DNA of 42,734 nt, taken from contig CANDMI010000029.1 of NCBI GenBank assembly GCA_947385775.1, positions 1-42,734 of the forward strand. Direction: 5' to 3'. Every line of letters starts with the position of its first letter. The stretch's first letter is position 1. The stretch is from an uncultured Eubacterium sp. (GTDB lineage: Bacteria; Bacillota; Clostridia; Lachnospirales; Lachnospiraceae). The notes under the pieces are model-generated. The model saw nothing but the letters and a program-made list of their open reading frames with translations, did not search any database and had not been told where the DNA came from. The position numbers were made by a program, and so were the translations under genes. This document shows, in pieces, positions 1 through 42,734 of the stretch.

Positions 1-522
1 GCGGGGATTACGGCGGGAGCGTCCGCGCAGGCTGCGAAAGCCGCATCGACCGCAGAAAAGTTAAATACAAAAGTAACAAAGATCGTGGATAAGAATGTAA
101 AGGCGGACGACAGCGCGAAAAAGAAACTGAAAAAGCTGTTTTCCTATGTGGAAAAAAAGTATGATTATAGCCGTAAGATCGGGTTTGAGCCATACAGCGG
201 ATGGGAAAAGGACTATGCGCTTGAGATGCTTGAGGATGGAAAAGGAAGCTGTTACCATTATGCGGCCGCGTATGCGTTTCTTGCCAAAAAAGCGACTGGC
301 GTTAGCGTGCGTATCGGGACAGGCCAGACGAACGGCTTTAGCGGCAGCCTGCAAAAGCATGCCTGGACAGAGGTGAAGCTCAATGGAAAGTGGTATGTCT
401 GCGATACGAATTTGGATAAATATGGAGCGGATTCCTCGAAAAAATATTTTTTCAAAAAACGAAACCGCTTAAAAAGCACATACAATCAGTTTAAAGACGC
501 AAAGTATTACGACGCTGTATGA
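1..522 (+). CDS. Secreted transglutaminase-like protein (5' truncated by window edge)
   Basis: The frame is open from base 1 to the TGA-type stop at 520-522, so the start lies upstream of the window. The first visible residues are Ala/Gly/Ser-rich and look like the end of a signal peptide. The rest carries the three parts of a transglutaminase-like (papain-fold) catalytic triad: Cys in GKGSCYHYAAAYAFL, His in KHAWTEV and Asp in YVCDTNLD, in the order and spacing expected of the family. Such domains in secreted clostridial proteins act as cysteine proteases, amidases or crosslinkers; the substrate cannot be told here. The next gene, an MBOAT acyltransferase, starts 46 bases downstream on the same strand, and a second protein with this domain follows, so both probably belong to one surface locus. 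An internal GTG at position 85 could be mistaken for a start, but coding sequence clearly continues upstream of it. Confidence 0.8.
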   Translation, partial: AGITAGASAQAAKAASTAEKLNTKVTKIVDKNVKADDSAKKKLKKLFSYVEKKYDYSRKIGFEPYSGWEKDYALEMLEDGKGSCYHYAAAYAFLAKKATGVSVRIGTGQTNGFSGSLQKHAWTEVKLNGKWYVCDTNLDKYGADSSKKYFFKKRNRLKSTYNQFKDAKYYDAV

Positions 523-568
523 AGCGGATGGAACTTTAAAATATAAGCATGGTTAGGAGAAAGCGCAT

Positions 569-1975
569 ATGGTTTTTAGTTCCCTTGTATTTATCAGCGT
601 ATTCCTGCCGGCTGTATTGCTGTTTTATTGGCTGCTGCCAACGAACGCGGGAAAAAATATCCTGCTTCTTGCAGCCAGCCTTTTCTTTTACGCATACGGC
701 GAGCCGGTTTATGTGTTTTTGATGATCCTTTCATCGTTTTTTAATTATTTATGCGCTTTATGGATAGAAAACCGCAGAAATAACGGCAAAACGATCTTAG
801 CGTTTGCAATTTTGGCAAATCTTTTTCTGTTGTGCGTGTTCAAATATGCGGGGTTTTTGACGGAGCTTGTAAATGGCGTAACGGACATCGGGCTTCCGGT
901 TCCAAAGATCGCGCTTCCGATCGGCATTTCTTTTTTTACGTTCCAGGCCATGTCCTATGTGATAGACGTATACCGAAGGGAAACGCTTCCCCAGAGGAAT
1001 TTTATGTATATCCTGCTGTATATTTCTCTGTTCCCGCAGCTTATCGCAGGGCCGATCGTCAAATATCATGATGTGGAAAAGGAATTAGTAAGCCGCAGAT
1101 TGGATATGAAAGAAACCGCGCTTGGCATCCGCAGGTTTATTGTCGGACTGGGGAAAAAAGTGTTGATCGCAAATTATATGGGGGAGGTCGCCGATACATT
1201 GTTTCACGCTCCCTTGTCACAGATACAAAGCGCGGGGGCCTGGATGGGCGCGGCCGCCTTTATGCTCCAGATTTATTTTGATTTCGGTGGGTACAGCGAT
1301 ATGGCGATCGGGCTGGGGCGAATGTTTGGGTTTCATTTTAAGGAAAATTTTCGCTATCCATACGCAGCGGCTTCCATACAGGATTTTTGGCGCAGGTGGC
1401 ATATATCCCTGTCGGGATGGTTTTTAGAATATTTATACATACCTCTTGGCGGCAGCAGAAAAGGGCGTGTTCGGACATGCCTGAATAAATTTATCGTGTT
1501 TGCCTGCACAGGCATCTGGCATGGCGCGAACCTGACCTTTTTATTTTGGGGGCTGTTTCATGGCTGTCTGTTAATGATGGAGGAATTTATCCCGTTTTTC
1601 CAAAAAGAAAAGCGCGGGTGGAAAAATGCGCTCGGGCATATTTATGTAACGCTTGCGGTTATGATCGGATTTGTGTTTTTTCGTGCGGATACCATAGGCC
1701 AGGGCGTTGCCTGGATCGGAAAAATGTTTACGGGCTTTCAGACGAATCTCGCTGCCGCAAGGCTGGCGCGTTCGCAGCTTACGCCAGTCCACATAAGCGC
1801 GTTTGCGGCAGGCGTATTCGCGTCCCTGCCAGTGATGGAACGGATTGGGAAAGACGAAAGAGCGAGGAAGGCTTTTGATCTGGCTTCTTTTGCGGCATCC
1901 CTTGCGCTGTTTTTTGTATGCATGTTAAACCTTGCGGGAGGGACTTACAACCCGTTTATTTATTTTCGATTTTAA
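569..1975 (+). CDS. MBOAT family O-acyltransferase (AlgI/PatA/DltB-like)
   Basis: This 468-residue polytopic membrane protein belongs to the membrane-bound O-acyltransferase family. It has many hydrophobic segments, the family signature RRWHISLSGWF followed by LYIPLGGS, and the invariant catalytic His (residue about 318) in GIWHGANLTF. Family members move acyl groups, usually acetyl, across the membrane onto an extracellular polysaccharide or teichoic acid, working with an SGNH/AlgX/AlgJ-type partner. A fitting partner, the DHHW protein at 3660-5243, lies two genes downstream. The start is ATG 569 with AGGAGA at 555-560. The length matches AlgI-type proteins. What is acylated is not shown by the sequence. 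No dltA/dltC-like genes are visible, which argues against D-alanylation and for O-acetylation. Confidence 0.93.
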   Translation: MVFSSLVFISVFLPAVLLFYWLLPTNAGKNILLLAASLFFYAYGEPVYVFLMILSSFFNYLCALWIENRRNNGKTILAFAILANLFLLCVFKYAGFLTELVNGVTDIGLPVPKIALPIGISFFTFQAMSYVIDVYRRETLPQRNFMYILLYISLFPQLIAGPIVKYHDVEKELVSRRLDMKETALGIRRFIVGLGKKVLIANYMGEVADTLFHAPLSQIQSAGAWMGAAAFMLQIYFDFGGYSDMAIGLGRMFGFHFKENFRYPYAAASIQDFWRRWHISLSGWFLEYLYIPLGGSRKGRVRTCLNKFIVFACTGIWHGANLTFLFWGLFHGCLLMMEEFIPFFQKEKRGWKNALGHIYVTLAVMIGFVFFRADTIGQGVAWIGKMFTGFQTNLAAARLARSQLTPVHISAFAAGVFASLPVMERIGKDERARKAFDLASFAASLALFFVCMLNLAGGTYNPFIYFRF

Positions 1976-1986
1976 AAGCGTATATT

Positions 1987-2028
1987 CAATTTAGAATTGT
2001 TGACATTCACATAATTTACAAAATTCAA
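1987..2028 (+). promoter_or_regulatory. Possible promoter/operator before the cell-wall-binding gene
   Basis: TTGACA at 2000-2005 is a perfect -35 sequence, but the -10 region 17-18 bases later (around 2023) is a poor match. A 13-bp palindrome, CAATT-TAG-AATTG, at 1987-1999 abuts the -35 box. This may give the gene its own promoter within the surface locus; the weak -10 keeps confidence low. Confidence 0.3.
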
Positions 2029-2044
2029 ATAAGAAAGGATTTTT

Positions 2045-3601
2045 ATGGCAAATAAATCTATAAAACGACAATTTGTCTTTCCGATAAAAGCCATGGCCGC
2101 GACGACTGCGTTTGTAACTGTCGCGTTTGTGGGCGGCGTAAGATGCGACGCGGCGCAGGCGAAGCTGTTTTTTTCGGATACGCAAAGCCAAGCTTTCGAA
2201 TCCCGGACTTTTGGCTGGCAGGAAATAGACGGGCAGACTTATTATTTTCAGCCGGGAACAGGCCAAAAGATTTTTGGACGGCAGGAAATCGATGGAAAAA
2301 CCTATTATTTTTCGCCGGATACCGGGGCGATGGCTCTGGGGTGGCAGGAAATAAACGGGCAGACCTATCATTTTGATCTGGAAACCGGGGAAATGGCGTT
2401 TGACTGGCAAAAGATTGATGGGGGAACCTATTATTTTGAGCCAAATACCGGACGGCTTTTGACCGGCTGGCAGGAGATAGAAGGGAAGATCTATTATTTT
2501 TCGCCAAGAACCTGGGAATTGGCGACCGGCTGGCAGGAAATCGATGGCAAAACTTACTATTTTGATCTGAAGACCGGGACGATGGCGCTTGGACAGAAAA
2601 AAATTGACGGGAATACGTATTATTTTGAACGAGAAAGCGGCGCATTGGAACTGGGCTGGCAAAAAATTGGTGGAAAAACCTATTATTTTGAGCTGCAAAC
2701 AGGGAAAATGTCATTTGGATTTAAGAAAATTAAAAACAGTAAATATTATTTTTCGCCAAAGACCGGAGTCATGCTAACCGGCTGGCAGGATACGCCAAAG
2801 GGACGGCGTTATTTTTCCAAAGAAAATGGCGAAATGGCAACTGGCTGGCAGGCGCTAAACGGCAAAAAATATTATTTTTCCAAAGACAGCGGCAAGCTTG
2901 CGACCGGGGCAAAAAAAATTAACGGCAGATATTATATCTTTAACAGTAAAGGTCAGCTGGCGAGGTCTGGCGGAGTCAGCCTGACGGCGGTCGGTGGGGG
3001 CTATTATTGCGCGGATAAAAATGGGATCGCGCTTTCTGGCTGGCGGGTCATTGGAAACAGGCTTTATTACGCTTCCGGCACAGGAAAGGTAAAGACCAAT
3101 GCGACTTATAACGGGGTTACCTTTGGCAGCAAGGGGGCGGCTGTTGATAACTTAAATACAAAATTAAAGATCAAAACGATGCAGATTTTATCATCGATCA
3201 CGAACCGCAATATGACGCAAAGCCAAAAGCTTTCCGCATGCTGGTCTTATGTTGTGGGCGGCGGCTTTCGTTACGCGGCAAAATATCCGAATCTGGGCGT
3301 TTCCGGCTGGCAGAGACAGACCGCCTATGATATGCTGACGACGCATACTGGAAATTGCTACAGCTATGCCTGCGCGTTTGCGGCGCTTGCAAAAGAGATT
3401 GGCTATCAGCCGTATGTGATCTGCGGCCGGGTGCATGGATCCAGGGACAGGGCGGCGGACGGGCTTACCCGCCATGCATGGGTTCGGATCAACGGGCTGT
3501 ATTATGACCCGGAAGCGCACTACGCCGGATGGAGGCGTGGGATTTACCAAAACAGCGGCTACCCGGTTTCGCATACGGTGCAGTCCGTCACCGCATACTA
3601 A
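2045..3601 (+). CDS. Cell-wall-binding repeat protein with C-terminal transglutaminase-like domain
   Basis: The 518-residue secreted protein starts with a signal peptide (about residues 1-37, a Lys/Arg-rich start and a hydrophobic core). About a dozen tandem repeats of roughly 21-23 residues follow (about 55-355), of the form GWQEIDGKTYYF...TGxMAxG. These are choline-binding/glucan-binding type CW repeats that dock to cell-wall polymers. The C-terminal domain has a transglutaminase-like triad: Cys438 (TGNCYSYA), His477 (LTRHAWVRI) and Asp488 (LYYDPEAHY). One repeat has Trp in place of the usual Gly/Ala (TWELATG), showing ordinary drift. The ATG at 2045 is preceded by AGAAAGGA. The gene sits between the MBOAT and DHHW genes, so a wall-anchored enzyme acting near the acylated polymer is a reasonable inference. 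It could be a protease, amidase or crosslinker. Confidence 0.88.
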   Translation: MANKSIKRQFVFPIKAMAATTAFVTVAFVGGVRCDAAQAKLFFSDTQSQAFESRTFGWQEIDGQTYYFQPGTGQKIFGRQEIDGKTYYFSPDTGAMALGWQEINGQTYHFDLETGEMAFDWQKIDGGTYYFEPNTGRLLTGWQEIEGKIYYFSPRTWELATGWQEIDGKTYYFDLKTGTMALGQKKIDGNTYYFERESGALELGWQKIGGKTYYFELQTGKMSFGFKKIKNSKYYFSPKTGVMLTGWQDTPKGRRYFSKENGEMATGWQALNGKKYYFSKDSGKLATGAKKINGRYYIFNSKGQLARSGGVSLTAVGGGYYCADKNGIALSGWRVIGNRLYYASGTGKVKTNATYNGVTFGSKGAAVDNLNTKLKIKTMQILSSITNRNMTQSQKLSACWSYVVGGGFRYAAKYPNLGVSGWQRQTAYDMLTTHTGNCYSYACAFAALAKEIGYQPYVICGRVHGSRDRAADGLTRHAWVRINGLYYDPEAHYAGWRRGIYQNSGYPVSHTVQSVTAY

Positions 3602-3608
3602 AATCCGT

Positions 3609-3656
3609 CAGGAGTTTTGATATTCAGGAGTTTTGATATTCAGGAGTTTTCATAAT
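3609..3656 (+). repeat. Three tandem 16-bp repeats, each with a Shine-Dalgarno core
   Basis: CAGGAGTTTTGATATT occurs at 3609-3624 and 3625-3640. A third, diverged copy occupies 3641-3656 (CAGGAGTTTTCATAAT). Each contains AGGAG. The third ends just before ATG 3660 of the DHHW gene, leaving about 13 bases between AGGAG and the ATG. The array lies directly after the stop of the upstream gene. Confidence 0.9.
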
Positions 3657-3659
3657 ATT

Positions 3660-5243
3660 ATGAAAAATGTCATGAAAAATAAATTCACGATTTATATAGC
3701 GCTGTTTCTGGTCATATGCCTGATCCCGTCAGCCGGGTTGATTTTTACGGGCGCCCAGCAGGAGTCGGAGGGCAAAGAAGCGGCAAAGGCGCCGAAGCTT
3801 TTTACAAAGGACGCGCCAAATCCGCATTTTTTAAGCGATGCCGGAAAATGGTATGAGGATCATTTTGCGTTTCGAAGCCAGGCGGTAACCGGATACGCGC
3901 AGCTTTTGGGAAATGTGTTTGGCGAGTCTGCGCAGGGTAACGTGATCATGGGAAAGGACGGTTGGCTGTTTTATAAAGATTCTCTGGCGGATTTCCAGGG
4001 AACGCAGCCTATGACAGACCGCCAGCTGTTTGACGTGGCGCACACTCTTGCTATGATGCAGGCGTACGCGAAAGCGCATGGCGCGGAATTTGCGTTTGCC
4101 GTCGCGCCCAATAAAAACTCCCTTTATGGGGAATACATGCCGGATTATTATCAGCCCGCAGATACGGGGGAAAGTAATTTCTTGCGTTTAAAGGAATATT
4201 TAAAGGACGAGCAGGTAAATTATATCGACCTTTACGAAACCTTTCATAAGGATGGGCATAAGGACGAGCGTATTTTGTATCATAAAAGGGATTCTCATTG
4301 GAATAATGAAGGAGCGGCTATCGCCGCTGATCAGATCTTAGAAGGGCTTGGAAAGGAGCATGACTCCTATGCGGACAGGCCGTATGACATCCGAAAGGAT
4401 TTTCAAGGGGATCTGGAGGGCATGCTGTATCCTGCGGCGATAAAGCCGGAGGAAGAGGTTTATTATCGTCCGGAGCCGCAGTTTGATTATTGTAAAAAAG
4501 TGGAAAATAATTTCGCGCCAAAGATCCATACCCGCGCATCGGGAAGCGGCGGCTTTTTGATGTATCGGGATTCTTTTGGAAACGCCCTGCTGCCGTTTTT
4601 GGCGGAAGCTTTTGAAAGCGCCTATTTTTCCCGTGCGCTTCCATATCGTTTAAATGAGCTTGACGAACAGGAAGCGGACGCGCTTGTCATAGAACGGGCG
4701 GAGCGTTTTTTGCCTGACATGGCGTCTCAGGCTCCCGAGATGGAGGCGGTTGCATTAGATTTAAATCTAAATCTAAATGATTCCGTTTTGAAAGCCGCCA
4801 TAAAAACCGATGTAAAGACAAAAGTCCGGGGAGAATATATACAGGTCAGTGGAACGCTTCCTTCCGGTTCGTATAAAGAACGCTCCCGCATTTATGTCCG
4901 CGTAAACGGTGAGAAAAGCTACGAAGCGTTCCCGGTTTCCGTAGCGGATCATACGGAGGGCTTTTCTATGCTCCTTGGAAAGGAAAAGTTGCAGGAGAAG
5001 GAATCTTCGTTTGAAATCTTCGTTTCGGAATCTGACCAGGCGGCTTTTTTTATTAATGAGGCAGGCAAGCCTAATGAGTCAGGCAAGACCAATGAGTCAG
5101 GCAAGCCAGAAGATGCGGGCAAAGGGGACGCAAATGGAAAAACGGAGCTTCGCAGAGAGGATTATCCGGATTGTGACGGCAGCGGGCATGGATATCGGGA
5201 GATTTATTATTCGGATGGGAGCGTGGAGATTGAGGAATATTGA
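3660..5243 (+). CDS. DHHW/AlgX-like SGNH-fold protein, probable acylation partner of the MBOAT
   Basis: This is a membrane-anchored or secreted protein of 527 residues from ATG 3660. One N-terminal hydrophobic segment (about residues 8-27) is followed by an extracellular domain. The domain keeps two hallmarks of the DHHW/AlgJ-AlgX family, an SGNH-hydrolase relative: Asp211-Ser-His213-Trp-Asn (RDSHWNNEGA) and Asp304-Ser-Phe-Gly-Asn (YRDSFGN). Such proteins pair with MBOAT enzymes to acetylate exported polysaccharides. The C-terminal part has a beta-rich segment, three tandem NESGK-type units (5055-5108) and an acidic tail rich in Asp, Tyr and Glu. An in-frame TTG at 3633 lies inside the tandem repeat and would add nine residues; ATG 3660 or ATG 3672 fits the membrane anchor better, so the exact start is uncertain. 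Confidence 0.85.
   Translation: MKNVMKNKFTIYIALFLVICLIPSAGLIFTGAQQESEGKEAAKAPKLFTKDAPNPHFLSDAGKWYEDHFAFRSQAVTGYAQLLGNVFGESAQGNVIMGKDGWLFYKDSLADFQGTQPMTDRQLFDVAHTLAMMQAYAKAHGAEFAFAVAPNKNSLYGEYMPDYYQPADTGESNFLRLKEYLKDEQVNYIDLYETFHKDGHKDERILYHKRDSHWNNEGAAIAADQILEGLGKEHDSYADRPYDIRKDFQGDLEGMLYPAAIKPEEEVYYRPEPQFDYCKKVENNFAPKIHTRASGSGGFLMYRDSFGNALLPFLAEAFESAYFSRALPYRLNELDEQEADALVIERAERFLPDMASQAPEMEAVALDLNLNLNDSVLKAAIKTDVKTKVRGEYIQVSGTLPSGSYKERSRIYVRVNGEKSYEAFPVSVADHTEGFSMLLGKEKLQEKESSFEIFVSESDQAAFFINEAGKPNESGKTNESGKPEDAGKGDANGKTELRREDYPDCDGSGHGYREIYYSDGSVEIEEY
5055..5108 (+). repeat. Three tandem 18-bp coding repeats (NESGKP-type linker)
   Basis: Units at 5055-5072, 5073-5090 and 5091-5108 encode NEAGKP, NESGKT and NESGKP inside the DHHW protein. 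The period is a multiple of three, so copy-number change would lengthen or shorten a flexible linker without breaking the frame. Confidence 0.85.
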
Positions 5244-5281
5244 TATGCGAAAATGAGATACGGATAAGGGCATGAAGCAGC

Positions 5282-5320
5282 ATACCCGGACGTTTGGAAA
5301 TCCCCCAAACGCCCGGGTAT
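5282..5320. terminator. Hairpin between convergent genes
   Basis: ATACCCGG-A-CGTTTGG (5282-5297) pairs with CCAAACG-C-CCGGGTAT (5305-5320), giving 15 pairs with one mismatch and a short loop. It lies between the DHHW gene (ends 5243, +) and the anti-sigma gene (ends 5328, -), as expected for a bidirectional terminator. Neither side has a clear T tract, so it may instead serve as a 3'-end stabilising hairpin. Confidence 0.6.
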
Positions 5321-5327
5321 CGGAAAG

Positions 5328-6128
5328 CTAATGATGCGAATGCCCCGAATGATGTCCGCCATGATGCGATGTCGTTTCATTTTCGTTTTCGCTTTCTTTC
5401 GTATAAGTTTCCTGTTCTATGCTTTGGCTGTGGTTTTGACCATGTTCATGCTCGTGCTCCGAGATCAGCCCGTGTATCTGCGAAATGCTCATTTTTCTGC
5501 CTTCGTCGAGCGTTACGGTGTCGTCGTATTGGATAAGCTGTAAATAGGCGTAATATTTCCCGACGGAAAATCCGTGGTCATGGGCTTGCGGCACAAGCTC
5601 GATGTCTGCGGAAACGCTTTGGGTGTTGTGTCCGATGTGATCAGAACAGCCTTCCACGCCCGTTTTTAATGTTTCTTCCCTGCTGCTGTCTGCCGCCACG
5701 GTAAGCACAAGCTCCGAAGCGTCTGTAAGATAAGGGCCCATCGCTTTGCTTTCGACGATTAAATGAATCGCGTCCAAATATTTTTTCCATTTTAAAGACA
5801 GGTCTTTTAAAATCTCTTCCCCCTGCGCGTTATATGCGGTTATGGAAACGACGCAGTCAAAACGGTTCAGCGCAAGCTCGATGGAAGGATTTACGTCAAT
5901 GCTCACATAAGAAACCGGCGTTTCAAATAAGGAATATCCGCCGAATCCAACCGCTAAAACAAACGCGATGCATGCCGCGATGCATGTTCTTTGAAACGAA
6001 CGGCTGTAATGAAACCGCGTCTGCTTTTTTTGTTTTTTGGATAAATACTGCTTTGTTGATTCTATCAACTGGGGTTGTGCTTTAATCTCGTCAAATGCAT
6101 TCTGTATTTTATTCGCCAATTTCTTCAC
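5328..6128 (-). CDS. RsgI-like anti-sigma factor with His-rich extracellular tail
   Basis: This 266-residue protein has a short cytoplasmic N-terminus, one membrane segment (about residues 49-67), and then the RsgI-like middle domain signature SYVSIDVNPSIELALNRFD. It overlaps the upstream ECF sigma gene by 20 bases, the usual arrangement for a sigma/anti-sigma pair. The extracellular part ends in an unusual tail: EHEHEHGQNH near residue 225, then an acidic Ser/Thr/Glu stretch, and HHGGHHSGHSHH at the very C-terminus. At least eleven histidines in the last 45 residues suggest binding of Zn, Ni, Co or Cu. Known RsgI proteins end in carbohydrate-binding or other sensor modules, so by analogy the tail is the sensor. 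I infer metal sensing; the sequence does not prove it. Confidence 0.82.
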   Translation of the reverse strand: MKKLANKIQNAFDEIKAQPQLIESTKQYLSKKQKKQTRFHYSRSFQRTCIAACIAFVLAVGFGGYSLFETPVSYVSIDVNPSIELALNRFDCVVSITAYNAQGEEILKDLSLKWKKYLDAIHLIVESKAMGPYLTDASELVLTVAADSSREETLKTGVEGCSDHIGHNTQSVSADIELVPQAHDHGFSVGKYYAYLQLIQYDDTVTLDEGRKMSISQIHGLISEHEHEHGQNHSQSIEQETYTKESENENETTSHHGGHHSGHSHH

Positions 6129-6594
6129 CTCCCAGTTTCTCTTTTAACGCCTTACGCCCTCTGGATAGCAGGGAGTAAACCGTGTTTTCCTTTTTGCCAA
6201 GGATGGTTCCAATCTCGGCGGCGGAGTATCCCTCGTAATAATGCAGATAAATCGCGTCCTTGTATTTGTCTGGAAGGGACAATACTGCTTCGAGCACGTC
6301 TCTATAGTCCGGGGATGTTTCCGCCTCCATTTCTTTTATCACGTCTAACGGGACGGTGTTGCGCCGGAAAAAACTTTTTAGCAGGTCTTTACAGGAATTG
6401 ATCGTCACGCGCAACATCCATGCCTTTTCATGCTCCTCGTCATAGAACGGCTGGTCGTGCAGCATGTATTTCAAAAAAACAGTTTGAAACACATCTTCTG
6501 TGTCCGCGTGGTTTTTCAAATGGCACAGACACACCCGGCGCACCATATCCGCGTATTTTTCCACCGCATGGTTTACATCTATCTCACTGCGCAT
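6109..6594 (-). CDS. ECF-type RNA polymerase sigma factor (SigI-like partner of RsgI-like protein)
   Basis: The 161-residue protein has sigma-70 region 2 (YADMVRRVCL through DTEDVFQTVFLKYM and KAWMLRVTINSCKDLLKS) and region 4 (LPDKYKDAIYLHYYEGYSAAEIG through VYSLLSRGRKALKEKL). It recruits RNA polymerase to a dedicated regulon and is presumably held inactive by the overlapping downstream membrane protein. The frame is open 17 codons further upstream, but ATG 6594 is preferred: AGGAGGT ends four bases before it (complement of 6599-6605). Upstream, on the same strand, lies a small secreted protein gene that may be a target. Whether it also controls distant genes cannot be told. Confidence 0.9.
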   Translation of the reverse strand: MRSEIDVNHAVEKYADMVRRVCLCHLKNHADTEDVFQTVFLKYMLHDQPFYDEEHEKAWMLRVTINSCKDLLKSFFRRNTVPLDVIKEMEAETSPDYRDVLEAVLSLPDKYKDAIYLHYYEGYSAAEIGTILGKKENTVYSLLSRGRKALKEKLGGEEIGE

Positions 6595-6645
6595 CTGCAC
6601 CTCCTGTTCCTTTTGTGTATACGGATTCCATTTTGATTTTACCAC

Positions 6646-6683
6646 AAAAAAAGCCCGGTTTAAATATAAACTGAGCTTTTTTT
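6646..6683. terminator. Bidirectional Rho-independent terminator
   Basis: An A7-GC arm and a GC-T7 arm flank a stem with one mismatch and a four-base AATA loop (about 6646-6683). Because the arms are A-rich and T-rich, it can work in both directions. On the minus strand it would end the transcript of the peptidoglycan-binding gene before the sigma gene, implying that the sigma gene has its own promoter. Confidence 0.75.
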
Positions 6684-6722
6684 CCGCTTAAAGCAATCCA
6701 TCCGTCCCGAATCCGATCATAT

Positions 6723-7169
6723 TTATAGCAATCCCATAGATCTTAACGTGGACGACCCGATAATGCCGTCCGCGGTCAGGCCGTTCGCCTTCTGGTATTT
6801 TTTCAGCGCTTTTACTGTTTTTGTGCCCATCACGCCATCCGCTGTGCCGCAGTTATAGCCGCAGCTTTTTAATACCTTTTGCACCTTTTTTACTGTGGTT
6901 TTGCTGACGGTGCTTGCATAAGGGCAAACCCCGCCGGTATGCGTATGCGCGGAATGTCCGCCGCAGTAGTAGTAATGCGTCGTATCGCCTGCATAAGGGC
7001 AAACGCCGCCGGTATGTGTATGCGCCGCGTGTCCTCCACAGTAATAATAGCTGGTTCCGCTATGGCACCCGCCGCTGTGCCCGTGGGCATAAGCGGTTGA
7101 AGCAGGCGTAAATAAAACCGCGCTCGTCATGGCTAAGGCTAATATTCCACATTTTGTACGTTTCATCAT
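6723..7169 (-). CDS. Secreted His/Cys-rich protein with C-terminal peptidoglycan-binding domain
   Basis: The 148-residue protein begins with a signal peptide (cleavage probably near residue 28, after TAYA). Two near-identical 20-residue units follow (41-60 and 66-85) of the type YYYCGGHxAHTHTGGVCPYA. Each supplies two Cys and three or four His, and an additional HGHSGGCHSG segment precedes them. Residues about 90-148 form a PG_binding_1 domain (VQKVLKSCGYNCGTADGVMG, ALKKYQKANGLTADGIIG), which anchors to peptidoglycan. The unit resembles metal-ligand motifs, but I know of no proven function. Two consecutive ATGs (7169 and 7166) follow AGGAGGA. The neighbouring anti-sigma factor is also His-rich, which suggests a joint role in metal handling or sensing at the wall. 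Confidence 0.85.
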   Translation of the reverse strand: MMKRTKCGILALAMTSAVLFTPASTAYAHGHSGGCHSGTSYYYCGGHAAHTHTGGVCPYAGDTTHYYYCGGHSAHTHTGGVCPYASTVSKTTVKKVQKVLKSCGYNCGTADGVMGTKTVKALKKYQKANGLTADGIIGSSTLRSMGLL

Positions 7170-7207
7170 TTTTTATTCGCTCCTCCTTTTTTGTATTTCA
7201 CTTATAA

Positions 7208-7234
7208 TACGCATGGAAAAGGAAAATCCTTGCA
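7208..7234 (-). promoter_or_regulatory. Candidate ECF-type promoter of the His/Cys-rich wall protein
   Basis: On the minus strand TGCAAG (complement of 7229-7234) is followed after 17 bases by CGTA (complement of 7208-7211). This resembles the TGAAAC-N16/17-CGTA layout of many ECF promoters. The region does not give a good sigma-A match. A CGTAT also occurs upstream of the sigma gene (complement of about 6620-6624), though without an equally good -35. This is inference by eye. Confidence 0.35.
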
Positions 7235-7271
7235 TGATTTTTCTTTTTTTTTGAACTAAAATTTGCATGTT

Positions 7272-8663
7272 TTACGTTATGCTTTGGGACGCGTTTTTTA
7301 GCTTACGCGTTTCCAAAAGCAGCATCGACCCCGTAACGAGAAACGCCACAAAATCAGCGATCGGCGCGGCGAACATCGCGCCCTCCAGTCCGAAAAACTT
7401 TGGCAGGATGATCAAAAGCGGCATTAAAAATAAAATCTGCCTGGTTAAGGACATGAGCGCGCCCGCGCCGGCCTTGCCGATGGAGGTATACATATTCGCC
7501 ACGATCGGCTGGAACTGGTTTACGAATGTAAAAAACAGATAGATCCGAAAATACCTTTCCGCAAACTGGAAATATTCTTCGCTTTCCTGTCCAAATAACC
7601 CGATGATCTGTCTCGGAAAGATCTGGAAGCACAAAAACGCGACAATAGAGATCGCCGTTGCGCACGCGATGGATTTCCACACAGCTTCGATCACCCTGGA
7701 ATACTGCTTTGCCCCATAGTTAAAGCTGACGATTGGCTGCATCCCCTGGGAAATGCCGATCACGATGGAAAAAAACATCATGCCGACCTTGGAGATGATT
7801 CCGGCGCATGCTAACGGGATATCGCTGCCGTATGCGGAGCGGGCGCCATAATAGGTCAGTACGTTGTTTAATACGATCTGCACAACCATCATCGCAAACT
7901 GGTTGATGCACGGGGACATGCCAAGCCTTGCGATATTGCCAAAGCACGCCGCCTTTGGCAGAAAGCATTCCCGTGTCAGCGGGACGGTCTTAAAGCGCTT
8001 TAGGTAAAAGGCGACCAACGCCGCGGATAAGACCTGCCCGGTTACGGTCGCCCATGCCGCGCCCTGTATCCCAAGGTCAAATTTTATCATAAACAATGCG
8101 TCTAACGCGGTGTTTACAAGCGCGCCGGTTAACGTGCACATCATGGAAAAGCGGGGGCTTCCGTCGGCGCGCACGAGACTGGAGCCTCCGGTTGTAAAGA
8201 TTAAAAACGGGAAGCCAAAGGAGGTGATCCCGGTGTAAGTAAGGGAATAGGCAAGGGTCTGGTCGGTGGCGCCAAAGGCGAGCATCATCGGTTTTAAAAA
8301 CAGCTTTGTAAAAATACATAAAATAAGCCCCAAGGCAAGCATCATGACAGCCGCGTTGCCCGCGTACCTGGCGGCTTTTTTCTGGTTGCCCCGTCCAAGG
8401 TTTAAGTTAAAGTTCGCCGCGCCGCCAATCCCGCACATTAAAGCGAGCGCGGTGCAGCTCATAGTCAGCGGGAACGCTACGTTTGTGGCGGCGTTTCCAA
8501 GCATGCCTACATAGTGTCCGATAAAAAACTGGTCTACGATATTGTACAATGCGCTTACAAGCATCGCGATAATGCTTGGGATCGCAAACTCCGAAAGTAA
8601 AACGCTGACAGGCTTTTGCCCGAGGGGATTGGCGGCGGTTGCGGGTTTCTTTTGTGCGTTCAT
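7272..8663 (-). CDS. MATE family efflux transporter
   Basis: This 463-residue protein is of the multidrug and toxic compound extrusion type, a Na+- or H+-driven exporter with about 12 membrane segments. Recognisable features are the N-terminal LLSEFAIPSIIAMLVSALYNIVDQFFIG and two homologous halves with the second half's GISQGMQPIVSFNYGA. Both are typical of the clostridial DinF/MepA-like branch. The ATG at 8663 follows AAGGAGAG. The gene lies 15 bases downstream of an LspA-like gene on the same strand, so the two are probably co-transcribed. The substrate is unknown. Confidence 0.93.
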   Translation of the reverse strand: MNAQKKPATAANPLGQKPVSVLLSEFAIPSIIAMLVSALYNIVDQFFIGHYVGMLGNAATNVAFPLTMSCTALALMCGIGGAANFNLNLGRGNQKKAARYAGNAAVMMLALGLILCIFTKLFLKPMMLAFGATDQTLAYSLTYTGITSFGFPFLIFTTGGSSLVRADGSPRFSMMCTLTGALVNTALDALFMIKFDLGIQGAAWATVTGQVLSAALVAFYLKRFKTVPLTRECFLPKAACFGNIARLGMSPCINQFAMMVVQIVLNNVLTYYGARSAYGSDIPLACAGIISKVGMMFFSIVIGISQGMQPIVSFNYGAKQYSRVIEAVWKSIACATAISIVAFLCFQIFPRQIIGLFGQESEEYFQFAERYFRIYLFFTFVNQFQPIVANMYTSIGKAGAGALMSLTRQILFLMPLLIILPKFFGLEGAMFAAPIADFVAFLVTGSMLLLETRKLKNASQSIT

Positions 8664-8678
8664 AGTTGAAATCTCTCC

Positions 8679-9137
8679 TTATTCTTTCTTTTCAAAGCTT
8701 TGTGCGACGCAAAGCAGCGCGCCCGCGAACACAAAAAAATCCGCGGCGTTAAATACAGTTTTTTGAAACCATTTTGGGCCGAAGCCAAAGCTGATATAGT
8801 CTGTCACATATCCGTTTGCCAGGCGCTCGTACAGGTTGCTAAGCCCGCCGCCAGCAAAAAAGGACAAGCCAAGCTTTGTGGTTTGCAGGCGCTTTTTTGG
8901 CAGCGCGTACAAAAGTGAGGCGAATACGGCGCTAAGCGACAGGGAATGCAGCAGTAAGAGGAACCTGGGCTTGTCCTTTAAAAAATTGCCCGCCGCGCCT
9001 TTATTGCAGTATTTTTTGAAAATGATCTTACCGCCTGCTTTCTGCCACTGTCCTTTTCGCGTAAGATCTGCGTCCATGCGACGCTTTATGTATTGATCCG
9101 ATGTAAAGATGGTTCCGATCAGAAGGATGTAATGCAT
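8679..9137 (-). CDS. Signal peptidase II-like (LspA family) protein
   Basis: This 152-residue membrane protein keeps the LspA core: a conserved Asn-Lys-Gly (YCNKGAAGN), the first catalytic Asp in LYERLANGYVTDYI, and the second in FNAADFFVFAG. LspA cleaves signal peptides of prolipoproteins at the membrane. It departs from the classical family in the GNLIDR motif (here SNLYER), and the region after the first helix is long and basic. It is therefore probably a divergent paralogue rather than the housekeeping enzyme. The ATG at 9137 follows AAGGAGC. It precedes the MATE gene in the same direction. Confidence 0.75.
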   Translation of the reverse strand: MHYILLIGTIFTSDQYIKRRMDADLTRKGQWQKAGGKIIFKKYCNKGAAGNFLKDKPRFLLLLHSLSLSAVFASLLYALPKKRLQTTKLGLSFFAGGGLSNLYERLANGYVTDYISFGFGPKWFQKTVFNAADFFVFAGALLCVAQSFEKKE

Positions 9138-9154
9138 AGCGCTCCTTTTTTCAT

Positions 9155-9222
9155 ATGTTGTGATTTTAAAAATATAGCTACAATATGCTGTAAATTAAAT
9201 TATGTTGCGATTTTGACAATAT
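9155..9222. repeat. Pair of 21-bp direct repeats in a divergent promoter region
   Basis: The 21-base segments at 9155-9175 and 9202-9222 match at 18 of 21 positions (both begin ATGTTG and end AATAT). They are spaced 47 bases start to start, in the region between the divergent LspA/MATE and AEC genes. They may be binding sites for a shared regulator. Confidence 0.6.
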
Positions 9223-9265
9223 TATACATCAATTTCCAAAAAAGGTACAGCGCTGGCAAAGGGAT

Positions 9266-9294
9266 TTGCATATTTTTGCGATATCCTTTATAAT
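9266..9294 (+). promoter_or_regulatory. Sigma-A promoter of the AEC transporter gene
   Basis: TTGCAT (9266-9271), a 17-base spacer and a perfect TATAAT (9289-9294) lie 46 bases before ATG 9341. Confidence 0.7.
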
Positions 9295-9340
9295 GAGGGC
9301 GTATGAAAACATAAAAAGGAATCATCAGGAGAAAGATAAA

Positions 9341-10255
9341 ATGACGTTTTTTACTGTATTTTTTCAGATGCTTGCCCTGCTTTTGATCATTGGCGCAGGG
9401 TATTTTGCCGCAAAAAAGGGGATGTATGACGCGCATACGAATAACCGGATGTCGGATATGATCGTAAACATCTTTAATCCGCTGCTCGTATTGGCAAGCG
9501 CGGCAAATTCCGTAGGGCAGATCTCGTTGGAAGCCATGAAGCTGGCGGGGCTTGTGGCGGTTGGGATGTTTGCGGCGTTTATTTTAGCGGGAATGGCTCT
9601 GTCGCCGTTTTTGGAAAAGGATATGCAGCAGCGCAAGATTTTCCAGCTGATGTTTGTGTTTTCTAATGTTGGGTTTATCGGGATTCCGGTCATTTCCAGT
9701 ATTTTTGGAACGCAGTATGTCGTTTACGTATCGGAATTTATGCTTGTCTATACGCTAGTATTTTATACGTATGGGATCGCGTTGATGGAAGGGCGGTTTT
9801 CGGTGGCTTCCCTGCGGGCGGCGATTAATCCAGGGACGGTATGCGGGCTGCTTGCGCTGGCGGTCATTATTTTTGAGGTGCGGCTGCCGGATTTTTTAAA
9901 TACGGCGGTGTCATATTTAGGCAATGTGACCTCTCCAATGGCATTGATGGCGGTGGGGTTTGCGCTTGCTGACTCGGATCTGAAAAAAATTTTTGGACAG
10001 CCAAGGCTTTATGTGTTTTCCGTTTTAAAGCTGCTTGCGCTGCCGGTCGCCCTGCTTCCGTTGTTAAGGCTTGTGCTTGGAGATACGGAGCTTTTAGGCG
10101 TTTGCATGGTGATGTTTGGGATGCCGGTTGGAAATATGCCGTTGATCTTGGGGAACCAGCGGGGAATGGACGTTTCGGCATGCAGCGCGGCGATCATTTT
10201 GTCAACGGCGCTTTGCGTTGTGACGGTGCCTGTTTTGGTCATGGTTTCCGGTTAA
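9341..10255 (+). CDS. AEC family (auxin efflux carrier-like) transporter
   Basis: This 304-residue membrane protein has about ten hydrophobic segments. It shows the family's N-terminal FFQMLALLLIIGAGYFAAKKG and the characteristic NxxxPLLVLASAAN and FSNVGFIGIPV motifs of the first half. The C-terminal GMPVGNMPLILGNQRGMD matches the second-half motif. Bacterial members export or import organic acids such as malate or malonate; the substrate here is unknown. The frame extends 25 codons upstream, but AGGAGAAAG sits just before ATG 9341, and the promoter at 9266-9294 overlaps the longer version, so ATG 9341 is chosen. Confidence 0.9.
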   Translation: MTFFTVFFQMLALLLIIGAGYFAAKKGMYDAHTNNRMSDMIVNIFNPLLVLASAANSVGQISLEAMKLAGLVAVGMFAAFILAGMALSPFLEKDMQQRKIFQLMFVFSNVGFIGIPVISSIFGTQYVVYVSEFMLVYTLVFYTYGIALMEGRFSVASLRAAINPGTVCGLLALAVIIFEVRLPDFLNTAVSYLGNVTSPMALMAVGFALADSDLKKIFGQPRLYVFSVLKLLALPVALLPLLRLVLGDTELLGVCMVMFGMPVGNMPLILGNQRGMDVSACSAAIILSTALCVVTVPVLVMVSG

Positions 10256-10270
10256 GGAAAAGTTTTTTAT

Positions 10271-10350
10271 GCGCAGGCCCGCATATGGAAATTTGCTGCT
10301 GATGCAGCATGCGGGCAGCGCGGCGAGTAGGGTAAGTTTTCCCCTACTCG
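10271..10350 (+). repeat. Two-hairpin intergenic element, copy A
   Basis: Hairpin 1 pairs GCCCGCAT (10277-10284) with ATGCGGGC (10309-10316). Inside is an asymmetric bulge containing GAAATTT and an inner stem GCTGC/GCAGC around a TGAT loop. GCGC on both sides can extend the outer stem. Hairpin 2 pairs CGAGTAGGG (10324-10332) with CCCTACTCG (10342-10350). ATTTATAAAA and then the ribosome site of selD follow. A second copy is at 36885-36964 with the same bulge, order and second-hairpin sequence but different outer-stem bases that still pair. It is therefore either a structured RNA or a small dispersed repeat. Confidence 0.75.
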
Positions 10351-10374
10351 ATTTATAAAAGGGAGGGATTGTAA

Positions 10375-11400
10375 TTGGATGAAGGGATCGTGTTTTGCAA
10401 AGGAGGCGGCTGTACAGCCAAGCTTGGGGCGGGGGCGCTCGCCCGCGTGCTTTCAAGACTTCCAAAAGGACGGTACGATCAAAATCTGCTGGTTGGGTAT
10501 GACAGCAGGGATGACGCGGCGGTTTACCGGGTTTCTGACGATATGGCGATCGTGCAGACATTGGATTTTTTTCCGCCAATGGTGGATGATCCTTACGTGT
10601 TTGGCAAGATTGCGGCGGCAAACGCTTTAAGCGACGTTTACGCCATGGGAGGGGACGTGCGCAGCGCTTTAAATATCGTTTGCTTCCCAGAGGATATGGA
10701 CTTAAATATATTAGGGGAGATTTTGCGCGGCGGCTTGGAAAAGGTGCAGGAGGCGGGAGGCAGCCTTGCGGGGGGCCATTCCATCGCGGATGAGGGCGTA
10801 AAATATGGGCTTTCTGTCATGGGGACCCTGCATCCGGGGCGGATTTACGCAAATGACAAAGGCCAGCCGGGGGATGTTTTGATTTTAACAAAAAAGCTTG
10901 GAGTCGGCATTATCTGTACGGCGAACCGCATTCATGAAGCGTCGAAATCCGCCATGCGGGAGGCGGAAGAGTCTATGTGCGCGCTAAACAGGCGCGCGTC
11001 GGAGATTTCAAGAAGCTTTGAGATCCATGCCTGCACCGACGTGACGGGGTTTGGCTTTTTGGGGCATTTGCATGAAATGATGGGAGGGCGGCTCTCCTGC
11101 GAAGTTTATACGGAAAAGCTGCCGATCCTGCCGCAGGCTCTTGACTATGCGCGGGAGTTTTTCCTGACGGCTGCGGCGCAAAAAAACCGGAATTACTTAA
11201 AAGATTACGTCCGGTTTCATGGAATTTCCTTTGCGATGGAGGAAGCGTTATTCGATCCGCAGACCTCTGGCGGGCTGCTGTTTGCCGCGCCGAAAGATCA
11301 GGCGGAAAAACTGCTTTTACAGCTGCAAAAGGAAGGGTTGCCAGCGGCGGCGGTAGGAAGAATACGGGAGAGGGAGCCTGTGGAAATTTTGGTTTTTTGA
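10375..11400 (+). CDS. selD: Selenide, water dikinase (selenophosphate synthase), Cys form
   Basis: The 341-residue enzyme makes selenophosphate from selenide and ATP. The catalytic pair is Cys13 and Lys16 in [11 protein letters not shown], equivalent to Cys17/Lys20 of the E. coli enzyme. The Cys codon is TGT, so this is not a selenocysteine form. ATP/metal-binding segments include [35 protein letters not shown] and [10 protein letters not shown], and the end has [11 protein letters not shown]. The start is TTG 10375 after GGGAGG: TAA stands directly upstream in frame and the nearby ATG at 10379 is out of frame. It heads an operon with DUF3343, a desulfurase-like enzyme and yedF. No selA, selB or tRNA-Sec is seen nearby, so the product may feed a selenium cofactor rather than selenoproteins. 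Confidence 0.96.
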
Positions 11401-11417
11401 TTTAGAGAGAGGGGTTT

Positions 11418-11654
11418 ATGAGGAAAAAAGAGCGTAAGCTCATCGTAACGTTTCATACAACGGCAGACGCGATGGAGATGGAGTCTGTCTGTAAAAGGAA
11501 AAATGTGCCCGGGCGGCTGATACCCGTTCCGCAGGAGATCTCTGCCGGATGCGGGCTTGCGTGGTGCGCGGGGCCGGAATGCTTAGAGCCGGTCTTATCG
11601 GCGCTGGAGCGGGCCGGAATTGCAAAGGAAGCGGTGTGCGAATGTATGATATAG
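11418..11654 (+). CDS. DUF3343 protein, putative Se/S carrier
   Basis: This 78-residue soluble protein matches the DUF3343 pattern: a ferredoxin-like start (LIVTFHTTADAMEMESVCKRKNVPGRLIPVPQEISAGCGLAWC) with conserved Cys in the GCGLAW motif, plus further Cys near the C-terminus (VCECMI). The family co-occurs with selD and yedF and is thought to carry selenium or sulfur between enzymes. It begins 17 bases after selD (GAGAGAGG site) and ends 9 bases before the next gene, so it is part of the operon. The carrier role is inferred from context. Confidence 0.85.
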   Translation: MRKKERKLIVTFHTTADAMEMESVCKRKNVPGRLIPVPQEISAGCGLAWCAGPECLEPVLSALERAGIAKEAVCECMI

Positions 11655-11663
11655 GAGGAATGG

Positions 11664-12800
11664 ATGATTTATTTTGACAATGCCGCGACAACGATGCAAA
11701 AGCCGCCGCAGGTGGCAAAGGCTGTGGCGGACGCGATCGGCTCTTTTGGAAATCCGGGAAGGGGCGCGCATGATTCTTCGCTTTGCGCCGACCGGGTCGT
11801 TTACGCCGCAAGAAAGGCTCTGGCGGAGCTGTTTCATGTGGATGCCCCGGCGCGGATCGCGTTTACGGCAAACGCGACGGAAAGCTTAAACATTGCGATC
11901 AAAGGGATTTTGGAGCCCGGCGACCATGTCGTGACGACGCAGATGGAGCATAACTCTGTGCTTCGCCCGTTATATGAAATGGAAGAAAAAGGGGTTTTGT
12001 GTACGATACTGCCCTGCGATCGGAAAGGGCGGGTGGAGGAGTCCGCTTTTTCAAACGCCATGGTAGACAATACCAAAGCGGTCATTTGCACCCATGCTTC
12101 CAATGTGACCGGAAATGCCCAGGATCTTGCGAAAATCGGGGCGGCTGCCCATAAAAACAAAGCGCTGTTTTGCGTGGACGCGTCCCAGACGGCGGGGATT
12201 TTGCCGATCGATGTACAAAAGATGGAGATTGACATCCTTTGCTTTACAGGGCACAAAAGCCTGTATGGGCCCCAGGGGGTCGGCGGGATCTATGTGCGGG
12301 AAGGCGTTTGCGTGCGCCCGTTAAAATCTGGAGGCAGCGGTGTGCAGACTTATTTGAAAACGCATCCGGCAAAGATGCCGACAGCGCTGGAAGCGGGCAC
12401 GTTAAACGGGCATGGCATCGCCGGGCTTTTGGCGGCGGTTTCCTATTTACAGGAAATCGGGATAGACGCGATCCGAAAAAAGGAGCTGCGTCTGGCAAGG
12501 CGTTTTTATGAGGGCATAAAAAAAATCCCTGGCGTTTGCGTTTATGGGGATTTTGGCGCTGCGCCGCGTTGTCCGATCGTAGCCTGGAATCTGGAGGATT
12601 ACGATTCTTCGGCTGTAAGCGACGCGCTTTACAAAGATTACGGCATCGCCACCCGTCCAGGCGCCCATTGCGCGCCGCTTATGCACGAGGCGCTTGGGAC
12701 TGTGGGGCAGGGCGCGGTGCGGTGCAGCTTTTCTCATTTTAATACGGAAGAAGAAATCGACGCTGCGATCATGGCGGTAACGAAGCTTGCGGAAAAATAA
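11664..12800 (+). CDS. Cysteine desulfurase-like aminotransferase class V (selenium-associated)
   Basis: The 378-residue PLP enzyme has the N-terminal IYFDNAATTMQKPP, the PLP-binding His/Asp region (CVDASQTAGILPIDVQ) and the Schiff-base Lys198 in CFTGHKSLYGPQG. The active-site Cys336 lies in ATRPGAHCAPLMHEALGT. It belongs to the cysteine desulfurase family that is found beside selD and yedF (EF2568-like). It would release S or Se from cysteine or selenocysteine for selenophosphate or cofactor synthesis. The ATG at 11664 follows AGGAGGA nine bases after DUF3343. It is distinct from IscS/SufS, whose Fe-S scaffold partners are absent here. Confidence 0.92.
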   Translation: MIYFDNAATTMQKPPQVAKAVADAIGSFGNPGRGAHDSSLCADRVVYAARKALAELFHVDAPARIAFTANATESLNIAIKGILEPGDHVVTTQMEHNSVLRPLYEMEEKGVLCTILPCDRKGRVEESAFSNAMVDNTKAVICTHASNVTGNAQDLAKIGAAAHKNKALFCVDASQTAGILPIDVQKMEIDILCFTGHKSLYGPQGVGGIYVREGVCVRPLKSGGSGVQTYLKTHPAKMPTALEAGTLNGHGIAGLLAAVSYLQEIGIDAIRKKELRLARRFYEGIKKIPGVCVYGDFGAAPRCPIVAWNLEDYDSSAVSDALYKDYGIATRPGAHCAPLMHEALGTVGQGAVRCSFSHFNTEEEIDAAIMAVTKLAEK

Positions 12801-12854
12801 AAAGCCGCAGCAGAGCCTGCGGGAAAAAGGATAAAGGAAAAGGGGGAAAATCAG

Positions 12855-13562
12855 ATGGAGAAAAAAATAGTGGACGCAAGAGGGCTTGCCTGCCCGCTGC
12901 CAGTCGTTCGAACAAAGGAAGCGGTAAATAGCTTCAAAGGCCAGGGGGGCGTTACGGTCTTGGTGGACAATGAGATCGCGGTACAGAATTTGCAGAAGTT
13001 CGCCGCTCAAAGGGGGCTGTCGTTTTCCGGGGAAAAGAAGGCGGAAAAAGAATACGAGGTAACGATACAAGTCTTTCTGCATACTTTGGCCGCTGAAGAA
13101 GCGTCTGGCGCGCAGGCTGCTTTCATGCCTTCGAATGGAGATGGAAAAGCCTTTAAAAGCGGCGATAAGGCAGAATTTGACAATAAAGAATCGGACGGGG
13201 CGGTATGCAGCCCCGATGCCAGGAAAAAAGGCATGGTCGTCGCGCTTTCTTCAAATGCGATGGGCACAGGGGAGGAAAAGCTTGGAAAATCTTTGATGAA
13301 AGCGTTTATCTTTGCGCTGACAAAGCAGGACGCGCTTCCAGAGACGATCCTTTGCTATAATTCCGGAGCGTATTTAACCTGTGAAGGGTTCGATTCTTTA
13401 GAAGATTTTAAGGCTCTGGAAGCGGAGGGGGTTAACGTGTTAACCTGCGGGACGTGCCTGGATTTTTACGGGATAAAAGAGAAACTGTCAGTCGGGACGG
13501 TTACAAATATGTATGAGATCGTAGAGCGGATGGAGCAGGCGGGGACGGTTTTGCGGCCGTAA
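12855..13562 (+). CDS. yedF: Selenium metabolism protein YedF
   Basis: The 235-residue protein has two domains: an N-terminal TusA-like domain (about 1-75) with the CPxP motif (Cys13 in GLACPLPVVRTKEA), and a C-terminal DsrE/F-like domain (about 125-235) with MVVALSSNAMGTGEEKLG and Cys residues in LTCGTCLDFYG. This matches the selenium_YedF family. It is thought to deliver selenium in organisms with selD. The start ATG 12855 follows AAAGGGGGA. The 54-base gap to the desulfurase gene keeps it in the same operon. The linker between domains (about 80-120) is Gly/Asp/Lys-rich. Confidence 0.93.
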   Translation: MEKKIVDARGLACPLPVVRTKEAVNSFKGQGGVTVLVDNEIAVQNLQKFAAQRGLSFSGEKKAEKEYEVTIQVFLHTLAAEEASGAQAAFMPSNGDGKAFKSGDKAEFDNKESDGAVCSPDARKKGMVVALSSNAMGTGEEKLGKSLMKAFIFALTKQDALPETILCYNSGAYLTCEGFDSLEDFKALEAEGVNVLTCGTCLDFYGIKEKLSVGTVTNMYEIVERMEQAGTVLRP

Positions 13563-13586
13563 CATTTTATAGTTAAAATACAGATG

Positions 13587-13612
13587 AAAGCGCGGATTTT
13601 ATGCGCGGTTTT
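13587..13612 (+). terminator. Weak Rho-independent terminator after yedF
   Basis: CGCG at 13591-13594 pairs with CGCG at 13604-13607, and flanking A and T runs extend the stem with one mismatch. A short T run follows. The stem is short, so confidence is modest. Confidence 0.4.
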
Positions 13613-13667
13613 TGGATCAAAGGAAAATTTTGGCGGTTTTGTAATGTTAAAAGTGTTTCAAATTTGG

Positions 13668-13696
13668 TAGACATCTGAGGAAGAATCGATTATAAT
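13668..13696 (+). promoter_or_regulatory. Sigma-A promoter of the chemoreceptor gene
   Basis: TAGACA (13668-13673), a 17-base spacer and a perfect TATAAT (13691-13696) lie 68 bases before ATG 13765. Confidence 0.7.
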
Positions 13697-13764
13697 CTAT
13701 CTATATCATGATGGGCGTTAAGCATCATAGGTTTTATGTTTGATTGGGAGACAGGAGGAGAAAA

Positions 13765-15483
13765 ATGAAAAATTTTAAAATTGGCACGAAGCTGCTGCTT
13801 ACGTTTATGCTTATCATTTTATTGTTTTGCGTAACCGTAGCGACGGCGATTACGGGGTTACGCAAAAATGAGGAAAAATACTCCGAGTTTTACAATGTAG
13901 GCTATCAGATTACAAATAAAGTCATGAGCATGCGGCGTGGGTTGCAGGTGATCGCAAAGGATTTGGCGTTTGTGACGATTGAAAACGATGCGGCGGTCAA
14001 GGAAGACCATTTAGCGGACATCCAAAAGGAGCTGGATCTTTTAAACGTCAATGCGACGTGGCTGTCTAAAAACTTTACAGGGGATGCAAAGCTGATCACT
14101 GCGTTTGCAGAAAGTGTCACAAAGGCAATGGAAATCCAGGAGTCGGTTATCAGCGCGGCGGAAACGAGCATGGCGCAGGCGCAAGAGATGGTGCTGGGGG
14201 AATACCAGCCGCTGCTTCAAGAAGCCGTGGATGTTTTGATCCAGATCAGCCAGTCGGCGGAAAAGGATGCGGAGGCGGACTATAACAATACGATCACATT
14301 GCAAAAGCAGCTTGTTTTTTTGCAGGTGGGCTTAGCCGCCGGGGTATTGGTTTTTACGCTTTTGATTTCCTTGTATTTAACGAGACTCATTACAAAGCCG
14401 TTAAAGGAGCTGGAACGCTCTGCGAGCAAGATCGTGGAGGGGGATTTCGACGTCCAGATTACATACCAGTCTAAGGATGAGTTAGGAATGCTGGCGAAGG
14501 CGTTTCGGAATATGACGGTCATTTTAGAGGCGGTAATATCAGACGCTTCCAGGCTTTTAAGCGAAATGGCGGACGGCAATTTTGACGTGCGCACAGAAGC
14601 GGAGGAACGCTATGTAGGGAGCTTCCAGAGCCTGCTTTTGTCCATACGTAAGCTGAATCGGGGGCTTAGCGCGACGCTTTCGCAGATTAATGAGAGCGCG
14701 GATCTGGTCGCGGAGGAATCCAGACAGGTTTCCAATGGCGCGCAGGCGCTTTCCCAGGGCTCGACGCAGCAGGCGTCCGCGGTAGAGGAGCTTGCGGCTA
14801 CGATCACCGACATTTCCAGCCAGGTGAAGGATTCTGCGGATAATGCGGTAGAGGCAAGGAGCAAGTCCGGGCAGGCAGGCGATGAAGTGGAGGAATGCAA
14901 CCAGCAGATGCAGGAAATGATGGAAGCGATGGAGGAGATTTCACGCACCTCTAATGAGATCGGAAAGATCATCAAAACGATTGAAGACATCGCGTTCCAG
15001 ACAAATATCCTTGCGCTCAACGCCGCGGTAGAAGCGTCCAGGGCAGGCGCGGCCGGAAAGGGCTTTGCGGTGGTCGCGGATGAGGTTCGAAACCTTGCAA
15101 GCAAGAGCTCGGACGCTTCCAAGGATACGGCGGAATTGATCGAAAGTTCGATCAAAGCGGTAATGCGCGGCACTCAGATCGCGGATTCCACAGCGGAATC
15201 GTTGACCAAAGTTGTGCAAGAGGTTCGAAACGTAGCTTCCAAGGTTGGCGTGATCGCGGATGCGGCTGAAAAGCAGGCTGGCGCGATCGAGCAGGTTACT
15301 CTTGGAGTTGACCAGATTTCTGAGGTGGTGCAGACAAATTCCTCCACCGCCGTGCAAAGCGCATCCGCAAGCCAGGAGCTTTCCAGTCAGGCGGACATAT
15401 TGAAAAACCTGGTGGCGAAGTTCGTGCTGCGGGATGATATCGGATATGGGAATGGGTTTGAGCAGCCGTCGATTGATCTGTAG
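13765..15483 (+). CDS. Methyl-accepting chemotaxis protein
   Basis: This 572-residue transmembrane chemoreceptor has TM1 (about 9-30), an extracellular helical domain of about 150 residues (4HB-type sensor), and TM2 (about 185-207). A HAMP domain ([23 protein letters not shown]) and the cytoplasmic signalling domain follow. The latter contains the invariant tip [22 protein letters not shown]... around residues 410-435. It passes ligand signals to CheA/CheW. No C-terminal CheR/CheB pentapeptide is seen. The start ATG 13765 is preceded by AGGAGGAG; an in-frame TTG seven codons earlier overlaps that site and is rejected. It is a single-gene unit, and a CheC-like gene 22 kb away is the only other chemotaxis gene in the window. 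Confidence 0.95.
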
Positions 15484-15510
15484 ACGGAAAGAATGACGCC
15501 TTGTTAAAAT

Positions 15511-15539
15511 TTGACTATTTTGGCAAAATAGCGTATAGT
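15511..15539 (+). promoter_or_regulatory. Sigma-A promoter with a palindrome filling the spacer
   Basis: TTGACT (15511-15516), a 17-base spacer and TATAGT (15534-15539). The perfect palindrome CTATTTTG-G-CAAAATAG (15515-15531) covers nearly the whole spacer, the classic position for a repressor operator. It serves the DUF6465 gene. Confidence 0.7.
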
Positions 15540-15624
15540 GTATACAATGTTACAATTCAAAGCCCGCATCAAAACGGACGCGCGTATTGCAACAATTAAA
15601 AATATGCGAAAGGAGAAAATCAAC

Positions 15625-15957
15625 TTGAGTAAAAATTCGAAACACAAAAGGCCTGCTCCAAAAAATAATTCCACGCAGACAAATGGAGGCGCAGCCCCAC
15701 TCTTAAACCAGGAACAGACAGACCAGGCGCCGGTAAGTGCGGCGGCGGTTTTAGATGTGGCAGAGGATATGGTGATCCAGTATGGAGCTATTGAAGTGTC
15801 GACGGCGGAAATATCAAAAAAAGTAAGAGACAGCTATCTGGCAGGCAATGACGAGCAGATAAAGAGCCTTAAGATTTACGTAAAGCCGGAAGACAACAGG
15901 GCTTACTATGTAGTGAATGAAGAAACGGAAGGAAATGTGGAGTTGGTTTCACAGTAG
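15625..15957 (+). CDS. DUF6465 family protein
   Basis: This small, soluble protein has 110 residues from TTG 15625. The N-terminal 45 residues are basic, then Gln/Asn-rich and probably disordered. The C-terminal 65 residues form the conserved part (VIQYGAIEVSTAEISKKVRDSYL ... LKIYVKPEDNRAYYVVNEET), which matches my memory of the clostridial DUF6465 family. No function is known to me. The frame is open up to 15538, but AAAGGAG at 15608-15615 fits the TTG at 15625 and the promoter overlaps the longer form. The gene is single, with its own promoter and terminator. Confidence 0.7.
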   Translation: MSKNSKHKRPAPKNNSTQTNGGAAPLLNQEQTDQAPVSAAAVLDVAEDMVIQYGAIEVSTAEISKKVRDSYLAGNDEQIKSLKIYVKPEDNRAYYVVNEETEGNVELVSQ

Positions 15958-15960
15958 AAA

Positions 15961-16000
15961 TAACCGGGCGAGCAGGTATCTGCCAGCCCGGTTATTTTTT
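15961..16000 (+). terminator. Strong Rho-independent terminator
   Basis: TAACCGGGC (15961-15969) pairs with GCCCGGTTA (15986-15994). Inside is a GCAG/CTGC inner stem, and T6 follows. It ends the DUF6465 transcript and lies six bases from the end of the convergent XRE gene. Confidence 0.9.
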
Positions 16001-16005
16001 GGCGC

Positions 16006-16392
16006 TCAAGACTCTGCTTCCAGTACGGCGGGCTCAAGCGCGGCTTGCTCATCCGAATCGCTGACGGATGAAATTTTTAATAAACCTTGCATATAGGCAG
16101 TAACCAGATTTTTGTCATTTCTCGGTAGGCGGTGCCAATCCAGAAGCAGCTTTTGGTCAGACACAGTCAATTGCTTTGGCATGGTGCCTTCCTCATCAAA
16201 AAATTCTGCAAGAGTAATGCCAAAGCCTTCACAAATCCTCATAAGGGTAGATACAGACGGCACATTGTTTCGATGAAATGTATTGCTTAATGTGGAATAA
16301 CTGATGCCTGCTTCTTTTGCCAGACGATAAAGTGACCAGTTTCGTTCTTCACGAAGTTTGGTGACTCTTTTCAGAACATAATCCTCTTTCAT
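16006..16392 (-). CDS. XRE family transcriptional regulator
   Basis: The 128-residue protein has an N-terminal Cro/CI-type helix-turn-helix (VTKLREERNWSLYRLAKEAG, then ISYSTLSNTFHR and PSVSTLMRICEGFGITLAEFF, residues about 8-65). A C-terminal segment (KLLLDWHRLPRNDKNLVTAYMQGLL) is common to small clostridial XRE regulators. It binds DNA; its targets are unknown. Its own upstream region contains palindromes suitable for autoregulation (see 16417-16486). The start is ATG 16392, preceded by an AGGAG-like site (AGGAGATAGGAGC). It lies alone between convergent DUF6465 and upstream nfo. Confidence 0.88.
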   Translation of the reverse strand: MKEDYVLKRVTKLREERNWSLYRLAKEAGISYSTLSNTFHRNNVPSVSTLMRICEGFGITLAEFFDEEGTMPKQLTVSDQKLLLDWHRLPRNDKNLVTAYMQGLLKISSVSDSDEQAALEPAVLEAES

Positions 16393-16416
16393 GATTCAGC
16401 TCCTATCTCCTCATTT

Positions 16417-16486
16417 GTACTATAACTATATTGTAATAAATGGTAAATTATACCAAAAGATGTTAAAAAGTGTTATATTAGTACAA
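16417..16486. promoter_or_regulatory. Nested dyad symmetry upstream of the XRE gene
   Basis: TTGTACTATAAC (about 16417-16428) is matched in inverse by GTTATATTAGTACAA (16472-16486), with a 3-base offset. Between them lies the perfect palindrome TGGTA-AATTA-TACCA (16441-16455). This is the expected layout for a self-repressing XRE regulator. Beyond it, AAGGAG at 16492 leads only to a nine-codon ORF (16516-16545), so no divergent gene is supported. Confidence 0.5.
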
Positions 16487-16539
16487 CTCATAAGGAGAAT
16501 AAAGCTGCGGTTGTCATGAAAGAGGTTATGGCAGTTTTA

Positions 16540-17397
16540 CTATAGAATCAATCTGGCGATCTCGTCTTTGTATGGCGGATGCTTCTTTTTTGCGTCCGTT
16601 GGATCTGCCAGATATGGAGTTTCTAGAATTTTCGGAATATCGATAAAGTCCGGATGATGGACTATTTTTTTCAGCGCGTCAAAGCCGATCATCCCATCGC
16701 CGATATTTGCGTGGCGGTCTTTGGATGCGCCGCATACATTTTTGCTGTCATTAATATGGAAAACCGCAATCTGGTCTTTACCAATGGCTTTGTCAAACTG
16801 CTCTATGACATCGTCAAAATGATATTTAACGTCGTATCCGGCGTCATGGGTGTGGCAGGTGTCAAAGCAGACTCGTAATTTATCGTTATACGTGACGCCG
16901 TCGTAGATCGCGGCTAATTCCTCAAAGGTTTTTCCGATCTCGGTGCCTTTCCCGGCCATGGTCTCTAACGCCACCAGGCATTTCGTATCCTTGGTCAATA
17001 CCTCGTTTAAGCCCTTGACAATCTGGGCGGTTCCGGTTTCAACGCCCGCGCCTACATGGGCGCCCGGATGCAGGATTAAGATATCGCTTCCCATAGCGAC
17101 TGTGCGCTCGATCTCCTTTGCGAGAAATTCCACCGCAAGCTGGTAAGTTTCCGGCTTTATCGTATTGGCAAGGTTTATGATATAGGGCGCATGGACGACG
17201 AAGCTTTCAATGCCATGCTCTTTCATATAATCCCAGGCGGCTTTGATATTTAATTCCTCAATGGCTTTGCGCCTTGTATTTTGGGGCGCGCCCGTGTAAA
17301 CCATAAAGGTATTCGCGCCGTAGGAAACCGCTTCTTTTACTGAATTTAAAAACATGTCTTTTCCACTCATCCCCACATGGGAGCCAAGCTTTACCAT
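16540..17397 (-). CDS. nfo: Endonuclease IV (AP endonuclease)
   Basis: The 285-residue TIM-barrel enzyme cuts DNA at abasic sites and removes 3'-blocking groups in base-excision repair, using a trinuclear Zn centre. Conserved ligands are visible: SHVGMSG at the start, [52 protein letters not shown] and [22 protein letters not shown], and the C-terminal ILETPY. The length is typical (about 280). The ATG at 17397 follows AGGAGGTT. It is divergent from the downstream PBP gene. Confidence 0.97.
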
Positions 17398-17600
17398 AAA
17401 TAATAACCTCCTTTTTCCTTATAATAAAAACGTAAGAACAGATTTTAGGGCAGTTTCTTACGAAATTCTAAAAAGATTATATAAGAACCGTCAGGTAGTG
17501 GCAAGAATAAATTTTTATGTTATAATCATACTAAAGCGTGTTCTGAAAATGTATTTTTTATACGACGCGCTTTTGGAATCTATCAAAATAAGGAGATGTT

Positions 17601-19691
17601 ATGGGTCAGAAAAAGAAAAAACAACGCCAGTCCATGATGGAAAGGGTAAAAAAGGCGCATTTGCAGCAGGAGGATGAAAGCGGCAGCTATGGATTTCAAA
17701 TGGTCGGGGCGTTTTTCTGTGATTTTTTTTATTACCTGTTGCAGGTTCTAAAATGGGGGGGACTGGCGGCGCTGATCTTAACCGCGGTTGTGTCCGTCGT
17801 GTTGTTCGTCAAATATGGGGATACTTACCAGGCTTATGCAAAGGAGGCTGACCAGGTTGTGGAAAACAGCAAGGCGGAGGATTTCCGTATGGATGAGATC
17901 ACCTATATCTATGCCGCGGATGGAACTCAGCTTGCGGAATTATCCGGCGGCGGCGGAAGATCCAGCTACTTAAAATATGAAGATATCCCAAAGGACGCCG
18001 TCAACGCGTTTATCGCCATTGAGGATCGAAGCTTTTGGAGAAATATCGGCATTGACGTAAAAGGCATTATCCGTGTGGTCAAAGATTATATCACTTCAAG
18101 CGGAGACAGCATGGCGGGGGCCAGCACGATCACCCAGCAGCTTTCTCGGACGATTTACTTAACGAGGAATCGTTCGATTGAACGAAAAATTAAAGAAATG
18201 ATGATCGCAATTCGGCTCACCCGGAAATATACCAAGCAGGAGATCATGGAGTTTTACATTAATACGGCCTGCTTTTCCAACGGGATTTACGGTCTGGAGG
18301 CCGCGGCAAAGGCATTTTTTGGAAAAAGCGCCAATGAGCTTACGGTGTCGCAGACTGCCTATTTATGCGCGATCCCAAATTGGCCGGAGTATTATAACCC
18401 TTATAAATATCCGAAAAACGCGGTTACCCGCAGGGATAAGATTTTAAAGGACATGTACGGGGAAGGCTATTTATCCAAAAGCGAATACGAGGCGGCGTTA
18501 AAGGAAAAGATTAAAATACAAAAAGGAACTTCTGAATTTTATAATTATGAAACCACCTATGCGGTATCCTGCGCGGTGGAATATCTGATGCAGCTTCACG
18601 GATACGAATTTCGCTACGAATTTTCCAGCGAGGAAGATTACCAGTCCTATCTGGAAGCATACGAAGCCGCCTATAACTTGGAAAAGACAAACCTGTATGC
18701 AAAGGGCTATAAAATCAAAACCTCGTTGCAGACCGATACCCAGGGGACGATCCAGCAGGCGCTGGACAACAACCTGGCGTTTGCCACCGATACGAACCCG
18801 GATTCCGGCGTGTTTGAGCTGCAAGGGGCGGTGACGGCCATAGACAATGCCACCGGAAAGGTGATAGCGGCGGTAGGCGGACGTTCTCAGGAGGATCTGG
18901 ATAATGTATACAGCCTAAACCGCGCGTACCAGGGTTACCGCCAGCCGGGCAGCTCGATCAAGCCTTTGGTCGTTTACACGCCGGCTTTGATGTCCGGTTA
19001 CACGCCGGATACGACGGTATATGATATCAACGTGGTAGCCGCGAGACAGCCAGGGGCGAATGTGGCGGCGATGCGAGGCGCGGCGATGTCTTTAAGGTAT
19101 GCGGTAGAGCAGAGTAAAAACGGCGTGGCTTATTCTGTCCTGAATAAAATTACGCCGGAATATGGGCTTGCCTGCCTGACAGACATGAAATTTGATAAGA
19201 TCGTCCCGGCGGACTACACATTATCCGCATCATTAGGAGGGCTTACTTATGGCGTGACGACGGTGCAGATGGCAAGCGGCTATAGCACGCTTGTAAATGA
19301 CGGGAAATACCGAAACCCAACCTGTATCGTTTCGTTAAAGGACAGTGACGGCAAGGAGTTATATAAGGAAGAAAAACAAAAAACGGTTTACGGTAAAGAA
19401 GCGGCATATACGATGCTGGATATTTTAAAGGGCGTGCTGATCCGCGGGACTGCCAGGGATTTAAAATGGGCGGAAGAGTCTAAGATGCCCGCGGCTGGCA
19501 AAACAGGCACGACCAATGACAGCAAGGACGGCTGGTTTTGCGGCGTAACGCCTTATTATTCGGTGGCGGTCTGGATCGGCTACGATACGCCGCGTGAGTT
19601 GGAAAGCCTGTACGGAGCGTCATATCCGGCAAGCGTTTGGAAGGACGCGATGCTTTATCTGACAAAAGACCTTGCGCCGGTTGAATTTTAG
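17601..19691 (+). CDS. Class A penicillin-binding protein (PBP1A-type)
   Basis: The bifunctional murein synthase has 696 residues. A basic cytoplasmic tail is followed by one membrane segment (about 50-70). The GT51 transglycosylase domain contains Glu141 (AIEDRSFW), GASTITQQLSRTIYL and a matching RKIKEM motif. The transpeptidase domain contains Ser451-x-x-Lys454 (PGSSIKP), SKN in AVEQSKNGVAYS and Lys634-Thr-Gly (GKTGTTND). It polymerises and crosslinks peptidoglycan. ATG 17601 follows AAGGAG; a TATAAT at 17521-17526 may be part of its promoter. It is followed on the same strand by thrH after 85 bases, with a separate promoter. Confidence 0.95.
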   Translation: MGQKKKKQRQSMMERVKKAHLQQEDESGSYGFQMVGAFFCDFFYYLLQVLKWGGLAALILTAVVSVVLFVKYGDTYQAYAKEADQVVENSKAEDFRMDEITYIYAADGTQLAELSGGGGRSSYLKYEDIPKDAVNAFIAIEDRSFWRNIGIDVKGIIRVVKDYITSSGDSMAGASTITQQLSRTIYLTRNRSIERKIKEMMIAIRLTRKYTKQEIMEFYINTACFSNGIYGLEAAAKAFFGKSANELTVSQTAYLCAIPNWPEYYNPYKYPKNAVTRRDKILKDMYGEGYLSKSEYEAALKEKIKIQKGTSEFYNYETTYAVSCAVEYLMQLHGYEFRYEFSSEEDYQSYLEAYEAAYNLEKTNLYAKGYKIKTSLQTDTQGTIQQALDNNLAFATDTNPDSGVFELQGAVTAIDNATGKVIAAVGGRSQEDLDNVYSLNRAYQGYRQPGSSIKPLVVYTPALMSGYTPDTTVYDINVVAARQPGANVAAMRGAAMSLRYAVEQSKNGVAYSVLNKITPEYGLACLTDMKFDKIVPADYTLSASLGGLTYGVTTVQMASGYSTLVNDGKYRNPTCIVSLKDSDGKELYKEEKQKTVYGKEAAYTMLDILKGVLIRGTARDLKWAEESKMPAAGKTGTTNDSKDGWFCGVTPYYSVAVWIGYDTPRELESLYGASYPASVWKDAMLYLTKDLAPVEF

Positions 19692-19705
19692 TTGAAATGA
19701 AAATG

Positions 19706-19735
19706 TTGCTTTTATCCATAGGGATATGGTAAAAT
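19706..19735 (+). promoter_or_regulatory. Probable promoter of the thrH gene
   Basis: TTGCTT (19706-19711), an 18-base spacer and TAAAAT (19730-19735) lie before ATG 19777. The spacer holds the inverted repeat CCATA-GGGA-TATGG. Confidence 0.5.
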
Positions 19736-19776
19736 GGGAAACGGAAAATATTTACAATAATGGAGGTAAACGCATC

Positions 19777-20382
19777 ATGTTTCTTACATGTTTGGATTTA
19801 GAAGGCGTATTGGTGCCGGAGATTTGGATCGCGTTTGCAAAGGCAAGCGGGATTCCTAAGCTTACGCGCACGACGAGGGATGAGCCGGATTACAATAAGC
19901 TGATGAACTGGCGGCTTGGCATTTTAAAAGAGCATGGCCTTGGGTTAAAGGAAATTCAGGAAACCATCGCAGGCATCGACCCGATCCCGGGGGCGAAGGA
20001 GTTTTTAGATGACCTTCGAAAAATAACGCAGGTCATTATACTTAGCGATACGTTTGAGCAGTTTGCAAAGCCTTTAATGGAAAAATTAGGCTGGCCGACG
20101 ATTTTTTGCAATTCATTGGAAGTGGCGGATAACGGGGAGATCACCGGGTTTAAGATCCGTGTGGAAAATCCAAAATACGCTGCGGTAAAAGCGTTTCAGT
20201 CCATTGGGTTTGAAACCATCGCAAGCGGGGATAGCTTCAACGACCTTGCGATGATCGAAGCCGGGAGGGCCGGATTTTTATTCAAGACGACAGAGGAGAT
20301 AAAAGGGAGCCATCCGGGGATTCCCGCATATGATACATATGAGGAGCTTCTTTCGGCGATCAAAGGCGCGATGCGATTGTAA
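19777..20382 (+). CDS. thrH: Phosphoserine phosphatase / homoserine phosphotransferase (ThrH)
   Basis: This 201-residue HAD-superfamily enzyme has motif I CLDLEGVLVPEIW (nucleophile Asp in LDLEG), motif II IILSDTFEQF, a conserved Lys in VENPKYAAVK and motif IV GDSFNDLAMIEAG. The DLEGVLVPEIW form is characteristic of ThrH rather than SerB. ThrH proteins dephosphorylate phosphoserine and can pass the phosphate to homoserine, linking serine and threonine synthesis. The start ATG 19777 follows TGGAGG; the open frame extends upstream to 19726 but lacks a ribosome site. Confidence 0.9.
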   Translation: MFLTCLDLEGVLVPEIWIAFAKASGIPKLTRTTRDEPDYNKLMNWRLGILKEHGLGLKEIQETIAGIDPIPGAKEFLDDLRKITQVIILSDTFEQFAKPLMEKLGWPTIFCNSLEVADNGEITGFKIRVENPKYAAVKAFQSIGFETIASGDSFNDLAMIEAGRAGFLFKTTEEIKGSHPGIPAYDTYEELLSAIKGAMRL

Positions 20383-20457
20383 GCGAATATATTGCGAAAA
20401 AAGGATTGCAAAAGGCAGGCGCAGGCCGAAACTGTGTACACAGAAAGGAGTGGCATT

Positions 20458-22380
20458 ATGTCAGCAGAAGCATATCAGGCAGCCCATAAAATCGCCCAAA
20501 AGGCGTACCGGTCGGCAATGAACAACGGCGAGTATCCGTACTTGCAGGCTTTGGATGATTTTCTTCCATATGAACAGACCGCGGGGGAAAAATACGTCGG
20601 GTTACTGGAAATTCCGTTATATTTAGTCGTAGGCACAAAGACCGCGGGCAGGCAAAATTCATTTTCCAATAACTTTATGCCGCTTTTAAGTGAAGAATCG
20701 GAATTTGCGCGCAAGTGGGCAAACCTTTACGACGCGCAGCTGGAAGAAGGGATCAGGGAGCCAATCGTGGTGTATGAATATATGCACCGGTTTTACGTCA
20801 TGGAGGGCAACAAGCGAGTCAGCGTATTAAAAAGCTTAAAGGCTGTGAAGATCAGCGCGAAGGTCACAAGGATCCTTCCAAAAAAGACCGACGAAATGGA
20901 AAATAAGATTTATTTTGAATTTCTGGACTTTTTTGAAGACGCGGAAATTTACGACATCTGGTTTTCGCAGACCGGCTCCTATGAGAAGCTGACGCGCCAC
21001 TACGGATACAAGAAGGGCGAAAAATGGACGGAGGAAAAACGGACTTCTCTGCGCAGCGAGTTTCAGCTTTTCCGCAGGGAATATAAGGCAAAGGGCGGGG
21101 ATAAGATCAACATCACCTCGGGGGACGCGTTCCTTGCATACATTGATATTTTCCCGGCGTGGCAGCTCCATACCCAGGAAGACGAAGAAATACGGGAAAA
21201 CCTTACGAAAATGTGGGATGAATTCTTGACGCTTGCGCAAAATAAGTCCATGAAGATCCTGTTGGAGCCGCAGCCTAAAGAAAAGCCAAAGCAGTCACCG
21301 GGGCTTACGCTTTTAAGCCGTTTCCTTGGCAGCGCTTCCATGAAGCAGTTGAAGATCGCGTTTATATACGAAAAGTCGGTGGATAATTCCGCCTGGAATT
21401 ACGCTCACGAAATGGGGCGTATGCATTTAGAGCAGGTGTTTGGGGATAAGGTAAAGACGACGATCTATGAACACGCGGAGTATACGGATAATTCGGAGGA
21501 CATTATAGAAGCAGCGATCGACGACGGCAACCAGATCATTTTTACCGTGGCGGCGCAGCTTGCAAACGCCAGTGTAAAGGCGGCGGTCAAGCATCCGGAT
21601 ATTAAGATCTTAAACTGCTCTACCAATTCCCGTTACCGGGCGATCCGTACGTATTACTGCCGCATTTACGAAAGCAAGTTTTTGCTCGGCGTAATTGCCG
21701 GCGCGCTGTCTCCGACCTTTGAGCTTGGATATATGGCGGACTATCCGATTTACAGCACGATCGCGGACATTAACGCTTTCGCGCTGGGAGCCCAGATGGT
21801 AAACCCGCGGGCGGTGGTGCATCTGCACTGGCGTTGCGTAGAGTCGGATGAAAACCGGGCATGGCCGGAGCGTGTGCAGTATATTTCCGATAAGGACTGG
21901 ATCACGCCAGACCACCCGACGCGAAAATACGGGCTGTACTGCCAGCACAGAGATGGGCGGATCGATAATATCGCCACAGGCATGTGCCATTGGGGGAAGC
22001 TGTACGAGCAGCTTGTCAGCAGCATTATCCGCAATACCTGGAAGGTGGACGACGAGCAGAACAAAAACCGGGCATTAAATTACTGGTGGGGCATTTCCGC
22101 GGGGGTATTGGAAATCGTATGCTCCCAGAAGCTTCCGGGGGGCACAAAAGTTTTGGTGGATATGCTTACCGAAAATATCAGAAGGGGCGAATTTAACCCG
22201 TTTCAATGCAACTGGATCACCCAGGACGGGACGGTTGCAAACGAAGTCAATCATCAGATGAAGCCGGAGGACATTTTCAAGATGAATTATCTGGCAAGCA
22301 ACGTGGAGGGGAGGATTCCTAGCATGGACGAACTGAAGGAAGAAGCAAAGGAGTTTGTCCAGCTGCAAGGAGGAGTCTAA
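20458..22380 (+). CDS. ParB-like / BMP (PnrA-type) fusion protein without signal peptide
   Basis: The 640-residue protein comprises two parts. Residues 1-290 include a segment resembling a ParB/sulfiredoxin-fold domain: EPIVVYEYMHRFYVMEGNKR with GNKR at 117-120, then VSVLKSLKAVKISAKV. Residues about 295-640 resemble BMP/PnrA/Med-type periplasmic ligand-binding proteins (KIAFIYEKSVDNSAWNYAHEMGR, IIFTVAAQLANASVKAAVKHPD, SKFLLGVIAGALS). Normal BMP proteins are lipoproteins for nucleoside uptake; this one has no signal peptide or lipobox and no transporter genes beside it, so it is probably cytoplasmic. The stop TAA overlaps the next ATG (TAATG), coupling it to a metallophosphoesterase. ATG 20458 follows AAAGGAG. 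The ParB-like reading is mine and uncertain; the BMP part is firmer. Confidence 0.75.
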   Translation: MSAEAYQAAHKIAQKAYRSAMNNGEYPYLQALDDFLPYEQTAGEKYVGLLEIPLYLVVGTKTAGRQNSFSNNFMPLLSEESEFARKWANLYDAQLEEGIREPIVVYEYMHRFYVMEGNKRVSVLKSLKAVKISAKVTRILPKKTDEMENKIYFEFLDFFEDAEIYDIWFSQTGSYEKLTRHYGYKKGEKWTEEKRTSLRSEFQLFRREYKAKGGDKINITSGDAFLAYIDIFPAWQLHTQEDEEIRENLTKMWDEFLTLAQNKSMKILLEPQPKEKPKQSPGLTLLSRFLGSASMKQLKIAFIYEKSVDNSAWNYAHEMGRMHLEQVFGDKVKTTIYEHAEYTDNSEDIIEAAIDDGNQIIFTVAAQLANASVKAAVKHPDIKILNCSTNSRYRAIRTYYCRIYESKFLLGVIAGALSPTFELGYMADYPIYSTIADINAFALGAQMVNPRAVVHLHWRCVESDENRAWPERVQYISDKDWITPDHPTRKYGLYCQHRDGRIDNIATGMCHWGKLYEQLVSSIIRNTWKVDDEQNKNRALNYWWGISAGVLEIVCSQKLPGGTKVLVDMLTENIRRGEFNPFQCNWITQDGTVANEVNHQMKPEDIFKMNYLASNVEGRIPSMDELKEEAKEFVQLQGGV

Positions 22381-23006
22381 TGAAAATTTTACTAGTGGCG
22401 GATATAGAATGTAAGGCATTGTGGGATTTTTACACGAAAGAAAAGCTCGAGGGGATTGATCTGATCCTCTCCTGCGGGGATTTAAAAGCGGAGTATTTAT
22501 CGTTTCTTGCTACGATGACCCAGTCGCCGGTGCTCTATGTGCATGGGAATCATGACATAAGGTATGAAACCCATGGGCCGGACGGCTGCATCTGCATCGA
22601 CGATCGTATTTATAATTATAAGGGTGTGCGCATTTTCGGACTTGGCGGCTCCATGCGCTATAAGGACGGCGACTGGCAGTTCAGCCAAAAGGAGATGCGG
22701 GCAAGGGTATGGAAGAAAACGTTTTCTTTGTGGTGCAACAAGGGGTTTGACATCCTTTTGACCCACGCCCCGGCCCTGGGCTTTCACGACGGCGAGGATC
22801 TGCCCCACCAGGGTTTTTCGGTGTTTAATGACCTGATGGACAAGTATAAGCCGAAGTTTTTTGTGCACGGGCATGTGCATTTAAATTACGGGCGGGAGCA
22901 TGTGCGCTCGGACATGTACCGGGATACCCAGGTGATCAACGCGTTTGAGCGGTATGTGATCGAAATACCGGAAGAGGACGCGCGGCATAAGGATATCGGG
23001 GCGTGA
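22380..23006 (+). CDS. Calcineurin-like metallophosphoesterase
   Basis: The 208-residue protein has the five metallophosphoesterase motifs in order: ADIE (usual DxH replaced by DxE), SCGDL, HGNHD, LLTHAPALG and VHGHVH. It is a two-metal phosphatase or phosphodiesterase of unknown substrate. The Glu in place of His in motif I is a known variation in some branches and need not abolish activity. It starts on the last base of the upstream stop codon, so translation is coupled to the BMP fusion. The two products probably work together, for example in nucleotide-derived signalling. A weak hairpin follows at about 23043. Confidence 0.88.
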   Translation: MKILLVADIECKALWDFYTKEKLEGIDLILSCGDLKAEYLSFLATMTQSPVLYVHGNHDIRYETHGPDGCICIDDRIYNYKGVRIFGLGGSMRYKDGDWQFSQKEMRARVWKKTFSLWCNKGFDILLTHAPALGFHDGEDLPHQGFSVFNDLMDKYKPKFFVHGHVHLNYGREHVRSDMYRDTQVINAFERYVIEIPEEDARHKDIGA

Positions 23007-23247
23007 AAAAGTTTTGAAATAAGTTCATTTCATATGCGATCAGGAAAAGAGGGCTGGGGACAGGCTTCTTTTTTTGATGCGCTCTGGTGTGTAAGCATAG
23101 CTTTATCCCGCGTTGTTTTGAGTCTATTGGCATTGCTGGTGTCTTATTTTATACAATCAAGATTAACTATGACAATAGTGCAATAACTGAGTCCATGATA
23201 GATAATAAATGTGGAAAATTGTGGAAATTATAAGTTTAACGACAAAT

Positions 23248-23254
23248 TTCGACA
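23248..23254 (-). promoter_or_regulatory. 0A box (Spo0A-binding site)
   Basis: TTCGACA on the plus strand is the reverse complement of the 0A-box consensus TGTCGAA, a perfect 7/7 match, 113 bases before the spo0A ATG. It is consistent with autoregulation of spo0A, as known in Bacillus and Clostridium. Confidence 0.65.
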
Positions 23255-23293
23255 GTTTTCATGGGAATTATTTTTTTATTATAAATGGACGGG

Positions 23294-23339
23294 GAAAATA
23301 CGCTTTTTTAACAGCAATCTGCCCGATTTGCGTATTTTC
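23294..23339 (+). promoter_or_regulatory. Leader inverted repeat before spo0A
   Basis: GAAAATACGC (23294-23303) is perfectly complementary to GCGTATTTTC (23330-23339) with a 26-base loop, ending 12 bases before the AGGAGG of spo0A. It could be a leader hairpin or a dyad operator. Confidence 0.6.
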
Positions 23340-23366
23340 TTCCGATAATGACAGGAGGTTAAAGTC

Positions 23367-24164
23367 ATGACTCAGTTAAACGTGGCGATTGCGGATGATA
23401 ATGAGAAAATGGTACAGTTATTGGGCGACATTGTCAAAAGCGACGACGAATTAAACGTAGTAGGCACAGCAAAAGATGGAGTGGAAGCCTGTAAGATAAT
23501 CAGGGAAAAGGAGCCGGATGTAGTGCTTTTGGATATTGTAATGCCAAAGCTGGATGGACTCGGCGTATTGACCAAGATCAATAACGACCGATCCTTGAAA
23601 AAGCATCCGGCTTTTATTGTGATCAGCGCGATCGGACAGGAAAAGATCACGGAAGACGCATTTAATCTGGGCGCGGATTATTACATTATGAAACCGTTTG
23701 ATAACGACATGGTGATCGGACAGATTAAGCTGATCCGTGACCGGAGCATGCAAAAAACCAATGATACGAAAAAGGCGAACGCATATGAAAAATACCAGGA
23801 GCCAACGCAAAGGGATCTGGAAGCCGACGTAACGGACATTATCCATGAAATAGGGGTTCCGGCGCATATCAAGGGCTACCAGTATCTGCGGGAAGCCATC
23901 ATGATGTCCGTAAAGGAAATTGATATGTTAAATTCCATCACGAAGATTTTGTATCCTACCATTGCAAAAAAGTATCAGACAACGCCAAGCAGGGTAGAGC
24001 GCGCAATCCGTCACGCGATAGAAGTGGCATGGTCAAGGGGGAAAATGGACACGATTGACGAGTTATTTGGCTATACGATCAATAATGGGAAAGGAAAACC
24101 GACAAATTCTGAATTTATTGCGTTGATCGCAGACAAAATAAGGTTGGAATACCGCTCGAAATAG
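23367..24164 (+). CDS. spo0A: Sporulation master response regulator Spo0A
   Basis: The 265-residue protein has an N-terminal receiver domain with acidic pair Asp10/Asp11, phosphoacceptor Asp56 ([13 protein letters not shown]) and the conserved Lys in YYIMKPFD. A linker leads to the Spo0A C-terminal DNA-binding domain ([47 protein letters not shown]), which is diagnostic for Spo0A. It controls entry into sporulation. ATG 23367 follows AGGAGG. An 0A box lies upstream. The next gene, glgA, has its promoter overlapping the 3' end of spo0A. Confidence 0.98.
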
Positions 24165-24172
24165 GGTATAAT
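24144..24172 (+). promoter_or_regulatory. Sigma-A promoter of glgA overlapping the end of spo0A
   Basis: TTGGAA (24144-24149), a 17-base spacer and a perfect TATAAT (24167-24172) overlap the spo0A stop codon and lie 45 bases before ATG 24217. Confidence 0.7.
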
Positions 24173-24216
24173 GTTTGGAAAAGAAGATATACATTATACG
24201 TTTCGGAGGAAATACC

Positions 24217-25656
24217 ATGAAAAAGATATTATTTGTGACGTCTGAGGCAGTTCCTTTTATGAAGACAGGGGGGCTTGCGGATGTAGCAGGCTCTTTGCCG
24301 CGCTATTTTGACAAAGAAAAGTACGATGTCCGCGTGATCATGCCAAAATATGTCTGTATGGACGATAAGCTTAAGGAAAAGCTAAGGTTTCATTCCCGCT
24401 TTTACGTAAAGCTTAGCTGGAGAAGCCAGTATGTAGGCGTGGCGGAAGCAAAAGTGGACGGGATCACGTATTATTTTATCGACAATGAATATTATTTTGC
24501 GGGCGCAAAGCCATATAACAACATATATGAGGACGTGGAAAAGTTTGCGTATTTCTCAAAAGCGGTGTTGGAGGCTTTGCCGCATTTAGAGTTTCGTCCC
24601 GACATTTTGCACTGTCATGACTGGCAGACCGGGCTTATACCGGTATATTTAAAAAATGAGTACCAAAAACAGGAGTTTTACCAGGGCATAAAAACGATCT
24701 TTACGATTCACAACCTGCAATTCCAGGGACGCTGGATCATGCAGGCAGTAAAGGACATCACGGGCCTGCCGGAGCATCTGTTTACAGCTGACAAGCTGGA
24801 GTCTTATGGCGACGCAAATTATCTAAAGGGAGGAGTCGTGTACGCGGACGCGGTAACGACGGTGAGCAAGACATACGCGTATGAGATCACGACTCCGGCT
24901 GGCGGCGAAGGGCTGGACGGGCTGATGCGCGCTAGGATGAAGGATTTATATGGGATCATAAACGGTCTGGATTACAAGGAATACGATCCGATGACAGACG
25001 CGTTGTCGGCGTTTTCCTATGGGCAGGAAAACCTCGTGGAGGGCAAGCGCGTAAATAAAAATGAGCTTCAAAAGCAGCTTGGCCTGCCGGAGGACGACGG
25101 GACGATGCTGCTTGGCATGGTTTCCCGCTTAACTCACCAAAAGGGCTTTGACCTCGTTGGCTCTATTTTGGATGAGCTGTTGGCGAACGCGCGCATCCAG
25201 ATCGTTGTGCTTGGCACAGGGGAGACGGAGCTGGAAAATATGTTCCGGCATTTCGCCTGGAAATATGGCGATAAACTGTCGGCGAATATTTATTATTCCG
25301 ATGAGATCGCGCATAAGATCTACGCATCCTGCGACGCGTTTTTAATGCCGTCACTTTTTGAGCCGTGCGGCTTAAGCCAGCTTATGAGCCTTCGCTATGG
25401 CGCTGTCCCGATCGTACGGGAGACCGGCGGGCTTAAGGATACGGTAGAAGCTTATAACCGTTATGAGCAGACCGGGACAGGATTTAGCTTTTGTAACTTT
25501 AACGCAAGGGAAATGCTTTCCACATTGTATTATGCGATGGATATCTATTATAACCACAGGGAGGACTGGAATGCCATTGCTTTAAGGGGCATGCGCCAGG
25601 ATTTTTCCTGGGGCCAGTCAGCCAGAGAGTACGAGAGGCTTTATGAAAAAATGTAA
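24217..25656 (+). CDS. glgA: Glycogen synthase (ADP-glucose type)
   Basis: The GT5 glycosyltransferase has 479 residues. The N-terminal ADP-glucose site is FVTSEAVPFMKTGGLADVAGSLP, with HDWQTGLIPVYL, TIHNLQFQG and VTTVSKTYAYEI following. The C-terminal half holds GMVSRLTHQKGFDLV and the catalytic MPSLFEPCGLSQLMSLRYGAVPIVRETGGL. It elongates alpha-1,4-glucan, and glycogen is often built up before sporulation, which suits its place after spo0A. The start is ATG 24217 after CGGAGGA; the frame is open to 24175, but that stretch overlaps the promoter. No other glg gene is adjacent. The 3' end overlaps the convergent DUF5688 gene by 16 bases. Confidence 0.96.
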   Translation: MKKILFVTSEAVPFMKTGGLADVAGSLPRYFDKEKYDVRVIMPKYVCMDDKLKEKLRFHSRFYVKLSWRSQYVGVAEAKVDGITYYFIDNEYYFAGAKPYNNIYEDVEKFAYFSKAVLEALPHLEFRPDILHCHDWQTGLIPVYLKNEYQKQEFYQGIKTIFTIHNLQFQGRWIMQAVKDITGLPEHLFTADKLESYGDANYLKGGVVYADAVTTVSKTYAYEITTPAGGEGLDGLMRARMKDLYGIINGLDYKEYDPMTDALSAFSYGQENLVEGKRVNKNELQKQLGLPEDDGTMLLGMVSRLTHQKGFDLVGSILDELLANARIQIVVLGTGETELENMFRHFAWKYGDKLSANIYYSDEIAHKIYASCDAFLMPSLFEPCGLSQLMSLRYGAVPIVRETGGLKDTVEAYNRYEQTGTGFSFCNFNAREMLSTLYYAMDIYYNHREDWNAIALRGMRQDFSWGQSAREYERLYEKM

Positions 25657-26573
25657 GGGCAGATACGAAGATCCTTTTGCTCTCGAAAATAATAGTAAAC
25701 GCGGTCGCTTAAAATTTCATCCTCAGACAATTCCGTATGGTTGATATTGGTCACGATCTGGGACAGCCGTAAGGATTGTCTGTGTGTTTTGGCAGGTAAA
25801 ACAATGATTTCATGGATGCTGCTTGGCAGGAGGAATAAGTCAGCATCCAGTTTTTTTGCGATCCGCTCCAACAGGCCCGGATACAGCATACAGCCTGCGC
25901 CATACAGCTGAAAGGAGTTGCTGAGCACATACATCGGCATGAAGCCACGGTTTTGCGGCCATATCTGGATGTTTTCTATATTTTCTATATTCCCGCCCCG
26001 GGAAAAAGCGTCAGACAGGAAAGACTGTATGCTGCAAAAGCTGTAAGGGAGTAAAAAGGGCGTGGTTTTTAAGGCATGGCGGTAAAGCTCCTCCACCGTA
26101 ACGTTCCAGCGCTCCATATGAAAGGAATGCACAAGGAGCGTGGCGTAGCGTTCATTCTCAAGCTTCAAAAGACAGAAAAATACGACGGCAAGGTCTAAAT
26201 AGCGCACATGGGGCAAGACCTGCAACAGCTCTTTGTTTTTTTCATAGTTTACAAGCCGCAGAGCAAGGCGGGGCCGAACGGCTTCGTAATCTGTAAGATT
26301 TCGCATATCGACGCTTTCCGGCGTTTTTTTGTTTTTATATGCCCGAAGGATGTCGTCGCAGATCATGTCCAGGCTTGGAAAAATATCCCGGTTTTCATAG
26401 TAATAGTTTAGATAGATCGTTGGGGCGATCGCGCAGTTTGCGCTTATAAAGATCAGCCCGTCCAGCACAAGCCCGTTGTTTTTATAGACCCGTTGCAGAT
26501 GGACGGTCGTGTCAGGGGGCAGTCTTTTAGAAATGATGTTGTACACTTTTATTTTAAATTCGTTATAAGTCAT
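25641..26573 (-). CDS. DUF5688 family protein
   Basis: This 310-residue cytoplasmic-looking protein has no signal peptide or membrane segment. Features that fit my memory of the clostridial DUF5688 family are the N-terminal TYNEFKIKVYNIISKRLPP, VYKNNGLVLDGLIF, PTIYLNYYYENRDIF and the C-terminal DLFLLPSSIHEIIVLP. Family members are common in Lachnospiraceae genomes, sometimes in many copies; no function is known to me. The ATG at 26573 follows GGAGGAA. Its 3' end overlaps glgA tail to tail. Confidence 0.75.
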   Translation of the reverse strand: MTYNEFKIKVYNIISKRLPPDTTVHLQRVYKNNGLVLDGLIFISANCAIAPTIYLNYYYENRDIFPSLDMICDDILRAYKNKKTPESVDMRNLTDYEAVRPRLALRLVNYEKNKELLQVLPHVRYLDLAVVFFCLLKLENERYATLLVHSFHMERWNVTVEELYRHALKTTPFLLPYSFCSIQSFLSDAFSRGGNIENIENIQIWPQNRGFMPMYVLSNSFQLYGAGCMLYPGLLERIAKKLDADLFLLPSSIHEIIVLPAKTHRQSLRLSQIVTNINHTELSEDEILSDRVYYYFREQKDLRICPYIFS

Positions 26574-26849
26574 AGAGTTCCTCCAGAGTCGATTGAGACG
26601 GAAATGCTTGGATGCCCAGAAAGTTTGAAATCTATTTAAATTCAGAAAAACAAGGAAAAAGAAGAAATTACAATCGCTTGCGTTAATCTACTTTAACATG
26701 GGGGAATGAAAAAAGCAAGCGGTTTTATGCGGAAAATATGCCAAAACGTGACGCAAAAGGGCAGAGCGTTTGGAAATAATAGTAGAAATATTTTCTTTGG
26801 TGTGGCATAATAAAAAGAAATGGGTAAACTATACGGCATTTGACTTTTT

Positions 26850-26947
26850 ATTTATACTCATGATCACTAAAATTTGCCAATAACGCCGACTCACGAGCGT
26901 TGTCATCTTAAGTCATATGGTAAACTTTATCGCTCGTGAGTATAAAT
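26850..26947 (+). promoter_or_regulatory. Overlapping, mutually exclusive inverted repeats (switch-like)
   Basis: Arm 1, ATTTATACTCA (26850-26860), is perfectly complementary to TGAGTATAAAT (26937-26947). Arm 2, ACTCACGAGCG (26889-26899), is perfectly complementary to CGCTCGTGAGT (26931-26941). The two right-hand arms share five bases (TGAGT, 26937-26941), so both full 11-bp helices cannot form together. Such competing pairings are typical of attenuators and riboswitch expression platforms, but could also reflect overlapping operators. Confidence 0.65.
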
Positions 26948-26996
26948 CGTCAATATTCCGGGCGAAAATCGTAATTTTTTGTGAACAATTCAGAAA

Positions 26997-27016
26997 TTTG
27001 GTAGATATATACCAAA
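26997..27016. promoter_or_regulatory. Perfect 20-bp palindrome, candidate operator
   Basis: TTTGGTAGATATATACCAAA is a perfect dyad about 80 bases before the subtilase ATG. A further TTTGGT half-site follows within 20 bases. It resembles, with one base less in the centre, the palindrome before the XRE gene at 16441. Confidence 0.55.
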
Positions 27017-27094
27017 AAATACAAGCTTTGGTTCGGATTATATAAAAGATGCTGTAATTATTTTCGCGCGAAAAGAAAGGCGGATTCAATTAAG

Positions 27095-29293
27095 ATGAAA
27101 AAAAAGATCGTATCAGGGCTGCTTGCGGCGGCTATGGCGTTTCTTGCGGCGGCTGCCCCGAAGACGGCGAATGCCCAGGAACAACAGGCATTGGCGCAAG
27201 CGCAGGCGGAAAATGAAATCGAAGTTCCAAAGCTGGAGGAAGGGACGTATGTCAAAGGAGAGGCGTTGGTTTCCATGAGCGCGACGGCGGCCGCGGCTTT
27301 GGCGAAGGAAGGCGCGGTAAGCTTTGATAAAAATATTAAGGTTGAGGAATGTTTTGACTTTGGGCCGTCTGACGCATCTTCGTCTGGCAGGATTCAGGAT
27401 TATGTCGCGCTGGTAAGCTCTGATACATATACAACCGAAGAATTGATGGAACAGGTTTCGCAGAAGTTTTACGTAGACGCGGTCGCGCCAAACAGCTATA
27501 TGCATTTGTGCGGCAATGACGCGTATTCGGACTATCAGTGGTATTTGGATGGGGCGGGAGCTTTACAGACAAGCAGCATAGGGGTGGATTATTCCGGGCT
27601 GCAAGTGCAGACGCGGATGCAGCCGGTCGTCGCCATAATCGATACGGGCGTGGATTATTTAAGTGAAGAGCTGAAAGATTCCGTGTGGGTGAATGCCTAT
27701 CAGTCTAAGGGGCTGAAAGGGACTTATGGGTATGATTTTGCGGAGAACGATCCAGACCCGATGGATACTTTTGGACATGGCACCCATTGCGCAGGGATCA
27801 TAGCGGCGAAAAAAGACAACGGCATAGGCATTTCTGGCATCAGCGACGCGAAGATCATGGCGTTAAAGGTGGCAAAGGACGGGGAAGAAACGATCGACAC
27901 GGCAGGGGTCGTAGCGGCGTTTGAATATATAGTGTCCGCCCAGCAGCTTGGAGTCCCGATCGCGGCGGTAAACTGCTCATGGGGAGGAAGCCGTGACACC
28001 GGGGAGGTTCTAAACACATTAATTGATAAAATGGGGGAAAACGGGGCGTTAACAGTGTTTGCGGCAGGAAATGACGCGGTAAACTGGGATACGGTCGCGA
28101 TGCCGCTTCGGGTAACGCCTTATGACCTAAGCAGCAAATACGTGGTTGTGGTAGGCGCAAGCAACGAAGCGGATGGACGGGCGTATTTTTCCGATTATGG
28201 AAATACGAAGGTGGATTTATTTGCGCCAGGCTCAAATATTTTATCGACGGTGCCTAAGGCGAAATTTATGCCGCAGCTTTGGTCAAAGGAAAAAAGAGAG
28301 GACGCGACTGTTTTTTACGATACGGTAACCGGGCAGGAGAATCTTTATAAAACCGCCTCGGACATCGAGGGCTTAAGCTCGGATTATACGGTCAAGCTTA
28401 GCTATGAGCCGGATATCGGATTTACGGACGCTGCAAACGGGTGTTTAAAGTACACCGTAAAGTATAATCGGAAATCGATCTTCCCATGGAGCAATGACAA
28501 TGCGGGGGATGACGGCGGATATTTTGACAATGGAAAGGAACAGGCGGGATTTTTTTACTTGGATGTTACGTCGTTAAATCTGGATACGTCAAAAACATAT
28601 TACATTAGCTGCCTGATGGCGGAAAGCGACGGAGACGGGATGCCGATGTGGGATTCGGTGGAAAAGGTGAGCGAAAAAGAATCCTCCCGTTTTGTGACGG
28701 CGGGGGATAAGACGTATCTGGCATTGACCGGGATCAGCACGAAAAGCACAAGGACGGCGGTCTATTATTTTGACGATATCGCGGTGTCGGTTGCGGATCT
28801 GGACGCGTCGGAGTTTGAAAAATACGACCTGATGTCCGGCTCTTCCATGGCGGCTCCGATGGCGACGGCGGCGATTGCGGTTTTGCGCGGGGCAAATCCG
28901 AAACTGGACGCGGCAGGGGTGCAAAGCCTTTTGATGGACTGCACCAGGAGCGTAGACTCGCTGGACAATGCCTGCGTGACAGGCGGCATTTTAGACCTGT
29001 CCGGCGCGGCGGTGCGGGCTACGAAATTAAAGCTGAACAAAACCTCCGCCTCCGTGCGCCTTGGAAAGACGCTGCAATTGTCCGCAAAGGTGTCCCCGTC
29101 ATATGTTACGGATGCGGGCGTAACCTGGAAATCCAGCAATGCCAAATATGCGTCCGTGTCTCAAAACGGTAAGGTGAAAGTCAAACGCGCCGGAATTGGA
29201 AAAACGGTAAAGATCACAGCAAAAACAACGGACGGCACAAAGCTGAAAAAAACTTGTAAGGTAAAGATATTAAAGGCAAAAAATAAATCATAA
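27095..29293 (+). CDS. Secreted S8 family serine peptidase (subtilase) with Ig-like C-terminus
   Basis: The 732-residue protein has a signal peptide (about 1-27, ending TANA) and a propeptide-like region with a CFDFG motif. The peptidase domain carries Asp183 (VVAIIDTGVD), His228 (FGHGTHCAG) and Ser584 (MSGSSMAAP). Between the usual APGxNILST segment and the Ser motif lies an extra segment of about 190 residues, whereas typical subtilases have some 15-25 residues there. The residue after SMAAP is Met, where most have His. The C-terminus (about 645-732) is a Big_2-type bacterial Ig-like domain (LNKTSASVRLGKTLQLSAKV), likely for surface attachment. It probably cleaves extracellular proteins. 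Regulation seems elaborate, given the leader region. Confidence 0.93.
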   Translation: MKKKIVSGLLAAAMAFLAAAAPKTANAQEQQALAQAQAENEIEVPKLEEGTYVKGEALVSMSATAAAALAKEGAVSFDKNIKVEECFDFGPSDASSSGRIQDYVALVSSDTYTTEELMEQVSQKFYVDAVAPNSYMHLCGNDAYSDYQWYLDGAGALQTSSIGVDYSGLQVQTRMQPVVAIIDTGVDYLSEELKDSVWVNAYQSKGLKGTYGYDFAENDPDPMDTFGHGTHCAGIIAAKKDNGIGISGISDAKIMALKVAKDGEETIDTAGVVAAFEYIVSAQQLGVPIAAVNCSWGGSRDTGEVLNTLIDKMGENGALTVFAAGNDAVNWDTVAMPLRVTPYDLSSKYVVVVGASNEADGRAYFSDYGNTKVDLFAPGSNILSTVPKAKFMPQLWSKEKREDATVFYDTVTGQENLYKTASDIEGLSSDYTVKLSYEPDIGFTDAANGCLKYTVKYNRKSIFPWSNDNAGDDGGYFDNGKEQAGFFYLDVTSLNLDTSKTYYISCLMAESDGDGMPMWDSVEKVSEKESSRFVTAGDKTYLALTGISTKSTRTAVYYFDDIAVSVADLDASEFEKYDLMSGSSMAAPMATAAIAVLRGANPKLDAAGVQSLLMDCTRSVDSLDNACVTGGILDLSGAAVRATKLKLNKTSASVRLGKTLQLSAKVSPSYVTDAGVTWKSSNAKYASVSQNGKVKVKRAGIGKTVKITAKTTDGTKLKKTCKVKILKAKNKS

Positions 29294-29319
29294 GCATGTA
29301 AGACGGGAAGTAAGGCAGA

Positions 29320-30234
29320 ATGAATAGAATACCAAAACCTGGGGAATTATACAGGCATTATACAGGTAAAGTTTATCAGATATTGACGGTGGCGAAGCAT
29401 TCGGAAACGGACGAGCGGCTGGTGGTTATGCAGGCGATGTATGGGACGTATGAATCTTACGCCAGCCCCCTTTCGCAGTTTGTCAGCGAGGTGGACCATC
29501 AAAAATATCCGCGTGTAAAGCAGCAGTATTGGTTTGAGCCGATCAGCAAAATGCAGCTTGCGCTGCAAGGCTATCCGGATCAAGCTAAGGCCGAGCGACA
29601 GGAAAAGACGGCTGGCGCAGAAATAAACGGGCGAGTGAGCGAGGCTGCGGCAATGGAACCGAGTATAAAAGTAGATATAAAACCGGATATTAAAACAGAT
29701 ATAAAACCAATTTTAGAAATCGAAACAGAAGCAAAACCAGAAGCGCATATAAACCCAGAAGCGGGGATAAATCCGGAAGTAAAACCAAGATCAGAACCAG
29801 AAGACGATACAGAAACAAAACAAAAGCTTGCGCAGCGGCCGTTTACACGAAGCCCGGCTGAATCCAGGCGCGCGTTTCGTGAGGACGCCCGCAAAGAGCC
29901 GGATATCGAAGACAGCTATATGCAAAGGCGCCGCAGGCAGCTGGCAGACCGGGAAAGCCGCAGAGAGCAGTTTTTAAAGCCGAGAAAGCCGGAAAGCGCC
30001 ACCGACGAGCTGCGCGCAAACCCGTGCCTGCTGAAATTTTTAGATGCCGATACCTACGAGGCGAAATACCGGGTATTAACGGAAATACAAGAGGAAATGA
30101 CAGACCGGCTCATTGATGATATGGCGGTAGTATTGGATGTCGTCATTCCAGAGGGGCCGTTAAATGACAGGTATTATCAGTTGCGAAACATTATTTTGAC
30201 AAGGCAAAAGTATGAGACGATCCGTTATCGTTAA
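29320..30234 (+). CDS. DUF1653 domain protein with repetitive linker
   Basis: The 304-residue soluble protein has an N-terminal DUF1653 domain (about 1-75; PGELYRHYTGKVYQILTVAKHSETDERLVVMQ). A charged low-complexity linker follows (about 110-170), with repeated Ile-Lys-Pro and Pro-Glu units (DIKPDIKTDIKP). A conserved-looking C-terminal domain (about 225-304; NPCLLKFLDADTYEAKYRVL) ends the protein. DUF1653 domains are widespread small beta proteins of unknown function; fusion to a long linker and second domain is typical of Lachnospiraceae versions. The start ATG 29320 lies 26 bases after the subtilase gene, so the two may be co-transcribed. The 3' end overlaps the convergent CYTH gene by 44 bases. 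Confidence 0.8.
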   Translation: MNRIPKPGELYRHYTGKVYQILTVAKHSETDERLVVMQAMYGTYESYASPLSQFVSEVDHQKYPRVKQQYWFEPISKMQLALQGYPDQAKAERQEKTAGAEINGRVSEAAAMEPSIKVDIKPDIKTDIKPILEIETEAKPEAHINPEAGINPEVKPRSEPEDDTETKQKLAQRPFTRSPAESRRAFREDARKEPDIEDSYMQRRRRQLADRESRREQFLKPRKPESATDELRANPCLLKFLDADTYEAKYRVLTEIQEEMTDRLIDDMAVVLDVVIPEGPLNDRYYQLRNIILTRQKYETIRYR

Positions 30235-30691
30235 CCGGAATCGGAGCCGTTCCTTTGCTCATTTCACTGTTATGGTAGCGTTTGTCGTAAGTCACGTCTT
30301 CTCCAAACCATTCGGGCGGCTGGAAGGAATTTGCTTCTTCAATAGAAGAAAATTCCACCTCTGCAAGGGTCACGCCTTCGAAGCTGTCTTTGAAGATATC
30401 CAGCTCGATGGTCAGGGACTTATTTAACGGGATCAGGTAGCGGCGTTTTGTGATCAAAAAGCCGTCCGTTTTTTCCCGAAGGTGCAGATAGCTTTCCTTT
30501 GTAAGCGGCATTTCATACTCTTCATGCGCCATCATGCCTAAGGATTTATAAGTAAGGAAGTAAGCGTCGTCCATTTTGCGGATTCGGATTGTCGGGCTGG
30601 TGCATAAATACCCCTGTTCGATTTCATGGAAAGGGTACTGATGCAGGTTTTTGGGAAGGCGTCTCGGTATGAATTTACGTTCGATCTCCAT
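30191..30691 (-). CDS. CYTH domain protein (triphosphate tunnel metalloenzyme family)
   Basis: This 166-residue protein begins with the family signature MEIERKFIP (ExExK). A tunnel-lining series of charged strands follows (TIRIRKMDDAYFLTYKS, RYLIPL, IELDIFKDSFEGVTLAEVEFSS). CYTH proteins hydrolyse triphosphates (inorganic triphosphate, thiamine triphosphate) or act as adenylate cyclases; bacterial ones near this type are usually tripolyphosphatases. A GTG three codons upstream overlaps the AAGGAG ribosome site, so ATG 30691 is chosen. The C-terminal tail (about 145-166) is low-complexity and lies in the overlap with the DUF1653 gene. Confidence 0.9.
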   Translation of the reverse strand: MEIERKFIPRRLPKNLHQYPFHEIEQGYLCTSPTIRIRKMDDAYFLTYKSLGMMAHEEYEMPLTKESYLHLREKTDGFLITKRRYLIPLNKSLTIELDIFKDSFEGVTLAEVEFSSIEEANSFQPPEWFGEDVTYDKRYHNSEMSKGTAPIPVNDNGSSHTFALSK

Positions 30692-30831
30692 TGGGGTCAC
30701 TCCTTTATTTTTGCTTATGTTTTTATTTTTTTAACGTAATTACACTTAAAATGTACCATAACGGAGAACATTTGAAAAGTCAGTAAACCATGTTTTTCGA
30801 AAAGAAATATATGAATATAGAAGAAAACAGA

Positions 30832-30875
30832 AAAATAAAAGAAGTTAAAATAAAAGAAGTCAAAATAAAAGAATG
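30832..30875 (+). repeat. Tandem 15-bp purine-rich repeats
   Basis: AAAATAAAAGAAGTT (30832-30846), AAAATAAAAGAAGTC (30847-30861) and a partial third unit (30862-30875) lie in a purine-only tract of about 120 bases in front of the DJ-1 gene. No gene is seen in 30692-30937. Confidence 0.8.
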
Positions 30876-30937
30876 AAAAAAGAAAAGAATCAAAAAGAAA
30901 AATAAAAAAGGATCAGAAAAATCAGGAGGATAGGAAA

Positions 30938-31483
30938 ATGAAAAAAATAGCGGTTTTTTTTGCGGATGGATGTGAAGAGATCGAGGGCTTAACCGTGGTG
31001 GATATGCTGCGGCGGGCGGATCTTGGGGTCACAGGCGTGTCGATCACAGGAAGCAGGCAGGTGCATGGCTCTCACGATATTTTGTTTCAGGCGGATACGA
31101 CGTTTGAGGAAGCGGATATGTCCGAGTTTGACGGGTGCGTGCTGCCGGGCGGTTTAAAGGGGACGGCAAATCTTGCGGCGCATGAGGGCGTGACATCCGT
31201 AGCGAAAAAGTTTGCGGCGGATGGAAAGCTTGTGGCGGCAATCTGCGCGGCGCCAAGCGTTTTAGGGCAGGCGGGCATATTAAATGGAAAGCATGCGACC
31301 TGCCATCCGGGATGGGAGGAAAAGCTGACTGGCGCGATCACATCCGCCGATACGGTTGTGACCGATGGAAATATCATTACAAGCAGAGGGATGGGGACGG
31401 CGATCGATTTTTCCATTGCTTTGATCCGCTATCTTGCAGACGAAGAAACCGTTTCTAAGGTTCGAAAGGGAATTGTGTATTAA
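30938..31483 (+). CDS. DJ-1/PfpI family protein
   Basis: The 181-residue protein of the DJ-1/ThiJ type has the N-terminal KIAVFFADGCEEIEGL containing the conserved Glu, and the nucleophile Cys in AAICAAPSVLG, followed by HATCHPGWEEKL. Members act as deglycases, chaperones or oxidative-stress proteins; the exact activity varies. The ATG at 30938 follows AGGAGGA. It has no clear operon partner. Confidence 0.93.
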   Translation: MKKIAVFFADGCEEIEGLTVVDMLRRADLGVTGVSITGSRQVHGSHDILFQADTTFEEADMSEFDGCVLPGGLKGTANLAAHEGVTSVAKKFAADGKLVAAICAAPSVLGQAGILNGKHATCHPGWEEKLTGAITSADTVVTDGNIITSRGMGTAIDFSIALIRYLADEETVSKVRKGIVY

Positions 31484-31576
31484 TCTGTTACAATCCGCAA
31501 GTGCGCAGCCTTATGAAAAATGGAAAAAAGGACGAAATATATATTGAAATCTATTCTATATCGAAAAGGCAAAGTG

Positions 31577-31592
31577 CGCCGCGCATGCGGCG
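31577..31592 (+). other. Small GC-rich hairpin in the gap before the unrecognised gene
   Basis: GCCGC-GCAT-GCGGC in an otherwise A/T-rich 135-base gap, 27 bases upstream of ATG 31619. It may shape the 5' leader. Confidence 0.4.
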
Positions 31593-31618
31593 ATTGATCG
31601 CAGACAGGGGGAATCAGT

Positions 31619-32239
31619 ATGGGCATTGCAGTATCAGCATATGTGAGGCAGTTTTACAGAGGAAATCTTTTTGGCACGACGGACACGCTAAGGCATGGAT
31701 ATTATTCCGGGAAGCTGGCGAGCGCGGATATTAAGGCGATCCGGCGGGGGCTTAAGGATCTGCGCGGCTATGACTATGACGACGGCGAAGGCGGGGAGCT
31801 GATCAATAAAGTCCAGGCGTTCGCAAAGACATATAACCATTTGATCGAATCCTCCGGGGATATGGAGGATTATGATTTTAATCGCTCCGTTTCCAAATTA
31901 AAAAAGATGACAAGGCAGGAAAAAGAAAAGCTTGCGGATATGGGGATTACGGTTTTAAGCAGCGGAAAATTGAAAATTGATAAAGAAGCGCTGCAAAACA
32001 GCAGCCGCAATATGGTCAGCAAGGTGTTTTCCGATGACGCGGAGTTTAGCAAGGGGCTGGAAAAGCAGCTTAAAAGGGTATTTAACCAGATACGCCGGAA
32101 TAATCTGGAAACGCCAAAGAAAAAATCCACAGGGGGAACGTTGAAAAACGAAAACCCGCAGGCGTATGGGGCGGATGCCCAGACGGCGCGGCAGTTAGAG
32201 GAAATGGCGGCTGGAGGCCAGGTTGACTATAGCGTATAG
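31619..32239 (+). CDS. Unrecognised helical protein, weakly FliD-like segment
   Basis: I do not recognise this 206-residue protein with confidence. It has no signal peptide or membrane segment. Residues about 60-125 (KVQAFAKTYNHLIESSGD ... KKMTRQEKEKLADMGITVL ... GKLKIDKEALQN) vaguely recall the C-terminal part of flagellar cap proteins (FliD), where a YNxLI segment precedes a short helical hairpin. The sequence ends in a Gly/Gln-rich tail. Start ATG 31619 follows CAGGGGGA. It has no flagellar neighbours, so the resemblance may be chance. The next gene has its own promoter. Confidence 0.6.
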   Translation: MGIAVSAYVRQFYRGNLFGTTDTLRHGYYSGKLASADIKAIRRGLKDLRGYDYDDGEGGELINKVQAFAKTYNHLIESSGDMEDYDFNRSVSKLKKMTRQEKEKLADMGITVLSSGKLKIDKEALQNSSRNMVSKVFSDDAEFSKGLEKQLKRVFNQIRRNNLETPKKKSTGGTLKNENPQAYGADAQTARQLEEMAAGGQVDYSV

Positions 32240-32258
32240 TAAAAGTGTACATTTGCGC

Positions 32259-32287
32259 TTGAATGCGGGTAAAAAAAGGTATATAAT
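32259..32287 (+). promoter_or_regulatory. Sigma-A promoter of the BspA-like gene pair
   Basis: TTGAAT (32259-32264), a 17-base spacer and a perfect TATAAT (32282-32287) lie about 100 bases before ATG 32390. Confidence 0.75.
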
Positions 32288-32389
32288 TATGACAGGCAAT
32301 CGCTGGTCTGGGAGATCAGCGTAAAATAGCAAAAAATGGCATATAAATCGCCTGGAGATCAGGTGAAATTTGGAAAAATGGAGGTAAAA

Positions 32390-34615
32390 ATGAAAAAGAG
32401 GCTAGGGACAGCGCTCCTTGCCGCTGCCGTTGCGTTTACGTCCGTGCAGGCAGTTCCATTTATGGACGTACAGCAAACGGTTGCAGCGACCAAAAAACCA
32501 ACGACAAGCTCGGGGGAAACGGTAGAAAAGTCAGCGGACGGCAAGGTGACGGAAAACGGCTATACATTTAAGATTACAGGCAACGAGGCGGTCATTACCG
32601 GGTTTAACGGGACGATCAAGGATTTAAAGATCCCGACAAAGATTTCGATTCCGCAGTCTGTAACGTTGCCGTCCACCGGGACTGGCACAGGAACCGGGAC
32701 GGGAACTGGCACGGGGACAGGAACCGGGACGACGGGCGGCACATCGACAACAAAAGCGACAAGCAGCAAAAAAAAGGATGAACCGGAAGTGCCGACGAAT
32801 GATTATTTTGTGAGTGAAATTGCGGATAACGCATTCAGCAGCAAGTTAGGCATTAAATCCATTTCCATGACTTCTGGAAGCGTGGACGGCAAGGCGTTTG
32901 GCATAAGAAAGATTGGGAAAAAGGCGTTTTTTGGCTGTCATGACTTAACATCTGTTACGATCGCGGCGACTACGACAGAGATTGGGGCAAGCGTTTTTGC
33001 GGACTGCATCGCGTTAACCTCGATTAAGGTCGCGGACGGCAACCAGAGCTTTAAAACGATTGACGGGGCGCTGTATTCGTATTCCACAAAAAGCGGAAGC
33101 GGGATTTACCGTCTGGAGCAATTCCCGCTTGGAAATAAAGCGTCGGAATACAAAGTGTCTGAATCTTTAGGCTTTACATTGGGAGAAATTGGGCCGGAGG
33201 CGTTTTTAGGCTCCCAAAACCTGGTAACGGTGGAGCTTCCGATCACGGTAAAAACAATCGGCGACCGGGCGTTTGCGCAGTGTAAAAAGCTTGCTACGGT
33301 AACGCTGCCGCAGGATTTATCTACGATTGGCGTAGAAGCGTTCCAGGGAGATATCGCTTTAAGCTCCATTACGATCCCAGAAGCCGTAACGACGATCAAT
33401 ACAGGCGTATTTCAGGACTGTCAGGCGTTAAAGAGCGCGAAGCTTCCGGAAAAGCTTACGACTATAAGCGCGAAAGCGTTTCAGAATTGTAAAGCGTTAG
33501 GCGATGTGGAGCTTCCGATTACCGTGACAACGATTGGGGATCAGGCGTATGCACAGTGCAGCTCAATGAAAAAAATCTCCATTCCGGTCAAGACAAATAC
33601 AATTGGAAAAAATGTGTTTGAAGGCACCCAGGTGACGATACACTGTCACAGCGGCTCACAGGCTTCGAATTACGCAAAACAGTATAACCTGGAATCAGAA
33701 CGCATTTTCACGGTTGAATTTTATACAGACAACACCTATAAAACGCTGCTTTCCACGCAGGAGGTGCTTCAGGAAACGGATGCGAAGGCTCCGGAATTTA
33801 AGCCTGAGGACGGGTATGAAGTTACAGGCTGGAGCGCGGATTTTACAAAGGTACAGCAGGATTTAAGGGTATATCCGATACAGAAAAAAGTATATCAGAT
33901 AAAGTTTGTGGATTCCTATAATGGAAGGGAAGAAACGGTAAAGGCGACGGACGGCAGCGCGGCGCAGGCCCCGGATTGGTCGATGACTGGATATTCTTTG
34001 CGCTGGAATCCTTCCGTGCCGGACGACGTTCACAGCGACCAGACCGTAAACGCGGTTTGGACCAGCGATACGACGGGCAAGGAGATCAAGCCTGGCACGA
34101 TCAAGCCGCGGGATGTAGGCTCTACGATTACCTCGGGGAAAAACAATTACGAGGTCACGTCATCCGATCCGTATAATCCGACGGTGGCGTTTGCGGGGCT
34201 GGATGGAGATACGGCAAGCGTGAAAAAGACTTCATCCGCGTCGGATAAGTCGAAAGACAAAAAGCCTGCCGTAAAATATGATTCCATCGCCGTGAAGATT
34301 CCTGCGTCTATTTCCGCGGATGGCGTAACCTATAAGGTGACGACGGTAGCGGCAAAGGCGTTGAGTGAAAATAAGAACATTACAAGCGTGGAGATTGGCA
34401 GCAATGTAAAAAGCATTAAATCAAAAGCGTTTTATAAATGCAGCAGGCTGTCCAAGGTCAAGCTTAAGACAAAAAAGATCATTTCGATGAGCAGCGGCGC
34501 GTTTAAGAGCGTGAAGTCAAACGCGAAATTTTATACATTTAATTCTAAGCTTTCGAAATATAAATCTCTGTTGAAAAGAGCGGGCGTGAAAAAACCAACG
34601 ATGAAACGGCTGTAG
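32390..34615 (+). CDS. BspA-type leucine-rich repeat surface protein (first of pair)
   Basis: The 741-residue secreted protein has a signal peptide (about 1-33), a Thr-Gly dipeptide tract (about 96-117), and then BspA/LRR_5 repeats (IGKKAFFGCHDLTSVTIAATTTEIG, with later units such as LTTISAKAFQNCKAL). One or two InlB-type B-repeat-like segments follow (FYTDNTYKTLL...GYEVTGW, then FVDSYNGREETV). A last LRR unit and a basic end close the protein. BspA-like proteins mediate attachment to host or other surfaces. No LPXTG or CW anchor is seen. ATG 32390 follows GGAGG; the longer frame from 32336 lacks a ribosome site. It is followed after 18 bases by a second LRR protein. Confidence 0.9.
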   Translation: MKKRLGTALLAAAVAFTSVQAVPFMDVQQTVAATKKPTTSSGETVEKSADGKVTENGYTFKITGNEAVITGFNGTIKDLKIPTKISIPQSVTLPSTGTGTGTGTGTGTGTGTGTTGGTSTTKATSSKKKDEPEVPTNDYFVSEIADNAFSSKLGIKSISMTSGSVDGKAFGIRKIGKKAFFGCHDLTSVTIAATTTEIGASVFADCIALTSIKVADGNQSFKTIDGALYSYSTKSGSGIYRLEQFPLGNKASEYKVSESLGFTLGEIGPEAFLGSQNLVTVELPITVKTIGDRAFAQCKKLATVTLPQDLSTIGVEAFQGDIALSSITIPEAVTTINTGVFQDCQALKSAKLPEKLTTISAKAFQNCKALGDVELPITVTTIGDQAYAQCSSMKKISIPVKTNTIGKNVFEGTQVTIHCHSGSQASNYAKQYNLESERIFTVEFYTDNTYKTLLSTQEVLQETDAKAPEFKPEDGYEVTGWSADFTKVQQDLRVYPIQKKVYQIKFVDSYNGREETVKATDGSAAQAPDWSMTGYSLRWNPSVPDDVHSDQTVNAVWTSDTTGKEIKPGTIKPRDVGSTITSGKNNYEVTSSDPYNPTVAFAGLDGDTASVKKTSSASDKSKDKKPAVKYDSIAVKIPASISADGVTYKVTTVAAKALSENKNITSVEIGSNVKSIKSKAFYKCSRLSKVKLKTKKIISMSSGAFKSVKSNAKFYTFNSKLSKYKSLLKRAGVKKPTMKRL
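32675..32740 (+). repeat. Thr-Gly coding tract made of 12/18-bp repeats
   Basis: Units ACCGGGACTGGCACAGGA (32675-32692), ACCGGGACGGGA (32693-32704) and ACTGGCACGGGGACAGGA (32705-32722) encode (TG)n. The runs of G could also form a G-quadruplex. Repeat number can change without frame loss. Confidence 0.85.
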
Positions 34616-34633
34616 AATGGAGGATGGAAGCTT

Positions 34634-36643
34634 ATGGAAAAGGGAAAAAGTTTGAAAAAAGCCTGGAAGTATGGATTTTTGTCCCTCCTTATTGCGGCGC
34701 CGATCATGCTGGCGCATCCAGATATGGCGTTTGCGGCGGATGGGGATACGCAGGAGGAAGAGGAAAATAAGCCGGTTTCGATCCCGACAGAGCCATACAC
34801 GCCGGCGGGAAGCAGGCTGACGTATACATTTACCGGCGATAACACATACGGATATGTGGCGAATGTGGCAAGCGTCCTTCCAAGTGAGATTACAGAAAAC
34901 AGCAATACATTAACCATCCCTGCGGAAATAGAATATCAGCCGACGCAGGAGAATGAAAAAGACGCATCAGGCGATGCTGACGGCACAGTTAAGGTAAGGG
35001 TAGCGGGCATTTTAAAGGATGTGCTAAAAGGAAATACGTCTCTTGTAAAGCTGGTCTTGCCGGATACGGTGACGTACATTGGCCAGGAAGCGTTTTGCGA
35101 CTGCGTGAATTTAAAAGAGATCAAAACGTATGCGACGTCCTTTGAGTCAAGCCCACAGACCGGCTATCTGGCGGCGGCTGAAATTGAATACCGCGCTTTT
35201 TACGGCTGCACTTCCCTGACAGGGCTTACGTTAGGAGAGATCGTAGATCCAGACACAAAGGCGTTAAAGGGCGTAAAAAGGGTGCAAAAGGAAGCGTTTA
35301 TGAACTGCACTTCTTTAAACAGCATAGAGATCGGGCCGACTGTGGAATGGCTGGAAGGCGGAGCGTTCGCAAACGCCCGCGCGTTAAACGGGCTTGCCAA
35401 CGACGTGAAGATACGCGACAATCAGTTATTTTTTATGCAGGATGGGATTTTATATTACAGGGAAAGCGAGCGCAGCAATGTGCTGCTGCTTTGCCCGGCG
35501 GCGACGGAGTCCGGGGATTTAAAGAGCTTTCCTGCGAATCTGACGCAGATTAAAAACGCGGCGTTTTATGGCTGCGAGGGCTTAACGTCGATTGAAATAC
35601 CAAATACCGTGCAGGTGTTGGGCGACCAGGCGTTTTATGGATGTACGCATCTTGGAAATGTGCGGATACCGGATTCGGTCACAAAAATCGGGACGGAAAT
35701 TTTTAAAAACTGTGGCTCTGCCGTTACGATCATCTGCGAAAGCGGGAGCGAGGCGGAGCGTTACGCAAACAGCAATAACATAAATAAAAGTGTTCGCTGC
35801 GAGGTGACATTTTTAAATACGTACAATGGCGATACGCAAAAGATCGAGATCATGAGCGGGCAGACTTTGGACGCGCCAACAGGCTGGGGCAGGGTTGGCT
35901 TTACCCTTCGCTGGTCGGATGGGTTTACGCCAAATACGACGGTCATCAACGAAAGCAGGACGATCCGCACAGTGTTTGTGCCGCTATATACCGTAACCTT
36001 CCGTGACAGCTATACGGGATATGAGTCTGTCGTGACGGATGTGGAAGAAGGCACGGAAGCCGCGCCGCCGGACTGGACAAGGAAAGGATACCGCCTGACC
36101 TGGTCTACCGAGGCGTTTCGCAGGGTAAACGCCAACATGGTCGTCAACGCGGTCTGGCTGATCTCTTTGACGGACGATGTAACGCCAGACGAGGAGCAGC
36201 AGTATCAAAAGGGAGATTTTGTAACGATCAATAACGTGGTGTTTAAAATCGTAGATTATGACGCAAGGAAGGTGCGCGCCATGGGGCTGGAGGATGAGTC
36301 TGTCAGCAAGGTGACGATACCGACCAATGTCATATTTGGCGGGCGCACTTATCGAGTGACATCCATTGGGGCGAATGCTTTTCGGGAAAACACTTCGATA
36401 AAAAAGCTGTCCATGGGAAGTAATGTGACTACGATCAAAAGCCGCGCGTTTTACCGATGTTCAAACCTGAAAAAGATTGTGATCTATTCCAAATCCCTTA
36501 GCTCCTTTGGATATTATTCTTTCAAAAAAACGAACGCGAAGGCAAAGGTATACGTTCCAACGAAAGCTTTGGCGAAAACCTATCGGGAAGAAATGCTGGA
36601 CGCGGGGCTAAGCACAAAAGCGACGGTTAAGAAAAAAAGCTAA
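34634..36643 (+). CDS. BspA-type leucine-rich repeat surface protein (second of pair)
   Basis: The 669-residue secreted protein has a signal peptide (about 1-36, ending AFAA), an acidic segment, and LRR_5 repeats (LVLPDTVTYIGQEAFCDCVNLKEI, IEIPNTVQVLGDQAFYGCTHLGNV). Two beta-repeat-like segments follow (VTFLNTYNGDTQKIEI and VTFRDSYTGYESVV, each with a GF/YxLxW motif), as does a last LRR unit (ITSIGANAFRENTSIKKL). It shares this order with the preceding protein, so the two are probably tandem duplicates that diverged. ATG 34634 follows GGAGGATGG and the gene is 18 bases from its neighbour, so both come from the promoter at 32259. Confidence 0.9.
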   Translation: MEKGKSLKKAWKYGFLSLLIAAPIMLAHPDMAFAADGDTQEEEENKPVSIPTEPYTPAGSRLTYTFTGDNTYGYVANVASVLPSEITENSNTLTIPAEIEYQPTQENEKDASGDADGTVKVRVAGILKDVLKGNTSLVKLVLPDTVTYIGQEAFCDCVNLKEIKTYATSFESSPQTGYLAAAEIEYRAFYGCTSLTGLTLGEIVDPDTKALKGVKRVQKEAFMNCTSLNSIEIGPTVEWLEGGAFANARALNGLANDVKIRDNQLFFMQDGILYYRESERSNVLLLCPAATESGDLKSFPANLTQIKNAAFYGCEGLTSIEIPNTVQVLGDQAFYGCTHLGNVRIPDSVTKIGTEIFKNCGSAVTIICESGSEAERYANSNNINKSVRCEVTFLNTYNGDTQKIEIMSGQTLDAPTGWGRVGFTLRWSDGFTPNTTVINESRTIRTVFVPLYTVTFRDSYTGYESVVTDVEEGTEAAPPDWTRKGYRLTWSTEAFRRVNANMVVNAVWLISLTDDVTPDEEQQYQKGDFVTINNVVFKIVDYDARKVRAMGLEDESVSKVTIPTNVIFGGRTYRVTSIGANAFRENTSIKKLSMGSNVTTIKSRAFYRCSNLKKIVIYSKSLSSFGYYSFKKTNAKAKVYVPTKALAKTYREEMLDAGLSTKATVKKKS

Positions 36644-36686
36644 GAAAAACAATTTAGGAAAAAGCGAATAGCATTGGAGGTTTTGC

Positions 36687-36815
36687 ATGGAGATTATATG
36701 GTTTCTTGGGATTTTGATCTTATTTGTGGTCATCGTCGTAACCGTTGTTGTGGCTGCGTCTGTATCCGGCACGGCGGCGGCGATCGCGGATGAAGAGGAT
36801 ACGAAAGAAGATTAA
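36687..36815 (+). CDS. 42-residue single-span membrane peptide
   Basis: This short gene encodes a short hydrophobic segment (WFLGILILFVVIVVTVVVAA, about residues 5-24) followed by a small Ala-rich stretch and an acidic tail (ADEEDTKED). GGAGG at 36676-36680 sits six bases before ATG 36687. It is 43 bases after the second BspA gene and directly precedes a strong terminator, so it is the last gene of that operon. No family is recognised. Codon use looks normal and the ribosome site is strong, which supports a real gene. Confidence 0.7.
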   Translation: MEIIWFLGILILFVVIVVTVVVAASVSGTAAAIADEEDTKED

Positions 36816-36837
36816 ATCGGCACGGATAAAAAGTAAA

Positions 36838-36872
36838 ACAGCCAGTAAGGTGGGATAGACCTTACTGGCTGT
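36838..36872. terminator. Strong bidirectional terminator
   Basis: ACAGCCAGTAAGGT (36838-36851) pairs perfectly with ACCTTACTGGCTGT (36859-36872) around a 7-base loop. T-rich sequence follows in both directions. It ends the BspA operon and may also end the minus-strand CheC transcript. Confidence 0.9.
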
Positions 36873-36884
36873 TGTTTATGCACA

Positions 36885-36964
36885 CGGGCGCCCAAGTGAA
36901 ATTTGTCAGCGGAAGCTGACGGGCGCCCGGCGCGCGAGTAGGGAAGATGAATCTTCCCTGCTCG
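36885..36964 (+). repeat. Two-hairpin intergenic element, copy B
   Basis: Hairpin 1 pairs CGGGCGCCC (36885-36893) with GGGCGCCCG (36921-36929). It has the same GAAATTT bulge on the left side as copy A and an inner stem GTCAGC/GCTGAC with a GGAA loop. Hairpin 2 is CGAGTAGGGAAGA (36935-36947) against TCTTCCCTGCTCG (36952-36964), followed by ATT as in copy A. The copy sits between convergent transcripts, unlike copy A. Confidence 0.75.
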
Positions 36965-36975
36965 ATTGCATGCGT

Positions 36976-37605
36976 TTATTCATACGGCATGCCAAGCTTT
37001 TTGAACAAGATCTGTATAGACTGGGAATCCAGCACAAGTATCAATCCGCTGTTCATTTCGTTTTCTCCGATGTGGAGCTTTTCGTCAATGTATAAAACAG
37101 GCTCGTCATAGCTTCTGGATAATTTTTCAGCTGGAATGGCAACCAGGTTTGACACATTGTCGCAATAACTGTCTGGCGGTTTGATGTTGATAAACAATTG
37201 CGTCATTGCGGCGATTGAATTGACATAAGCCGCGGTTGTGATATTGCTCATTTCACGCACGACGGAAATGTCCATATCGTCAATGGTCTTTAAGTCTTTG
37301 ATTTCCTTTGGATAAAACGTGTTGATCAGTTTTTTTGCAAAATCCAGATGTACGACCTCAAGCATACATCCGCGGATATCGCCTTCAAGATCAACCGTCA
37401 TACCAAGCGCAGTCGTGTCCTTTCCACCCAGGTAATCGGCAACTTTTTCATAGCTGATCAGGCTGATTACAGGGACTTCGATATCCACGACGGTGTTTAG
37501 CAATGATGCGAGCGCGGTAGCAGCATTGCCAGATCCAATATTTCCTATTTCCCTTAATACATCAAGATGCATTGAACTAAATTGGTCTAGTTTTTTATAA
37601 GCCAT
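36976..37605 (-). CDS. CheC-like chemotaxis phosphatase
   Basis: The 209-residue protein is of the CheC/CheX/FliY type. Both phosphatase motifs are present: LREIGNIGSGNAATAL near the N-terminus and VREMSNITTAAYVNSI in the middle, each with the catalytic Glu and Asn (ExxN). CheC proteins dephosphorylate CheY-P and, with CheD, tune receptor adaptation. No CheD is adjacent. The ATG at 37605 follows AGGAGG; a longer frame to 37680 overlaps the upstream cyclophilin gene and is not preferred. The cyclophilin gene lies just upstream on the same strand, so the two are likely co-transcribed. Confidence 0.85.
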   Translation of the reverse strand: MAYKKLDQFSSMHLDVLREIGNIGSGNAATALASLLNTVVDIEVPVISLISYEKVADYLGGKDTTALGMTVDLEGDIRGCMLEVVHLDFAKKLINTFYPKEIKDLKTIDDMDISVVREMSNITTAAYVNSIAAMTQLFINIKPPDSYCDNVSNLVAIPAEKLSRSYDEPVLYIDEKLHIGENEMNSGLILVLDSQSIQILFKKLGMPYE

Positions 37606-37645
37606 ATTTTCCTCCTCGTGTCTGAGAGATAAAACTTTATCCCTG

Positions 37646-38167
37646 TCAGCAAGTCTGTGGCGCCGGATAGTCGACTCCAAATGTCTCGACGGTAACCTTT
37701 TTCATCCGCTGAGTCTCCATTGGGCGGTCATCCACATCAGTAGGGACTCCTGCGATTTTCTCAACCGCGTCCATGCCATCGGTCAGTTTGCCAAATGCCG
37801 CATAAGCGCCGTCTAAGTGCGGGGCCTTTTTATGCATGATAAAAAACTGAGAACCGGCGGAATCCGGTGAAGCCGCCCTTGCCATGGATAATACGCCAGG
37901 GTCGTGGGCAAGCTGGTTTGGAAAACCGTTTTGTGAAAATTCACCTTTAATACAATAACCAGGGCCGCCCATGCCATTGCCGTTAGGATCGCCGCCCTGT
38001 AGCATAAATCCTTGAATGACACGATGAAAGATCAGGCCATCGTAGAATCCTTTTTGAACCAGATCTATGAAGTTGTTGACTGTATTTGGTGCAATTTCAG
38101 GATATAACTCGGCTTTGAGGATATCGCCGCTTTCCATTTCAATCGTAACAATTGGATTTTGTGCCAT
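37646..38167 (-). CDS. Cyclophilin-type peptidyl-prolyl isomerase
   Basis: The 173-residue cytoplasmic enzyme (no signal peptide) catalyses cis-trans isomerisation of prolyl bonds. Family motifs are present: TVNNFIDLVQKGFYDGLIFHRVIQGFMLQGGDPNGNG, the active Arg in FHRVI, and SAGSQFFIMHKKAPHLDGAYAAFGKL. The ATG at 38167 follows AAGGAG. It precedes the CheC-like gene by 40 bases. Confidence 0.96.
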   Translation of the reverse strand: MAQNPIVTIEMESGDILKAELYPEIAPNTVNNFIDLVQKGFYDGLIFHRVIQGFMLQGGDPNGNGMGGPGYCIKGEFSQNGFPNQLAHDPGVLSMARAASPDSAGSQFFIMHKKAPHLDGAYAAFGKLTDGMDAVEKIAGVPTDVDDRPMETQRMKKVTVETFGVDYPAPQTC

Positions 38168-38325
38168 GTTTGTTCTCCTTACTGAATATATTTTCCGTTC
38201 CTCACGGCTACATAACTATCTGCTTCTATTTTAAATGATTATAAAGCAATCGTAAAGAGAAAATCACGCCTTTTGTAAAAGTTTTTTTCGTCAGGCTTAT
38301 TTTTGCTTTTTGGCAAACATTCCTG

Positions 38326-38355
38326 TTGACGTTTTTTGTAAAACAGGTTTATATT
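38326..38355 (+). promoter_or_regulatory. Probable promoter of the GNAT gene
   Basis: TTGACG (38326-38331), an 18-base spacer and TATATT (38350-38355) lie 57 bases before ATG 38413. Confidence 0.5.
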
Positions 38356-38412
38356 TAGGAAAAGAACTCTACGCCGCTGCAACATTTATTTTCCAGAAAG
38401 GGGCCTGCGCGA

Positions 38413-39324
38413 ATGCGAAACGAAATGCAAGACGTGATAAAAAAACAGCTGACTCTGTCCCTTGTTATATGGGACTTACATATCGGAGCGAAGGAGTCGG
38501 AAAGATATCAAAACGAACGCGATTTATATGGCATTCGGCAAATCAACCTGCCGGTTTGTAAAAGCTGCCTGGACGCGTATGAATGGATACGCCGGACATT
38601 GTCAGAAAACAGTGCGTCCGCCGCCCATGCCTTGCTGGTCACGCAAAACGCGGCGTTAGCGGATTATATTTACCGGGGGGCGAAGCAGGGCATGGCTTTG
38701 GTGTTTTATGAAAAGGAGGGGGAGCAAAGGGCGCGGGCGGATTTTATCGTACAGGGGTTTTGGGAAATTGGCGTGCAGTTTTTAGACCGGGTTTTAAAAC
38801 GCAAAAATCACCTTCCATGGAATATACTGTATACAAAGCGGACATGCGTCCGGGAAATCTCATTGCAGGATTTAGACGAGCTGTTTTTGCTTTACCAGGG
38901 CGAGGGGATTACCGATTATACGGAAGATCTTTACGAACGAAGCAAAGAGGAAGCGTATACGGATCATTATATTCGCCATATGTATTATTTTTATGGCTAT
39001 GGCATGTGGATAATACGGGACAGACAGACCGGGGCGCTGATCGGGCGAGCCGGGATTGAGCACAGAGAGGTTTGTGGAAAGACGGTAAGGGAGCTTGGCT
39101 ATGTCATTGGAAAGGAATACCAAAGGCAGGGGTATGCCTACGAGGTATGCCGCGCCATATTAGAATACGCCAGAGAGCGGCTTTGCATGGATGAGATCCA
39201 TTGCTTTATCCATCCCAAAAACACGCCGTCCATCCGGCTTGCAAAAAAGCTGGGGTTTGGATTTTGCGAGGGAGAGTTTTGCGGGACGAAAGGCGCGCTG
39301 CATTTTTGCATGGTTTTTGGATAA
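38413..39324 (+). CDS. GNAT family N-acetyltransferase with N-terminal HAD-like extension
   Basis: The protein has 303 residues. The C-terminal ~165 residues are a GNAT domain of the RimJ/RimL type: acceptor-side VREISLQDLDELFLLYQ, and the acetyl-CoA loop in GYVIGKEYQRQGYAYEVCRAIL (QxxGxA form). A later INxxNxxSIRLAKKLGF-like motif reads IHPKNTPSIRLAKKLGF. The N-terminal ~130 residues include WDLHIGAKESERYQNERDLY, TLLVTQN-like (HALLVTQNAALADYIY) and ALVFYEKEGE, which look like a degenerate HAD-type domain seen in other clostridial GNAT fusions. The substrate is unknown. ATG 38413 follows AAAGGGG. Confidence 0.82.
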   Translation: MRNEMQDVIKKQLTLSLVIWDLHIGAKESERYQNERDLYGIRQINLPVCKSCLDAYEWIRRTLSENSASAAHALLVTQNAALADYIYRGAKQGMALVFYEKEGEQRARADFIVQGFWEIGVQFLDRVLKRKNHLPWNILYTKRTCVREISLQDLDELFLLYQGEGITDYTEDLYERSKEEAYTDHYIRHMYYFYGYGMWIIRDRQTGALIGRAGIEHREVCGKTVRELGYVIGKEYQRQGYAYEVCRAILEYARERLCMDEIHCFIHPKNTPSIRLAKKLGFGFCEGEFCGTKGALHFCMVFG

Positions 39325-39479
39325 GCGCATGGAATGGAAGTCTTGAATTTATAATGGAAAACGCATAGATTCCCTTTGTCATGCATAGAATGGGATTAAA
39401 GGTTGCAAGCGGAAGGCGAAGCTTTCCCGCTGCGATCGGACAAACGCATGGATGCATGGAGGAGGGAAAATAAGATAAA

Positions 39480-39917
39480 ATGAAAAAAATGGATAAGTTC
39501 AATAAGCCGGATAAGATGAATCAGACGTATAAGTTTGATAAGGCGGAAAAAAACGAAGCTGAAAAAAGCCTTACGATGCCCATTTTGGTTGACCTTGTGG
39601 CAATGTATGTCATCACGGGGCTGCTATTGGCGTTCCTTGCCGCTTTGCTTGGAAAAGTGGACATGAGCGATACCGCGGTCAGCGTAGGGATCATCGTAAC
39701 CTATATCCTTTCTTGCTTTGCGGGCGGTTTTTTCATTGGAAAAAAGAAGAAAAAGAATAAATACCTGTGGGGGATCTGCGTCGGATGTTTTTATTTCCTT
39801 GTGCTTTTGCTTGGCAACCTGGCGGTCAATCGCGGGCTGGACGGGAAGCTGGTACATATGTTAACGACCGCGGCGCTTTGCGTCCTTTCCGGTATGGCGG
39901 GAGGGATGGTCAGCTGA
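39480..39917 (+). CDS. TIGR04086 family membrane protein
   Basis: The 145-residue protein has a charged N-terminal 25-residue tail and four predicted membrane segments (about 31-55, 62-83, 97-116, 122-144) with a KKKKKNK loop between spans 2 and 3. It fits the clostridial TIGR04086 family, which I recall as being found next to the SCIFF peptide genes, as here. The function is unknown; a role in peptide export or in the neighbouring Sec components is possible. ATG 39480 lies 14 bases after GGAGG, a rather long spacing, so ATG 39489 could also be used. Confidence 0.72.
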   Translation: MKKMDKFNKPDKMNQTYKFDKAEKNEAEKSLTMPILVDLVAMYVITGLLLAFLAALLGKVDMSDTAVSVGIIVTYILSCFAGGFFIGKKKKKNKYLWGICVGCFYFLVLLLGNLAVNRGLDGKLVHMLTTAALCVLSGMAGGMVS

Positions 39918-40011
39918 AAAATTCAGTCTGAATAAGAATTAAAAACAAGGATCAAAGAAGAATCAAAGAAGAATCTGAAAAAAAGGGCTTTCCATACAAA
40001 TAAATCTGTGG

Positions 40012-40017
40012 TATACT
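40012..40017 (+). promoter_or_regulatory. Extended -10 promoter of the SCIFF peptide gene
   Basis: TATACT preceded by TGG (extended -10) and, 17 bases upstream, a weak TTTCCA -35. It lies 55 bases before ATG 40072, giving the peptide gene its own start site. Confidence 0.5.
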
Positions 40018-40071
40018 AAAACACGTTTATATACATGTGAGTTGGATAAAGACGATGAAAGGAGATTCCAA

Positions 40072-40215
40072 ATGAAACACATTAAAACCTTGAATACGAA
40101 AAAGTTACAAAATACAGTGAAAAAAGGCGGATGCGGAGAATGCCAGACATCCTGCCAGTCCGCATGCAAAACGTCCTGCACAGTCGGGAACCAGACCTGC
40201 GAGCACAGTAAATAA
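40072..40215 (+). CDS. scfA: SCIFF ranthipeptide precursor (six-cysteine peptide)
   Basis: This 47-residue precursor of a thioether-crosslinked peptide starts with the highly conserved MKHIKTLNTKKLQNTVKKGG leader. Six cysteines follow at 21, 24, 28, 32, 36 and 43 (SCIFF: six Cys in forty-five). Cys32 and Thr37, the pair crosslinked in the Clostridium thermocellum homologue CteA as I recall, are both present. AAAGGAG precedes ATG 40072. The radical SAM maturase lies downstream and a TIGR04086 gene upstream, so the cassette is complete. SCIFF peptides occur in nearly all Clostridia; roles such as signalling have been proposed. This gene is only 144 bases and is easily missed by gene finders. 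Confidence 0.96.
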   Translation: MKHIKTLNTKKLQNTVKKGGCGECQTSCQSACKTSCTVGNQTCEHSK

Positions 40216-40240
40216 ACAGCGTATAAAAGCAAGCATCAAA

Positions 40241-40314
40241 GACCGTTCGCCAAGCGTGCGGTCATTTGTGCGTTTCATTACATTATAAACGGAAAGCGGA
40301 CGGGCATCCGCTTT
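40241..40314 (+). other. Two hairpins between peptide and maturase genes
   Basis: GACCG/CGGTC closes an imperfect stem at 40241-40263, and AAAGCGGA (40293-40300) pairs perfectly with TCCGCTTT (40307-40314) just before AGGAGG of the maturase gene. The T run is short, so they may act as leaky terminators or processing sites that favour peptide over enzyme. Confidence 0.55.
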
Positions 40315-40333
40315 TGAAATAGGAGGATGGCAG

Positions 40334-41698
40334 TTGGTTCATCAATATAAAAATAACGGTTATAATATCGTATTGGATGTCAACAGCGGGGCGGTTCATG
40401 TTGTGGACGATGTGGTATACGATGCATTGCCATTATTTGAGGATCATACACAAAGCGAGATCGAAAGCTGCCTGCGGGGGAAATATCCGTTGGAGGAAAT
40501 CCGGGAAGCGGTGACGGAGATTTCGCAGCTAAAGGAAGCGGAGGCGCTTTTTACGCCGGATGAATACGAGGGCTATATCGAAGAGTTTACAAATCGGCCT
40601 ACTGTCGTAAAGGCGTTATGCCTGCATATTGCCCATGACTGTAACCTGGCCTGTCGCTATTGTTTTGCGCAGGAGGGGGAATATCATGGGAAACGGGAGC
40701 TGATGTCCTTTGAAACCGGCAAAGCGGCGCTGGATTTTCTGATCGCAAATTCCGGGAACCGAAGAAACCTGGAGGTGGATTTTTTCGGCGGGGAGCCGAC
40801 TTTGAATTTTCAGGTCGTAAAGGATCTGACGGCGTACGGCAGGGAGCAGGAAAAGCTGCATAATAAAAAATTCCGGTTTACCTTAACGACAAACGGCGTG
40901 CTCTTAAATGAAGACATCATGGAATTTGCCAACCGGGAAATGTCCAATGTGGTGCTAAGCATAGACGGCAGGAAAGAGGTAAATGATAAGATGCGCCCGT
41001 TTCCAAACGGGACAGGCAGTTATGACCTGATCGTGCCGAAGTTTTTGGAGCTTGCGGGTAAAAGGAACCAGGAAAATTATTATGTCAGAGGGACTTATAC
41101 CCACCATAACCTGGATTTTTCCAAAGACGTGCTGCATTTAGCGGATCTGGGATTTCGACAGATTTCCGTTGAGCCGGTAGTGGCGCCGCCCGAGGCGGAT
41201 TATGCGATACAAGAAGACGATCTGCCAGCGCTTTATGAGCAATACGATCTGCTTGCAAAAGAGATGGTGAGCAGGCAAAAAAGCGGAAACGGATTTACGT
41301 TTTTTCATTTTATGATCGATTTAGAGGGCGGGCCTTGCGTTGCAAAACGGCTGTCGGGCTGTGGCTCCGGCACGGAGTATCTTGCGGTAACGCCTTGGGG
41401 CGACCTGTATCCCTGCCACCAGTTTGTGGGAAATGAGCGGTTTTTGATGGGAAACGTCCGAGACGGCGTTACAAATACAAAAATACGGGATGAATTTAAG
41501 GGGTGCAGCGTTTATACAAAGGAAAAATGCAGGAACTGTTTTGCGCGGTTTTATTGCAGCGGGGGCTGCGCCGCAAATTCCTACAATTTCCATGGGAATA
41601 TCCAGGATGCCTACGATATCGGATGCGCGCTGCAAAAAAAGCGGATTGAGTGCGCTATTATGATAAAAGCCGCGCTGGCGGACTGTGATTCATTTTAG
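40334..41698 (+). CDS. scfB: Radical SAM SCIFF maturase (thioether synthase)
   Basis: The 454-residue enzyme installs thioether bonds in the SCIFF peptide. Residues about 1-90 form a peptide-recognition (RRE-like) region. The radical SAM core has Cys103-x3-Cys107-x2-Cys110 (HDCNLACRYCFA) and FFGGEPTLN. The C-terminal SPASM domain has many Cys (GGPCVAKRLSGCGSG, LYPCHQFVG, CSVYTKEKCRNCFARFYCSGGCAANS, IGCALQ) for two auxiliary Fe-S clusters. The start is TTG 40334: AGGAGG at 40321-40326 is seven bases away, while the ATG at 40327 is out of frame and stops after eight codons. Confidence 0.96.
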   Translation: MVHQYKNNGYNIVLDVNSGAVHVVDDVVYDALPLFEDHTQSEIESCLRGKYPLEEIREAVTEISQLKEAEALFTPDEYEGYIEEFTNRPTVVKALCLHIAHDCNLACRYCFAQEGEYHGKRELMSFETGKAALDFLIANSGNRRNLEVDFFGGEPTLNFQVVKDLTAYGREQEKLHNKKFRFTLTTNGVLLNEDIMEFANREMSNVVLSIDGRKEVNDKMRPFPNGTGSYDLIVPKFLELAGKRNQENYYVRGTYTHHNLDFSKDVLHLADLGFRQISVEPVVAPPEADYAIQEDDLPALYEQYDLLAKEMVSRQKSGNGFTFFHFMIDLEGGPCVAKRLSGCGSGTEYLAVTPWGDLYPCHQFVGNERFLMGNVRDGVTNTKIRDEFKGCSVYTKEKCRNCFARFYCSGGCAANSYNFHGNIQDAYDIGCALQKKRIECAIMIKAALADCDSF

Positions 41699-41725
41699 AT
41701 ATTTATTTAAGGAAGGAATTGAAAC

Positions 41726-42734
41726 ATGAAAAAAGGAAAAGGTATCGCAATACTTTGTATTGTGCTGGCATGTATCCTGGGCCTGGGATATTATGCTTCC
41801 ATCATCCTGTCCCCTTCGGGGCGCGGTGAGAACCAAAATATTATATTAGGGCTGGATTTAGCGGGCGGCGTCAGCATTACCTATCAGATTGTGGATAAGG
41901 ACGCTACGTCGGAGGATATCAGCGATACGGTGTACAAGCTGCAAAAGCGTGTGGAAACGTACAGTACGGAAGCTACGGTATCCAAGGAGGGAAGCGACAG
42001 AATCAATGTCGCGATTCCTGGCGTTACCGATGCGAATGAGATTTTAGAGGATCTGGGCACGCCTGGCTCCCTGGAATTTCGCGACCCGGAAAACAACGTC
42101 GTTTTAACCGGCGAGGATGTGGACAATGCGCAGGCAAAGACCATCGATAAAAACGGGACAAAAGCGCATATTGTAGAGCTGACGTTTAATGACGATGCGG
42201 CGAAGAAATTTTCTGAATTAACCGCGGAAAATGTAGGGAAGATCATGCCGATCGTTTACGATGGGGAGACGATCTGTAGCGCGGAGGTAAAAGAGCAGAT
42301 AAACGGCGGCGTTGCGTCAATTGATGGGCAGCGTACTTTCGAGGAAGCAAGCGCGTTAGCGTCCCAGATCCGCATTGGTTCCTTATCTTTGGAATTAGAG
42401 GAGTTAAGTTCGCAGGTTGTAGGCGCGTCCCTCGGGGAAGAGGCGATTTCCACAGCGCTGACAGCGGCGGCCATCGGACTGATCCTCATCATTATTTTTA
42501 TGATCGCGTTTTACCGGATCGCGGGCGTTGCGGCTTCCTTTGGCCTGATGATCTATTCCACGGCGGTTGTCGCGATTGTTTATTTATTTGAGATTACGTT
42601 GACATTGCCTGGCATAGCGGGTATTATCCTGGGCATCGGTATGGCGGTGGACGCAAACGTCGTGATCAATGCGCGTATCAAAGAAGAGCTGATGCACGGA
42701 AGGACGACGGGCATGGCGATTAAAGCGGGCTTTC
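41726..42734 (+). CDS. secD: Protein translocase subunit SecD (3' truncated by window edge)
   Basis: The frame runs from ATG 41726 (AAGGAAGG site) to the window end without a stop, giving 336 residues. It contains TM1 (about 7-25), the SecD motif LGLDLAGGVSITYQ, and a periplasmic P1/P3 region with short insert (LDLAGG, VNVAIPGV-like NVAIPGVTD). The first membrane block after it has ALTAAAIGLILIIIFMI and LTLPGIAGIILGIGMAVDANVVINARI. SecD assists the Sec translocase in completing export. secF presumably follows. The SCIFF cassette being just upstream of secD is the usual clostridial arrangement. Confidence 0.96.
   Translation, partial: MKKGKGIAILCIVLACILGLGYYASIILSPSGRGENQNIILGLDLAGGVSITYQIVDKDATSEDISDTVYKLQKRVETYSTEATVSKEGSDRINVAIPGVTDANEILEDLGTPGSLEFRDPENNVVLTGEDVDNAQAKTIDKNGTKAHIVELTFNDDAAKKFSELTAENVGKIMPIVYDGETICSAEVKEQINGGVASIDGQRTFEEASALASQIRIGSLSLELEELSSQVVGASLGEEAISTALTAAAIGLILIIIFMIAFYRIAGVAASFGLMIYSTAVVAIVYLFEITLTLPGIAGIILGIGMAVDANVVINARIKEELMHGRTTGMAIKAGF

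What the first reader, a model, noticed from the sequence alone, without database searches (positions are those of the whole stretch)
10271..10350. Covarying two-hairpin element, copy A (selD upstream)
Copies at 10271 and 36885 share architecture: a first hairpin with a GAAATTT-containing bulge and a tetraloop-like inner stem, then a CGAGTAGGG hairpin ending CTCGATT. Stem bases of the first hairpin differ (GCCCGCAT/ATGCGGGC against CGGGCGCCC/GGGCGCCCG) yet all pairs are kept, and the loop (TGAT/GGAA) varies. This covariation with a conserved bulge indicates selection on structure. Copy A is in the leader of the selenium operon and may be transcribed with it. It could be a new ncRNA class or a dispersed palindromic element.
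Basis: seen in the sequence. Interest (0 to 1): 0.72.

Follow-up and report, generated by a model that had tools for sequence, protein, structure and literature searches.

The report
Two-hairpin repeat inserted after transcription terminators
The two matching hairpins are copies of a small, probably mobile DNA repeat found in many bacteria of one gut and rumen family, usually sitting just behind the stop signal of a gene, and its tail matches the end of a known type of mobile intron.

Summary
Both hairpin pairs (10266-10353, 36875-36967) belong to a repeat with 58 model matches at E<=0.001 in the window's genome, the 8 training copies included, and matches in 73 of 397 genomes of its family, its own included. 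The first stem (P1) changes sequence but keeps pairing: 97.1% of cells in 42 selected copies, 15 of 26 pairs changed on both sides. No Rfam family reaches its cut-off in the window. 101 of 114 copies lie directly 3' of a terminator-like hairpin, against 10-15% of controls. Apart from ABC-type ATPases, no gene family recurs in more than 5 loci, so the selenium operon looks incidental. G-U pairs are rare in P1 (14 of 862; 152 of 1145 in neighbouring terminators), favouring DNA-level function. The 3' end, CCTACTCGAT(T), equals that of several group II introns of this family, some seen behind terminators. I read it as a non-autonomous miniature element using, or descended from, such introns. No mobilising enzyme was found; neither reverse transcriptase nor Y1 transposase tracks it.

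The parts
10245..10265 (+). weak terminator-like hairpin (TTTCC/GGAAA) and start of the T-run preceding copy A
   Evidence: sequence; scores only 5.0 in the terminator test, below the cut-off of 6
10266..10270 (+). TTTAT, left flank or target of copy A
   Evidence: 40 of 58 own-genome matches begin TTTAT (the model had been trained with it)
10271..10321 (+). P1 of copy A: GCGC, bulged A, 8-bp stem, bulge ATGGAAATTT, 5-bp stem, loop TGAT, return arms, GCGC
   Evidence: R2 model match 71 bits at 10266-10323
10324..10353 (+). P2 hairpin of copy A, CGAGTAGGG..CCCTACTCG, and 3' end ATT
   Evidence: 3' end equals that of several group II introns
36838..36874 (+). host intrinsic terminator (ACAGCCAGTAAGG/CCTTACTGGCTGT and T-rich tail) in front of copy B
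   Evidence: sequence
36875..36879 (+). TTTAT, left flank or target of copy B
36880..36933 (+). P1 of copy B: GCAC, bulged A, 9-bp stem, bulge AAGTGAAATTT, 6-bp stem, loop GGAA, return arms, GCGC
   Evidence: R2 model match 54.9 bits at 36875-36935
36935..36967 (+). P2 hairpin of copy B, CGAGTAGGG..CCCTGCTCG, and 3' end ATT

Best explanation
It is a miniature, non-autonomous mobile element of about 88 bp that inserts in one orientation into the T-tract just 3' of intrinsic terminators. Shown: many copies, a conserved two-hairpin structure, terminator adjacency, tandem arrays of unlike units, and sites occupied in one species but not in relatives. Inferred: P2 and the 3' end descend from, or mimic, domain VI and the 3' end of terminator-targeting group II introns, as a SINE shares its tail with a LINE, and the intron's reverse transcriptase and ribozyme insert the element in trans. 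P2 followed by ATT resembles a terminator, so new copies can land behind old ones and build arrays. P1 is a structure kept for recognition, probably as single-stranded DNA.
For: Copies; near-identical copies at different sites within G016, G333 and G340 (two pairs in the G016 list are one place seen at overlapping contig ends). Structure. Target: 101 of 114 copies have a terminator hairpin (score >=6) against 10.1% of 2000 other TTTAT sites, 14.9% of 503 TTTTTAT sites and 12.6% of 1140 shuffles; in the own genome 43 of the 52 matches that were not classed as following P2 or an intron. Site without the element: the rpmA-obgE terminator in G012. Intron link: of 9 intron ends marked by Rfam RF00029, 4 finish exactly in CCTACTCGAT and 5 do not (one of these in CTACTCGAC); of 8 distinct introns with domain RF02001, 5 have that end in the fetched DNA, 2 run off their contig, 1 (L393) lacks it. 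Six introns have a visible hairpin before their 5' end, by eye. An element directly follows an intron 3' end in L408, and at G000 C76 and C79 an intron-like 3' end recognised by motif alone. Passages of PMC4424553 and PMC8919778 state that class C introns insert at terminators.
Against: RVT_1 is present in 15 of 23 element-rich genomes (in the own genome only as a broken remnant) and in 11 of 16 genomes without a match. Of 7 introns found with the CCTACTCGAT end, 3 (L384, L388, L389) lie in genomes without an element match. Only 4 of those 7 have a 5' flank that shows a hairpin; the other three flanks were not seen. G-U scarcity in P1 argues against recognition as RNA. The branch-point A is paired in P2. 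Domain V is absent. The first base is usually A, not the intron's G. A related family has the same kind of P1 but a P2 unlike domain VI. No base-exact empty site or target duplication was obtained; the rpmA-obgE site has about 20 extra bases on the right.
Confidence: 0.38

Rival explanations
1. A REP-like or MITE-like element moved as single-stranded DNA by a Y1 (HUH) transposase of the IS200/IS605 type: P1 and P2 are the left and right hairpins and TTTAT is the target.
For: Two subterminal hairpins, a conserved bulge, G-U scarcity, TTTAT at the left edge in 40 of 58 own-genome matches. Y1_Tnp is present in 11 of 22 element-rich genomes. A TTTAT target for one IS605-type element is recalled, from no call.
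Against: No R1 or R2 match in the 30 Y1 loci examined, flanks of up to 1.5 kb. 11 of 22 element-rich genomes have no Y1 match, and the own-genome match is a remnant with stops. Genomes without the element were not tested for Y1. It explains neither the terminator preference nor the intron-like 3' end.
Confidence: 0.27
2. A host-beneficial DNA site kept behind terminators, such as a gyrase or nucleoid-protein site or a back-up terminator, whose spread is secondary.
For: Regular placement 3' of genes. P2-only copies follow genes directly, for example one that I take for rpmF on C103.
Against: Patchy distribution (73 of 397 genomes), tandem arrays of unlike units and absence at orthologous sites in relatives look like mobility rather than a conserved service.
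Confidence: 0.17
3. A transcribed structured RNA (new ncRNA or cis-regulator), with copy A acting in the selD leader.
For: Strong covariation. Copy A ends about 20 nt before selD behind a weak terminator, so read-through could include it.
Against: Placement behind terminators, next gene in either orientation, no specific recurring gene, G-U pairs scarce, no Rfam match.
Confidence: 0.1

Closest known systems
Group II introns that insert after terminators (class C)
   Same: Target (3' of intrinsic terminators, same orientation) and 3' terminal CCTACTCGAT(T); a 5' helix of the type TGCGC..GCGC
   Different: About 88 nt, no domain V, no protein; branch A paired; 5' end usually ATGCRC instead of GTGCG
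Group III introns of Euglena plastids
   Same: 90-120 nt remnants of group II introns that sometimes hold only DI and DVI motifs, thought to be served in trans (PMC4424553, PMC5572947, passages)
   Different: Plastid, inside genes and spliced; here intergenic in bacteria, splicing untested, branch A paired
REP/BIME elements with RAYT transposases
   Same: Short palindromic intergenic repeats with stem subfamilies that keep pairing (PMC3733652, passages)
   Different: No unpaired GTAG tag, two unlike hairpins, no linked Y1 gene seen, terminator target; that paper's text holds no occurrence of 'Firmicutes' or 'Clostridi'
bcr1 and other repeats of the Bacillus cereus group
   Same: Dispersed repeats (100-400 bp) for which a TTTAT motif and mobility are described (PMC6542083, passages)
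   Different: No sequence comparison was made; other hosts
BOX, RUP and SPRITE repeats of Streptococcus pneumoniae
   Same: Intergenic repeats that cluster; SPRITE is terminator-like (PMC10969869, passages)
   Different: No shared architecture was tested here

Membership tests
Group II intron, class C | Insertion just 3' of an intrinsic terminator | tested here: met
   101 of 114 copies against 10-15% of controls
Group II intron, class C | 3' end ..AY with domain VI sequence | tested here: met
   CCTACTCGAT(T), the exact end of 4 of 9 introns marked by RF00029
Group II intron, class C | Bulged branch-point A in domain VI | tested here: not met
   The A pairs with T in all 42 aligned copies (columns fixed by the search pattern); in own-genome copies it is mostly T-A or C-G, by eye
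Group II intron, class C | Domain V / ribozyme core | tested here: not met
   No group II intron model matches in the window
Group II intron, class C | 5' end GUGYG | tested here: not met
   Usually ATGCRC, rarely GTGCRC
Group II intron, class C | Intron-encoded reverse transcriptase | tested here: not met
   The element is too short to hold one; RVT_1 does not track it
REP (RAYT-associated) | RAYT or Y1 gene flanked by the repeat | tested here: not met
   No element match in 30 Y1 loci
REP (RAYT-associated) | Unpaired GTAG or CGTC tag beside the hairpin | tested here: not met
   The GTAG in P2 is paired
MITE (DNA transposon derived) | Terminal inverted repeats and target duplication | tested here: inconclusive
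   None seen by eye; no base-exact empty site
Group III intron | Removed from a transcript by splicing | not testable with these tools
   Needs RNA data
Known Rfam RNA family | Score above the curated threshold | tested here: not met
   No match in the window; a permissive search near copy A gave one weak lncRNA match next to the element
bcr1 | Sequence similarity to the bcr1 consensus | not tested
   Consensus not at hand
Integron attC | Conserved recombination boxes | not tested
   No attC model was run

The most novel reading that the evidence does not exclude
A bacterial counterpart of the SINE-LINE pair: an 88-nt non-autonomous retroelement, reduced from or parasitic on terminator-targeting group II introns. 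It keeps only intron-like ends, much as group III introns do in Euglena plastids, and is moved in trans into terminator sites across a bacterial family.
Probability: 0.27. Interest if true: 0.87.

Novelty: new variant of a known kind. Interest (0 to 1): 0.66.

Why it matters
If moved in trans by group II introns, it would be a very small bacterial retroelement parasite and would make trans-action of group II introns in bacteria testable; PMC4424553 (2015, passage) says that no trans-splicing introns had been reported in bacteria. Even as a plain repeat, it is a frequent component of gut and rumen Lachnospiraceae genomes that places hairpins between genes, lies at some contig ends and could be mistaken for a regulatory RNA. 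My searches of the open-access library listed no paper that describes it; most subscription papers are not held. One catalogue of 3161 candidate structured RNAs of human microbiomes (PMC8040213, passages) could contain it: its supplements could not be looked up here.

Tried and rejected
Riboswitch or selD leader RNA: not favoured, because the element recurs beside unrelated genes. Of 756 ORFs around 117 copies, the only wide cluster (23 ORFs in 20 loci) is ABC-type ATPases, 22 of 23 with a Walker or ABC signature motif; no other cluster exceeds 5 loci. Rfam family: none. RAYT/Y1 linkage: none seen. Reverse transcriptase co-occurrence: none. Phage or plasmid carriage: no blastn match in 50,697 phage and 72,556 plasmid records for the window copy or the second family; one viral contig matches the pattern, none matches the second family's pattern. 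The exact-pattern hit in G034 (L010) lies in what looks like a coding frame and lacks the plan. MAFFT and R1-fitted alignments misplaced A-type stems, so pair counts use A6.

Limits of the counts: A6 holds 42 of 54 copies with regular P1 geometry, out of 112 parsed of 115 unique sequences (3 failed), so rows were selected for parsable stems. The parser maximises pairing; its own control (re-paired arms) gave 61.6% against 97.2%. At most 10 candidates per genome were scored, with stricter filters. One search includes the own genome, and how many of its 391 genomes are of the same family is not shown. For P1b the parser reports 82 G-U of 677 pairs, of which 57 are one added outermost T-G pair; the alignment gives 1 one-sided change in 210 cells. 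ORF calling is crude. The seven introns with the CCTACTCGAT end were found by searching that motif in the reverse transcriptase loci, so the independent counts are those by RF00029 and RF02001.

Full report
What is there. Copy A (10266-10353) and copy B (36875-36967) share one plan: TTTAT, GCRC, a bulged A, a P1 stem of 8-9 bp, a one-sided bulge of 10-11 nt with a GAA core, a second stem of 5-6 bp with a tetraloop, the returning arms, GCGC, then P2 (CGAGTAGGG..CCCTRCTCG) and ATT. Both fold better than all 200 shuffles. Nothing in Rfam reaches its cut-off in the window.

How many. A covariance model of eight copies (R1) finds 58 matches at E<=0.001 in the own genome, those eight included; some are partial, and a few hold P2 alone. 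In 397 genomes of the same family 73, the own one included, have a match, in 65 of 334 genera. A P1-only model (R2) matches 5 of 391 genomes of the class, the own one included, all five in the window's family. Their titles name Lachnospiraceae bacteria, Butyrivibrio, Hungatella, Dorea, Faecalicatena, Lachnotalea, Roseburia, Sporofaciens, Eubacterium, [Clostridium] symbiosum, a 'Clostridium sp.', a 'Clostridia bacterium' and unnamed bacteria. In the own genus the exact pattern was found in none of the 12 other genomes, but R1 and BLAST find copies in G012, G001 and G009.

Structure under selection. In alignment A6 (42 copies, MAFFT, not fitted to structure, rows selected as told under Tried and rejected) 97.1% of cells pair, 15 of 26 pairs change on both sides, and none of 500 shuffles reaches any of the five measures; sliding the partner by one base drops pairing to 28%. 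The third pair of the GCRC/GCGC helix is broken in 15 of 42. RNAalifold finds nearly the same structure on its own. P2 does not vary in A6 because the pattern fixed it. In own-genome copies found without that pattern P2 changes in step in some, for example CGAGCAGG/CCTGCTCG and CGGGCAGG/CCTGCCCG, and on one side only in others, copy B among them. In P1, G-U makes up 14 of 862 stem pairs, against 152 of 1145 in 98 host terminators beside the same copies, found by a similar rule that counts G-U as a full pair. A stem kept as RNA would be expected to pass through G-U often (general knowledge), so I infer that the constrained form is DNA.

Where it sits. 101 of 114 copies with usable flanks (117 matches, 3 dropped for short or unknown flanks) have a hairpin of score 6 or more ending in the T-tract that runs into the element; controls reach 10.1% (2000 other TTTAT sites), 14.9% (503 TTTTTAT sites) and 12.6% (1140 shuffles). 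In the own genome 6 of 58 matches were classed as following P2 or an intron-like end; of the other 52, 43 reach the same score; copy A scores only 5.0, so its terminator is weak. The upstream ORF points towards the element in 75 of 93 loci, and then the downstream ORF points either way, 50 against 25. Units also stand in tandem, often with unlike P1 stems, so some arrays grew by adding different copies rather than by plain duplication.

Mobility. The rpmA-obgE terminator carries the element in G000 but not in G012; G000 has about 20 further bases to the right of the element that G012 lacks. A copy behind a matching terminator flank, upstream of a gene that I take for metK in G000 (name recalled), appears in both G000 and G012. 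Around two G016 copies, 16 flanks from relatives were read by eye: none has a full copy, and two (L253, L254) have a short degenerate resemblance behind a terminator. In G016, G333 and G340 P1 is almost identical between distant sites, which points to recent spread within each genome. I obtained no base-exact empty site.

The intron link. Rfam marks group II introns in reverse transcriptase loci of these genomes. Of nine intron ends marked by RF00029, four finish exactly in CCTACTCGAT (L384, L389, L390, L438), four in quite other letters (L384 first, L385, L386, L409) and one in CTACTCGAC (L392). Of eight distinct introns with domain RF02001, five carry that end (L388, L389, L390, L391, L408), two run off their contig (L383, L397) and one lacks it (L393). 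Seven introns in all were found with the end. Four of these seven, and two others (L393, L397), have a visible hairpin before their 5' end, by eye. CCTACTCGAT followed by T is the element's own 3' end. Domain VI of these introns reads GAG.AGG..CCTACTC with the A unpaired; P2 reads GAG T AGG..CCTACTC, the same arm with a T opposite the A. Their 5' helix (GTGCGCC..GGCGCAC) resembles the GCRC/GCGC helix that encloses P1, but this second likeness is weak. Class C introns are described as inserting at terminators (PMC4424553 and PMC8919778, passages); I did not test the protein class of these introns. Group III introns of Euglena plastids are 90-120 nt remnants that sometimes hold only DI and DVI motifs (passages) and are the nearest structural parallel.

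What speaks against it. RVT_1 occurs in 15 of 23 element-rich genomes and 11 of 16 genomes without matches, and three of the seven introns with the matching end lie in genomes without an element match (L384, L388, L389). The own genome's only RVT_1 match is a broken remnant. A second family carries the same kind of P1 with its own 5' hairpin and a P2 unlike domain VI, near-identical in six genera; related forms occur in three more genomes. P1 may therefore be the older module and P2 an exchangeable tail. A Y1-type single-strand mechanism remains possible, although no Y1 locus examined holds the element.

Verdict. The finding is real and the structural reading right; the thing is a terminator-seeking dispersed repeat, most likely mobile, and not specific to selenium genes. 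SelD, a cysteine desulfurase family protein and YedF do follow copy A, and copy A may be carried in their leader by read-through, but nothing shows a regulatory role.

Noticed in passing
L442, L445-L448, L450, L451 (G138, G371, G023, G340, G414, G174): A second, larger family: 5' hairpin AACTCAGTCGGAG..CTCCGACTGAGTT, linker, ATGCGCA, P1, then hairpin CAAGACTCGCGAGCGAGTCTTG; near-identical at unrelated sites in six genera.
   Followed up: partly
L414-L416, L418-L420, L422, L423 (G799, G638, G356): Further P1-bearing elements with own 5' hairpins and terminator-like P2.
   Followed up: no
G000 C103:6009-6102 (L077) and similar on C120, C79, C30, C86, C7: P2 hairpin alone behind coding-looking sequence, without a full P1 or a preceding terminator; the C103 gene looks like rpmF.
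   Followed up: no
L403, L398: Rfam RT-5 RNA (RF03026) next to reverse transcriptase matches in G016 and G021.
   Followed up: no
window 2216-2907: Series of 63-nt in-frame repeats inside the ORF at 2045-3601, which look like 21-residue cell-wall-binding repeats (not tested).
   Followed up: no
window 34634-36640: Large ORF with weak matches to a leucine-rich-repeat adhesin and a sub-threshold match to the PARCEL repeat model (27.4 against 30 bits).
   Followed up: no
L408 / G350 C65: A group II intron whose 5' part appears to be joined to another group II intron's sequence, followed directly by a P1 element.
   Followed up: partly
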